Shown: piece after piece, positions 1-64,000 of the stretch
How positions within the stretch are numbered: the first letter of the stretch is position 1
Layout of the letters: each line of letters opens with the position of its first letter
NCBI GenBank assembly: GCA_027422505.1
Contig: JAPQWV010000729.1
Coordinates: forward strand, 62,001 to 126,000
DNA from: Craterostigma plantagineum
Taxonomy: Eukaryota > Streptophyta > Magnoliopsida > Lamiales > Linderniaceae
DNA: 64,000 nucleotides
Direction: 5' to 3'
The notes under the pieces: model-generated
What the model was told of the DNA's origin: nothing
What the model saw: only the letters and a program-made list of their open reading frames with translations
Databases searched by the model: none
Made by a program: the position numbers and the translations under genes

Positions 1-2083
1 CCATGCATACTCTCATCTTACTATTTCCGTGCATGCCGTGTATGCATGTGTTCATGCTCATGTAAACAATACTAAAATGCATGCTATATCATCATATATA
101 GCAAATAATTCACATAATCTCATATAAACAGATAGCTACGTAATTCATGTTAGTACAAACAATTTATGTGTTGTAGTTGAAATTCCCACTTACCTGGTAC
201 TCCTTAGCTATTTTATTTAGCGTACTGTAAATCGTAAATCGTCGAACCCTAAATATAGAAACACATAAAATTAGGGTTTGTTAGTCTAGTTATAATTTCC
301 CGAAATTGGCTTAACTTGAAAACCCTAGTTTCGACTTTTATAATTTCGAAACCCTAAAATTTAGATCTTAACCTAAACTAAGAATATAATTTCAGAAATA
401 GGTTTCGACATTCCTTATACCAAGCTTCGACATTTAAATCACACAAAAATCTCGATATTTATTATTTGTACATCTCGACATTTGCTTTAGTATAAAACTC
501 GATATGTTACAAATCTCGAACTATTTGAATTCATTATCACATTAACCTTTCGAGATATATATGTCGAGTTACAATAATTATAAGATATGAAATGTCGAGA
601 TGTGGTATAGATAGCTCTCGACATTTTCATTTCAACATGGATTTCAATACATATTAAGCATAAATGTCGAGCTCTTTAAACTAAATGTCGATATTTATTT
701 TTTTTATATAGATGTCGACATTTTCCTTGAGCCTAGTTGTGTAATAAATCTCGATACAATGGGTCTCGACATTTTCTTATTCTTCTAACCATATTTCGAT
801 ATAGCTAATAAGTCTCGAGTTTTATTAAGCATAACATGATCTCGACATTTTCTAATCCTTTTTCTACATCCTAAGCACGAAAGTTTACACAGAAAAGTCG
901 AGATGTATGTTATAGTATAAACAAAGATTTCGATGGAAAGCATACAATGATTTCGATATTTATATGATATTATAAGTTAAATGTCGATATTTGTTATTTC
1001 GACATTATAACTAGTTCGACATTCTTGACTAGGTCTCGATATCATTCCTCTTAAGCATTTCGATATTACACTCAAACATGTCGACATTTCAAGCAAAAAT
1101 GTCGAGATGTTATAAAGATGTCGATATAACCTTGAAGACACAGTTCGACATTTTTAACCTTCCAGACTCGATTTCTTTCTCTTGCAGCTAACAAAATTCG
1201 ACATCTACTTAACAGAAAACCTGTTGCTTGACATCTAAACTTCGATCAAAACCCTAGAATTAATACTAACCTAATTTCAAGAAAACTGCCTTGAGAACTA
1301 TTTTAAATCGATTCCTTACTCCTAAAATAAAGAGTGTAAAACTGATCTATAAACAAATAAATAGAATTATACCTTCTATAGTGAATTCTCGGTAGTAATC
1401 TAGTTGCTTTCCTCCCTTTTGCTTTCGTTGATGTAGTTTCCTTCCTTAGGTTTTATTACCAGGCGAAATTTATACTGTTAAGGATCTTTTGTTTGCTTAA
1501 GTTTTGTACATCGAAAGGTTCTTGATAGGTTTTGAAGCTTATCAACTAACGTGCTTGATAATACATAAAGCAACGTGACTTTGCTTCTCTTTTAAGTCAT
1601 TAACATTTATCTCAAATAATTGGGCTTTGGACTATGGATTAATAGGCCCAAATTGAATTCTAATCATTATTTTCATTAATATTTGAAAATTAAATCTTAT
1701 ACCTTAATTTCTTTTACTAGCTATTTTCTAAGTCCCAACACTATAATTATTCTAAATCTTGGTTTTTGAAAACCTCTCCATACCCAAGTTAGTGTACCTA
1801 TTTTAATATTAAAATCGTTTACTCTCTGACCAAGGGTTCAAACATTACAAAACCCTAGATTTAAAATCTTCTACGTTAGCATGCCATGTACCAGAAATTC
1901 TAAAATAATTAACTATCCTAAATTCAAAGTCTACTTTCCTAATTTATTCATGTCATGTTAGCATTTATAATGAAATCATATAAGCACACAAATAATAATA
2001 AACGTGTCTCATGCAGTCACATAAGCCATATAATATGTATGCATATTTACTGGCCGGCTTACTTACGGGACTCGGGTATTACA
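1..2083 (-). repeat. 3' LTR of the Tekay-like element (partial)
   Basis: Near-identical direct copy of 7602-9681; it ends with ...GGGTATTACA at 2083 next to a polypurine tract. Between about 390 and 1250 it carries dozens of short TCGA-centred words (TCGACATTT, AAATGTCGA, TCGATAT) in both orientations, and several telobox-like AAACCCTA words. The missing first 870 bp lie left of the window. Confidence 0.95.
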
Positions 2084-2096
2084 TCCTCTCCCCCTT
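2084..2096 (-). promoter_or_regulatory. polypurine tract
   Basis: The minus-strand sequence AAGGGGGAGAGGA lies immediately next to the TG of the 3' LTR, the position and base composition of the plus-strand primer of reverse transcription. Confidence 0.85.
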
Positions 2097-2118
2097 AAAA
2101 AGGATTTCGCCCCCGAAA

Positions 2119-2603
2119 TCAGGCAGGGAGAAATAGCTCAGGGTAGCGATTTCTCATATCATCTTCCCGTTCCCACGTAGCTTCCTCGGTGGATTGATTC
2201 TGCCATAATACTTTGACTAACGGGATTTCTTTATTCCGTAATCGTTTCATGCCGTACATAAGGATTTCCACTGGCTTCTCCTCGTAGCTTAAATCGGGCT
2301 TGAGCTGTTGATGAAGGTTTTCTGTGTTCAACACATGGCTTGGATCGGCAACGTATTTTTGCAGTGTTGAAATATGAAAGACGTCATGTACTTGAGCTAG
2401 CGAATTTGGTAATTCCAACTGATATGCAACTTCGCCAACTTTTCTGAGGATTCGGAACGGTCCTATATAACGTGGGCTCAGTTTGCCTTTCTTTCCGAAC
2501 CGTTTAACTCCTTTCATAGGGGATACCTTCAAAAATACGAAGTCTGCTTGGAATTCCAATGGTCTACGCTTTTGGTCTGCGTAGCTTTTCTGCCTACTTT
2601 GGG
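2119..2603 (-). pseudogene. integrase C-terminus with chromodomain-like tail, out of frame
   Basis: This is the natural continuation of the upstream polyprotein but in another frame. It has the GPY/F-type module (SPRYIGPFRILRKVGEVAYQ) and a terminal stretch (PVEILMYGMKRLRNK...LVKVLW...EATWEREDDM) typical of the chromodomain-like end of Tekay-type integrases. The break lies near 2604, where a single base appears to be missing after the MKT codons. Without that base the long polyprotein runs into an unrelated 30-residue tail. As written, this copy cannot make full-length integrase unless the ribosome shifts or the base is an assembly error. Confidence 0.85.
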
Positions 2604-5600
2604 CGTTTTCATCCTTTCTCGTACCTTTGCAATAGTTTCCGTCATTTCTTGTACTAGGTCGGGACCTAATATCGCTCGTTCTCCAATTTCATCCCAATGT
2701 ATTGGAGATCTACATTTGCATCCATACAGAGCTTCGTATGGAGCCATTCCGATAGTCGCATGATGGCTATTATTATATGAGAACTCAATCAGTGGAAGGT
2801 ACCGGACCCAATTCCCTTTGAAGTCGAGCACGCAGGCTCTCAACATGTCCTCTAGCGTCTGGATGGTTCGTTCGGACTGCCCGTCCGTTTGGGGATGATA
2901 GGCAGTACTGAATGATAATTTGGTACCCATTGCTTTCTGCAAACTCATCCAGAATTTGGATAAGAACCTCGAATCTCGATCGGAAATGATTGAAATTGGA
3001 ACTCCGTGGAGTCGAACTATTTCTTGCACATATAGTTCTGCGTATCGCTCCAATGAGTATGTCGAGTTGATCGGCAAAAAGTGGGCAGATTTGGTCAATC
3101 GATCAACGATTACCCAAATAGCGTCGTGGCCTTTCACTGTCTTCGGCAAGCCAACGACAAAGTCCATCGTAATATGGTCCCATTTCCATTCGGGTACTGG
3201 CAAGGACTGTAATGTTCCTGCCGGTCGTTGGTGTTCTACTTTTATCTGTTGGCATGTTAAACATTGACTAACGAAGGTCGCTATTTCTCTTTTCATCCCT
3301 GGCCACCAATAATTGGTTCGTAAGTCTCTGTACATTTTTGTCGCTCCCGGATGGATTGAATAAGCTGTAGCATGCGCTTCTGTCATAATAATTCTTCGAA
3401 GCTCCGTGTCGTTGGGAACGTATAAACGACCTCTATAATATAAGCTTCCATCTTCTTTCACTCTAAAATCGGACGTCGTTTGCTCCGTTTGTGCGCCTTT
3501 GGTTTTCAGGTAAAATTCGTCTTCTCCTTGCGCCTTTCGAATTCGTTCTAATAGTGAAGGTTGAAGAGTCAACGCTGATAACCGCGCTTCAACCTCGCCC
3601 ATTGATACTATTTCCACTTCGAGTTGTTGTAACTCCGCGCTCACAGATTTTCGGCTTAATGCATCGGCGACCACATTTGCTTTGCCTGGATGATAATTGA
3701 TTACGCAATCATAATCTTTAACAAGCTCTAGCCACCGTCGCTGCCTCATATTTAACTCCTTCTGGGTGAAGAAGTACTTTAAACTCTTGTGATCTGTGAA
3801 TATTTCACAGCGTTCACCGTACAGATAATGCCTCCAGATCTTCAAAGCAAACACAACTGCTGCGAGTTCCAGATCGTGTGTTGGATAATTCTTCTCGTAA
3901 TCCTTTAGCTGTCGCGAAGCGTACGCAACAACCTTTCCATTTTGCATTAGAACGCATCCCAGCCCATTCTTCGATGCGTCACTATATACGGAAAATCCTC
4001 CTGTTCCTGTAGGTATCGTCAGGACTGGGGCCGAAGTGAGTCGTCTTTTTAATTCTTGAAAACTGCGTTCGCACTCATCGCTCCAATGGAATGGAGTATC
4101 TTTTCTAGTCAGCTTCGTCAGCGTTGATGCGATCTTCGAGAAGTCCTTAATAAATTTTCTGTAGTATCCTGCCAGTCCAAGAAAACTTCGTACTTCTGTC
4201 ACATTTGTTGGTTGGGGCCAATTGTTAATAGCCTCTATCTTGCTCGGGTCTACTGAAATTCCTGCTCCCGAAATAATATGTCCAAGAAATGCGACTTGAT
4301 CCAGCCAAAATTCGCATTTCTTGAACTTAGCATACAATTGCTTTTCGCGTAGTATCTCAAGGACGTTCCTCAAATGTTGCTCATGCTCCTCCCTCGTTTT
4401 TGAATAAATAAGGATGTCATCGATGAATACGATGACGAACTTATCCAGGAATGGCTTGAATATGCGGTTCATCAGGTCCATGAATGCTGCCGGCGCATTA
4501 GTTAGCCCAAAAGGCATGACTAAGAACTCGTAGTGCCCGTATCGAGTACTAAAGGCCGACTTCGGAATATCTTCTTCGCGAATCTTCAGCTGATGATATC
4601 CCGATCGCAAATCTATTTTTGAGAACACCGTGGCTCCCTGTAGCTGATCGAACAGATCGTCAATCCTCGGAAGGGGATATTTATTCTTGATAGTGATTTT
4701 ATTTAATTCTCTGTAATCTATGCATAGACTCATTGATCCATCTTTCTTCTTGACAAATAAAACCGGTGCTCCCCAGGGTGAAAAGCTTGGCTGAATGAAT
4801 CCTTTCTGCAGCAACTCGTCCAATTGTTCTTTCAATTCTTTCATTTCTGTTGGAGCTAGACGATATGGAGCTTTTGAGATAGGTGCAGCCCCGGGTACTA
4901 AATCAATCGTGAACTGAATTTCACGATCAGGGGGAAGTCCTGGTAAATCTTCTGGGAACACATCAGGAAATTCTTGTACTATTGGGACTTCTTCTAACTT
5001 TGGGAATGAACGTTCTTCTGAGGTCATTGCAAATACGAGGTATGCTTCACATCCTGCCCTGATCAGGCGTTGTGCCTTCATCGCGGAGATTTTGGGAATT
5101 TTGCTCTTGCTAGTTCCCGTAAAAATGAACGGTTCGTTTCTCTCTGTGCTGAACGTGACTGTCTTATGATTACAATCTATTACAGCCCCATACTTAGACA
5201 GCCAGTCCATTCCTAGAATCACTTCATAATCGTTCATAGGTATAACTATAAGGTCTACGGGTAGTTCTCTATCGTTCACTAGCACTGGGCATTTTCGTAA
5301 AACTAAATTAGTTCGGGTCGAAGCTCCATGTGGAATAGTTACACTATACTCGCAGTCGGATTGTTGAGGCGTAATCCCGAGTCTCGTCACGTACTTAGAT
5401 GATGCAAATGAATGCGTGGCTCCTGAATCTATTAATATGCATGTCGGTATATGATGGATAGATAGGGTACCTGCTACTACCGATGGGTCTGTCTCCGCTT
5501 CTTCTGATGTTATCGTGTAAACTCTGGCAGGTACTGTTGGTGGTCTGGCCTGTACAGTCGTTTGACTCCCAGATGCTTTTCCAGGGCATGCTCTTGCAAA

Positions 5601-6575
5601 ATGGCCCGATTTTCCACACCTAAAGCAGCTAGCATTTTCTGAGAAGCAAACGCCCGTATGTCGTCGGGTGCACTTCGGGCAGATTGATGCCATTGGGGGT
5701 CTACCCTGATTCGGGTTAAACTGCTGAGGCAGTCCGGGTTTGTTCTGAAAATTAGGCCTTGGACCCTTTAAGACAAATTGCTTCTTTTGGCTTCCTCCAC
5801 TCCACTGTGGCCCTTGTACGAACTTCCGTTTTGCTTCTTGGGCTCGGATGATTCTGATTTCCGCTTGCTCAGCCACTAAAGCCCGTTCAGCAACTTGAGC
5901 ATATGTAGCTCCTTGAAGCCCGGCCATATTCACGTCTCTATATAGCTCAGGTTTCAGGCCTTCCAGAAAGCGCTCCACCTTCAATACATCTGTGCTCACC
6001 ATGTGAGCTGCAAACCTAGACAGCTGTTCAAATTTTCTGATGTACTCCGCCACTGTCATCGGGCCCTGGCGTAAGTTAATGAACTCGTTCATTCGTTGGG
6101 CCCGTATTGGAGCGGTGAAGTACTTGCTCCTGAATAATTCTTTGAAACGATCCCAACTCATTGTAAGAGGGTCTTCAATGGCTAAGATGGTGTCCCACCA
6201 ATGACCTGCACTCCCTCGCAACAGGAATGCAGCAGACAGGACCTTCTCTTCTTCGAGAATTCTGCTGTACTGGAACATACTTTCTAAGGTCCTTAGCCAG
6301 TCTTCAGCCGAAGTTGGGTCGATTGCATCCTCGAAAGTTGGAGGATTTAACTTCCGAAATCTTTCTCCTACTATTTCTATTCTTTCGGCTTGGGAAAGCC
6401 CACTGCTTTGCTGTCCGCCAGTGTTCCGCTGTTGAATTAATTCTTGAATCTGAGCGGACTGTTGACGCACTAATTCGGTAAGTTGCATAATCGCCGTGTC
6501 GCGATTATCAGTTGGTATCTCGGGTTCCTTGCCCCGATTGGAACTCCCACTGCTATCACCTCTTGTTCTACCCAT
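2529..6575 (-). CDS. gag-pol polyprotein of the Tekay-like element
   Basis: The 1348-codon frame starts at an ATG 142 bp inside the primer site. In order it shows: a gag domain (residues about 70-250), a CCHC zinc knuckle ([14 protein letters not shown], about 315), an aspartic protease ([10 protein letters not shown], about 380), reverse transcriptase with the catalytic FIDDILIYS block (about 720), RNase H (SDASKNGLG then the TDHKSLKYF block), the integrase HHCC zinc finger (about 1070-1110) and the integrase core (MDFV..., [21 protein letters not shown]). All catalytic motifs look intact, so the only obvious lesion is the frameshift near 2604 that cuts off the integrase C-terminus. In a cell it would make virus-like particles and a cDNA copy; no envelope gene is present. 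Confidence 0.95.
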
Positions 6576-6716
6576 TCTTATTTACCCTGATAGTCCCTAC
6601 GGCCAATAAATTATGCAACGAAAACAAGAATTCACAGTAATAGAAACTTAATAGCAAGGCCGCTTCCGTACTTTTGAGTGTGTGTACATGAACAGTCTAC
6701 AGAAACTTCAACCGAA

Positions 6717-6728
6717 GCTCTGATACCA
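6717..6728 (-). promoter_or_regulatory. primer binding site, initiator Met tRNA type
   Basis: The minus-strand TGGTATCAGAGC matches the primer site complementary to the 3' end of plant initiator methionine tRNA. It lies 2 bp from the 5' LTR, which starts TGTGGCGCCC at 6731 in plus orientation. Confidence 0.9.
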
Positions 6729-6730
6729 CC

Positions 6731-9681
6731 TGTGGCGCCCCGCCATCTACTTATCAATTCTAACACTAACTTACGTGGCTAATGTCAATATAAAATAATT
6801 AATACGCGAAAACGTGGGTAAAATTTTTCCTTTTATATAAAGGAATTCGTTCTGTACAAGTCAAAATATCGCTCCCAACCTATTTACATAGGATGGTTTC
6901 ATATTTTCAACAAAAGAAACCCTATCTCCTGCCCCACGGGTCGCATTCATGTACACATCACCCTCAAAAGTCCCTGGAAGCTTCAAAAGATAACCTCGCC
7001 GTTATAAGCGATCACGTACCGTGGTCGCGTGTACCTACAACACAAAATATGGGATGAGCTATAAAGCTCAGTAAGTAGGAATAATGCATGTCGTGCACGT
7101 GTCTCATTTGCAAAGGCATCCGCGCCAATGTATTCAGACCCTAATAGGATCAAACTCAATCTTATATCTCTCAGGGCCCTCGACTGATTTACTATGCACC
7201 ATTTTCAGAGCTCAATTCCAATAAGGACAATGGTCCAGCAATCCACAAAGGGTGACGAACCGTAAAATACCAGTCACGCATTTCGGCCCAATTCGCATTG
7301 GGATGCATGACGGCCCGCCATTCGGCCCAATGGGTACTTGCTGTTCCGCGGACGCTCACGCTGGTAGCCCACTTCGGGGTCGCCAACACCAGAGATACCC
7401 TCGGTGTCGCTGCCACCCTCGAATCGCCTCCTCCAGGTCGCACCTACCGCAATTCAGGGCATCTGCCCAGATAATAATAAAAATATATATCCGACGACGT
7501 ACCGGGTCGTCATGGTGTCATAGAAGCAGTCCAGACTCAACTGTGAGTCGACATCAGATGCCCATATCGGCAAATATCAATCGCTTTCAAGCGACATTAT
7601 ACCATGCATACTCTCATCTTACTATTTCCGTGCATGCCGTGTATGCATGTGTTCATGCTCATGTAAACAATACTAAAATGCATGCTATATCATCATATAT
7701 AGCAAATAATTCACATAATCTCATATAAACAGATAGCCACGTAATTCATGTTAGTACAAACAATTTATGTGTTGTAGTTGAAATTCCCACTTACCTGGTA
7801 CTCCTTAGCTATTTTATTTAGCGTACTGTAAATCGTAAATCGTCGAACCCTAAATATAGAAACACATAAAATTAGGGTTTGTTAGTCTAGTTATAATTTC
7901 CCGAAATTGGCTTAACTTGAAAACCCTAGTTTCGACTTTTATAATTTCGAAACCCTAAAATTTAGATCTTAACCTAAACTAAGAATATAATTTCAGAAAT
8001 AGGTTTCGACATTCCTTATACCAAGCTTCGACATTTAAATCACACAAAAATCTCGATATTTATTATTTGTACATCTCGACATTTGCTTTAGTATAAAACT
8101 CGATATGTTACAAATCTCGAACTATTTGAATTCATTATCACATTAACCTTTCGAGATATATATGTCGAGTTACAATAATTATAAGATATAATGTCGAGAT
8201 GTGTATAGATAGCTCTCGACATTTTCATTTCAACATGGATTTCAATACATATTAAGCATAAATGTCGAGCTCTTTAAACTAAATGTCGATATTTATTTTT
8301 TTTATATAGATGTCGACATTTTCCTTGAGCCTAGTTGTGTAATAAATCTCGATACAATGGGTCTCGACATTTTCTTATTCTTCTAACCATATTTCGATAT
8401 AGCTAATAAGTCTCGAGTTTTATTAAGCATAACATGATCTCGACATTTTCTAATCCTTTTTCTACATCCTAAGCACGAAAGTTTACACAGAAAAGTCGAG
8501 ATGTATGTTATAGTATAAACAAAGATTTCGATGGAAAGCATACAATGATTTCGATATTTATATGATATTATAAGTTAAATGTCGATATTTGTTATTTCGA
8601 CATTATAACTAGTTCGACATTCTTGACTAGGTCTCGATATCATTCCTCTTAAGCATTTCGATATTACACTCAAACATGTCGACATTTCAAGCAAAAATGT
8701 CGAGATGTTATAAAGATGTCGATATAACCTTGAAGACACAGTTCGACATTTTTAACCTTCCAGACTCGATTTCTTTCTCTTGCAGCTAACAAAATTCGAC
8801 ATCTACTTAACAGAAAACCTGTTGCTTGACATCTAAACTTCGATCAAAACCCTAGAATTAATACTAACCTAATTTCAAGAAAACTGCCTTGAGAACTATT
8901 TTAAATCGATTCCTTACTCCTAAAATAAAGAGTGTAAAACTGATCTATAAACAAATAAATAGAATTATACCTTCTATAGTGAATTCTCGGTAGTAATCTA
9001 GTTGCTTTCCTCCCTTTTGCTTTCGTTGATGTAGTTTCCTTCCTTAGGTTTTATTACCAGGCGAAATTTATACTGTTAAGGATCTTTTGTTTGCTTAAGT
9101 TTTGCACATCGAAAGGTTCTTGATAGGTTTTGAAGCTTATCAACTAACGTGCTTGATAATACATAAAGCAACGTGACTTTGCTTCTCTTTTAAGTCATTA
9201 ACATTTATCTCAAATAATTGGGCTTTGGACTATGGATTAATAGGCCCAAATTGAATTCTAATCATTATTTTCATTAATATTTGAAAATTAAATCTTATAC
9301 CTTAATTTCTTTTACTAGCTATTTTCTAAGTCCCAACACTATAATTATTCTAAATCTTGGTTTTTGAAAACCTCTCCATACCCAAGTTAGTGTACCTATT
9401 TTAATATTAAAATCGTTTACTCTCTGACCAAGGGTTCAAACATTACAAAACCCTAGATTTAAAATCTTCTACGTTAGCATGCCATGTACCAGAAATTCTA
9501 AAATAATTAACTATCCTAAATTCAAAGTCTACTTTCCTAATTTATTCATGTCATGTTAGCATTTATAATGAAATCATATAAGCACACAAATAATAATAAA
9601 CGTGTCTCATGCAGTCACATAAGCCATATAATATGTATGCATATTTACTGGCCGGCTTACTTACGGGACTCGGGTATTACA
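6731..9681 (-). repeat. 5' LTR of the Tekay-like element, 2951 bp
   Basis: Complete LTR bounded by TG at 6731 and CA at 9681. Positions 7602-9681 repeat 1-2083 almost base for base. It contains the same dense array of TCGACAT/ATGTCGA words (about 7990-8850). Short open frames inside it look like chance. Confidence 0.95.
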
Positions 9682-9787
9682 CTTCACCTCAGCCCGGGGG
9701 CTCCCAACGGCGGCGTCTGTAAGGCAGCCACCACGTCACTGCCGTGCATCCACACATCCACAAGTCGGACAGCCGCGAAACCTCAGC

Positions 9788-10047
9788 CAGTGACGGAACC
9801 AGAATTTTTCATTCGGGGGGTCAAGAATACTAGACTAGTACGACATAAATTGAGAAATAGTCAAGTTCTTGGTACAATAATCATGGCTTATTTTATGCAA
9901 TTTTTCATAACACATAGACAATATTAAATTATAATATGTTATAGTGAGACCTACATCTTTAGATAACTCCGAAATGCTTCATTTCCAACACATTCATATA
10001 ATTATGTTTTTGATAACCCCTCTGACCCCCCTGTGGTTACGTCGCTG
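9788..10047. mobile_element. hAT-type MITE, 260 bp, with perfect 8-bp target duplication
   Basis: The ends form imperfect inverted repeats: CAGTGACGGAACCAGA on the left; the right end read in reverse is CAGCGACGTAACCACA. The 8-bp word ACCTCAGC flanks it on both sides (9780-9787 and 10048-10055). Eight-bp duplications and CAG-type termini are the hallmark of the hAT superfamily. It has no coding capacity and lies inside the copia leader, so it is younger than that copia insertion. Confidence 0.9.
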
Positions 10048-10273
10048 ACCTCAGCCATCTAACGCCTAACTGCCACCTAATCGCACCGCAGCCGGTGCGC
10101 AGCCCGACGACGCCCAACGGCGCTGCCCTTCGGCGACTTTTACAGCCGTAATCAGCGCCCAACGACCTCGATCTGCAACGACGCCCAACGGCGTTGCAAT
10201 GCAGATCGCAGCCGAGCAGTTCTGTCCAACGTTTGCTCAAATTCATAAACCCTAACTAATCCAAAGCATGGTG

Positions 10274-10285
10274 GCTCTGATACCA
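10274..10285 (-). promoter_or_regulatory. primer binding site of the truncated copia element
   Basis: Minus-strand TGGTATCAGAGC, 2 bp from the LTR that begins (plus orientation) TGTTGGAATCC at 10288. Confidence 0.85.
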
Positions 10286-10287
10286 CT

Positions 10288-10829
10288 TGTTGGAATCCGT
10301 GACTGTATGGACCCGAAAAACTTTAAACCTTGATTTGATTAATTAAGGCGATAAACAAAATACAGCGGAAATAGAAAACATACCTGAGAATTCCATAGCG
10401 TTCTTATTGAGAACCGGGTATGCGGATCTTCCAAGTACGCGTACCTGAAACCTTTAGCTCGGGGAAGATGGGTACCCCAAATATCCTTAGACGGCTGTCA
10501 CTTAGGGTTTACGAGAGTGACGGCTTTGTGTTTCGTTGTACAGCACTTAGGGACACACCCATATTTATAGATGTAATAATGGGCTGGCCCGTTGATAAGC
10601 ACATCAGGTATTTACGTTCCAGCCCCCAGGAATTCTACACAAATATTAATTAATCCCACACATCTTATTTAATTGCAACAGACCCACTTAAATTTAATTG
10701 ATCACCGAATGGATCCTTTTAACTTAATTACAATATTTGGCATACGACTAGTACCGCAATACATGTACGTCTACATGTCCGAGCGTTAATCGTGCTAGAA
10801 ATTCGTAGTCGAATAGTCCCAACCTAACA
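10288..10829 (-). repeat. 5' LTR of the truncated copia element, 542 bp
   Basis: Bounded by TGTTGGAA... on the left and ...CCTAACA on the right, adjacent to the primer site. On the minus strand it holds a TATAAATA box (10562-10569), consistent with an LTR promoter. Flanking 10830-11099 has no recognisable gene. Confidence 0.8.
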
Positions 10830-11104
10830 CTAATATGATGTATGCATGCATTGTTAGAGTGGGGTTTAGTGACAAGAGAGATGATTGAGAAGTGAGTATA
10901 ACAAAAGAAAAGCTATTTACCTAAGTAAGGGTGAACAAATAATAAATAGAAATTATCGTGTTATCCTTCTTCTCATACGATCTACACTCACCAAAATTAA
11001 ACCACCCTAAGTACTCTCATATAAATCGATCCTTCGTCAGTTCAAACAATAACTGTATGCATCTAAATTTGCACCTTGATCAAATTATTAGGTGTTCGAA
11101 AAGT

Positions 11105-11931
11105 TGATGGGTGTTAAGCCTAATGGGCCTTGGGCCCAAGTGTGAGTAATTGGCCCACTAAGATAAGAGCTGAAACAATTTTATTAAATCGAGAAGACGT
11201 CGGTCGCCGAAACGAGAAATCGTTGAAAGATTACGAATCTACGTTTCGAGACGAATCTAACGAATATTAATTTGCTCAAAACCGATATCTGGCGAATGGT
11301 AAATTAATTAGTAAAGCCAGCCCAAATAAAATAAAAAATAAGAAAAAGTAAAAAATAAAAAAAATGATGATGTGGCGGCTTGATGACGTGTCACTGACAC
11401 GCAGACTGAAGTGGCGCTTATCTGGGCTTGCTGATGTGGCTGATGAAAGGGTATTGCTGGAATAGTCCAACAGTTGTGACTATTCACATATAAACCCCTA
11501 GTCAATAGTTATGTCTATTTACAATTCGGCCCAGTCAAAGGAGGTAAACAGAAAAGTTACAACTTTTCACGAATTGACCCCTGCAGCTTTTCAGAAGCTA
11601 AAAATAGGTCCCCTGGCAGATTGGAAATTCATTCAATTCACTCCCAGCACTTAAGAAATAGTTGACAGCACATCCCTTAGAAATAAAAAAGCAAGAAAGG
11701 CTCGAGTCTTTAGTAGATTCGCCCGATAATTTCGTTACGGTGTGCGACGTTTCGAAATTTCTGAAGTCGTTGTATCTTCGGGACGTTCGACAACCCGAGG
11801 CACTGAAATACGGGGCAATAACGTCTTATGGAAAGCGTACGACGTACGTGCCTCAACTTCGACGTAGTAAGCCGAAACTCTGTCCGAGTTTTACGAGCGC
11901 CACTGACCAGACGCCAACACCGGAACCAACA
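11105..11931 (+). repeat. 5' LTR of the nested-host copia element
   Basis: 827 bp, starting TGATGGGTGTTAAGCC where the right copy has TGTTGGGTTTTAAGCC. The TATA box of the right copy is altered here: TAAAAATA near 11599 instead of TATAAATA, so the 5' promoter is probably weakened. Confidence 0.9.
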
Positions 11932-11958
11932 ATCGTAAGCCGTTATTCTGTCTTATCG

Positions 11959-12066
11959 ATGGCGACAATAGCGAACGATAAGAATTTCAAGAACAACCTC
12001 AAACACAAGCGTAAGGAAATGGGACTTGAGGACCTGATCGTGAGGCTTCGAATCGAAGAAGATAAT
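11959..12066 (+). pseudogene. copia gag, 5' part, interrupted
   Basis: A short frame from an ATG 28 bp after the LTR ends with a typical copia gag segment (HKRKEMGLEDLIVRLRIEED). It breaks exactly at the ATAAT target site; the frame resumes at 19793 after the nested element. The roughly 200 residues that normally precede this motif in copia gag are missing, so the gag already carried a large internal deletion or the N-terminal part was never present. Confidence 0.8.
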
Positions 12067-13634
12067 TGATATCGTAGTATTTAATTGGATTAAAATAGAG
12101 CTCTAGCAATCGTTTTATGCGTTTATTCGCCATATTTACATTTATTTTGATATTGAAGGAGCTTAGGATGACTTTCGGGCGAAAAGGAGCGAAAACGAGG
12201 CAAAACGGGGCAAGTATGAAGAAATCAGTCATGTGTCACGGCTGTGACACTCCTTGCACCAGGCCATGACAATGGACAGAACCGAAGCCAAAGGACACTG
12301 GTCTCCATCACGGCCGTGACACACATTGCACCAGGCCGTGACAAGAGGCAGAAAAGGAAGCCAAGCGATGCAGAGCACAGTCATGGCCGTGAAGCCCGGC
12401 TGAAAAAATTCATATCTCTCAGTATAGATCTTGGATTGAGAATCCCTTTGGTCAGAATCAGGAATGGCAAGTCTTCCATATATGGTTAAAATTTTAGGTC
12501 AATCGGACATCGTATACCCCTACATTTGAGTGAAATGCCAAACTGCCGCAAAGCTGTTGAGAGTGTCACGGCCGTGACACTACTGCACGAGGCTGTGGCG
12601 AACGGCAGTGAGCTCGCCCCGGGAGTGCCACGGCCGTGACCAATCATGTCCCAGGCCGTGACAGTGTCAAATTTCACTATAAAGGCCCGATTTCGATCCA
12701 GAAAAGGGGGATTCTCACCAGATATCAACCCTAACTCATAAGAGACGAATTTTAGACGCAAGAAACGCAGAATTCCATTGGAGAAGTGCGGGAGACGGAT
12801 CAACGACGCAATCACGCCAAATTGCACGTAGAATGAAGATTCATCCGCGCCACCATCCCAGATCATCAGTGTTCAAGATCATGAATTCTTCTTCTTCGTT
12901 TCTTATTTCTTTAGTTGTTTTCCCGTCGCTTATGCGTAGCTAAATCCCCTATGTGTTTGGAATTAGATGAACGCTAGGATATTTCGTAATTAAGACATAT
13001 GTTTAATCGTGACTCGTGTTTATGACTTTTTATCTGTCTATGAAATTGTTTCGTCGCTTTAATATGTCTATGTGTTAAAGTGATCGTGTGGAGAATCGTT
13101 TAGGGCGACAGCTAAACAACGATTAGGCCATTCGTAGAAGATAGGACTCGAGTATAGGGCGAAAGCAAATACCCGATCCTCGCCTTTAGTAATTATTGAA
13201 CCTTAGATCCCCGCGAGCGTTTAAGGCGACAGCAAACTCGTGAGCGGGTAGGAAATTACTGCGATCTAGTCAGAGTCACGTATGAGCGAGAATTCATTGT
13301 CTTAACCGATAGTACCTAGCGGGATTCGAATCCCGAGCACATCTCTATTATCTTAAAGTTTTTTACTAGTTTTAGGCGTATTCTTTTAGTCTCTCGTTGA
13401 TTTAGGAGTAATTTGTTAGGATAGTTACCATCTGCGTATTTTATTTAGGCTAAATATCGAGTCGATAGGTCACTACTAGTACTTGATTTATTCCTTGTGT
13501 TCGATACTCGTCTACTCACTTTACTGCACTACACACGATAGGTTCACCGCCTATCGCACGTCGGTGATAGTAATTAGGTATTCGTTTTAATTATTACTTG
13601 TCGCACTTTTCATTCACACACCACGTGTCGATCA
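12067..13634 (+). repeat. 5' LTR of the Athila-like element
   Basis: Starts TGATATCGTAG and ends ...GTGTCGATCA. Compared with the right LTR it lacks 20 bp just after the first four bases. It carries several copies of a palindrome CACGGCCGTGAC between 12233 and 12665, then a TATA box at 12678-12684 (CTATAAAGG), a plausible U3 promoter layout. Confidence 0.92.
12678..12684 (+). promoter_or_regulatory. TATA box in the Athila-like LTR
   Basis: TATAAAG follows the palindrome cluster and is conserved in the right LTR near 18825. The position fits the U3/R junction. Confidence 0.6.
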
Positions 13635-13640
13635 AGTTTT

Positions 13641-13658
13641 TGGCGCCGTTGCCAGGGA
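13641..13658 (+). promoter_or_regulatory. primer binding site, tRNA-Asp type
   Basis: TGGCGCCGTTGCCAGGGA lies 6 bp after the 5' LTR and is complementary, with one mismatch, to the 3' end of plant tRNA-Asp as I know it. Athila-like elements commonly use this primer. Confidence 0.8.
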
Positions 13659-13843
13659 ATAAATTGATATTAGGAACACCGTAGTTCGGTCCTTTAGCCA
13701 CTTTATTTGACGTTTTTCTTATTTTTCGTTATTTGCATTTTCTATAATATTATTATTTTCATTGTTTCTTCGACGTGTTTATCTGTTTCTTCGCTAGTAT
13801 TTGTTTTGCTTATTGAAGGTACGATTCAGATACAGAAGTAGAT

Positions 13844-15625
13844 ATGGCGGACCACAGGGTACCTGTCCATAACGTTCCAGATGAGGAGCAGTCACTACAG
13901 GATCTGCTCAAGAACGCCGCACTAGACGGTATGGAGTCGGCGATCGTTATTCCGTCGATCGAGAACAATAACTTCGAACTGAAGCACTCTTGGCTTCAGA
14001 TGATTTCCAAACAGCCCAGTTTGAGGGAAATCCAGATGATGACCCTTACTCGCATGTGAAAGCCTTCCTGACGGTGACCGACAGCATTAAGATCAATGGG
14101 GTCCCGGGCGATGCAATCAAATTGATGTTGTTCCCATTCTCATTGAAGTTCTGGGCGAAGGACTGGTTGGAGATGATGCCCCCCAGATCGATCACCACGT
14201 GGGAAGAGATGCGAGCCGCCTTCATTGGCCACTACTTCCCACTATCAAAGGTTCTAAGCCTGAAGACGGAGACATCACAATTTCACCAGAAGGACTCAGA
14301 AAATCTCTACGAGGTATGGGAGCGTTACAAAGCGCTACTGAAGAGGTGCCCATAACACGGGATGTCGAAGGCAGCTCAGATCAACCGATTTCACGAGGGG
14401 CTCAACGACCAGACCGTTCACATGTTAGACGGAGCCGCAGGAGGAGGGCTCGTGAAGCTCTCTGCAACAGATGCTTGGAATTTAATCGAGGACTACTCGA
14501 GGAACAGCTTCATGCGAGTTAACACGAGGATTAAGACGCCAGGCGTGTTCGGCGTGAGCGAGGAGACAGCTACGAATGCTAAATTTGAGGCGCTCCAGCA
14601 ACAGATCGCGGCGACGAACTCTCAGCTGCAGACGGTGATTGGAGCCCTACTTCCCAAGGCCGGGCAGATGCAGCCCGTGAACGCCGTGAGGTCCACTGCA
14701 CCATCACAGCATACGCCTTATGCACCACTGTGCGAGATCTGTGGCGCAGCCCACGAAACGTCCGAATGCCAACTCGGGCAGTCGCTGGAGCACGTCGATT
14801 ATATGGGGAATTACCAAGGTGGCCAGCGAAGCTTCCAGCCTCGAGTGCATCCTAACCTGGCGTACGGGAATCAGAACCACCGGGGGCAAGGACCGCCAGG
14901 ATTTCAGCCAAGACCATCCGATTTCCAAAACGGGGCGCCACGCCAGTGCCAGAATGCACCCGCAGGAGGATCCGACGCATGAAGGAGATGAAGGATATGA
15001 TGAAGGCACTCCTCACGAACTTCAGCAGCACCACCGCAGGTCACGAGAATCGAATGATGAAGATGGAGGAGTACATGGAAGCAAACGATGTACGTGCCCA
15101 GAACACAGACGCCTCGATTAAGAAGCTGGAGCAGCAAGTCGGTCAATTAGCAAAACAACTGGCGGGGCAAAATCAAGGATCACTCCCGAGTTACACCGAG
15201 ACAAACCCTAAAGAGTACTGCAATGCGGTAACCTTGAGAAGCGGGAGAAAATTGCAAGAAGTTCCCGCCAAGCAGAATTCAAAGGAGGAAGTTGATTTCC
15301 AGGGCATGACGAGCCAAAAATGAAGGAAAGCAAGGGCGACGGAGTCGAGGAGGTCAAGGATGACAAGGGAAAGGCGCGACTACTCGTGAAGCCGTACCAA
15401 CCGAAGATTCCGTACCCAGCTCGGTTGAGGGAAAAAGAACCTGAAAAAGAGAAGGTCGAACCTAAAAAAGGGAAAGCCGCACCTCATAAAGAAAAGGCAG
15501 ATGAGAATGTGCAATCTCTAGTGAGGCCGTACCAGCCGAAGGTTCCCCACCCAGCACGTTTGAAGAAGGACAAAGACGAGGCGCTATTTAGCAGATTTAT
15601 GGGTATGTGCAAAGAATTACATTAA
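13844..15625 (+). pseudogene. gag of the Athila-like element, broken by stops and frameshifts
   Basis: The start ATG at 13844 follows the leader. The core matches the plant retrotransposon gag domain (IKINGVPGDAIKLMLFPFSL, then ITTWEEMRAAFIGHYFP and ENLYEVWERYKALLKRCP). Lesions: a frameshift near 14000, an in-frame TAA near 14354, a frameshift near 14950-14980 and another near 15622. A coiled-coil and charged repeat region (KPYQPKIPYPARLREKE, later RPYQPKVPHPARLKK) precedes the protease. No zinc knuckle is apparent. Confidence 0.85.
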
Positions 15626-15653
15626 CTTACCGTTTGTTGAAGCTATTACGCAG

Positions 15654-16469
15654 ATGCCCAGTTTCGCGAAGTTCCTGAAGGACTTGCTGACAAATCGACG
15701 GAAGCTCGAACACGTCTCCACTGTATACCTACGAGGAGAGTGCTCGGTGATACTCCAGAGCAAGATACCGAAAAAGCTCAAGGACCGAGGGAGTTTCACT
15801 ATTTCTTGTCATATAGGTGACTTAGTAGTTGAGCATGCTTTAGCTGATCTAGGCGCTAGTATAAATTTGATGCCGTATTCCATGTTTAAGCGCTTAGGAT
15901 TAGGTGAACCACGATCCACTAGAATGAGTATTCAATTGGCCGATAGATCGTTAAAATACCCCCTAGGTGTTACTGAGGATGTCCTAGTTAAAGTCGATAA
16001 GTTCGCTATCCCTGCTGATTTTGTGATCTTAGAGATGGACGAGGATGAAAATATTCCATTAATTATAGGCAGACCATTCTTAGCTACAGGTGAGACTCTG
16101 ATAGATGTTAGGAATGGAACATTGACTTTGAATGTAGACGGCGAGAAAGTTACGTTTAATATGACTGACTCGATGAAAAATAGTAGCGAGCATGATAATA
16201 AGTGCCATTACTTGGATGCTTTTGAGCATGATCTCTCGTCTTATATGCAAGGTTTATCACAGGTTTTGAGCAAGGAGGAAGTGGGCGAGCCCACGATGAC
16301 CATCGGCAAAAACAGCAAAGAAGTTAAGGACAAGAGCCCAGTCGAGGAGCGACCGCCACTAGAGCTGAAACCGCCGCCCGGCGAAAAGCGACAACTCCAA
16401 GGTATTGATGTAGCCGAGGGAGGCTTAAGCAGAAAAGATGTGTTGTACCTCGACTTCCAGCCACCCTAA
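15654..16469 (+). CDS. aspartic protease region of the Athila-like element
   Basis: An open 271-codon frame includes the retroviral-type protease: ALADLGASINLMP (catalytic Asp; DLGAS instead of DSGA is normal in this lineage) and IIGRPFLATGETLIDVRNG. It is the C-terminal part of a former gag-pro polyprotein; the ATG given is only the first Met after the frameshift near 15622. A proline- and lysine-rich tail ends at the stop (16467-16469). RT should follow in a complete element but is absent. Confidence 0.85.
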   Translation: MPSFAKFLKDLLTNRRKLEHVSTVYLRGECSVILQSKIPKKLKDRGSFTISCHIGDLVVEHALADLGASINLMPYSMFKRLGLGEPRSTRMSIQLADRSLKYPLGVTEDVLVKVDKFAIPADFVILEMDEDENIPLIIGRPFLATGETLIDVRNGTLTLNVDGEKVTFNMTDSMKNSSEHDNKCHYLDAFEHDLSSYMQGLSQVLSKEEVGEPTMTIGKNSKEVKDKSPVEERPPLELKPPPGEKRQLQGIDVAEGGLSRKDVLYLDFQPP

Positions 16470-18155
16470 GCGAACGAAAGCACGTCCGGCTAAAGACGGT
16501 AAATGAAGCACTTCTTGGGAGGCAACCCAGGTTTTATCTATCTAGTACTTTCTTTTATTTTCCCATGACTATGATGCATATGAATATATCTACTATTATT
16601 ATCTATGTCTAGTTCCTTTTACGTTTCATTTTCTTTTTTAGTTATGTCAGGATATCACGAGTCACGATCCACGACCTTCACGCGTCCAATCACGACCACA
16701 TCACTTATTCGTCAGGGGAGTCCCGTTCTTTTTAACCTTCTTTTACCTTTCTTTATTCATTTTTACGTTGACAACGCAAGTCTTAAGTGTGGGGAGGGGA
16801 AAGTAGGTCGAGAACTTACGTAAATTTTTTTTATCACGTGTCGTGAGTTATTAAGTTCGTTGGAAAGGCATGATTTATTGAATTCAGGCATGATTACTTG
16901 CACTTATCTCAAGTTGGTTTGCATGACATGAAATTTTGTGAGCAATTAGGATATGCATGGCTGATTGAATCGTGTCTGCCTGAATAGATATAGCGTTGCT
17001 TTGAGAGATTCGTACACATAACCCCTTTACGTTGTGAGAATTTGAGCCTGACGAGCTTATGCTCATTTTTATTGGTTGTGTGACGTGCCTAGTCTGTGTC
17101 TCTCTAGAACTTGCCTGTCTGATGCGTGTTGAAACTATGTTTGGTGCGTTAGTATGAAAATGATGAGAGCATTAGGAATTAAGTCCATGGGCAAATTTTC
17201 CTACCACGATCCCCTTAGTTAGCCACTTTGAGCCTGAGCCTATTCGTTTGCTACCTCACTAATTATAGAAGCCACTGACCCGAATAAGCCTCCAGCGATT
17301 ATTTAAATCTGAGTTGATTAGAATAGGGAAGAAGTCGAACTTGAGAGTTACTGTTTCAATGTCTGATTTAATGTTCTTCTCTGCTATTCGTGAAATGACT
17401 CGACCCTACTTGACCATTTTCTGAAATGACCTGATCCCTTGCATAAGCCTGTCCATAATCCTTTTGCAAGATATAGGTTTTGGAAATAAGTATCCCTAGG
17501 TACACGGCATTCGCTATGACGATGTATTCTTTGCGACAAAAACCAAACCTTGATGTTTAGGGAATAAGGGCAGTGCACAAAAGTAGAGTGACTAAGGTGA
17601 AAGTGGCATAAAATGAAAGGGAACTGAGTCAAGAGGGTCGGGCAGAAAAGTCTAGGATTTCAGAGCGAGAATGTTGAGTCTTATGTTGGGGCATGTGACT
17701 GTCAGTTTGATCATGCTATATTCTTTGAATTTTAGCTCATATGTCCTAGCTTTAAGATTACATGTTCAGTATATATGTTTATCGCTTTATTATTATTTGA
17801 CTCGTTTCAATCCAAAAGACCCTCAGATTTATGCTTGCCACTTTAAGTAGTAGATATGCGATTAGCTTGCAAGCTTATGGTAGGGGTTGGACTAGTGCAC
17901 GATTTGAGCGATTCACTATATACTAGCCTATACACGGAGTGACTTGAGCGAATCCTTGTGAGGTGCGATACTTGATTTAGCAGTGCTAAGGAAGCTCTGG
18001 TCGATAGGTGCCGATCATTAGTGCATTATTCATGATTGTTTGCTTGATTCCAGTTTCTGCTTTCTAGCTATGATGATAAGTTGCAAACAATCGTGCCGTT
18101 ACCTGATTTGATGCCTTCTCTGACTTCTAATTTACTTGAAGACAAGCAAATGCTT
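16470..18155 (+). other. non-coding 3' region of the Athila-like element
   Basis: Where pol genes would be expected there is only AT-rich sequence with short chance frames. It contains a stem-loop just after the protease stop (16514-16530) and an internal second copy of the polypurine-like word CTTAAGTGTGGGGAGG (about 16780-16797), matching the one before the right LTR. Confidence 0.75.
16514..16530 (+). other. short stem-loop after the protease stop codon
   Basis: CTTGGGAGGCAACCCAG can fold with TGGG pairing CCCA. The same kind of sequence is, to my knowledge, recurrent after the gag-pro stop in plant TR-GAG/Athila-type elements; its role is unknown. Confidence 0.5.
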
Positions 18156-18170
18156 AAGTGTGGGGAGGTT
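18156..18170 (+). promoter_or_regulatory. polypurine tract of the Athila-like element
   Basis: AAGTGTGGGGAGGTT lies directly upstream of the 3' LTR start TGATAAATGC. Confidence 0.8.
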
Positions 18171-19787
18171 TGATAAATGCATTTCAATGTGTTTATCGTA
18201 GTATTTAATTGGGTTAAAATAGAGCTCTAGCAATCGTTTTATGTGTTTATTCGCTATATTTACATTTATTTTGATATTGAAGGAGCTTAGGATGAATTTC
18301 GGGCGAAAAGGAGCGAAAACGAGGCAAAACGGGGCAAGTATGAAGAAATCAGTCATGTGTCATGGCTGTGACACTCCTTGCACCAGGCCATGACAATGGA
18401 CAGAACCGAAGCCAAAGGACACTGGTCTCCGTCACGGCCGTGACACACATTGCACCAGGCCGTGACAAGAGGCGGAAAAGGAAGCCAAGCGATGCAGAGC
18501 ACAGTAACGGCCGTGAAGTCCGCCTGAAAAGTATCAACGGACTAAAAAATCCATATCTCTCAATGTAGACCTTGGATTGAGAATCCCTTTGTTCAGAATC
18601 AAGAATGGCAAGTCTTCTATCTAGGGTTAAAATTTCAGGTCAATCGGACATCGTTTATTCCTCCATTTGAGAGAAATACCTAACTGCCGCAAAGCTGTTG
18701 AGAGTGTCACGGCCGTGACACTACTGCACGAGGCCGTGACGAACGGCAGTGAGCTCATTTTGTGCCCCGGGAGTGTCACGGCCGTGACCTATCATGTCCC
18801 AGGCCGTGACAGTGTCGAATTTCACTATAAAGGCACGATTTCGATCCAGAAAAGGGGGATTCTCACCAGATATCAACCCTAACTCATAAGAGACGAATTA
18901 CAGACGCCAGAAATGCAGAATTCCATTGGAGAAGCGCGAGAAACGGATCAACGATGCAATCACGCCAAATTGAACATGGAACGAAGATTCATCCGTGCCA
19001 CCATCCCAGATCATCAGTATTCAAGATCATGAATTCTTCTTCTTCGTTTCTTATTTCTTTCGTTGTTTTCCCATCGATTATGCGTAGCTAAATCCCCTAT
19101 GTGTTTGGGATTAGATGAACGCTAGGATATTTCGTAATTAAGACATATGTTTAATCGTGACTCGTGTTTATGACTTTTTATCTGTCTATGAAATTGTTTC
19201 GTCGCTTTAATATGTCTATGTGTTAAAGTGATCGTGTGGAGAATCGTTTAGGGCGACAGCTAAACGACGATTAGGCCATTCGTATAAGATAGGATTCGAG
19301 TATAGGGCGAAAGCAAATACTCGATCCTCGCCTTTAGTAATTACCGAACCTTAGATCCCCGCGAGCGTTTAGGGCTACAGAAAACTCGTGGGCGGGTAGG
19401 AAATTACTGCGATCTAGTCAGAGTCACGTAGGAGCGAGAATTCATTGTCTTAACCGATAGTACTAGCGGGATTCGAATCCCGAGCACATCTGTATTATCT
19501 GTAAGTTTTTTACCGGTTTTAGGCGTATTCTTTTAGTCTCTCGTTGATTTAGGAGTAATCTGTTAGGATAGTTCGTAACACCATCTGCGTATTCTATTTA
19601 GGCTAAATATCGAGTCGATAGATCACTATTAGTACTTGATTTATTCCTTGTGTTCGATACTCGTCTACTCACTTTACTACACTACACACGATAGGTCCAC
19701 TGCTTATCGCACGTCGGTGATAGTAATTAGGTATTCATTTTAATTATTACTTGTCGCACTTTTCATTCACACACCACGTGTCGATCA
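18171..19787 (+). repeat. 3' LTR of the Athila-like element
   Basis: 1617 bp, aligned with 12067-13634. It holds the same cluster of CACGGCCGTGAC palindromes (18356-18815). It ends ...GTGTCGATCA before the ATAAT duplication. Confidence 0.92.
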
Positions 19788-19792
19788 ATAAT

Positions 19793-22700
19793 CGAAGAAT
19801 CGAGGCCAAGAACAAAAGGGGCAGCGTGGAGGTAGCTGCGAACCTGGCCAAATTGAGTACCGGCCAAAAGCGCAAGAGGCCTAATACGACGCAGCAGAAG
19901 CCGAACAAAATAAGGGGCAACTGCTACAATTGCGACAAACCTGGGCATATGGCCAAGGACTGTCGGCTGAAGAAAAAGAGCAAAAAGAGCCAAACTCACC
20001 TGACCGAGGCAAAGAGGGGGACGGATCTGACAGAGATGGACCTAGCCGCCGTAGTATACGAGGCCAACGTTGTGGACAATCCTAGGTCATGGTATATCGA
20101 CTTTGGAGCGACTCGCCACATCTACTCTGATAAGGAGATATTTTCAACCTATATCCCTATCTCAGGCAGAAAGCTATTTATGGGCAATGGAGCCACCTCT
20201 GACATCATCGGATTAGGGAGGGTAGTGCTGAAGATGACCTCGGGCAAGGAACTCACTCTTGTGGACGTGCTGCATGTGCCATACATCCGCACGAACTTGG
20301 TGTCCGGCTCCCTGTTGAGCAAAGCTGGATTTAGACAGGTGTTTGAGAGTGACAAATATGTACTGACCAAACACGGTCATTTCGTAGGGAAGGGCTACCT
20401 CGAGAAGGGGCTCTTTAAGATGGATGTAATGCATGTAATATGCGAGATTGAGCTCGCTAATAATAATAAAGAAAGTTCATCTTACTTGGTTGAGTTCTCC
20501 AATTTATGGCATCATAGATTAGGACACGCGGGTTTACATAAAATAAAAATGTTAATAAGTTTAAACCTGCTTCCACAAATGGAAGTCGACTCACAACAAA
20601 AATGTGAAGTCTGTGCCGAGGCAAAAATGGCCAACGCACCGTTCTTCTCTGTTGAGAGAAGTAGTGCGCCTCTAGAACTAATCCATACAGATATATGTGA
20701 TCTGAAATTCATGCAGACTAGAGGTGGAAAAAAGTACTTTATTACTTTTATCGATGATTGCATGAGATTTTGCTACGTATATTTGTTAAGTGGCAAGGAC
20801 GAGGCTCTTGATGCCTTCCAAAGATATAAGAGTGAAGTTGAGAATCAACTAAACTCACGAATAAAAACAATTCGAAGTGATAGAGGAGGGAATACGTGGC
20901 GTCGTTCAAAGAATTTTCCCATGAGCACGGCATTATACATCAAACAACCGCGCCTTATTCACCTCAGTCAAACAGCGTTGCTGAACGCAAAAATAGGTCT
21001 CTTAAGGAGATGATGAATGCTATGTTGATAAGTTCTGGTCAACCTCAGAACTTGTGGGGGGAAGCAATCCTCTCGGCAAACCGCATTCTAAATATGGTGC
21101 CACACAAAAGGAGAGAAAAGACTCCATACGAACTATGAAAAGGTAAGGCTCCGTCCTACAATTACCTGAAAGTGTGGGGGTGCCTAGCAAAGGTCGAAGT
21201 ACCTAATCCTAAATAGGTTAAGATAGGACCCAAGACTGTTGATTGCATTTTCATCAGATATGCTAATAACAGTAGTGCATATAGATTTCTTGTGCACAAA
21301 TCAAAAAACCCTGAAATGAACACAGGGATGATATTTGAATCGAGGAATGCGGTATTCTTCGAGAATATTTTCCAACTAAGGAAAAGAAAGAAATAAACTA
21401 CAATAAGCGAACTATTGATGCCGTACAGAGTTCACCTCAAGAAAACGAGGAACCACGGCAAAGTAAACGTAAAAAGGTGGCCAAATCATTTGGGCCTGAT
21501 TTCCTAACTTATATATTAGATGATGAACCACGGACTCTGCAAGAGGCATTGTCTAGTCCAGAAGCTCCGATCTGGAAAAAAGCTGTGAATAGCGAGATTG
21601 AGTCAATAATGCAAAATCATACGTGGGAGCTAGTAGATCTCCTAAAAGGGTGGAGCCTTTAGGATGCAAATGGATCCTTAAACGGAAGCTTAAGACCGAT
21701 GGATCAACCGAAAAATATAAAGCCCGTTTAGTAGCTAAAGGGTTTAGCCAAAAGGAGGGGTATGATTTCTTCGATACCTACTCACCCGTGACAAGGATTA
21801 CATCCATACGGGTCTTGATCGCTATAGCAGCGTTATATGGCCTCGAGATACACCAGATTGACGTTAAAACGGCCTTTCAAAATGGGGAACTCGAGGAAGA
21901 AATATATATGAGGCAGCCCAAAGGGTTTATTGTACCCGGGCAGGAAAATAAAGTGTGCCGACCCGTGAAGTCACTTTACGGGCTTAAGCAAGCGTCGGAG
22001 CAATGGCACGAGAAGTTCGATATGACGATGTTGTCGAATGGATTTAAGATTAATGAGTGTGATAAGTGTGTTTATATAAAAGGCACACCCAATGAGTTTG
22101 TGATTGTATGTCTTTACATAAACGACATGTTAATCATCGGAAGCAGTCACAAAATAATCGTGAATACAAAGAATATGCTGAAAAACCATTTCAGTATGAA
22201 GGATATGGGTTTGGCTGACGTCATTTTGCGAATAAATGTCTCTAAGACGTCCGAAGGCATTGTGATTACACAATCTCACTATGTTGAGAGCATGTTAAAG
22301 AGCTTTAACGCCTTCGATGATCCTCCGGCTAAGACACCTGTGGACACTAATGTACACTTAGCCAAAAATAGAGGAGAGCCCGTATCGCAACTCGAATACG
22401 CTCGGGTGATTGGCAGTCTGATGTATTTGTCTAACTGCACTCGACCTGACATAGCGTACTCAATTAGTAAACTAAGTAGGTTTACGAGTAACCCGAGTAG
22501 TAGCCACTGGGTAGCACTAAGAAGAGTGCTTAGATATTTGAAGCACACTATTAATCACGGCATACTATACTCGAGATATCCGCGGTACTCGAAGGGTATT
22601 GCGATGCTAACTGGATATCTGATAGTAAAGATTCTAAATCCAGTGGTTATATATTTACCATCGGTAGAGGAGCAGTTTCTTGGAAGTCCCCCAAACAAAC

Positions 22701-23121
22701 GTGCATAGCTCGATCCACGATGGAGTCGGAGTTCATCGCACTAAATAAAGCCGGTGAAGAAGCAGAATGGCTTCGAAATTTTCTGGAGGATATCCCGTGT
22801 TGGAATTAACCTGTGCCACCAATTATGATTCACTGCGATAGCATGGCGGTTATCGGCAGGGCACAGAATTGTATGTATAACAGTAAGTCTCGGCACATTC
22901 GTCGGAGGCATAACACCGTAAGACAGTTTATCTCTAGCGGAATAATTTCCACCGACTATGTAAAGTCAAAGGAAAATATTGCGGATCCGCTGACAAGCAT
23001 AGCTAGAGATCAGTTAGAAAACGCAGTAAGGGGAATGGGACTAAAAATCCACACAGCAAAGAACAAAAACAGTGGTAACTCAACCTCGATGAGTGGAGAT
23101 CGCATGAACGTGGTTCAATGA
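19793..23121 (+). pseudogene. copia gag-pol, 3' part, inactive
   Basis: The gag resumes after the nested insertion. In order: zinc knuckle CYNCDKPGHMAKDC (from 19922); protease active site altered to IDFGATRH (20096-20119; normally DSGAT); pre-integrase HHRLGHAG zinc finger; integrase core (HTDICDLKF, RSDRGG); RT (KARLVAKGFSQKEGYDFFDT..., QIDVKTAFQNGELEEEIYM); catalytic YVDD box changed to YIND (22115-22126); RNase H ending KENIADPLT. Breaks: frameshift near 20893, TGA at 21136, further stops near 21215 and 21394, frameshifts near 21640 and 22700. At least two catalytic sites are lost. Confidence 0.9.
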
Positions 23122-23614
23122 GACAACTAAGCTGTGATTAGTTCAGTAGTATACTTGGAAACTAATAAAGTCCATTCTCGACAGCTGCCCAAGTAATTTC
23201 CCGATGACGTGTGGTTAGGATAAGCACTTATGCTTTTAATGATGATTATACCAAAGTGGTGGAGTATTTCGGGCTACTCCAGGCTTAAGTCCTAATAGTC
23301 GGTCACCTATATAAGTGTGAAGTGGGGCCGCTTCAATGGAAAATACTTATGAATCGGAGATATGGTCCACGGCCAAAACGGACACAACGTGAGAATCGAA
23401 AAGAGATCAGATTCATCACTATGTGTATACTGTTGTCTTGGTTTACACAAAAAGCCGTCAGTTCAAGACATCACGTTCACTGAGCAGCGAGTAAATCCGA
23501 TAGTATTTCACTAGGGAAGGTTCAAAGCCACAAGCTACCTATCCCGATGCAGTGATGGGTCGTCGGGACTTTCTTGCAAGAGTCAGCATGCATTGCATTA
23601 CATTAATTTACATT

Positions 23615-23626
23615 CATGTGGGGGAT
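23615..23626 (+). promoter_or_regulatory. polypurine tract of the copia element
   Basis: CATGTGGGGGAT precedes the TG of the right LTR. Confidence 0.75.
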
Positions 23627-24442
23627 TGTTGGGTTTTAAGCCTAATGGGCCTTGGGCCCAAGTGTGAGTAATTGGCCCACTAAGATAAGAGCTGAAATAT
23701 TTTTATTAAATCGAGAAGACGTCGGTCGCCGAAACGAGAAATCGTTGAAAGATTACGAATCTAAGTTTCGTGACGAGTCTAACGAATATTAATTTGCTCA
23801 AAACCGATATCGGGTGCATGAGAAATTAATTAGTAAAGTCAGCCCAAATAAAATAAAAAAAATGATGACGTGGCGGCTTGATTACGTGTAATTGACACGC
23901 GGACTGACGTGGCGCTGATCTGGCGCTGACTGGGCTTGCTGATGTGGCTGATGAAATGGTATTGTTGGAATAGTCCAACAGTTGTGACTATTCACATATA
24001 AACCCCTAGTCAATAGTTATGTCTATTTACAATTCGGCCCAGTCAAAGGAGGTCAACAGAAAAGTTGCAACTTTTCACGAATTGAACCCTGGAGCTTTTC
24101 AGAAGCTATAAATAGGTCCCCTGTCAGATTAGAAATCCATTCAATTCACTCCCAGCACTTTAGAAATAGTTGACAGCACATCCCTTAGTAATAAAAAGGT
24201 AAGAAAGGCTCGAGTCTTTAGTAGATTCGCCCGATAATTTCGTTACGGTGTGCGACGTTTCGAAATTCCTGAAGTCGTTGTATCTTCGGGACGTATTGCG
24301 ACAACCCGAGGCACTGAAATACGGGGCAATAACGTCTTACGGAAAGCGTACGACGTACGTGCCTCGACTTCGACGTAGTAAGCCGAAACTCTGTCCGAGT
24401 TTTACGAGCGCCACCGACCAGACGCCAACACCGAATCCAACA
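23627..24442 (+). repeat. 3' LTR of the copia element
   Basis: 816 bp, ending ...CCGAATCCAACA before the AAAGT duplication. It retains an intact TATAAATA box at 24108-24115. Confidence 0.9.
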
Positions 24443-24447
24443 AAAGT

Positions 24448-24977
24448 GTAGGTAGTAAATAGCATCTTCAGTTAGCCGGTCTCCCCCTAGCCGTAGTTTG
24501 ATTGATAAAAGGCAAAAACAACTATACAAAGGTACCAAGAACTCGAATGATCGTTCAGGTAACATTCGACTGTCAAGAGGGATGAGAGCTTTCATCAAGA
24601 GAAAAAAACTATACTAACCGCAAAAAGAAAAAAGAAACAAAGACAAACCGAAAGAAAACAGTGTTTATTCGGTCTTCAAGCAAGTTAGACTTTTTTTGTT
24701 CCCCGATTTAGTTATTTTAAATATGGGTATAGTACATGCTTAAGTGTTTTGGTACGTAACTATATATAAATCATGAGGAATTACTCCTAAATAGGGTAAT
24801 TTTATTTCAAACGACGCATAATACAACATAACACGCAGCATAAGACATACAAACATTATTTTTGTTATTCCATTATTTGACATTTAGGTATAAATCAAAT
24901 CCTATGGGATCTGATAGGAAAACGCAGACACAACCACGCATAAGTAGGACACATATATCTGATCATAATAACAACAA
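24448..24977. other. intergenic stretch without a recognisable gene
   Basis: AT-rich sequence between the copia element and the 3' end of the dioxygenase gene. It probably includes the gene's 3' UTR; I see no protein motif, RNA gene or clear repeat. Confidence 0.6.
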
Positions 24978-25484
24978 TTAAGCTCCACAGTACTCCTTCA
25001 AAGTATCAGGAAGGTTCCCATCTTTGCTCGGTGAAGAGTTGCCGTAAAACTTGAGGAATTCGCCGTATTTAAAAGGCTTGTACTTCAACGGATGCTCCTC
25101 GTCTACCATCTCGGGCGCAACCCTAATTTCATAATCGGGCTTAGGAGACGAACCCACTGCAATCATATATCGATCCCTATCCACCGCCGCCACCTTATGT
25201 GCGCACGGAGGAAGCCTCCCATTCGTTATCGCCTAACAGCATAACACGTCAATTTATTCTCATCTATGTAATAATCATGCAATAATAATTGAAACTACTA
25301 TATTTAGCGCATCCAACTGCAAATATATATTATATTTTGAATATTTTATATTACTAATTAAGTTATTTGAAATAATTTTAGAGTAAGGATAAAGTCTTAA
25401 TAGACTAAAACACAAACGATAAAATCGTAAAATACTTGACAGACCGTTTGACAGTTTTTAGACCCACTAGGCTTTTTACATGAC

Positions 25485-25554
<70 letters not shown>

Positions 25555-26902
25555 CAATAATAATGAATGATTTTTATTGCGTGCGTACGCTGAAGCAGTC
25601 GCCTGTCATGACTGCAAAAGAGTTCACGGACGAGGGGTCGTAGGTTATCCACTGGCCGTCCCTTGTCTGTACGTCCAACCCATTGACGTCGTTTTGGTGG
25701 AGTAAGGTGACGTAGTTCTTGTCCGTGTGGGTTGGGAGGGCGTTTTCGTCCGTGCAATTAGGGTAGCGTTTTGCGGAATTGTACTTTTGAATCCTTGCGA
25801 CGTAGCGAGTCGAGCCTATGTGGTCGTCTAAGTACTTTTCGAGCCCCCAGTTCTCGAAGAGCATCGTCCTCACGATCTTGTCCAATTCGGACAGGTGAGA
25901 GCAGAAGAGTCGAACGTTGTCGCTAATAGTTCGTAAACATGTTGCAAAATAGTGTGAGATAATAAGCTTATATATCATGAAAAAATTGATGAATGAATGG
26001 AAGTGTAGCTAGCTACTAACTAATTACTCGTTATCTAAGCCCTTTCATAATAGGTTTTGTTTGTTCTCTTCATCAGTATTCGATTTGTTACGTCGTCTAG
26101 TTTGATCAAATATTACATGGCGTTGTCCGAAAAAACCTGGTAGAATGACCAATTTACCTAAAAGCATAAAATTCTACATTTTATTTCCAGAAAAATGTAA
26201 GCCTAACGTGGATGATAAGCTTATTTAATGTAAAACTGATTAAACAAGGTGTAGCTACCAACTAAATTACTAGTTAAGTAGGCCCCTTTTCATCTTTCTC
26301 TATAATGGATCTTGATCTCTTAATCAGTGTTTGAGTTATTACACTATCGTCTAGTATATGATTCATTTGCTCGTGTTGAGTTTACAAAAAGTGGGTGTTT
26401 GTGAAAGCTATCACATAACAAGAAGTAACTTAACCCATCGCTAATTGATTTTTAGGATGAAACCTCAATTTCTAATAACTGTTATGACATACGTTGCGTA
26501 GATTAAAAAAAAAAAAAAAAAAACTTGCCTGAAATTTGGATTGCCCTCGGGCCACATGAGATTAGTGAGCCTTCCTAGGGCTTCGCCCGAGACAACGTCT
26601 GGGACCCCCAAGCCCTCGAAGAAGGGCATTTTCGGGTTATTCCCATTATATCCGACGAATAGCTCGTCTGAACGGTAGCGAGATTTCACATCGACAGGAA
26701 GATCGTAGAGATCTTTTATCGCATCGATCGTCGCCTTTGCTAGGGTCGGGGAGACATCCTCGTACACTGCCTCGAAGCAGCCGAATTTATTGAGGGCATC
26801 GACGACTTGGCTCCTCGCACTTTCCCATCGAGCTTTGTCCTCTTTCATGTCGGAGCTGAACTTTATTACAGGGAGCTTCGAGGGTGTGGAATCGACAGGC
26901 AT
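24978..26902 (-). CDS. 2-oxoglutarate/Fe(II)-dependent dioxygenase, AOP/GAME31-like
   Basis: Three exons: 26902-26529, 25922-25589, 25232-24978, giving 320 residues, normal for plant soluble 2-ODDs. Intron 1 has a GC donor (CAG/GCAAGT) with an AG acceptor; intron 2 is GT-AG. The N-terminal DIOX_N domain (residues about 10-115) includes FFEGLGVPD and MWPEGNPNF. The catalytic 2OG-Fe(II) domain has the iron ligands H190, D192 (PTHTDKN) and H248 (CAHKV), and R257 for 2-oxoglutarate. The usual R-x-S motif reads RYM, so the serine is missing, which may change cosubstrate binding. Family members hydroxylate or dealkylate specialised metabolites in the cytosol; the substrate here is unknown. Upstream, about 310 bp away, lies a MULE-type MITE. 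Confidence 0.9.
25487..25563. repeat. (ATA)n microsatellite in dioxygenase intron 2
   Basis: About 75 bp of almost pure ATA/AAT repeats, just downstream of the exon 2 splice donor. Chance frames of poly-Y here are not genes. Confidence 0.9.
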
Positions 26903-27212
26903 TTTGTGAGAAGATAATGGAAGGGCTTTAAGTACAATGAGCTTTATTTGCTTTTGTTTTGTGGGGTTGGAATTTCTTTGGAATGGGGTTAGGGTTTTTA
27001 TATTGGGTAGTCGAAGTTGGTTGAATAGTAGTTATTATTACTATTGGAATGAAGTAACGCACGAAACAAGCCAAGAAAAAAATATAAGTAATCTAGTCGT
27101 CGTGGATTCGCTCAATTCGAGCAATAGAAAAAAATGGAAACCTCGTGGAGCTCGTGGGATGCCATTCATTTGTTTATCGGTAATAATTGAGATTCAAATC
27201 TAATCATTTACT

Positions 27213-27630
27213 GGATTGCTATTCACCGCCCCTTTTTCCTAGTCACCGCCCCCTAAAGGGCTTGAAAATGACCTTTTTGCCCTTCTGAATTAAATTTTTT
27301 ATTTGAAGTCCTTTTCCAGACAACAATTTCATATCGCAATCAAACATTCAAATCAGACTAAAACAAAACAAAAAAAAACGTTCAAATCGCAATAAAACAT
27401 TCAAATCAGACTCAGACAAAATAAAACAAATTAACGTAAAATTTGTTCATACGTATGTGAATTATCGAACTTGATTCGATCACGCACCAAAAAAGTCCCG
27501 ACCGAAAAACAATCTCGTCTTTTCGGGCCGGACCGATAAATAATTTCGGCCACATCAAGGCAGGACCGTGATAATCTTCTTCTGTCTAAATGTTAACTAG
27601 GAAAAAGGGGGCGGTGAATAGCAACTCTCA
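27213..27630. mobile_element. short MULE-type MITE sharing termini with the large MULE at 37866
   Basis: The left end GGATTGCTATTCACCGCCCC...CCTAGTCACCGCCCCCTAAAGG matches the large MULE's left end. The right end is its inverted copy (AACTAGGAAAAAGGGGGCGGTGAATAGCAAC). Nine-bp flanks are similar but imperfect (TCATTTACT and TCATTTATG). The interior has GACCGAAA and AATTTCGG words like the large element's subterminal arrays. It has no coding capacity. The inner part of the right end is replaced by a copy of flanking DNA (see findings). Confidence 0.8.
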
Positions 27631-28094
27631 TCATTTATGATAATCTTCTTCTGTCTAAATGACTTATTGCTATTATGAATACTGCAGATGAGTTGTAGGG
27701 CCCGAAGATTAGTCTCACACCCTATAGTGTGTGGTGCACGGTCCAACGCTCACACGACAAGGAAACGTTGTATTAGACACGAAAAATAGAGACGATTTAG
27801 TTTCGTACCTAAATTATGAGTATTAAAAATGCAATGCAGTTTTTTATTCTTATTTCATAATAAATTAACATTTTTATTTAGAATATACGAAATTAAAACC
27901 GAAATGTGACAAAATTCATATTAGAAATGATATACATATGCATCCAAACTTGCTACTAGAGCAACACCATCAGACACAATGACGTGTCTAATGACTAAAT
28001 AGATATGTAATTTAGTTTTAGACACCCAATTTTCCGTGTCTAATATGTGTTTTCTAGTACTGTCAATTACGTAAGTTGTGGAGATAACGATAAG

Positions 28095-28136
<42 letters not shown>

Positions 28137-28998
28137 GAAAGAAAACTCCGTCCCATGTCATGGAGTGAGTGGTCCGCAAACACATAGTAAGTATATGACT
28201 ATGTGGCGCAAGACCATAGACAGGCGAGTGAGACATTCCAAGATTTTAAGAAAAAGACAAGAAATCGGTCACACGCACTGGAGCGTGTTGTGCGTAAACT
28301 CATAGTCGGTTTACTATTGAAGTATGCGGAGTAAGCCAAGATTAAAAAAAAATATGAAAAGATGAGTGGATATATTCATATATATCCATGGGCATGTGAA
28401 GTAAGCGCAATTTAACAATAGAATAATGCAGCCTCGAGGAGCTCGTGGATGCCTTCATTTGAATTTTAACTATTTCTCATCATAACTAATCACCCATTCA
28501 CAATCACAATGGTTTCCCCTTCACTGAGAGACACTTTAGCTTCATTATTTAAATTATAACAACCATCCTAATACACCTTGCAAATTCGAACCTAATATAA
28601 TCTCACTGAATTTTATTTTTTTTGCCTCGCCCCCAGTTCTGGCTGACGCTGGATGGTAATAATGTGTGTTGTCGGATATCAAATATTATGCTACCTTCTT
28701 TCTTATTATTTTAATGTAACGATTTCCGTTCGTTGGAATACGGAGTGGAATAAAGAAAGTGGAATAGAGGATCTCAACCGGCCACTTTGTAGGCATACAA
28801 ACAAAGATATCCTACCTAATAAATAGTCCTTGATATAGGATATAGGTAGACATACAAACAAAATTATATTATCCTTACCGATAAAGGAAATCATTTATCA
28901 CACCAAAAACAAGTGCAGTACATAACCCAGCTGGACATTGTGTTGTGGTGACGTATGTTAATTTTTCATGAATTGTTTTGCTATATATATATATATAG
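27631..28998. other. intergenic AT-rich stretch
   Basis: No gene is recognised. It includes a long A run (about 28094-28129). A 40-bp stretch at 28430-28470 resembles 27139-27180 (GAGCTCGTGGGATGCC-like), suggesting a local duplication. Confidence 0.6.
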
Positions 28999-29340
28999 AG
29001 AGGAATGATATGGTGCTCACATATGTGAGCACCTTATATGGGTACCTGCTGATTTGGCACCGATTCGTGCCAAATCAGCACGCCATTTCAACATCAATTG
29101 TGATGTGGCATTAATCAACACATTTTAGGTGTCATAGATCGACACATATGCTGATGTGGCATGTTTACGTCTTATGTGGCACTTGTTGTGTGCCCTTGAT
29201 ATATACCACGTAAACATGCCACATCAGCATCATATATATATAGAGGAATGATATGGTGCTCACCTTATGTGAGCACCTTATATGGGCACCTGCTGATTTG
29301 GCACCGGTTCGTGCCAAATCAGCATGCCATTTCAACATCA
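28999..29340. repeat. fold-back unit with a duplicated 98-bp segment
   Basis: A 98-bp segment (28999-29096) recurs directly at 29242-29340. Each copy holds a palindrome around GTGAGCACC and a hairpin CTGATTTGGCAC/GTGCCAAATCAG. Between them is a 21-bp inverted repeat (29150-29170 and 29209-29228, GATGTGGCATGTTTACGT). TATATA runs flank both copies. It looks like a fold-back type mobile element, but ends and target duplication are unresolved. Confidence 0.65.
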
Positions 29341-30432
29341 TTATATATATGTAATATATTGATGCGTCATAGCAAAACCCTCCACGTCTTTGCCTTCGTC
29401 GAACTTGAAATTCAGAGGTCACTTAGGTCTTCTAGCGAAGCCCTTGAAGCTCACGGGTCAAAGCGGAATATGGAAAGAGCTAGCGTATTTTTCATAGGAA
29501 TTCTGGGGAAAAAATGTGTATGTACAAGACACTAAATTGCTTGAAATTTTTCGGAGTTAGAATCTTTCCTTTTAAGTGCCCTATTAGAACCTTCTTCGGA
29601 CCACTTTAGTTTGTCAAAGATATCTGCTCATGGATTCGTTTTCGTATTTATGTTGGGTTGTCAGACTTAATCTCGGCTAGACGAAAAGGTTGTGACTTGC
29701 ATATTAACTTAGTAGGTACGACTTTGACTTCCATATGGTTTTTGAATAGAATCCAACTTGAGCTTATATGATTGGCTTCTAAGTACGGGCGAAATGGAAC
29801 TTTGTTTTCATAACAACTGGTTTAGAGCAAAGTTGTTGACCTACGCAACGTGGATGATGTATTCCCGGATCTTGCAGAGCCTGCAGATTGTGTTGATTGC
29901 TCGATTGAAAGCAGGTCGATCAAGGTGGAGATTTGTTAGGTGAGCTCGATGCCATCAAATGAACAGGAATCCCACATGGGGGTTTGAAAAGTCCAACCGA
30001 CATAAATGAAAAGAAAAATGGTGTGCGGCACCTTTATTGGTTTATCATATGTGTGCTACACATTTCTGACTTGAGTATGTGTTTCTACACACATGCGATT
30101 GAGGCGAGCTTAGCCTATAAATAGGCTTCATTCGCTTAAGAGAAGATTGCCACAGGCCACAGACCACCACAACAACTCGGATCTTCTCCTCTTCGATATT
30201 TCTTTGTACCTTACTCCTAGTTGTGTAGCTACTTTTGTATCACGTCAGTGTACGTGTCTGTAATCACTCCACATGATAAAGAAGTTCTACCCTTCGGCCC
30301 GTGGAAGTAGGTCATTCTGACCGAACCACGTAAATCTCGTGTTCACTGTCCAAAACTTATTTTCCGTCTCGTTTATTTTCTATCGTCATTTCTCGGGCAA
30401 ATAATTACCGAGGATTTCCGCATATCCTAACA
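29341..30432 (+). mobile_element. 3' end of a truncated Ty1/copia element with LTR 29934-30432
   Basis: A polypurine tract (AAGGTGGAGATT, 29922-29933) precedes a 499-bp LTR bounded TGTTAGG...CCTAACA, with a TATAAATA box at 30116-30123. The internal part upstream has no recognisable coding motif, and its left boundary is uncertain. The flanking 5-mers (AGATT and ATTAA) differ, as expected if the 5' part is deleted. Confidence 0.75.
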
Positions 30433-31249
30433 ATTAATATTCTCATTATATTTTCATCTAAGACTCAAATTCGCGTTATATATTAAACTTCAATACTTTC
30501 TTTCATCCATAGTAATCGATGTTTTGGAAACACTATAATCAAATTACATGAAGTATTGTGAAATTCATTAAAAAATTGTAGCAGTTTAACATAGCGTCTA
30601 GCGGTGACATGAACCTCTGTCGGTGCCAAACCACCAAAGCAACGTCAGAATTGGAGATACTGTTAGCATATACCAAAAATGCTTTTGAGCACGCTTTTCT
30701 GAAACTGTCATTTAAATAAAAATTAACTTGCACAAAACAAGCGAAGATCATCACATGAAACAAGGTCACGTCCACTTGAATTATTTTACATTGATTGTCT
30801 CTGGGGAGGACGAGCACTTGATTCTTGTACTAAATGGGATGCAATAATAATCACAAACGGCAGCAAATCACTTTTCTGCACGAATTTTTAGTAATAAAGC
30901 CATAATCCACCAAACATACGTTTTTTCTTTTACACAGTTAATCCATAAAATTAACGCACAAACAAGACTGAGGCCAAGCCAAAGGAAGACTGTTCTTCAT
31001 GTGTGCCTTAACACTTCTTTTTCTTAACTAAGAAAGAGATCTTCACTAGTGGCTCGGCGTTGTTCGACAGAACTTCAACGAACTTCAGACGGTAAATTAT
31101 GTACACAGCATACGATAGAGATTTACCATAGATTCGATCTACCGTACGCTTTTCATATTTTATTTCCTTGGCACGCGGATATGAAATCGACGCTTGAAGA
31201 GGAAATTATGTACAAAATGAAGAAGGGCCTCGTGCGGTTTTCCTTTCTT
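30433..31249. other. intergenic/3' flank of the LRR gene
   Basis: AT-rich; the part nearest 31249 should be the LRR gene's 3' UTR. A 92-codon minus-strand frame at 30539-30817 has no recognisable domain and no support. Confidence 0.5.
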
Positions 31250-33991
31250 TTACTCGGGCCTGAAGCTGACGAGGTTAGGGAGGTGCGTCGATTGGAGCTT
31301 TTTAATGTCGCTCGCGGTCACCTTGCAAGACTCGAGAGTGAGCGACTTGAGATTCTCGAGCGACTTCAGATGGTTCAGGCCCGAGCTAGTGATCCGTGAA
31401 TTCGACACGTTCAGGGACACCAACTGAGTAAGCCCTACACCCCATATTAATATTAGATTGTTAGTATCGCAAATCTGTGTCTTATTGCTAGAAATGCGTG
31501 TTTTTTATCACCGGAAATTTGTGTCTTTTAGGGTTAATTATTTCTTCAGTCCTGTAATTAAAGGGGTGGCATTATACAAACAATAACTTCTAAAATTAAG
31601 CATATGTGAGGCATTCTAAATTCGTCGCAACCCTACATTATGCGCCTTAACACTAGAATTTGGGCCAAATATATGGTTCCGGCGTATAATGCCTCTAAAT
31701 TGCTTACTTTTGAAAGTTGTCGTATGTACGTCACCTACTACATTCGTCGTCCTTATAATGCCACTCCCTAAATCATAAGACTCAAAAAATAATTAACTAC
31801 TCCCTCCGTCCCGGTAATATATGGACATTTGGGATTGGGTTCGGTTTTTAAGAAATATAATATTTTAATAGTATAGAGGAAGAAAAGTGTATGTGTATGG
31901 CACGTCTTTTAAGAATATTTAATGTTATTATATTGATTGTGTGTAGTTTTTTACTAAATATGGAAATGTATAAAAGATAGTGGGACGCCCGATTTGGTAA
32001 AATGTACAAAAGTTACCGGGACGGAGGGAGTATATATTTTCTTACCAGAAATTGATTGCAAGCTCTTATCAGTCAAGTGGTTGTTCTGGGAAAGGTTCAA
32101 AAGCGTCAGCGACGTGAGGTCTTTGATGTTCTTCACGCCGGCGTCGGTCAGCCCGCCCCCGCAAATCTCAAGGGAGCGCAATTCCTTGAACGCTACAAAG
32201 GATAGAAAATAAATAAAATAAAATAAACAAATAAGGCAAAAAAACATCAAATCGAACGGGTCGGCCCGGCCAAGCCCGCATCGTACACTTTAGGTAAACG
32301 GTTCCCGAGTCGGTGATTCGGGCTCCGAATAGATCGAGATGGGTCAACCCGGTCAACTCTGCATATAGCGAGAAATTGGATTCAAACTTATTACAATTGA
32401 TTTATGAGAGATGAAATGAAACAAAACCCTAAAATAGGGTTTGAGTTACTACTTACTCGTAAGAGCGGCAAGCCCGACATCTGTGATTTGACGGGCGTCG
32501 AGGTTGAGTGATTTGAGGCCCAATAGGCCCGATAGCTTTCTAAGCCCGCCATCCGTGACTAAGGTGAACGATAAATTCAGACTCTCAAGGTTGCTTAGTC
32601 CTGACAATGGAACGAAAGAAAAAAAGAAAAAAAAAAAAGACGTTAAAAATCGAAGTCGTTAGGTTGGTCCAAACAAAGGACTGATTTAGGGTTTTCGGCT
32701 AAAAACCCGAAAGATGGCGCAAGCTAATATTCCCGACTTCTGTGTCGGAGAGCTCGAGGCATTTCAGGCGAGTTAGACCTGCAAAAGACACGCATTTATT
32801 CGTAAAATTGATGCTATAAAAGGTTTAATTGTTAGTACAAGTAAAAAATTCGGTGTTTACCAGCGAGATGAATCATGCCTTCATCCTTGATATTGCAAGA
32901 ATCGAGGTTTAGGCTTTCGAGATTTAGGAGACCTGAGAAGCGACAATACTATTAAAAATTGAAGTCCTAAATGCAGAAAAGGCGTTTCCTTTTTGTGATC
33001 CCATTTAAGTTCGCTTTTTCTTTTCGATTAAAAGGGGGGGAAACTACCTTTAAGGTGTGCCAAAATAGCACTGGAGATCTCATTGAAGCCCAAATTCAAA
33101 ACCTTCAGCGATTGCATCTCTACGAACGAATAAAAGAAAAAGCATATAAGGATTAACCTCTTAAACATCGCAGTATAACAATTAAAAGAAAAGGGTCTCA
33201 CTAGAAAAGTTTTCACAGCCTTCGTCGTTTAGATTGCATCTGCTGAGATTAAGATACAGCAAGGCATCGAGTTCTGCAATATAAAAGATAGATAAACCTT
33301 AAATATAGGAAATAAAAAGGAAAAATAAGCGACGAATAATTGATTCGGTGTAAATAGAAAAAACCTGCAATTGACTTTAAGCATGCAGCAGTTACCGGGC
33401 AACCTTCCATGTTTAAAAGTGTCAGCTTCTCCAAAGCTGCAAGAGAAAAGAGTCGCCTCAGTTTTTATATCCGAGAAATAAATCATTACAAGAAAGTTTT
33501 CGAGGGAAAAATCTTTTTACCGCTCAGAAAGGCAACGCCCAAATCCGTAACTCCAGTCGATGCAATTTGCAGTGATTTCAAGTTCGCAAGCCCTTCAACA
33601 GGAAAAAAAGAAAAAGCGAAGAGTTTGAGGTAATAATTATAGACATGAATCTCAAATTTTATTACCACTCTTTTGATTCATCTGTATAATCACCTGAGAT
33701 AGCTTTCATGTCAGCATCTGATATGCAGTTGCAACAGTTGACATTCAGCGATTCGAGTTTCGACATTCCTAAGAAAAGAAACGACAATTATGATATGTTA
33801 TAAATCGACATAATATTGAACCACTCAAAAACAAACCTTTTAAATGAGGAAGTCCTCCATTGATCTTAGGACACCTCTCTAAGTCCAACTTCACCAAGTT
33901 GACTAAGCCAGACAACATAGCAATCCCCTTTGCTGTGATTAAGTTGTTTCTCTTGAAACTTATGCTCGTTAGGTTAGAGAAACCTACAGCG

Positions 33992-34036
<45 letters not shown>

Positions 34037-34822
34037 TACATACATACGTAAGATTGCATAAGCCAACATGTATATATTTCCCCAATTAGTGAATGAAAAA
34101 AAAAATCTCACCACTTATCTGCTCCAATCCTTTATCTGAGATCTGATCACAGTAATTAAAGTTCAATCCTTGAACTTTCTTACATTCTCGAATGTAACAA
34201 AGCCCGGCGTCTGTAATATCTGAGCCAGAAACATCAACAGACAGTAGAGACGATCCTTGTGAAGCAACGACATCCATCCAACGGTCATTAAGCCCCGAGC
34301 ATTCTCCCAAGTTAAGATCCTACAAGAAAAAAAAGACAGCCCATATTACAAATATAGTTCTTTTTTTTTTTGAATAATTTTTTGAAAATACCCAAAATGC
34401 ACCTGAAGAGCACAGTCCCGAAAAGCCTCAAGCACAGAATCGTTAAGCAATTGCGAAAGCGCCAAATCGTCGAATATCTGCTGTGTTATGTCCCTTGGGA
34501 GCATAGAGAAAGAGGTGTACTTGTCTATATCCTTCATTCGCAAGCAAAAAAATCGCCCTATTTAATCGCAATATCGAACGCAGCAAAATATATACACTTC
34601 AAAGAACAACGGGAGAAAGAAAGGTACTTGGCGAATTTTGTATATGCACAAATCAATTAGGGACGGGCAGTTCCCTTTGCCGTTACTCGGGTCCAAGAAT
34701 CTTCTAGAAGAAGAGGTTGTTAGCCATTTCGAGCTCCCGCTCTTCGAGTACCTTCCGGAAACTCGGGTTATGCTGTCCTCGTTCGCTGGTGGGTCCCGCT
34801 TTCTCGAACATGCTCCCCCCAT
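31250..34822 (-). CDS. leucine-rich repeat protein, F-box/LRR-like plant family
   Basis: Fifteen exons give 577 residues: 34822-34628, 34531-34403, 34319-34112, 33983-33837, 33768-33694, 33592-33521, 33436-33365, 33273-33202, 33119-33048, 32932-32861, 32778-32707, 32600-32457, 32358-32287, 32192-32046, 31434-31250. All junctions are GT-AG and stay in frame. The N-terminus MGGACSRKR is a possible myristoylation/palmitoylation site. Residues 66-108 include SMLPRDITQQIFDDL, an F-box-like helix pair. From about 109 to the end there are cysteine-containing LRRs of about 24 residues (LKSLNLDARQITDVGL-type), ending PNLVSFRPE. Exons 6-11 and 13 are 72 nt each, with exon 12 double that. Close relatives are conserved single-copy plant LRR proteins of unknown role; substrate-adaptor function is inference. 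Confidence 0.92.
31540..31770. repeat. interspersed repeat in LRR intron 14
   Basis: Contains TATAATGCC, TTACTTTTGAAAG and TAATGCCACTCCCTAAAT words that recur in V-PPase intron 5 (54120-54490). It looks like a degenerate MITE family; ends not defined. Confidence 0.45.
31800..32030. mobile_element. Stowaway-like MITE, 231 bp, TA target duplication
   Basis: Terminal inverted repeats CTCCCTCCGTCCCGGTAA and TTACCGGGACGGAGGGAG, flanked by TA on each side (31798-31799, 32031-32032). This is the classic plant Tc1/mariner-type MITE end. It sits in LRR intron 14, about 10 bp from the exon 14 splice donor. Confidence 0.92.
33992..34031. repeat. (TA)n microsatellite in LRR intron 3
   Basis: About 40 bp of TA repeats just upstream of the exon 4 acceptor. 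Length polymorphism is likely. Confidence 0.85.
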
Positions 34823-36329
34823 CGTAATGATATCTCTCTTTCTTTGTCTAAACGAAAGAACAGAGTGCTATGGCTGCACAATCCTGTAAGAGAGTATTGA
34901 GATTCAGCATATTGTTTTCCGTAGATTACAATGTGCTAAAAATCTCATTCCTTTTTCTTGTTAGAGAAATCTTGACAAATCTAAAGTAAAGCTATAATAA
35001 AGACAAACGATTAACAGAATCAAGAGCAAAAGATATGCACTACTCTGTTCTTAAATGCTTATGAACAATTAAGAACAGAAACAGAGCGCAAATATTCAAC
35101 AAGCATGAAAAGTCAAGGTTTTAGCTACGCATAACATTGATCACTCATCACATAAAAGTACGATCTTTTCATCATTATTCAAAATTTGAATTCGATTTTT
35201 TACATCTTTCAACGGATCACCGAAACTCAAAAATCCCACTAATGATCGATCAGTCCCATGAAGCAATCAGCCGATGAAAAAGCAGTTTCTTTTCCATATA
35301 ACGTCATTACGTTCCAAAAAAAGGAGCAAACAGAAAGAAGATGTGAAGAACAAAAAAAAAAAAAAAAAACTCATCTTTTACAAACTACACTATACGAGGA
35401 TTCATCACAAAAAAACATAGAAATAGAAAGTCCGCAAATTGATTCACAAACTGAGTTCGATCACTCACTCACAGAGCCGTGGGCCGATCACTAAAACAGA
35501 AAAAGATTAGATTTTTTTTCATCGTCTGTTCTGTGTGAAAGAGGAGTGTGCGTGGAAACTTGCAGACAAAAAGATGGATAGAACATAAGAAGCGTACAAG
35601 AATGGGAAGAGTTTAGCCATATCCGAACCATAATCCGAACCTATGGATTACTGCCACGTCATCAGCTTCGGAGTAGATACAATTATGAGGTAAAGAAGGT
35701 TGAGGTTTTTTATTACAAAACTGTGGGGCCCAAAAACAATTAAAGAAGTAAATGGATAGCGACAGATATTATTATTGATTATTTTCGATGTATATATATT
35801 ATGTCTTCGAATATCTTCTTGCTTTTATCCATATTTTTTCACTCGATAGGGTTTTTGTGTAGCGTTTGGTGGGTCCACATAACTGCAAGATTTCGTACGC
35901 CAATTGATATTTTAATATTACAATAATTGTGATTTGCCAATTAATTTAGTGAAGCTTTATATGTTGGGCTTAATCTCTATGCCAATCATCAAGAGATTTG
36001 AAAATAGAAGTAATAGTAAAGATGTTTGCATTGCTTTCACGTTTCAATTTTCTTGGATTGTAGTCAATACTTATTATCTAATATTTGATGAACTGAGAAG
36101 TAAGTAATTTTGTGCAAATAGGGCAATTTTAGTAAATTAGTGTATTGGATTGGATCAAATGAAACGGTGAGAGAAAAAAATGATATCATCCTGAATCCTG
36201 ATGCTTTCATAAACCCCATTTTCTTGCAAAAATGTAAATAATTTCCCATATTAAGTATATAAGTTTTATTTCTTGATTGATTTACAAACTTTAACCAAAC
36301 ATAGATTCAACATCCTCACTCACAGCCAA
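34823..36329. other. LRR 5' UTR/promoter and intergenic DNA
   Basis: The LRR gene's leader and promoter should lie in the first part. Open frames here (for example 35258-35494 plus) have no recognisable domain. No mobile-element ends were found. Confidence 0.5.
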
Positions 36330-36733
36330 TAGGCTTGTCACGGGGATTCCCCGCCCGTCACTATTTTACAAAAAAAAAATCAATTTATATTATTTTAATA
36401 TTATTAAAAATACAATTTTATATTATCTATATTATTTAAAATAATATTTTAATCTTATTTATATTATTTAAACTACATTTTAATATTATTTATATTATTT
36501 AAACTATATTTTAATCATATTATATTATTTTAATATTTTCAAAGTATATTTTAATATTGTTTATCTTAATATTAGTTGAATATAATATATATTATTTTTA
36601 TTATCGGAGACGGGGCGGGGATATCCGCGGGGAAAAATTCATCCCCGCCCTGCGGGGGTAGAATAGCGGGGATTCCCCGCCTATTCGGGGATCCCCGCGG
36701 GGACGGGGAATCCCCGCCCCATTGACAACCCTA
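36330..36733. mobile_element. GC-palindrome MITE, hAT-like
   Basis: The ends TAGGCTTGTCA and (reversed right end) TAGGGTTGTCA are inverted repeats. Beside each end lie several CGGGGATTCCCCG palindromes. Between them is a strongly AT-rich core with repeated ATATTATTTAAACTA words. The flanking 8-mers ACAGCCAA and ACAGTGAC agree at five positions, so the target duplication is only suggestive. Confidence 0.6.
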
Positions 36734-36763
36734 ACAGTGACCATCATCTATACTATCATTCTA

Positions 36764-36982
36764 CTCCATCTGTACCGAAACTTTATGGACATTTCAAACT
36801 GAAGATTTTAATGATATATACAATTAAAAGGTAAAAAATGTATATTTTGACACGTCTTTTAAGAATATTCAATATTATTATATTGATTATTTGCGTACTT
36901 TTCTACTAAAATAGAAAATGTACAGAAGATAGCGGGATGTTCGATATAGTAAAATGTACAAAAACTTTTGGGACGAATGAAG
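36764..36982. mobile_element. degenerate Stowaway-like MITE
   Basis: CTCCATCTGTACCGAAACTT...AAACTTTTGGGACGAATGAAG with TA on both sides. It is an older relative of the copy at 31800-32030; the interiors share TGGACATTT, CACGTCTTTTAAGAATATT and TAAAATGTACA. Confidence 0.8.
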
Positions 36983-36984
36983 TA

Positions 36985-37855
36985 TTATATAATAATTGGT
37001 AAGTACGACTTAAAAAATTACTCACAGTTTATCAAGTTGATCAACTATTTTATATCTACAATTAAGAAGTTTTTTTTCTAAAAAAAAAGAATTAAAAAAT
37101 TATTAACCCCGGCTCATCACTAAAGATCAAAAACTATTTCACATGTCTATTGCAATGGTTCTCACTAGTAGGGTTAAAAATTAAATATATTTAAATATTA
37201 AAATAATATAGTTAAATAGACATTATAAGTATGTGGACAATATTATAAACAAATAAAGTGTATAGTGACAACATTTAATCAAATTGGTACGTGTAATTGT
37301 CTCTTGGGAAGTTAAATATCCTAGTTATAAAAAATATCAAATATCAATCAGTGCATTGTCTGAGTTCTTTTATATATACGTACCTAGTTGAATAAATTTT
37401 TTACATTATGTACCCGTTTGCTTAAGGTCCATCAGTAGTACATTTAGGTATCATAGAAAAACATATTATGATACACAATACGATAAAAAAGGTACATAAT
37501 AGTAATACAGTTAAAAAAAGGCACAACATACTTATAGAGATAGCATATAAAGTATTTCGATACCATTAACAAGCGATTTGGTACGTGACATGCAAAGGTA
37601 TGTAAACGATGGAAAAACGATACTCTCAACTAATCGGGTACCTATGTTTAAAAACTTTACTCTACTAGACACTTTTAATAAAATTTTATCTGATAAGGGA
37701 TTGAAATGAAAGTTTTTTATTAGTGTAGGTTCACCTTTTTTTGTCTTCATTTCCAATTACTAGTTGTTTTGCACGCCCATATGCATGTGCTATATATTAA
37801 TAAAATAATAATTTATTTAAAAGGATAAAATTGGAATGTAGTTACTAGTTGGTAG
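36985..37855. other. intergenic AT-rich stretch
   Basis: No gene, RNA or clear repeat seen; ends at the target site of the large MULE. Confidence 0.55.
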
Positions 37856-37865
37856 TTTTTTTTCT

Positions 37866-38150
37866 GGATTGCTATTCACCGCCCCCTTTTTCCTAGTCAC
37901 CGCCCCCTAAAGGACTGAAAAAGACTATCTTGCCCTTTCTAATTTAAATTTCTTTTTAAAGTCATTTTCCTTACAACTAATCTGATATCGCAATCAGACA
38001 TCCAAATCAGATTAAACATAACAAAAAATTAAAACATTTCAATGAATCGTCTATTTTCGAAATTGAAAGGTCAAAAGAAAGTGTCTACTGGCACGGATGG
38101 TAAGCAAATTCTCGTAAATTTCGTTCGTATAGACGTGAATTCTCGAACTT
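37866..38150 (+). repeat. left terminal inverted repeat of the MULE
   Basis: Pairs with about 45470-45787. The outer 75 bp are well conserved (two ACCGCCCCC blocks, AAAGGACTGAAAAA, TTGCCCTT). The inner part is weaker (TCGTAAATTTCGTTCGTAT against TCGTAAAATTCATTCGTAT). Confidence 0.85.
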
Positions 38151-38169
38151 ACATTGGATTCAATCGGAA

Positions 38170-38350
38170 AATTCGGTCCGACCGAACAATAATTTCGGTC
38201 GGCATAAGAGGCGACCGAACAATAATTTCGGTCACCTCTTGGGCCGACCGAAATGTCTCGTGACCGAAATCGGATTTCGGTTACCTTAGATGTAACCGCA
38301 ATCGTATTTCGGTCGCCTCTTAGGGTAGTCGAAATCCGATTTCGGTCATT
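38170..38350. repeat. left subterminal palindrome array
   Basis: About five degenerate copies of a 20-21 bp palindrome GACCGAAAT...ATTTCGGTC, the first two being GACCGAACAATAATTTCGGT plus C. It mirrors the longer array at the right end. Confidence 0.85.
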
Positions 38351-38798
38351 AAATTTTATTTTTTTTTAATTTTTTTTTTCCAGACTCGGAGATTGTCCCG
38401 GAGGATTCCACGGGTGACGGGATAAACTACAGTGAGCATTTCCGCGAAGGAGGACGATGACCGACGTGGAAGCCATTAACTGGGCGAAGGGCGTCGCTAT
38501 TGGTCTTGGTTTCGAGTTGATAATTTCGTCGCACAAGAAATGTGGAACAAAAAAAATTGATTAGATGTTCTCGCGGAAAACGTTATAGAGGCAAGGAGGA
38601 TGAATTGGAGAGGATGTCCAAGTCTAACAAGTGCAGGTGTCCGTTTGTAGTCATAGCCCAGCAGGATCCAGCTACTAGGGAATGGTACATTCGTACGGGT
38701 GCAACCGATAATTCCATACACAATCACCCTCTGATACAGTATCCCGAGGGACACCGCCAGACGAGTGGACTGAGCAGCCAGGCAAAGAAGGTCGTAGA

Positions 38799-39496
38799 TA
38801 GGGGTGGGCATTCGGGTTCGGGTATTCGGGTTTTACCCGAACCCGATCGGGTTCGGATAGTCCGGGTCGGGTAATTCGGGTTTTTGTCGGGTATCGGGTT
38901 ACCCGATACCCGAATTTATTAATCGGGTCGGGTATCGGGTAGTAATTTATTACCCGAATAACCCGATCGGGTACCCGACAATTTTTTTTTAAAAAAAATT
39001 ATTAATTTTGTACATACATTAAAATATATATAATTACATATTTAGATATCAATATATAACTTGAGTGATGTTAAAGTTTAAATAATATTTCGACTAATTT
39101 CTTATTTTAAGTGTATAATCAACAACTGATATTTTATATCAATGCATATATCATCATAAAAATTTAAAATATATTCTCAAAATTTTATAAATAAACATAT
39201 AAAATATGTATATATTACATTTATTGAAAACAAAATATCCAAATATTGTAAGCGATATTAATATATAACATGGATATTTTAATATTATTGAATTATAATA
39301 TTTTTAGTCACATCTCAATTAAAAAATCGGGTAACCGACTACCCGATGTCGGGTACCCGAACCCGATATATACCCGACAAGCGGGTACCCGCCGTAAATC
39401 GGGTCGGGTTCGGGTAGTGAAAATCTTAATCCGAACCCGAACTACCCGAACCCGAACTACCCGATACCCGACTACCCGACCCGATGCCCACCTCTA
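38799..39496. mobile_element. hAT-type MITE with CGGGTACCCG repeats, 8-bp target duplication
   Basis: 698 bp with ends TAGGGGTGGGCAT and (reversed) TAGAGGTGGGCAT, flanked by perfect GTCGTAGA (38791-38798, 39497-39504). Near both ends are many tandem and inverted CGGGT/ACCCG words; the centre is AT-rich. Removing it with one target copy restores the transposase reading frame locally, so the insertion hit a coding gene. Confidence 0.93.
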
Positions 39497-41206
39497 GTCG
39501 TAGAGGAAATGACTGCTGCCCAAGCGAAACCAGCACATATCCTCTCAGCGATGAGGGCTCGACACAGCGTAGATAACGCGACGACCGACATGTATATAAT
39601 TACAGAGATCGTTTGAAGAGGCAAAATTCTGAGGGTCGAGACGTGGTGAGCCAGTTGATGCACCAGGCGACAGAGTCCGAATATTTTGTTGAAGCGCTGA
39701 GAGACGAAGAGACTAATGCGCTGACACATGTCTTTCTCGCACATCCGGAGTCACTCGCACTGCTGAGGACGTATCCTTATTTTATTGGTATTGACTCGAC
39801 GTACAAGACAAATAGATATAAGATGCCTCTAGTTGAGATTATAGGGATGACTCCCTGTAATCACAACTTTCTCTGTGGGTTTGCCGTCATGGAGGACGAG
39901 ACCGAGAGAAGTTACGGGTGGATGTTGCAGTCAGTCAGGGATATTCTAGGGCCAGATGTCGATCCGTCCGCGATTGTCACTGATCGTGAGTTGGGCCTTC
40001 TTCGACCGCTACATATGGTATTTCCACATTCTCACCATCTTCTGTGCACGTGGCATATTTATAAAGATGTGGAGAACAAAATTTATTGGTTGAGTGGGAG
40101 GAGCAAAAAGACCGCAGCTCACTTCACGCACAAGTCCTGGAAAGCAGTCGTGGAAGCTCCGACTGTTGACGAATACGAGAAGGCAGTGAATGACATGCGT
40201 CTGCGTTGGCTACCCGACTCAGAAATCGTTACTTATGTTGAGCAGACGTGGTTGGTGCATAAGGAGAAGTTCGCCAAAGCTTGGACGAACCAGGTGCTTC
40301 ATTTCGGGAACACCACTACATGTCGTGTGGAGAGTGCTCATAGCGAGCTGAAAGGATGGCTGAACTCCGCCACTGGATCCCTTGACACCGTATGGGTGAA
40401 GGTGCACGAGCAGATTCAGAACCAGTTGATTCGCATAAGAAAGGTAAATACATTATTATTACGTGTCAGTGTTCCTTATGTAATAATTTTGTTGCTGTGG
40501 GCATGCAGACACTTGAGGAGTCCCGGTCGAAACGACCTATTCCGTGTCAGTATTTCCATTCCTGACATTATTATACAGAGTTTCACACCATGCAATATTA
40601 ATTATGGGACATGAGCTGCGACGGGCGAAAGAGTTGTCGAATGAAGTTTACTCCAGGTGAGGATGTGTAGTACGACGTACGCACCAACTACCGTGTGCTT
40701 GCGAGCTTCAGCAATGTGTGGACAACAACTACGGAGTTTCGTTAGAATGCTTGCACGACTTCTGGAGAACACTGACAATCAGCGTCTCACTAGTTCCAGA
40801 TATTTCTGAGCAGGAGCACTTTTACGACCTCGTGCGTGAGGCAGAAACGCGCGATCCCGCCGTTATGCGTGGCCTCCATCGAGTAGTTCACGAACATCTG
40901 TATCCCGAGGCGCAAGAGTGGAATGAGCCAGCTGTTAAGACATCTGTAAAAGGCCGACCAAAGAAAAGAGACTCGACGAAGCGCGATCGAAGTGCTTGGG
41001 AGTACGCACTCCCAAGGGAGGGACGCAGCGCAGGGCGCAGCAGTACAAGCCGTAGCAGCCAGGGTCGTTCCAGTCATGGCCGTACGTCATCTTCGTCTGC
41101 GAAGCGCTCTCGTACTTCTACTACGGATACAGGTACGGCTATCTTTCACCCCTGTATTCATGCGAACATGGATAAATCCTCTAGACTTGTAAGATGCTTT
41201 GTACAG

Positions 41207-41838
41207 GTGAATCCAACTTCTTCCACACCCGCTTGCAGCACCACGTAACATCAGTCATCCATCCGTATATAGTTAGTTATAAGGATGTGGTGGCGGACGG
41301 CAACTGCGGATTTCGCGCTATCGCTTCCCATATTTACAATGACGAGGAGGAATGGGTCACCTTAAGGAATAACGTCGCGAACGAAATCGAGGCCCATTGG
41401 GATCTTTACTCGCCATTGTACTACGGTGATTCACTAGAAATGCAGGTAGATCGCATACGTTGGGAGGGGGGGCCTTGCTTGGCAAACCACTGGATGTTGA
41501 CACCGCGCGATCTGTGGGCTGTGGCGACAATTTGGAACGCTGTAGTTACCCTCTACGGGTACGGCAATGGAAAGACCATCAACATGCATTCTTTCACGAT
41601 ACTGCCACTGCGTGCCCCCCGGACTGCCAATGGATCGAGCCGAACTATCGTCATAGCGCACCTTGGAGACGAGTACCCGCATTATATAAGACTGAATTTA
41701 CGTCTAGACGTTCCTATGCCCGTCTTGCATCCATATTGGAATACGTATCGTGATCGTCGACTTGATGGGTGGGAACTTAGATATCAGAGCAGGATCGAAC
41801 ACTGGTTGCACCTCATGCGTCACAATCATCTATTGTAA
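41207..41838 (+). CDS. OTU-type deubiquitinase domain (3' exon of the MULE gene)
   Basis: The 3' exon is fully open. It contains the OTU Cys box DGNCGFR near its start, a W-rich middle (LANHWMLTPRDLWAVATIWN) and the LGDEYPHYIRL His box. It ends with a 40-residue basic tail and TAA (41836-41838). In the family such domains hydrolyse ubiquitin chains; whether this one is made without the broken transposase is unknown. I give it separately because this half has no visible damage. Confidence 0.7.
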
Positions 41839-41849
41839 TTCCGTTTGTA

Positions 41850-42870
41850 TTATTAATTTTATTTGTCATTATTATTATTTTGTATTATTATTATCATTAC
41901 TATTATTATTATTATTATTATTATTTATTTTTTTTTAAAATATTATTTTGTATGTTATTATTTGGTATTATTATTTTTGTTAATTAGTTATTTTTATTTG
42001 TTTTATTAATATTATTTTGTATTCTTATTATCATTAATATTATTTTTAAGTTATTATTATTACTATTATTATTATTATTATTTTTTAAATAAATTATTTT
42101 GTATGTTATTATTTGGTATTATTATTTTTATTAATTAGTTATTTTTATTTTTTTATTAATATTATTTTGTATTCTTATTATCATTAATATTATTTTTAAG
42201 TTATTATTATTACTATTATTATTATTATTATTTTCTAAAAATATTATTTTGTATGTTATTATTTGGTATTATTTTTTTTATTAATTTTATTTTTTTTATT
42301 AATATTATTTTGTATTCTTATTATCATTAATATTATTTTTAAGTTATTATTATTACTATTATTATTATTATTATTTTTTAAAAATATTATTTTGTATGTT
42401 ATTATTTGGTATTATTTTTTTATTAATTAGTTATTATTATTTTTTTTATTAATATTATTTTGTATTCTTATTATCATTAATATTATTTTTAAGTTATTAT
42501 TATTACTATTATTATTATTATTTTTTAAAAATATTATTTTGTATGTTATTATTTGGTATAATTATTTTTATTAATTAGTTATTTTTATTTTTTTATTAAT
42601 ATTATTTTGTATTCTTATTATCATTAATATTATTTTTAAGTTATTATTATTACTATTATTATTATTTTTTAAAAATATTATTTTGTATGTTATTATTTGG
42701 TATTATTATTTTTATTACTTAGTATTATTATTTTTTTTATTAATATTATTTTGTATTCTTATTATCATTTATATTATTTTTAAGTTATTATTATTACTAT
42801 TATTATTATTATTATTATTATTATTTAAGTTATTATTAGTATGTTATTAGATACTATTATTATTATTATT
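41850..42870. repeat. AT-rich minisatellite, about seven units of roughly 115-125 bp
   Basis: Each unit contains TATTATTTTGTATGTTATTA, TTTGGTATTATT, TTTGTATTCTTATTATCATT and AATATTATTTTTAAGTTATT, followed by a variable (TTA)n run. It lies exactly between the convergent OTU and PMD genes. Confidence 0.92.
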
Positions 42871-42969
42871 TGTTAATAAAGAAAGTACGCGTTCGATAGT
42901 TAGGAATAATATAAATAACAAAAGTACGCGTCCGACACATAAAAGAAACACAAATAAAATACAACCACA

Positions 42970-44988
42970 TCACGGGGCATTGCGCCAGCGGTCGTTCATG
43001 TCGTGCAGCCTGTCTCTGTAGAGCTCACCCTGCTCCTGGTCGTGGAGCTGCAGCTGGGCTAGCATCTCCGTGCTCAAGGCATACATCGAGCTGTACCACT
43101 GCACACGTAATTGATACATATAAAATTTGATTAAACATACAAATTTTTAAAATCCAAATCACATTAAATTACGTACGTAGTCGGTATGGCTGCGCGGGGG
43201 GATGCCGCCCGAAGAGGATCCTGACTCCGACGAAAACAGACGAGGATGAGAATGCCGCTCGTACCAGTCCATGTAACCTTCAACAGTCTCACCAAGGTAC
43301 TCTAAGGTACTCCGGCTGATGTATGACAGGTTGAGGATGTACGCGTAAGGGAACTGCCGCCAAGCAAATTCTGCTGCATCGCCAGAATGGTGCACCTTAT
43401 ACCTCGACGGGTCCGATGGCATATAAGCCCTCCGCGGCGGTGTCATCGGCGGCGGGATGTGCTGCACGTAACCCAGCTGGCGCAACACTCTAGAGGGTAC
43501 GTAGGGCTCCACGATGTCGCGATATCTAACCCAGCCCACGTAAAGAGTCCTCAGGTGCTGCGCCGCTGGATCGGGACCGTACGGCAACCAAGCAACCTGA
43601 TAACAATTTATTTTGTATTATATAAGCGCACATAATATGGAATAATTATTATTAAAATACCTCGCTCGCTGTCATCATGTCTAGCTGACGGCGGATCTCA
43701 ATTAACCGGTGTCCCGTCCGCTCGACCTGAGATACGGACCACATGCGTGATCGTGCTTGGCCAGGCTCCACATGATGGGGTAGACGGTGTGGACGGAAGC
43801 ATGGGAAGTACTCGTAGATCCACGCCTGTAGTAACGACAGGCACCCAGCTAAACCCCTTGCATCCGCTCGGCTTGCGAGCCCAAGCTGGCGATAGAGGTA
43901 AGCAAGAGCGGCCGAACCCCACGAATAACCACTGGCAGATAGCAGGGAGCGATAGAACTCGTGCATGATGTCGGGCTTCACCCGATTCCCGCTCTTGTCG
44001 ACGAACAGGGTCGACCCCAATAGAATCCACAGCCAAGCGATGGCCTGGAATCCCGCCGGCCGACCCTCCCGCATCCTCTGCATCACGTCTTTCGACTCAA
44101 CCGACCCTGCTCTCCAAAATCCCCTCAGGGCGTCTACGTAGACGCCCATAATCTCCCTCGCTGCGATCTGCTGGTCGCCGGCGTCCGGGGTACCCGAAAC
44201 CATCGTCCCGTCGATCGGGATACGGAGGATCTGCTCGACGTCGTGGAGCATGATCGTCATCTCCCCCCACGGCATGTGGAAGGTGTTCGTGTCGGGGTGC
44301 CAGCGCTCCACAAAAGCGCACAGAAGAGGCTGGTCCAAGTGTACGAGCATGGCATCTGCGAGGTGTAAGAGACCTGTGCCATCGATCTCGCTCTGTGTCT
44401 CCGGCGGGAATTGGCAGTACCACTGCTTAAGCTGCCGAAGCACTAACGCCCGCCCCTCGCACTTCAGCACGGGCCTCTCCTCCTCACCCATCCAGATGCG
44501 GGGCGCGATGTGCCCCAAGTAACTAGGGATCACCTCGCCATCTTGCGGACCACCTGACTGTGGCCCCTGCACCCTCCAGGAATCGTCATCTACGACCCTG
44601 GAGCGCTTGCTCCCTATTTTATTTTTTAGGAATACCACATAAATAAATCTAATTTTTGCTACGATAGTTAAGACACGACATCGCAAGTCAGTTTATAATG
44701 AAGAAGGGATGTACCTGAGGAGACCAGTATCCGCTCGTCGTCGGATGACTCAAACGATGCCGCATCGTATGGCACCTCCTCATCCGCATGCGCCTCCTCC
44801 TCTACGTTCGGATCGTATTCCGCATACACGGAATGCGAATCACCCGCTCGCTGCCGCCTCGCCTCCTCCCGTTCCCTAGGAACGGAAGCATCAACGCCGC
44901 GCGCCCTCGTATGACGCTCTCCAGATCCCTCCAACGAGGGGGATCTGCTGCTCCCTCCGAGCAGGGACTTCCCACCCAGCGCCTGCAA
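42970..44988 (-). CDS. plant mobile domain (PMD/MAIN-like) protein of the MULE, 5' end unresolved
   Basis: Exons read 44983(or earlier)-44715, 44613-43661 and 43596-43177, joined in frame by GT-AG introns; a last exon near 43099-42970 is open (EMLAQLQLHDQEQGELYRDR then ...NAP stop), but its junction frame is unclear. Typical PMD blocks: CAFVERWHPDTNTFHMPWGE, MTIMLHDVEQILRIPIDG, PAGFQAIAWLWILLG, YLYRQLGLASRADARGLAG, LLQAWIYEYFP, and PSRVLRQLGYVQHIPPP. An acidic low-complexity region precedes it; no ATG was found, and TTGCAG at 44984-44989 looks like an acceptor, so an upstream exon is likely. PMD proteins of the MAIN/MAIL family act in gene silencing in Arabidopsis; PMD is also known from transposons. 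No stop interrupts the main exons. Confidence 0.85.
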
Positions 44989-45017
44989 TTAGATAATTTT
45001 TTTTTTAAAAAAAGATT

Positions 45018-45424
45018 GGACCGAAATCAAATTTCGGTCGGTCCGTGACCTGACCGAAATCCGATTTCGGTCAGATAACGGCCGACCGAATCGGATTTCG
45101 GTCGGCTAGTTTCAGACCGAAATCAGATTTCGGTCTGTACCAGGACGACCGAACAATTATTTCGGTCGGCCAACTACGACCGAAACATGATTTCGGTCGT
45201 CCAGTGTCGTGACCGAAATCGGATTTCGGTCACGACCCCGGCCGACCGAAATCATGTTTCGGTCGTGACTTGGCCGACCGAAATCTGATTTCGGTCACGA
45301 CCATGGCCGACCGAAATCATGTTTCGGTCGTGACTTGGCCGACCGAAATCGGATTTCGGTCACGACCCCGGCCGATCGAAATCATGTTTCGGTCGTGACT
45401 TGGCCGACCGAAATCTGATTCGGT
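45018..45424. repeat. right subterminal array of 13 GACCGAAAT palindromes
   Basis: Thirteen copies of a 20-22 bp palindrome (GACCGAAATC-G-GATTTCGGTC and variants with CATG or CAATTA centres) at 31-33 bp spacing. Linkers alternate CGTGACTTGGCC and ACGACCCCGGCC. The units are divergent at the array edge near 45018-45180 and more uniform further in. Confidence 0.95.
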
Positions 45425-45469
45425 CGTGCCGTTTTTCGCCCGAGTTCGCGTCCCGTTTTCCGGCCTATT

Positions 45470-45787
45470 TCGACCCGTTTTCGACAATCTATCTAAATAC
45501 GAATGAATTTTACGACAATTTTCATACCAATCGTGAGAGCACCCCCTTTCCCTTTCCCTTTCCTTTTCCTCGTTCCATTGCGATTTGCAAATTTCTCTGT
45601 TTTTTTGTCTGATTTGGATGTGTGATTTGAAAAGTGTTGCGTAGTAAAGGACTTTAAATAGGAATTCTTACTTTTTATTATATTTTAGCTTTTTAAATTA
45701 TTTTAAATAACATAAGGGCAAAATAGTCTTTTTTCAGTCCTTTAGGGGGCGGTAACAAGTAAAAAGGGGGCGGTAAGTAGTAATCCC
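45470..45787 (-). repeat. right terminal inverted repeat of the MULE
   Basis: Inverted partner of 37866-38150; ends ...GGGGGCGGTAAGTAGTAATCCC before the T8CT duplication. Confidence 0.85.
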
Positions 45788-46087
45788 TTTTTTTTCTATT
45801 GATAGTTATTTTATGGCAGATCAAAATACGGTTTATTCTAGATTTCTAGGCCATGAGCTATGATAAAAGAGTACGGATATTCCATAAACCAATTTTTCAT
45901 ACTATACAATTAAATTTAAGATTTTAGAATTTATCTATAAACATTGAATCACAAATAGTTTATATCGAAAATAATATAGTATCTATATATGTTAACTCTT
46001 AAGAGCATAAAAATACTATTGAGTAAAGAAATATCTTCAGAACCCTCACATTTGCAAAACCTTCACCACAATCCACAATCTCATTTC

Positions 46088-48951
46088 ATGGCCGCTTCGA
46101 TAGCATCGATGATGTCGCTAGACACGGCGGCAACTTTCCTCGGATTAGCCAAACGCCACTCTCCTCAGCTGCCCATTAGGCTATTCTCGGCGAATTTTCA
46201 CGGCGGCAGGTCATCAAATGTTCTTGTTGCTCGGACGAGAAAATTCTCCGCCGTTTCCGATAATTCGGTGAAATTGAGAATGGCCGGCATGGAGCCGCAG
46301 AGACGGAGGTTTTCCAGGAGTTTGACTGTCAGAGCCGCCACGACTTCTTCCCCCGACACCGAGGAGTCCGATTTGATGACCAAAATTCCGCCTGACGATA
46401 GAATTCCGGCGACTATTATTACGGGCTTCTTGGGTTCTGGGAAGGTAACTTCTTTGAAGAATTTTGTCGATTGGGTTTTGTTTTTGGTGTGTTAGAATGG
46501 AGTGGAGGAGATTTCATTCAAATGATTTCTGTCTTTGTTGCTTGCTTGCTTGCTTGGTCATTTGGTGGCCTTTCTGAATTTCTGTTCGAAAAGGCGTAAC
46601 GTGGATGAATTGGGCCATAACAAGCATGCAACAAGAAATGAAATCCATTTGATGTCTTTCAAATGCATTTTGTTTTTGTTGTTGCTTGATTGGTTATGTC
46701 TAAACTCTAAATTCATGTGGTCTTTTTAAATTGCTGTTCGAAAATGTGTAACGTGGATGTATTAGGAATCATGAGACTTTCGACTTTGTTTATTCACTTG
46801 TGGGCTGGTGCCAAAAGTGGTAAAGATTTGATTTTTAATTCAATGTCACAGTGGTATATACATTTCCTGTTGTTACTGCCAATCTTGTTAATAGAAAATA
46901 ACGAGGTGAATGCGTTATTGTTCGATTGTGAGAGTGATAAAATATGTGATTGTATGGGATGGAATTATCATTCTTCAAGCTGTTCTTAGCATCATATGAG
47001 TATTTAATTAGACATTCTATTCATTTTGTATGGATGACTAAAATTTCATGATTTTAACCCCAAATGTTTTTTCACATATTGCTCGATTCCATGGCAGACA
47101 ACCTTGTTGAACCACATCTTAACCGCCAACCACGGAAAACGCATTGCTGTTATCGAAAACGAGGTATGAGGCTTATCATAAAATGGTACTCAAACTTCGT
47201 ATGAATCGAAATATGTTCTAATGATTCATATATTTACTGTTTAGTATGGCGAGGTCGACATCGATGGCTCGCTAGTTGCTGCAAAAGCTGCTGGCGCTGA
47301 GGACATAGTGATGCTAAACAATGGCTGTCTTTGCTGCACTGTGAGGGGCGATTTAGTGAGAATGATCTCAGAACTCGTTAGTCGAAAGAAAGGAAAGTTC
47401 GATCATATTGTTATTGAAACTACAGGTAAAAAAACGTATGCTTCCTTTCTTTTCTAATGGGGTCAGAGTCAAGCTAATCTTGGATTTTCACAGTTGTCTA
47501 AGCATTCTTAATCACTTGGGTATTAATTATTACAGGGCTAGCAAATCCTGCACCGATTATTCAGACATTTTACGCCGAGGATCAGATTTTTAACGATGTA
47601 AAACTCGACGGAGTGGTAACGCTTGTCGATGCTAAGCATGTCGGTTTGCACATCGACGAAGTTAAGCCTGAAGGAGTTGTCAATGAAGCTGTTGAACAGA
47701 TAGCTTACGCTGATAGGATTATAGTAAACAAGGCAAGAATTTCGATTTTGTTAAGCGTTTTTTGTTTGCCCGAATTATTACATATCTCCCTTTTTCTTCC
47801 CATGGTTCTTTTGTTTCACTGTTTTTGGACTAATTTGAAATTTATTTCATAAAACAGACAGATCTTGTTAAGGAAAGTGACGTAGGTTCAGTGGTCGAGC
47901 GGATAAGGGTATGTATTTTTTTGTCGTCTTTTTTCTTATTGCAAAGGTGGAAATCTTTTTTGGGTCATTTTTTTATTTCTCTGTAATCGCAGAGCATAAA
48001 TCGTATGGCTCAACTTAAGCGAACGCAGTATGGAAATGTCGATCTAGACTATGTTCTTGGCATTGGAGGCTTCGACTTGGAAAGGTATATAGCATAATAA
48101 TCTTCCCTAAATCTGATTGCTATTTCTTGATTGCTCGTTTTAGAACATCAAATTCTTTTGCAAAAGCACGACGAATCTTTTCCTTGTTACACTACAGAAT
48201 CGATAGCGCCGTCGATGCTGACCACTCAGACGATCACAGCCACGAACACGAACACGACCATGAAAATTGCAACCATGAGCACGAGCATGACCATAAACAC
48301 GGTATACTATTTATATTACATTGCAAATTTTTAACCATTTTTGCAAGAATCTGTTTTTAACCGTGTAAGAGAATGATTCCTCGAAATTTTATTGCAGACC
48401 ATGATCATCATCATGCCCATGATCATCACCATGGACATGACCATACGCATGACCCAGGCGTTTCTTCGATCAGTATAGTATGCGAAGGGACTTTGGATCT
48501 TGAAAAGGTTACGCCTTTTTTACTGATTATTATTGCTTGCCCTTATCCCAATGTGATAGAGTGAAAAAAAAGGAAAAAAAAAAGTTCTTATCTTTCGCCA
48601 TTATTTTTTAAAAAAAATAAATTATACATCAGGCGAACATGTGGTTGGGAAACTTGCTGATGGAAAAGAGCGAAGATATATATAGAATGAAGGGCCTTAT
48701 TTCTGTCGATGGCATGGACGAAAGATTCGTATTTCAGGTAAAGCTTCGATGTTTTTAAGTTGTACTTTGCAAAAATATGATTAAATCTGATTTCGTTTGC
48801 CTTAACAATGAAGGGAGTGCACGATATATTCCAAGGCTCGCCCGATAGACTTTGGGGCTCAGACGAACCGAGGATTAACAAGCTCGTATTCATTGGAAAG
48901 AACCTTAATGGTAAGGAAATTGAGGATGGCTTCAAGGCTTGTATCTTGTAA
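46088..48951 (+). CDS. plastid CobW/ZNG-type GTPase, PTAC17-like
   Basis: Ten exons give 466 residues: 46088-46444, 47098-47163, 47245-47425, 47536-47732, 47858-47908, 47993-48084, 48198-48301, 48398-48507, 48633-48737, 48814-48951. Intron 4 uses a GC donor (AAG/GCAAGA); the others are GT-AG. The first 85-90 residues are rich in Ser, Arg and Ala with few acids, a chloroplast transit peptide. The G domain has GFLGSGKTT (113-121, split by intron 1), ENEYGEVDIDG, the metal-binding CxCC motif NGCLCCTVRGD (C169, C171, C172), IETTGLANP and NKTD (266-269). A His-rich linker (about 316-365, HEHEHDHEN and HDHHHAHDHHHGHDH) probably binds metal. The CobW_C domain ends GFKACIL. The family are metal chaperone GTPases; a close Arabidopsis relative is PTAC17. 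An in-frame upstream ATG exists at 45989, but the transit peptide starts best at 46088. Confidence 0.94.
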
Positions 48952-49371
48952 GAGATTTTAGTTCAAGTTTCTCTTGACATGACTATGGAGCTTATGTTCT
49001 GATCAAATGATATACATTCCAAGATTCTGTTAATCTTTTTTCTTCTCTATTGCATTTACCAGAGAGATATTCACATTGGATGTTTTATGTGTTCATAATA
49101 GTAGTGATTTCTGATCACTTTGTCTGAATCCTTCAATAAGGACCATTGATGCACAAGACGTTGAAAGCCCTTACATAAGCTCTGTATATCCATCAATAAG
49201 ATTTTTAGCAGGTTTTTCAGAAAGACGAAGAAGACAGAAGAGTTCATCTCTTCGCTATAATAACAAGTTCTGTCCTATCCCTTAATCGTTCGTATGAATA
49301 CGTAAATAAACAGAAACGAGGTTAAAAAAAATACGGACTTATGCTCCAACAAGAAAGGCGAGCGAGCCCAT
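48952..49371. other. convergent 3' flanks of the CobW and CNB-like genes
   Basis: Holds the 3' UTRs of two tail-to-tail genes; no other feature recognised. Confidence 0.6.
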
Positions 49372-50403
49372 TTAATCGACTGGGACTTCGACCGCCATTT
49401 TCATACCTGGGCGATGGTTTAATATCTGAAACAGACGAAGATTTACAGACGGTTAGAAACAAATTAATCAAAAAGTAACATTCAAAAAAGAAAGAAAAGC
49501 AAACCTTTATGAAGTCGTCCAACATAAGAGATGACTCCGGCGTATAACCAGCTTCCTGTAATAGCTGACTCAGAACCTCCTGAGAAAAACAGTAAGAAGT
49601 TCACTAACTCTAAAGATTTTAATCTTTCGACGGGTTATATATATATATGAACCTACAATTCGTAATAGCTTCAAAAAGCCATTTTTGGGATTCTCAGTAC
49701 CTCTCTTTGCTTGTCTGTCATGAACGAGCCCGTAAGATCGCTGAGAACTTCGACGATGTCATTGAAAGCTACCCTTCCATTGTTGTCCGAGTCGTAGACT
49801 TTGAAGATAACTGTGTTTGCAGTAAGGAAGAACATAGTCACATACAGCTTTCGATGAATTTTTCCCCAATCAAGATTCGAAGATTTCGTACAAATTCAGT
49901 CGATTAACGCTTAAGGTCAATGATGCTTACGTTCGATTTTCTGCTGTACAGTAGCTTTAGAGCTGAAAGCAGACAAGAACGCGACGAAATCCTTAAAGTT
50001 CAAGCCATCCACCATCCTTAGAAGCCTCTATTTAACCATCCCATGAAAGATCAAAGTCAGTACTTAGGTGGTAAAGGGCTCGTAAGAACTTGGGATTTTA
50101 ATGTAATAATAACTGCTAAACACACACACCTGAGAAAGTGGATTTAAGGCAAATTCAGGCACAGATAAGAACTCATCAGCTGATATGAACCCTTTTGCAT
50201 TCTTATCAAGTTGGCAGAATCTCTTATACAGAGACACAATCTCTTGCTGATTAACTACAGTTTTTTTCACATATCATAAGATTATAAGTCAATCATAAGC
50301 TATAAACAAAGCTATAAAGAGAAGAAAACTTACATAGATAACTACAGTGTTCTTGAACATCTTCAATATCGTACTGAGTCAACATCGACGAGGCACTGCC
50401 CAT
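49372..50403 (-). CDS. calcineurin-B-like EF-hand protein
   Basis: Six exons give 176 residues: 50403-50334, 50254-50130, 50027-49931, 49810-49701, 49579-49505, 49425-49372, all in phase with GT-AG introns. It starts MGSASS, a good N-myristoylation site. EF-hand loops are seen at D40-E51 (DKNAKGFISADE, poor at loop position 5) and D104-D115 (DSDNNGRVAFND, canonical but ending in Asp). The DGLNFKDF and LMLDDFIK regions are degenerate hands. Length and the ending MKMAVEVPVD match a conserved plant calcineurin B regulatory-subunit-like family distinct from CBLs. The partner is unknown, since plants lack the classic calcineurin A phosphatase. Expected to be a membrane-anchored Ca2+ sensor. Confidence 0.93.
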
Positions 50404-51198
50404 TGATCTACACATGCAAAAAGAAATGATCAAATCAAAGCGAATAAAGCAAGCCCACTAGCAAAGATTTGATCTTTATCGCATAAGAAGCAACGATTAA
50501 CCCTTACTGAGAAAAAAGGACCAGAAAAATACCCAAGTTTGTGGGCAACGAAGGGACCAGAAGGACAGGTTAGTGATTAAGTGAAGGAAAGATCGAATTT
50601 TTATGAGCGGAAAATAGTGTGAGTTATATGTTGAGGCTTATTGGATTGAGATTTCCTAGTCATCATCATCAGCGTGAATAGAAAAAGCGGAGAAAGTTGT
50701 CTGATTTCGATCAGTTACCGAGGAATTCTATGTTCATCTTGGAAGAAGTCTATGACTCTATGTTGCGTAATGAACATCAAAATGATCATTTTGTCAAGGC
50801 ATGATATCTATTATACACAACACAGAATATGCAAACATACTAGCATATTACATACCGCACATTTAATTGGCAAAAATTTCATAGTTATAATATTCACCAA
50901 TGCTACTTGAAATTTGTGAAATGAAAAATCTCAGCCCTATTACCAATCCGAGTAAACAACAGTTTCCATATAATATATTTAGATAATATCAAATTATATC
51001 TCAGCCCAACAAAATATAATGTGACAAGCTAATAACAAACTAACTGGTTTTACACAACCCAAAATTTATAGGACCATATCCATTTGATGACATGTAAAGA
51101 AACTTGCATACCACCACCACCACCACCATCATCAAAAGATCTATAACCAAAAGCTAACCATAGTCAAGAAAGACATTGAAAAGCTCATCATATCTTTC
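50404..51198. other. promoter of the CNB-like gene and 3' flank of the V-PPase gene
   Basis: Two minus-strand genes lie head to tail here. A (CCA)n run at about 51112-51127 lies in the V-PPase 3' UTR. No other gene recognised. Confidence 0.55.
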
Positions 51199-54100
51199 TC
51201 AGAACTTAAAAAGCAGACCGCCGTGAGTGGCGAAGAAAGGAGCAAAAACTAGCGACTCGACCGCCATGAGCTTTATGAGTATGTTCAAAGAAGGGCCCGA
51301 CGTGTCCTTCAAAGGGTCCCCAATAGTGTCCCCTATCACCGCCGCCTTGTGAGGTTCCGAACCCTTTGGCCCGAGAGTTCGAGCGTGCTCCGAAGCACCC
51401 GCCTTTTCATTAATAAAAAATTACATATATGCAAATCAAATCAATTTACCACAAAATCGACTGTCGAGGCTCAGACTCAGAGATCTATCTTTCTAACTAT
51501 CTAACTTCAATAGTGAGTTGGTCACCTCAATGTACTTCTTGGCATTGTCCCATGCTCCTCCAGTATTGGATGCAGATATTGCAATCTGATAAAAAAAAAT
51601 AATGTACATTCAGCAAACTGTTAAGAGTTAGACTCGAAAAAACATACGAAAAACGCACTAATCGGTGAAATATTTACTCCCAGTAGTTGCTTTCGATTTC
51701 ATTTGCCCCTTCAGTCGTACTTATGATCCAATAAAATAACACTGTTCCTTTAAAGTTATAGTAATAATTCCACTATCATTGTGCCTTCTAACAATGAATT
51801 CATACAAGAAAATGGATGCACATGACAATGCAAAATTGGGATTACGCGCAAACCTATAACATCATATGGTATAAAAATGTCCCCATATTATCCTTCTGGT
51901 CATGTATATTAGAGATGGTGGCATTATTAAGTCAAATAGTTGCAATTTGAGAACAATAAATTACAAATTGAAGCAATTTGGGTAATGAACATTTAATTCA
52001 GATGACCTCAAACTGCTACAATTTCGATACTTACTGTCCTAAAATTGCTATTACTATTATCGAAATATAGGATTTTGATTGAATGCTTAGATGAATTCCA
52101 TAACAAAAATGGTGTTTTCAAGTCTCCAAGTTAAGAATCTCGAAACTGTATTAAACTTGCAGGAATAATTTCAAACTCGGAAATGAAGATAAGAAAATGT
52201 CGAGATCAAACTCGAGATGAAATCTCGAGTTGAAGCTCGATATTCATCTTAAAAACCACATCGAGAATTATGTCGAAATTTCATTTAGATGTGTAATGTC
52301 GAAATCATAGTCCATATCGAGATTTTGTGTGTAGTATTTAAACAATATCGAACTTTATATGTCGAGATCCTTGTATCGAGATTCATGTGGAAATTTGTGC
52401 ATTGTTTAAACTTAAAACTCGAAACCTTGTAAGTTCAAATACCGAGATCTATGTAGTGTTTAATTTAAAATATCGAAAGCATTTCATGCCTTAACTCGAG
52501 ATTCACTTGTAAATATATGTCGAGATTTAACTATGATGATTGCCTTTATATATTATAATAACATCTCGACATTGATATAAGTTCATTTATGATGATCTAT
52601 ATCGAGATTTTTCGTATCAATTAACAAACCTCGATATCAGTGTTGTTCAAATATCGAAATCTTATTAGAGTAATAAGAAATTGTCGAGATCTATTTGATG
52701 ATTGATATCGAGATTTATTTCTGAAATAACATGATTAACCAAATTCAAATCCAAAGTTCATCGAGATCCTTGTTTAGAATATCGACATATAACCTCGACA
52801 TCTTATATATAAATCCCACCTACATCTCGAAATCTTACCATGTCGCTAGGTGTATTGATTGATGAATCTCGGCATATAGATATTTAGATCTATCTAATAT
52901 TATATATCAAGATTTATGTTGGTATCGACATCTTAGTATATGACCTCGAAGGCACATAAAATCGAAATCCTTATGTATTATTTAATAATGTCGAGATTTA
53001 TCTTGATATTAATATCAAATCTATGTTACCATTCCATAACCAAGCTCGACATTTATCTTAAGAAAATGTCGAGATTCATTTCAAAATTGGTTTCGAAATT
53101 TATAGAAGTCGAAACTAGGGTTTTCAAATTAAGCCAATTTTGGAAAATTATAACTAGTCTAACAAACCCTAATTTTATATGTTTCTATAGTTAGGGTTTG
53201 AAGGTTAGCGATTTACAAGTACGATAAGCTTAGTAGCTAAGGATACCAGGTAAGTGGAAATCGCAACTACAACACATAATTTTTATGTGCATGAAATTAT
53301 GTGTATATGCTTTTATAATTTTATGGGACGTGTCTATGTGCTTATATGATTTTATGTGAGTTCTACGTGATTTAATTTCGTTATACGATGACATGACATG
53401 CATACTCATGGCATGAGCATGTGCACGCACGACTAGTATGAGAGTCAGGGAGATAGCGTGCATGAGTATAAGATCGCTTGAAAGCGATATGTATATTTGC
53501 CGAGGCATTTTTGTGTCGACTCAATGATGAGTCACGGCTCTTCTATGCTACCACGGCGATTGCAATCCTCTAATTTCGAATCGTCCTAACTTCAACAGTC
53601 AAACGTAATCAGTAAAACCAAAGAGAAAATTAACGCACCTGTACGCCGGACACGAGGGAGCCGGCGAGTACGCCGGAGAGCGTCTCGACGCCGAATAGAA
53701 TCCCAACGACAAGGGGCGTGAGCATGACGAGTGCGCCGGGCGGGATCATCTCCTTGATGGACGCGTCGGTCGAGATCTTCACGCAAGTGGCATAGTCGGG
53801 CTTCGCGGTGCCCTCCATGAGTCCCGGGATGGTGTTGAACTGCCTACGAACCTCCTCCACCATCTTCAGTGCCGCCTTGCCCACGCTCTTCATGGTCATG
53901 GCCGAGAACCAGTAGGGAAGCATGGCCCCCACGATCAGCCCGATAAAGACCTTTGGGGTCAGAACGTCGACGGTCGAGATCGCCGCTCGGCTCACAAAGG
54001 CGCCGAAGAGCGCGAGAGAGACTAAAGCGGCGGACCCGATGGCGAATCCCTGTAGAAGAAAGAAGGGCCAATGATTAGGGGAAAAACTTATACTCCACGT

Positions 54101-57100
54101 TACACCAATAGTCTTTTCAACAACGTTATTTAGAAGAGTGGCATTATGTGAACAGAGAATCTAGGCAGTGGCATTATACGGGAAATAACTTTCAAGATTA
54201 AGCAATTTGGGAATATTATACGCAAGAATCCTATGTCAAGTTATTGCCTGTATAATATCACCTCCGAAATTCACCAAAACCCTAAATTATACCGCTGTAA
54301 CTCTAGATTTGTCCTAAAATTACTTAATTTTGAAGTTAGTGTCTATATAATGTCATTCCCTAAATTGCCAGAACTCTAGATTAATCGCCGGACCCTACAA
54401 CTTAGAGCAAAATCTAGGGTTCAGTGTATAATGTCCCTAAATTACTTAATTTTGAATATTGTTATCCATATAATGTCATCCCTTAATTCAATGTCCCTAT
54501 AATCCTCTAGTTCACATTAACAAGACAGTTGCAACTTGAAGTATCTGAATAACAATATGCACACAGAAAGAACGTCGACAACGTATGATCACCTTGCCAA
54601 TAGCAGCGGTGGTATTTCCAGCAGCATCGAGCGCGTCGGTCCTCTCGCGAATGGTATGGCTCATGCCGGCCATCTCGGCTATGCCTCCGGCGTTATCGCT
54701 GATGGGGCCGTAGGCGTCGATGGCCAAGCCAGTGGCTATAGTGCTCAGCATTCCTAGAGCAGCCACGGCAATACCGTACATGGCAGCGAAAGTGAAGCTC
54801 ACGAAGATGCTAATGGCGATGGCGAAGATGGGAATGATTACGGATTTGTAGCCCAATGCGAGGCCGAATATAACGTTGGTCGCAGCGCCAGTTCTGCACG
54901 AATCGGCAACGTCCTGGACGGGGCTGCAAAAGGGGGAAATTTCCGCCATGGGCGTAAGAAAATAAATATCGAAGATTTATGTTAATGATAACTAGGGAAA
55001 ACTGTAAAAGCTCACCTGTAGGCATTGCTGGTGTAGTATTCGGTCACGAATCCGATGATAAGTCCAGCCCATAGCCCAACACATACGCAGAGGAATAGCT
55101 GCCTGTAAATATTAGCCACGTAAAACGTCAATTATCGTACAGAGAAAGAAAGTCAAGAAATGATAACAATCTGAGCCCTTAAACAGTGGCACAGCCCCAC
55201 ACGCTTTCCATCAATTTAATTAGAGAACTTCAGCCAAATTATTGTGCACACATTTGCAATGCAGAGGAGGACCTTAAAAGAATCTAGGGGCATAGTCAAC
55301 ATAACAAGAACTAAAAATGCCCTTCTGAGAAGTAAAAGATATTAAATTGAAGGAAGCAAACTGCGCACCAGTTTTTCACAACTTTCTGAGCGCCGAAATT
55401 GAAGATTGTGAAGGACGAAGGCAAGCAAGTCCAAGTGACAATCGCAACTCCCACAGTCATGAGGGCAGTGGAGATGATGAGCTGCTTCTTCAGCGCTGGC
55501 TCGATATCCTTCACGGCCCGAATCTCGAAAAAGTCCGTCGCAAATAGAGTTGTAATAAGGCAAACAAGAATTCCCATGGAGCTGATGAGCAAAGGGTAGC
55601 ACATGCCAGTGAAGTCGTGGGCAGTTCCAAACGAGGAAATGGAGGCCACGACAAGGGCAGCGCACGACGACTCAGCGTAAGAACCAAAGAGATCAGAGCC
55701 CATGCCGGCGATATCCCCAACATTGTCGCCCACATTGTCAGCAATCACCTAACGTATTTAAAAATCAAAACTTTACGTACTACAACTTGTCATCGTTTTG
55801 ATAGATAAGTTACTTAATAAACAACAGCCCACTTACCGCGGGATTTCTGGGATCATCTTCTGGGATGTTCCTCTCGACCTTACCAACGAGATCAGCGCCG
55901 ACATCAGCAGCTTTTGTGTATATACCACCGCCAACTCTCCCAAACAAAGCCATGGAGGATCCACCGAGGCCATACCCAGTGATAGCCTCGAAAAGACCTT
56001 CCCAATCATCACCGTAGTAAATCTTGAAAAGATTGATTGCAATGTAGAGAACTAAGAGACCGTTTGCGGCAAGGAGAAATCCCATCACTGCGCCAGACCT
56101 GAACGCTATGATAAAGGCTTTACCAACGCCTTTCCTTGCTTCTAAAGTAGTCCTTGCGTTTGCAAAGGTGGCGATCTTCATGCCTAGAAAACCCGAGACA
56201 ACTGAGGTTACGGCTCCGAGGAGAAAGGACAAGGTGCTGAAGATGGCAGTGGCAAGGGCGGGCTTGCACAGCTTCTCCTTGTTGTAAGTGCATGGCTGGC
56301 TCTTTGTGCTGAAACCCTCGACTGAACCGAGGAAGAGAAAGATTAGGATGGCAAAGGCGACCATAAAGATGCCCACGTACTGGTACTCAGTGAAAAGGAA
56401 AGACGTTGCCCCTGTGAGAAACAAACAAATGATTATAAGCTAAAATGCAAGTCAAAGCAAGAAACATGCATGTCAGAAAAATTATATCCCGAAAAGGGTC
56501 TGGCCTCACAACAGAAAGAACAAACCTAATGCATTTTTTATGCGAAATAGATAATGAAAGCTCGAAACTTGATAGTAAAAAATGAAAACACTTGGGAACC
56601 CTTTCCCGAAGTTGAACACAAATGATCACCGGTGAATGAACTAAAAGTAGAGTATGTATACTAACTATTGGACCCTTATCAATTAATATACTGATAACTA
56701 GATAAAAGACCCAATTAACAACACTAAGCAGAGAACATCATGTGATAAAGAAGCCAAACTCTAGACATAGGCAACCAAAGATAGAATCTAATTAGACGGT
56801 TCTAAGATTATCGCTAGAGGGGCCAAGATCGTTACATTTCATAATACAAAGTAAAATAGGAACTACTGCATGACAAATTCCTTCCCAAATCCAAAGACAA
56901 ATCAACATCATTTTCCCATATATCGTATTATTATATTACATAAAAATGAACAGTTTTATAAGCAATTTGAGAATAAAAGCAACAAAGTAAAAAATTTATA
57001 TAGCTGGAAACTATAAATGATACCACGTCATCTAGCGTGATCACAAAGAAAATAAGGTATTATGACACTCAGCACCTTCCCATATGGTTGACACGTGCAA

Positions 57101-58041
57101 AGTCTTAATATTATTACTTATCTATAAAGGCCCACAAAGTCAATAAATAATTCCATATAAGACAGACAGCGATACACTAACTTCCCCAGTTATTAATTTT
57201 CTAATGAAAAGCAACCTCATCAATTAAATAATAACGCAATCTTCTCAAGATCTCGGTAAAAAATATTAGAAATCGATTATGAGAGTTTGAATAATCAAAT
57301 CAATGATAGCTCCAACCATACGGTAGCAGCTTAAATAGAAATCTAATCCGCCATTTAGCTCCAAAGAAACAAAGACGAGATTGATATGCATGAAGAACAC
57401 GCTCAGGAATATGTAATAAAAAGACGATGCAATTATAAATCCGAATTTAAAAAGAGGGAAAGAAGTATGAAAAATCTGAATTTGTCTAAAACGCCACACC
57501 TAACCAACAAATAAAGCAGAACTTTTCATTCAGCTAACAAATTCACCTCCAAAAATGAAACTTTTTTCCAGGAAAAGTTCACATTTTCACACACGCAGAA
57601 ATATGGCCACAACTTAATTATTTCTTCCCCCTTTTAAAACGAAAAGGCACAACGTTTTCAAATTGAATCAAAGCTAATTCCAAATTTCACCCTTTTGCTG
57701 GTTAGACATCAATTAGCTCCGCTGTTATTTCAAAAACAAAAGAGAACACACAAACCAACGAAACGTTAGTATTAATTTAGGTGCCAATAGTTTCAGATCT
57801 AACCCTCGGAGATAGCGCTCTGTATCTCGGCGCACTTGACGACGACGTTTTGGTCGTTTACCCCCTCTTCCTCCTCAATCAGCGCGTCGTTGTACCCATT
57901 CCGGCTGTTCTTCGCCGCCTGAGCGTCGGCTGTGAGCTTCACCTTCGCGACCAAAAACCACTGGACAAGGGAGAAGGCGATTCCAATGACGGCGCACACG
58001 GGGATTACGATCTCGGCACCTAGATCCGAAAGCAACGCCAT
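51199..58041 (-). CDS. AVP1: type I (K+-dependent) vacuolar H+-pyrophosphatase
   Basis: Eight exons give 761 residues: 58041-57804, 56411-55837, 55748-55369, 55102-55016, 54923-54593, 54049-53639, 51585-51526, 51402-51199, all GT-AG and in frame. The multispanning membrane protein has all signatures: the substrate motif DVGADLVGK (249-257), the first acidic motif DNVGDNVGD (275-283) and the second DTIGDPLKD (719-727). The residue after GNTT (529-532) is Ala, as in K+-dependent type I enzymes; type II has Lys there. It couples PPi hydrolysis to proton transport into the vacuole. It ends GGLLFKF, the usual C-terminus. Intron 6 is 2053 bp because an old LTR fragment lies in it. Confidence 0.97.
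52150..53580 (-). mobile_element. inverted, truncated LTR related to the Tekay-like LTR, in V-PPase intron 6
   Basis: Reverse-complement similarity to about 7500-8850 of the Tekay-like LTR. The TCGA-word array lies at 52190-53100; the TAGGGTTTTCAAATTAAGCC, AACAAACCCTAATTTTATAT and ATACCAGGTAAGTGGAAAT blocks at 53110-53265; and CGCTTGAAAGCGATATG near 53475. It is diverged and truncated at both ends, so it is an old remnant of the same or a sister family. Confidence 0.85.
54120..54490. repeat. interspersed repeat in V-PPase intron 5
   Basis: Internal near-repeats (TAAATTACTTAATTTTGAA...TATAATGTCAT twice) and similarity to LRR intron 14 at 31540-31770. Probably an old MITE family. Confidence 0.45.
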
Positions 58042-58342
58042 TGCATTAAAGAAAAACTAAACCTAAATTAATACGAAAACAAAGGATAGAAAATCTCTAG
58101 CAAGGATGAGATGAAATGAAACAAGGGGTTGAATGTGCAGAAATGGGTTGGAATAGCTTAGCTTATTTATTGGAGTGGGATTGGAAATTTAGAAACTGCG
58201 AAGAGTTCTTCGGAGGGTATGAATGGTAATTTAGAGGAAGGTTATATCACATGGGGTGGAGAGGCGTAGCAGTGAAAACCTAATCGGATAATTACAATAA
58301 AACCCCTGCACTATTATTATTTACGCTGGGCTCAAATCCTCC
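58042..58342 (-). promoter_or_regulatory. V-PPase upstream region
   Basis: 5' UTR and promoter of the V-PPase gene. A TATA-like AATAAATAAG lies near 58160-58172 on the minus strand; the start site is not known. Confidence 0.45.
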
Positions 58343-58900
58343 TTAGAGCATTTCCAACAAATACTCTGTTTTTGGTGCTATTACAAGTTAAATGCCAGTA
58401 AGAGTATCTTCCACCCAGTATGAAAATACAGTTAATTCTGCAAAATAGTATAATACAGCTGCTTCAGTTTTACTCCAACTATAAACTCTATTTTTTACTA
58501 TAAAAATCAAATTTCTATATTAAACTTTATATTATAATAATTAAAAAGTCAATAAATTATAATAATAAATATTTAAAATTAACTAAATTATAAAAGCATA
58601 TTATTTAATTAAAATTCTACTTAAAACTTAAAACGTAAATATAAACAAATAATAGGACATTAATATTATTTTTACTTTTATTATTATAAGAATATCAAAT
58701 ATTTAAATTTAAACTATTTATATTAAATAAGTTTTAAATAAATAGAAAGTACAACACAATTTTTGTTTCGAAAATTGTGTGTACTCTATCTCTACTAATC
58801 AACACAATATTAGTGTTAGATATAGAGTCTCATTGGAGTAAAGACGCATTTTATTTTTGTGTTTTACACTAAAATGAAGTACCCTTTGGAGATGCTCTAA
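58343..58900. mobile_element. putative MITE with GAGCATCTCCAA termini
   Basis: TTAGAGCATTTCCAACAAATACTCT at the left and (reversed) TTAGAGCATCTCCAAAGGG at the right form inverted ends; the interior is very AT-rich. A further TTGAAGATGCTCC near 59215 may be the end of a nested or longer copy. Superfamily not decided. Confidence 0.5.
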
Positions 58901-59640
58901 TACTCTATTTTTAGAGTACATAATTTTCAATACGATAATTGTGTTTTAATTTTTAATTTTATTTACATTTAATACTTTATAGTATTATAATAATAAAAAA
59001 ATGTTTTAGTTACTTATTGATATTTTTCATTTTTATTAATAGTATCAATACATTGAACTTTTCATAGTTATAATTTAAAGTCATTACTAATATTATTTTT
59101 TGTGTAGAAAGTGATGGGTTGGAGTAAATATTTGTTTAGAAAATAGAGTAATAGTAAAAGCAAGGTATCAACTGCAGTTTTGTGAAAAAATTTCTGAAAT
59201 ATTGTGTTGTGGGTTGAAGATGCTCCTTGATGACATCCGAAGTAAGAAAAAAGGAGCAAACAAGCATAAAAGAAAATAAGATTTTTAAAGTTTGGACCAA
59301 AAAAACTAAAGAACCATTTTAAAATATTGGATTTTAAGGTGCGATTTCTATCACTATTTTGACAAATTAAGATAAAAGGTTTTCTAGATTATCATCGATT
59401 TTCGCTTTTTGAGAACCATTAAAAACACCAAAACATTATTATAATAATTGTTTGATTTTCTGTCGTGGTGAAGATTATGGTCTCAAGGTCTTTTAGTATC
59501 ACATGAGCTAATTTCTCCAAATATAGTGATTTACTTTGTGTTTGTTATGACTTAGCAACGTAACGCGAAAGCGAGATTCTCGAATTGTTTGAATGAAATT
59601 TATGTTATAATAACACGTGATGATTCATTCATTAGAACAC
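58901..59640. other. AT-rich intergenic stretch
   Basis: No gene recognised; it may include a second partial copy of the preceding MITE family ending near 59226. Confidence 0.45.
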
Positions 59641-59645
59641 ACATA

Positions 59646-60016
59646 AACTAAATTTATGTTTGGTTGGGGGTATTAGGTGGGATTAGGTGGGTTAGAATTT
59701 ATTAAAGTAGTGTTTGGTTCGGGGATTATTTAAAGGGGAGAATTGGCTAATACCCCCTTAATACCTCTAATAAGGTATTAATTAAAGGGATCTCCTCTCC
59801 TACCTTTAGCTAATCCCACCAATCTTAGACATTTTATCCTTTCATATTTTGTTTTTTATCTTCTTTTATTTTAAAAAATTAAACCATCGTCTCTCTCTCT
59901 CTCCCCTCTACGTTCAACTCCATATCTCTCTCTCACACACTCTCTTCTTGAATCCATCTCTCTCTCTCTCTCACACACACACACACTATCTTCTTGAATC
60001 TCTCTCTCTCTCATCC

Positions 60017-60106
<90 letters not shown>

Positions 60107-60240
60107 ATCCATCGCTGCTTTCGGATATAACCGTCCATAATTAGGACCATATGTCCAATCAGAATAAAATAAGGGTAGGTTCAAAACCCATCTACCAAAC
60201 ATATAGAACATCATTATTTAAACCCGCCAACCAAATATCC
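59646..60240. mobile_element. putative MITE containing a CT microsatellite
   Basis: Ends ATGTTTGGTTGGGGGTATTA and (reversed) TATTTGGTTGGCGGGTTTAA are loosely inverted; GTTTGGTTCGGGG and CTACCAAACAT words repeat inside. No clear target duplication found. Confidence 0.35.
60019..60105. repeat. (CT)n microsatellite
   Basis: About 86 bp of uninterrupted TC repeats, preceded by shorter CT and CA tracts from 59890. The Ser/Leu frame across it is not a gene. Confidence 0.95.
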
Positions 60241-60458
60241 CAAAATACTCATACTCTCCATTATATAAACCCAACTTAAACTAATACAATCTAAACCTTA
60301 AATATGTGTGTGCAATAAAAATATTGGAACATCATATGTGTGTGCAATAAAAAAAGTTATTTATTATTAAATAGTTTTAATAAGTAATATGCTAAATATA
60401 GAATTTGGTAGTTATAATCAGGGGCAGATCTATGTTATGGCCCCGGGGCCACGGCCCC
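60241..60458. other. flank of the solo LTR with a short tandem duplication
   Basis: ATGTGTGTGCAATAAAA occurs twice (about 60304 and 60335). The last 40 bp (CAGGGGCAGATCTATG... then GGCCCCGGGGCC) resemble the end of a hAT-type element into which the LTR inserted. Confidence 0.4.
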
Positions 60459-63400
60459 TGTCACGACCCACATTTCCTATAACTAGTTTGGCGGATTTTT
60501 CGCAACGTAAGCTGCGGAAGACCCGATCTACAAAAAAATACTCTTATGTAATAATATAATATTATACACTTGCACATATTTATTTCGCACACGTCCCGTT
60601 ATGCAAACATTATAATTTAAAAGACCATAGCCCAATATGTTAAAATATTTAAAGCACACTAATAACACCCCTCAGGTTGCATCCGTGTACGCCCAGCCCT
60701 CAAAAGTATGTGGAGTCACCGCCATCAGCCTGCCTTAGTCGTGATGTGTCTCAACGTCCGACTCGATCGTACCTACAACACATAAAACGTGGAATGAGCT
60801 ATAAAGCTCAGTAAGTGGAAATATGCATGACATGCACGTGTCATAAAACGCAAAGGCATCCGCGCCAATGCTTACTAACACTCGTATTCTCGTATCATTC
60901 TCATTATTTCCTCATTTCTCTCATTTTCTCATTCTATCGGGGCCCTTAGCTACTTACTACGCACACCATCATATCATGAGCTCAAATCATATACGGATAA
61001 AATACGATAGTGGCCCACTCTGATTAAGATAAAACTAGAAATTTTATTTCTAGTTTTATCATTTACCAGGTCGCCCCTCTATCACGACCGTTATTCCTGA
61101 CACTCTGGTTAATACCATGTGCCTTCCCAGCATCTAAATAATTTAGATACATACAATCGTTTTTCCTGGCACGCTGGTTAATACCATGTGCCTTCCCAGC
61201 ACCTAAATAATTTAGGTACATACATTCGACGGTTGATATCCCGTCATGGTGCTTTCGTAGAATTAGCTATGACTCATTTGTGAGTCTACATCAAATACTA
61301 ATATCGTCAAACATATTTTGTTCTCAGACGATCATATACCGTGCATACTCATACTAATAATCCTCACAAAATGCGTGTATGCACATGCTCATGCCATATG
61401 AATGATGCCATGCATAAATCCCATGTTCGACTACAAGCGACAAATGAAATGCACGTTTACTTTCCCAAAGTAAAAATAAATCTAAACGTGCACATAATAT
61501 ACCATTGTATGGTGTACCAACTGGTTTCCCACGCCACCGTAAAATCATAAATAATAGCTCGCGATTTTATTATCGCCAGTAAGCACCTCACGTAAAACAA
61601 CCAACACAGGTTGCCACATAATCACATAATGTCACATATTCACGTCACGTAAAATCACCTCACGTAAAACAACCAACACATGTTGCCATATAATCACGTA
61701 ATTTCACATAATTCACGTCACGTAAAATCATACAACACAAATAACCACGTAATTCGAATACAAACATGTAATTTATGTGTTGTTGAGATTTCCACTTACC
61801 TGTCGTCCGTGCTAAGTGCACTTACTGCTTCGGGAATTTCCTTATTAGTCGACCCTTAAATAAAAATATTATAATATCAGTATCATATCTAAATTAAATG
61901 ACTAGGTCGAAATAAATTGTTTTGACCACGTCAATTTAATAAAAACCCTAATTCGCTCGCTGTGTTTCATGTCTAAGTTAGATTACGTTTGATTGCAATC
62001 TTTACAATCGCTGAAAATTAATTATAACCTTCACTCGCCCGCTTGTACCATGCATGGAAGTAAGTTTGCTCGATTCCTTCTAGCTCCTATATACATGGGA
62101 ATCGATCGAATCCTATTCTTCACCTAGTTGATCAATTCTAAATTGAGACATACTATCGCCCGAAACCCCAATTCGCTGAGTGCTTTTCTTTCATTTATAT
62201 TTCCTTCGAAAAACATCCTAAACCCCGAAAATATTACACCCTAAAATCAAACCCTTAAAAAAAAACTCATCTAGTCAGATATACCTAAATATTCAGATAT
62301 TATTCTAATTCCAGAAATATTCCTCAATTCTAATTTGTTATGAGTGCTTATACGTTCAACAGAATCAATAGAACTCAAAAATCTGCATTTTTCAAAAATA
62401 TAAACACATAGAATTGAAACTCGAAACCTGATTTCTACGAACTTAAATCACCCATAATCATTATACCATCACATCACTTAGATATCAAAGCATAATTACA
62501 TTGAAAAATCGAAGGGTTCACGTATAACAAATCTACCTCACTTCCTATGCTGTTTTAATGAGTTTTCGTCGGTGGTGAACGTGCTGAAATTTCCTTTCGT
62601 TGTTTATGGCTTCCTTGTTCTTTCTTTCTCCACTTTCTCTACTTCTTCCTAAGATAACTTGCTAACCTTCGTATGATATGAGATAATTTTCCATATACTT
62701 ATCATAAGCTAAGTAATTAATATTATTTTAGTGCTAACGTAGTTTTCTAACTTAACTCTAGTGTTCGAAAGTTTTCTTCGTGGACTACTCACAAAGTTGT
62801 TAAATGAATGAGACTTTTTCTTTGTTCTTATCCCATTCTTATTGTGCGATAATAACCAATGACAAGGACTTTAGTTTAATCTTTAGTATACATTATTTTA
62901 AAGCAAATAGTTTTCTACCTTAAACTTGAAGTTTCAAAAATTTGGACTCATCTCATCCCAATCGTTAATAATTTCAATGAGAAAGACATTTACCAAATGT
63001 TAATCTTTTAAGTCTTGTATTAGTCATTCTTTAGTATTAATTAAGTGCCTAAGAATTTCAGAATCCCTTATTAGGGAATTTCGAAACACTTCCTTATCTA
63101 GCTAAATTATGTCATTACTTTAGCTTTGGATTGCTTTCTATCTTGACTTAAGTTTCCAAACTTGTATTGCTCCCGTAGTTAACGTGTAAAAATTTCTAGA
63201 TGACAAAGACACATAATATTTACCTCTAAGCCATGTATTAATTATTCTTTAATATTACTTAAGAGTCATCAAGAATTTCGAAACTCCTCATTAGTCAAAT
63301 AACAACTCCCCCTCACATCAAATATCTTATTATTTTTGGACTATTCACTAACCTCTTGAACGTGCATATACATATCATACATCATAGTGTTGAAAAATGA

Positions 63401-63995
63401 GGGAAAATGACAAGCATGTGATGTCTTCTTACGCTAAGTCTTCGAGCTACCTTCTTAGATCTTATCTTTTTACGTGCAATAATCCACAAAGTTAATTTAC
63501 TAAACCTTATCTCAACCTTGAGGGATTGATAGTATTTTAATGACTACATAGCTTTCCTCATAATGAAGTTTTCAATACCATGCTAACGAAAATCTTAGAA
63601 AATATGCATTATTTTAGGATGTGATTAATTAATAAAAGATACATGCTATTGGAGAGTGTAGGCATCGACTACTTGTTTAACCCCTTAATAATGTGTGTAT
63701 ATATATATTTTGTATTAATATATATAGAGGTGTAAACATACCAACATACATATAAATATAATGTAAGCCACGAAAAATTTGGAATTTCCAAACAATTCTC
63801 ACGAAAACTTCTTACCAACAAAATTTACTTTAAAGTCCAAAAATATTCCACTAGACTATTTAATATTTTCGGATACATCCTATGTTAAAGGATTTAATTT
63901 AATTCAACTTCCAAACTTATATTTTCTTTATTAAAATTTCTAATTTGCGTTGCCTACTACACCCTAATCCTATGTTAAATTTTATGGGTATTACA
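60459..63995. mobile_element. solo LTR of a gypsy Tekay-type element, 3537 bp
   Basis: TGTCACGACCC at the left and TATGGGTATTACA at the right are canonical Tekay-type LTR ends. The perfect 5-bp word GCCCC flanks it (60454-60458 and 63996-64000, the last bases of the window). It shares blocks with the Tekay-like LTR at 6731 (GAGCTATAAAGCTCAGTAAG and GCAAAGGCATCCGCGCCAAT) but belongs to another subfamily. There is no internal region, so unequal recombination between two LTRs probably removed it. Orientation is not certain. Confidence 0.9.
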
Positions 63996-64000
63996 GCCCC

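What the first reader, a model, noticed from the sequence alone, without database searches (positions are those of the whole stretch)
37866..45787. A MULE that carries both an OTU protease fusion and a plant-mobile-domain gene
One element bounded by MULE ends and a 10-bp duplication holds a transposase-OTU gene and a convergent PMD gene. OTU domains cut ubiquitin chains and PMD proteins are linked to silencing, so both cargo genes could counter host control of the transposon. Seen: the domains, strands and element ends. Known: some MULEs carry ULP1 proteases (Kaonashi), and PMD occurs in transposons and in MAIN/MAIL1. The joint OTU plus PMD pairing as a module is what I do not know to be described.
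Basis: partly seen in the sequence, partly recalled or inferred. Interest (0 to 1): 0.9.

Follow-up and report, generated by a model that had tools for sequence, protein, structure and literature searches.

The report
Plant MULE with OTU and PMD
This is a plant jumping gene of the Mutator kind whose transposase gene ends in a predicted ubiquitin-cutting domain and which also carries, in the opposite direction, a full plant-mobile-domain gene; each half has known precedents, and whether the pair recurs as a module could not be tested here.

Summary
A MULE spans 37866-45787, with inverted ends and a 10-of-10 duplication (low in complexity). It holds a MULE-transposase/OTU gene (+) and a convergent PMD gene (-). 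My PMD model (5 exons, 606 codons, GT-AG introns, no transcript behind it) starts at an ATG inside the 3' inverted repeat. An aligned ATG and donor in the 5' repeat open the transposase gene. So PMD looks like a built-in second gene rather than a one-off nesting. In this copy the transposase appears broken (hAT-like insertion, three apparent frame changes, one stop), while PMD and the OTU exon are open; that contrast is not significant for PMD alone. Not in the finding: both repeats carry 33-bp palindrome arrays within modelled intron 1, and a 417-bp non-autonomous relative lies at 27213-27629. Antisense PMD is already tabulated for several plant MULE groups, and MULE-borne PMD has been proposed as anti-silencing. 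OTU-tailed transposases are known from Ginger1, and OTU from a Hydra MULE. Ten capped searches of the held papers listed none that I could see pairing OTU with PMD in a plant MULE. Plant databases could not be searched, so recurrence, selection and function stay untested. Verdict: real, a modest new variant of a known kind.

The parts
37856..37865 (.). target-site duplication, left copy (TTTTTTTTCT)
   Evidence: 10 of 10 identical to 45788-45797
37866..38348 (+). 5' terminal inverted repeat region: outer 57-bp core, exon 1 of the transposase gene, palindrome array
   Evidence: 51 of 57 core positions identical; gapped local alignment to the 3' end over about 480 bp
38042..38099 (+). modelled exon 1 of the transposase-OTU gene (ATG inside the terminal repeat, donor GTAAGC)
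   Evidence: in frame with exon 2 at 38384, open for 44 codons to the first apparent lesion; aligns with the PMD exon 1 region, 48 of 83 columns, score 53 against a shuffle maximum of 42 in 500
38180..38347 (.). 5' palindrome array, 5 cores of GACCGAA..TTCGGTC type
38384..40443 (+). transposase coding region with MULE (PF10551) domain; apparently broken by two frame changes, a hAT-like insertion and a further frame change
   Evidence: Pfam E 9.3e-26 for 39577-40611; frames read by eye; the pieces before 39577 have no Pfam match
38799..39496 (.). nested 698-bp hAT-like insertion (ends TAGGGGTGGGCA / TGCCCACCTCTA) with 8-bp duplication GTCGTAGA
   Evidence: the hAT label is recalled
40661..41132 (+). 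SWIM-like CxC..CxH motif and basic linker exon; an in-frame TGA at 40658-40660 precedes it in this copy
   Evidence: no Pfam match for this exon
41207..41838 (+). OTU cysteine-protease-like exon with DGNC motif, open to its stop
   Evidence: Pfam 21.0 bits, just under cut-off; PDB OTU hits; intron join
41901..42870 (.). AT-rich minisatellite, 150-bp unit x 6.5, between the convergent genes
42970..45578 (-). PMD gene model, 5 exons: 45578-45528, 44982-44715, 44613-43661, 43596-43177, 43098-42970; 606 aa (a second possible donor for exon 4 gives 589 aa with another C-terminus)
   Evidence: introns GT-AG, no stop; PMD 205.9 bits
45019..45426 (.). 3' palindrome array, 33-bp period x 12.7, in modelled intron 1 of the PMD gene
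   Evidence: RNA fold of 45010-45430 (-) z -22.0
45276..45787 (-). 3' terminal inverted repeat region
45788..45797 (.). target-site duplication, right copy
27213..27629 (+). 417-bp non-autonomous relative with the same ends; duplication 8 of 10
   Evidence: 85.5% over 166 columns to the 5' end, 29 of 29 bp at the 3' end

Best explanation
It is a decayed copy of an originally autonomous plant MULE with two convergent genes, each started from its own terminal repeat. The plus gene made a DDE transposase with a SWIM-like motif, a basic linker and a C-terminal OTU domain. The minus gene made a PMD protein of about 606 aa. Shown here: ends, duplication, domains, in-frame gene models, aligned first exons in the terminal repeats, arrays, apparent lesions. 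Inferred: the OTU domain travels with the transposase and trims ubiquitin from the transposase itself or from chromatin or repair proteins at the transposition site. The PMD protein, which shares its domain with the MAIN/MAIL1 silencing factors, acts in trans on expression of the element by competing with or diverting the host PMD complex. The palindromes are binding sites for one of these proteins or a source of hairpin RNA.
For: Anatomy. The two gene models begin in aligned terminal-repeat sequence with aligned ATG and donor, so PMD looks like part of the element's design. PMD recurs in plant MULE groups 42 and 45-50, antisense stated for 42 and 47-50, which suggests retention (PMC6446971). 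MAIL1/MAIN act in TE silencing, and MULE-borne PMD was proposed as anti-silencing (PMC5418596 passages). Some host PMD proteins are fused to protease domains (PMC7156037 passages). OTU at a transposase C-terminus recurs in Ginger1, where a role at transposition or repair was proposed (PMC2836005 passages). Arrays of short motifs in non-coding DNA are what VANC anti-silencing proteins bind in VANDAL elements (PMC5735166 passages): an analogy only.
Against: One gene-bearing copy only. The OTU match is just under the Pfam cut-off and no alignment placed its catalytic His; the fold prediction failed (pLDDT 30.6). No Pfam match for a SWIM or FAR1 domain. The two aligned first exons encode different peptides and end in different codon phases, so their homology rests on DNA alone. 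No expression, methylation, binding or selection data. Lesions sparing the PMD gene are compatible with chance (p 0.12 for 4, 0.07 for 5).
Confidence: 0.5

Rival explanations
1. PMD is a transposition or transcription helper of the element (like a second structural gene of MuDR), with no role against silencing; the OTU domain likewise only stabilises the transposase.
For: Convergent gene pair started in the terminal repeats resembles the two-gene MuDR layout (recalled); antisense PMD is common in plant MULEs; MAIN/MAIL1 are also required for activation of several host genes (PMC7156037 passages).
Against: The studied PMD proteins MAIN/MAIL1 affect TE silencing.
Confidence: 0.3
2. The PMD or OTU part is a recent host-gene capture, Pack-MULE style, without function for the element.
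For: MULEs capture host sequences; capture of genic PMD-C by MULEs has been inferred twice (PMC5418596 passages); this copy appears broken.
Against: PMD is full length (profile 4-346 of 347), in frame over 606 codons, and its first exon is terminal-repeat sequence aligned with that of the transposase gene; OTU is joined in frame to the transposase linker exon.
Confidence: 0.12
3. In this copy the PMD gene is being kept or domesticated by the host while the transposase decays.
For: PMD gene without lesion, transposase with four apparent small lesions and one insertion.
Against: Lesion placement p 0.12 or 0.07; no orthologue or expression data.
Confidence: 0.08

Closest known systems
Plant MULE groups with antisense PMD (Dupeyron 2019 groups 42, 47-50; MULE-Solanaceae_1, MULE-Monocots, MDR, MUDRAVI2, MUDR)
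   Same: MULE transposase, about 9-10 bp duplication where given, PMD gene often antisense, long terminal repeats in several groups
   Different: No OTU listed in that table for any plant group; the table has an 'Ovarian Tumour Gene' only for MuDR-6_HM of a cnidarian. Group 42 lists an 'unknown ORF' beside antisense PMD
Kaonashi / ULP1-carrying MULEs
   Different: OTU here, no Ulp1 match
Ginger1 transposons
   Same: DDE transposase with C-terminal OTU or Ulp1 domain
   Different: integrase-like transposase and CCGG/CCGT duplications there; MULE domain and 10-bp duplication here; no PMD mentioned there in the passages read
VANDAL elements with VANC
   Same: extra gene shown to counter silencing; motif arrays in non-coding DNA
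   Different: VANC is another protein; no binding shown here
MAIN / MAIL1 and TE-borne PMDs
   Same: PMD domain
   Different: clade (PMD-A, B or C) not determined here

Membership tests
MULE superfamily | MULE transposase domain | tested here: met
   PF10551 90.6 bits against a cut-off of 27.6
MULE superfamily | inverted ends and a duplication of about 9-11 bp | tested here: met
   51 of 57; 10 of 10
MULE superfamily | zinc finger (SWIM) in the transposase | tested here: inconclusive
   CxC..CxH pattern by eye; no Pfam match at E up to 5
PMD-carrying plant MULE groups | PMD gene, antisense to transposase | tested here: met
PMD-carrying plant MULE groups | transposase falls in groups 42 or 45-50 by phylogeny | not testable with these tools
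OTU protease | domain match | tested here: inconclusive
   Pfam 21.0 bits, cut-off 23.3; PDB OTUD1 E 2.5e-5
OTU protease | D-G-N-C catalytic cysteine motif | tested here: met
   DGNCGF, aligned to DGNC of 4bop, 6dx2 and 6dwx
OTU protease | catalytic histidine and OTU fold | tested here: inconclusive
   a His-Tyr pair near the C-terminus by eye; model pLDDT 30.6
Kaonashi (ULP1 MULE) | Ulp1 protease domain | tested here: not met
   no Ulp1 family among matches of 7 pieces at E up to 1
Ginger1 | Gypsy-like integrase core and CCGG/CCGT duplication | tested here: not met
   no rve match in 7 pieces; 10-bp duplication
Pack-MULE | host gene fragment without transposase | tested here: not met
   transposase domain present, PMD complete
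Functional OTU+PMD module | both genes recur together and are under selection | not testable with these tools
   The genome search unanswered (15 tries); the search for homologous proteins off

The most novel reading that the evidence does not exclude
A lineage of plant MULEs stably pairs a deubiquitinase-tailed transposase with a PMD protein driven from the terminal repeat, with the palindrome arrays as their DNA targets: a two-pronged, element-specific system that both lifts PMD-dependent silencing and protects the transposition complex from ubiquitin-based control.
Probability: 0.17. Interest if true: 0.75.

Novelty: new variant of a known kind. Interest (0 to 1): 0.42.

Why it matters
If the pair recurs, MULEs would offer a natural test of what PMD proteins do to silencing, an open question for MAIN/MAIL1: the element supplies a PMD, a candidate target array and a predicted deubiquitinase in one unit. 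If it does not recur, it is one more MULE with accessory domains already known singly.

Tried and rejected
Nesting of an unrelated PMD gene: judged unlikely because PMD exon 1 lies in the terminal repeat and aligns with exon 1 of the transposase gene.

Selective retention of PMD in this copy: not supported (p 0.12 for 4 lesions, 0.07 for 5). Taking PMD and OTU exon together gives 0.039 or 0.018, but that grouping was made after seeing the data and I do not rely on it. The coding lengths behind these figures use exon limits read by eye for 40444-40660, and PMD was entered one base too long (1822 for 1821).

OTU fold by structure prediction: single-sequence model useless (pLDDT 30.6), so no fold search was made. 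Solved-structure search with PMD exon 3 gave two weak matches to designed proteins.

Relatives in other collections: viral contigs with PMD, OTU and transposase pieces and prokaryote genomes with the transposase piece gave no relative, as expected for a plant element. NCBIfam adds weak IS256-type and ISH6-type similarity of the transposase, far under the cut-offs, and a spurious lectin match.

Literature: 10 of 10 searches used. Lists were capped: 20 of 1,232 papers, 20 of 674, 10 of 47,902, 15 of 677, 15 of 49, 15 of 20 in 71; whole lists in 9, 33, 37, 74. No listed title or abstract start showed OTU and PMD in one plant MULE. Most listed papers were not opened. I saw passages of 12 papers, and also the abstract and section 6 of PMC6446971. 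(rice dispensable genome) and searches gave nothing on the pairing. Babu 2006, the first description of PMD with MULEs, is not held. The library misses most subscription journals. Recalled, not tested: plant proteins with MULE plus OTU domains exist in public databases under uninformative names, so the fusion itself may be common.
Full report
What is there. The window is plant DNA by inference, from retrotransposon polyproteins (RVT_1 and RVT_2 types), an inorganic H+ pyrophosphatase and a DIOX_N gene and the PMD itself. The element runs from 37866 to 45787. Its outer 57 bp match in inverted orientation at 51 of 57 positions. A gapped alignment continues to about 482 bp of the 5' end and 512 bp of the 3' end, with many gaps and no shuffle control. 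The flanks carry the same 10 bases TTTTTTTTCT; that duplication is low in complexity, but the ends are clear.

Plus-strand gene. A MULE transposase domain (PF10551, E 9.3e-26) lies in 39577-40611. Downstream are a CxC..CxH motif by eye, a basic linker, a GT-AG intron at 41133-41206 and an OTU-like exon at 41207-41838; linker and OTU join in frame. OTU scores 21.0 bits against a Pfam cut-off of 23.3. Solved OTU proteins match it: OTUD1 E 2.5e-5, two entries named RNA-dependent RNA polymerase (6dx2 E 5.9e-5, 6dwx E 2.4e-4; viral OTU domains, recalled) and OTUD5 E 0.0017; the three alignments shown cover the DGNC motif. I take it as an OTU domain; activity is not shown.

State of that gene. In this copy the reading frame appears broken: two frame changes before and one after a 698-bp hAT-like insertion (38799-39496, duplication GTCGTAGA), and an in-frame TGA at 40658-40660 before the SWIM-like exon. 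These lesions were read by eye from frame continuity, without an intact relative; the pieces upstream of the MULE domain have no Pfam match, and an undetected intron could explain one or another of them. The OTU exon is open; shuffles of its bases were open in 0 of 4000.

Minus-strand gene. The PMD gene fits 5 exons with GT-AG introns, 606 aa, no stop; a second possible donor of exon 4 would give 589 aa. The PMD match is 205.9 bits over positions 4-346 of 347. Base shuffles of exon 3 were open in 0 of 4000, of exon 2 in 3.9% and of exon 4 in 0.7%, so the shorter exons alone are weaker evidence. The model has no transcript behind it.

Built-in or cargo. The PMD ATG (45578) and first donor lie in the 3' terminal repeat. 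The 5' repeat has an aligned ATG (38042) and donor; its exon joins exon 2 of the transposase gene in frame, open for 44 codons to the first apparent lesion. The two regions are identical at 48 of 83 columns and score 53 against a maximum of 42 in 500 base shuffles. The encoded peptides differ and the donors sit in different codon phases, so the link is at DNA level. Still, a PMD gene whose first exon is terminal-repeat sequence is hard to explain by one-off nesting.

Palindrome arrays. GACCGAAATCNGATTTCGGTC with up to 3 mismatches occurs 13 times, 13 of 13 in this element's ends; mean 0.00 in 100 shuffles. A looser pattern gives 16 of 16 in the ends, 5 left and 11 right, against a mean of 0.03 and maximum of 1 in 100 base shuffles. 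They fall in modelled intron 1 of both genes. As RNA the right array folds at -278.8 kcal/mol, z -22.0; the left was not folded. A 417-bp relative with the same ends lies at 27213-27629 and has degenerate forms of the palindrome by eye, so the arrays seem to belong to the family's ends. It is too short for either gene. Searched with the transposase, OTU and PMD proteins, the rest of the window has no relative (best E 0.52).

How it may work. Both host-directed roles are inference. MAIN/MAIL1 act in TE silencing, and MULE-borne PMD was proposed as an anti-silencing factor (PMC5418596 passages; PMC8616336 passages). A C-terminal OTU or Ulp1 on transposases was proposed to act in transposition or repair (PMC2836005 passages). 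I favour an OTU acting locally with the transposase and a PMD acting in trans on expression of the element; a simple helper role for PMD is the main rival.

What is known. Dupeyron 2019 (PMC6446971; abstract, section 6 with Table 1, and passages) lists PMD in plant groups 42 and 45-50, antisense stated for 42 and 47-50, and an ovarian-tumour gene only for MuDR-6_HM of a cnidarian. The Ginger paper cites Ulp1 in plant MULEs and OTU in animal Helitrons. PMD in Gypsy elements and MULEs is also stated in PMC9289625 (passages), and fusion of some host PMDs to proteases in PMC7156037 (passages). Ten capped searches of the held library listed no paper that I could see pairing OTU with PMD in a plant MULE; this is weak evidence of absence. 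From recall, MULE plus OTU proteins are present in plant databases.

What could not be done. So recurrence, clade, dN/dS and expression are open. The finding is real and cleanly built, with modest novelty.

Noticed in passing
27213-27629: 417-bp non-autonomous relative with the element's ends; a 23-bp stretch at 27570 near its 3' end is repeated at 27639, at its right flank, suggesting a complex origin of its 3' end.
   Followed up: partly
38180-38347 and 45019-45426: 33-bp palindrome arrays in both terminal repeats, in modelled intron 1 of both genes; the right one has very strong hairpin potential.
   Followed up: partly
41901-42870: AT-rich minisatellite (150 bp x 6.5) between the two convergent genes.
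   Followed up: no
38799-39496: hAT-like insertion rich in CGGGTA-type repeats inside the transposase, with 8-bp duplication.
   Followed up: partly
45980-46495: The element sits about 0.2-0.3 kb upstream of the first ATGs of an ORF resembling a CobW-type GTPase (recalled from its GFLGSGK motif; no Pfam match at 1e-4).
   Followed up: no
2529-6581: Ty3/gypsy-type polyprotein with one long open frame of 1350 codons.
   Followed up: no
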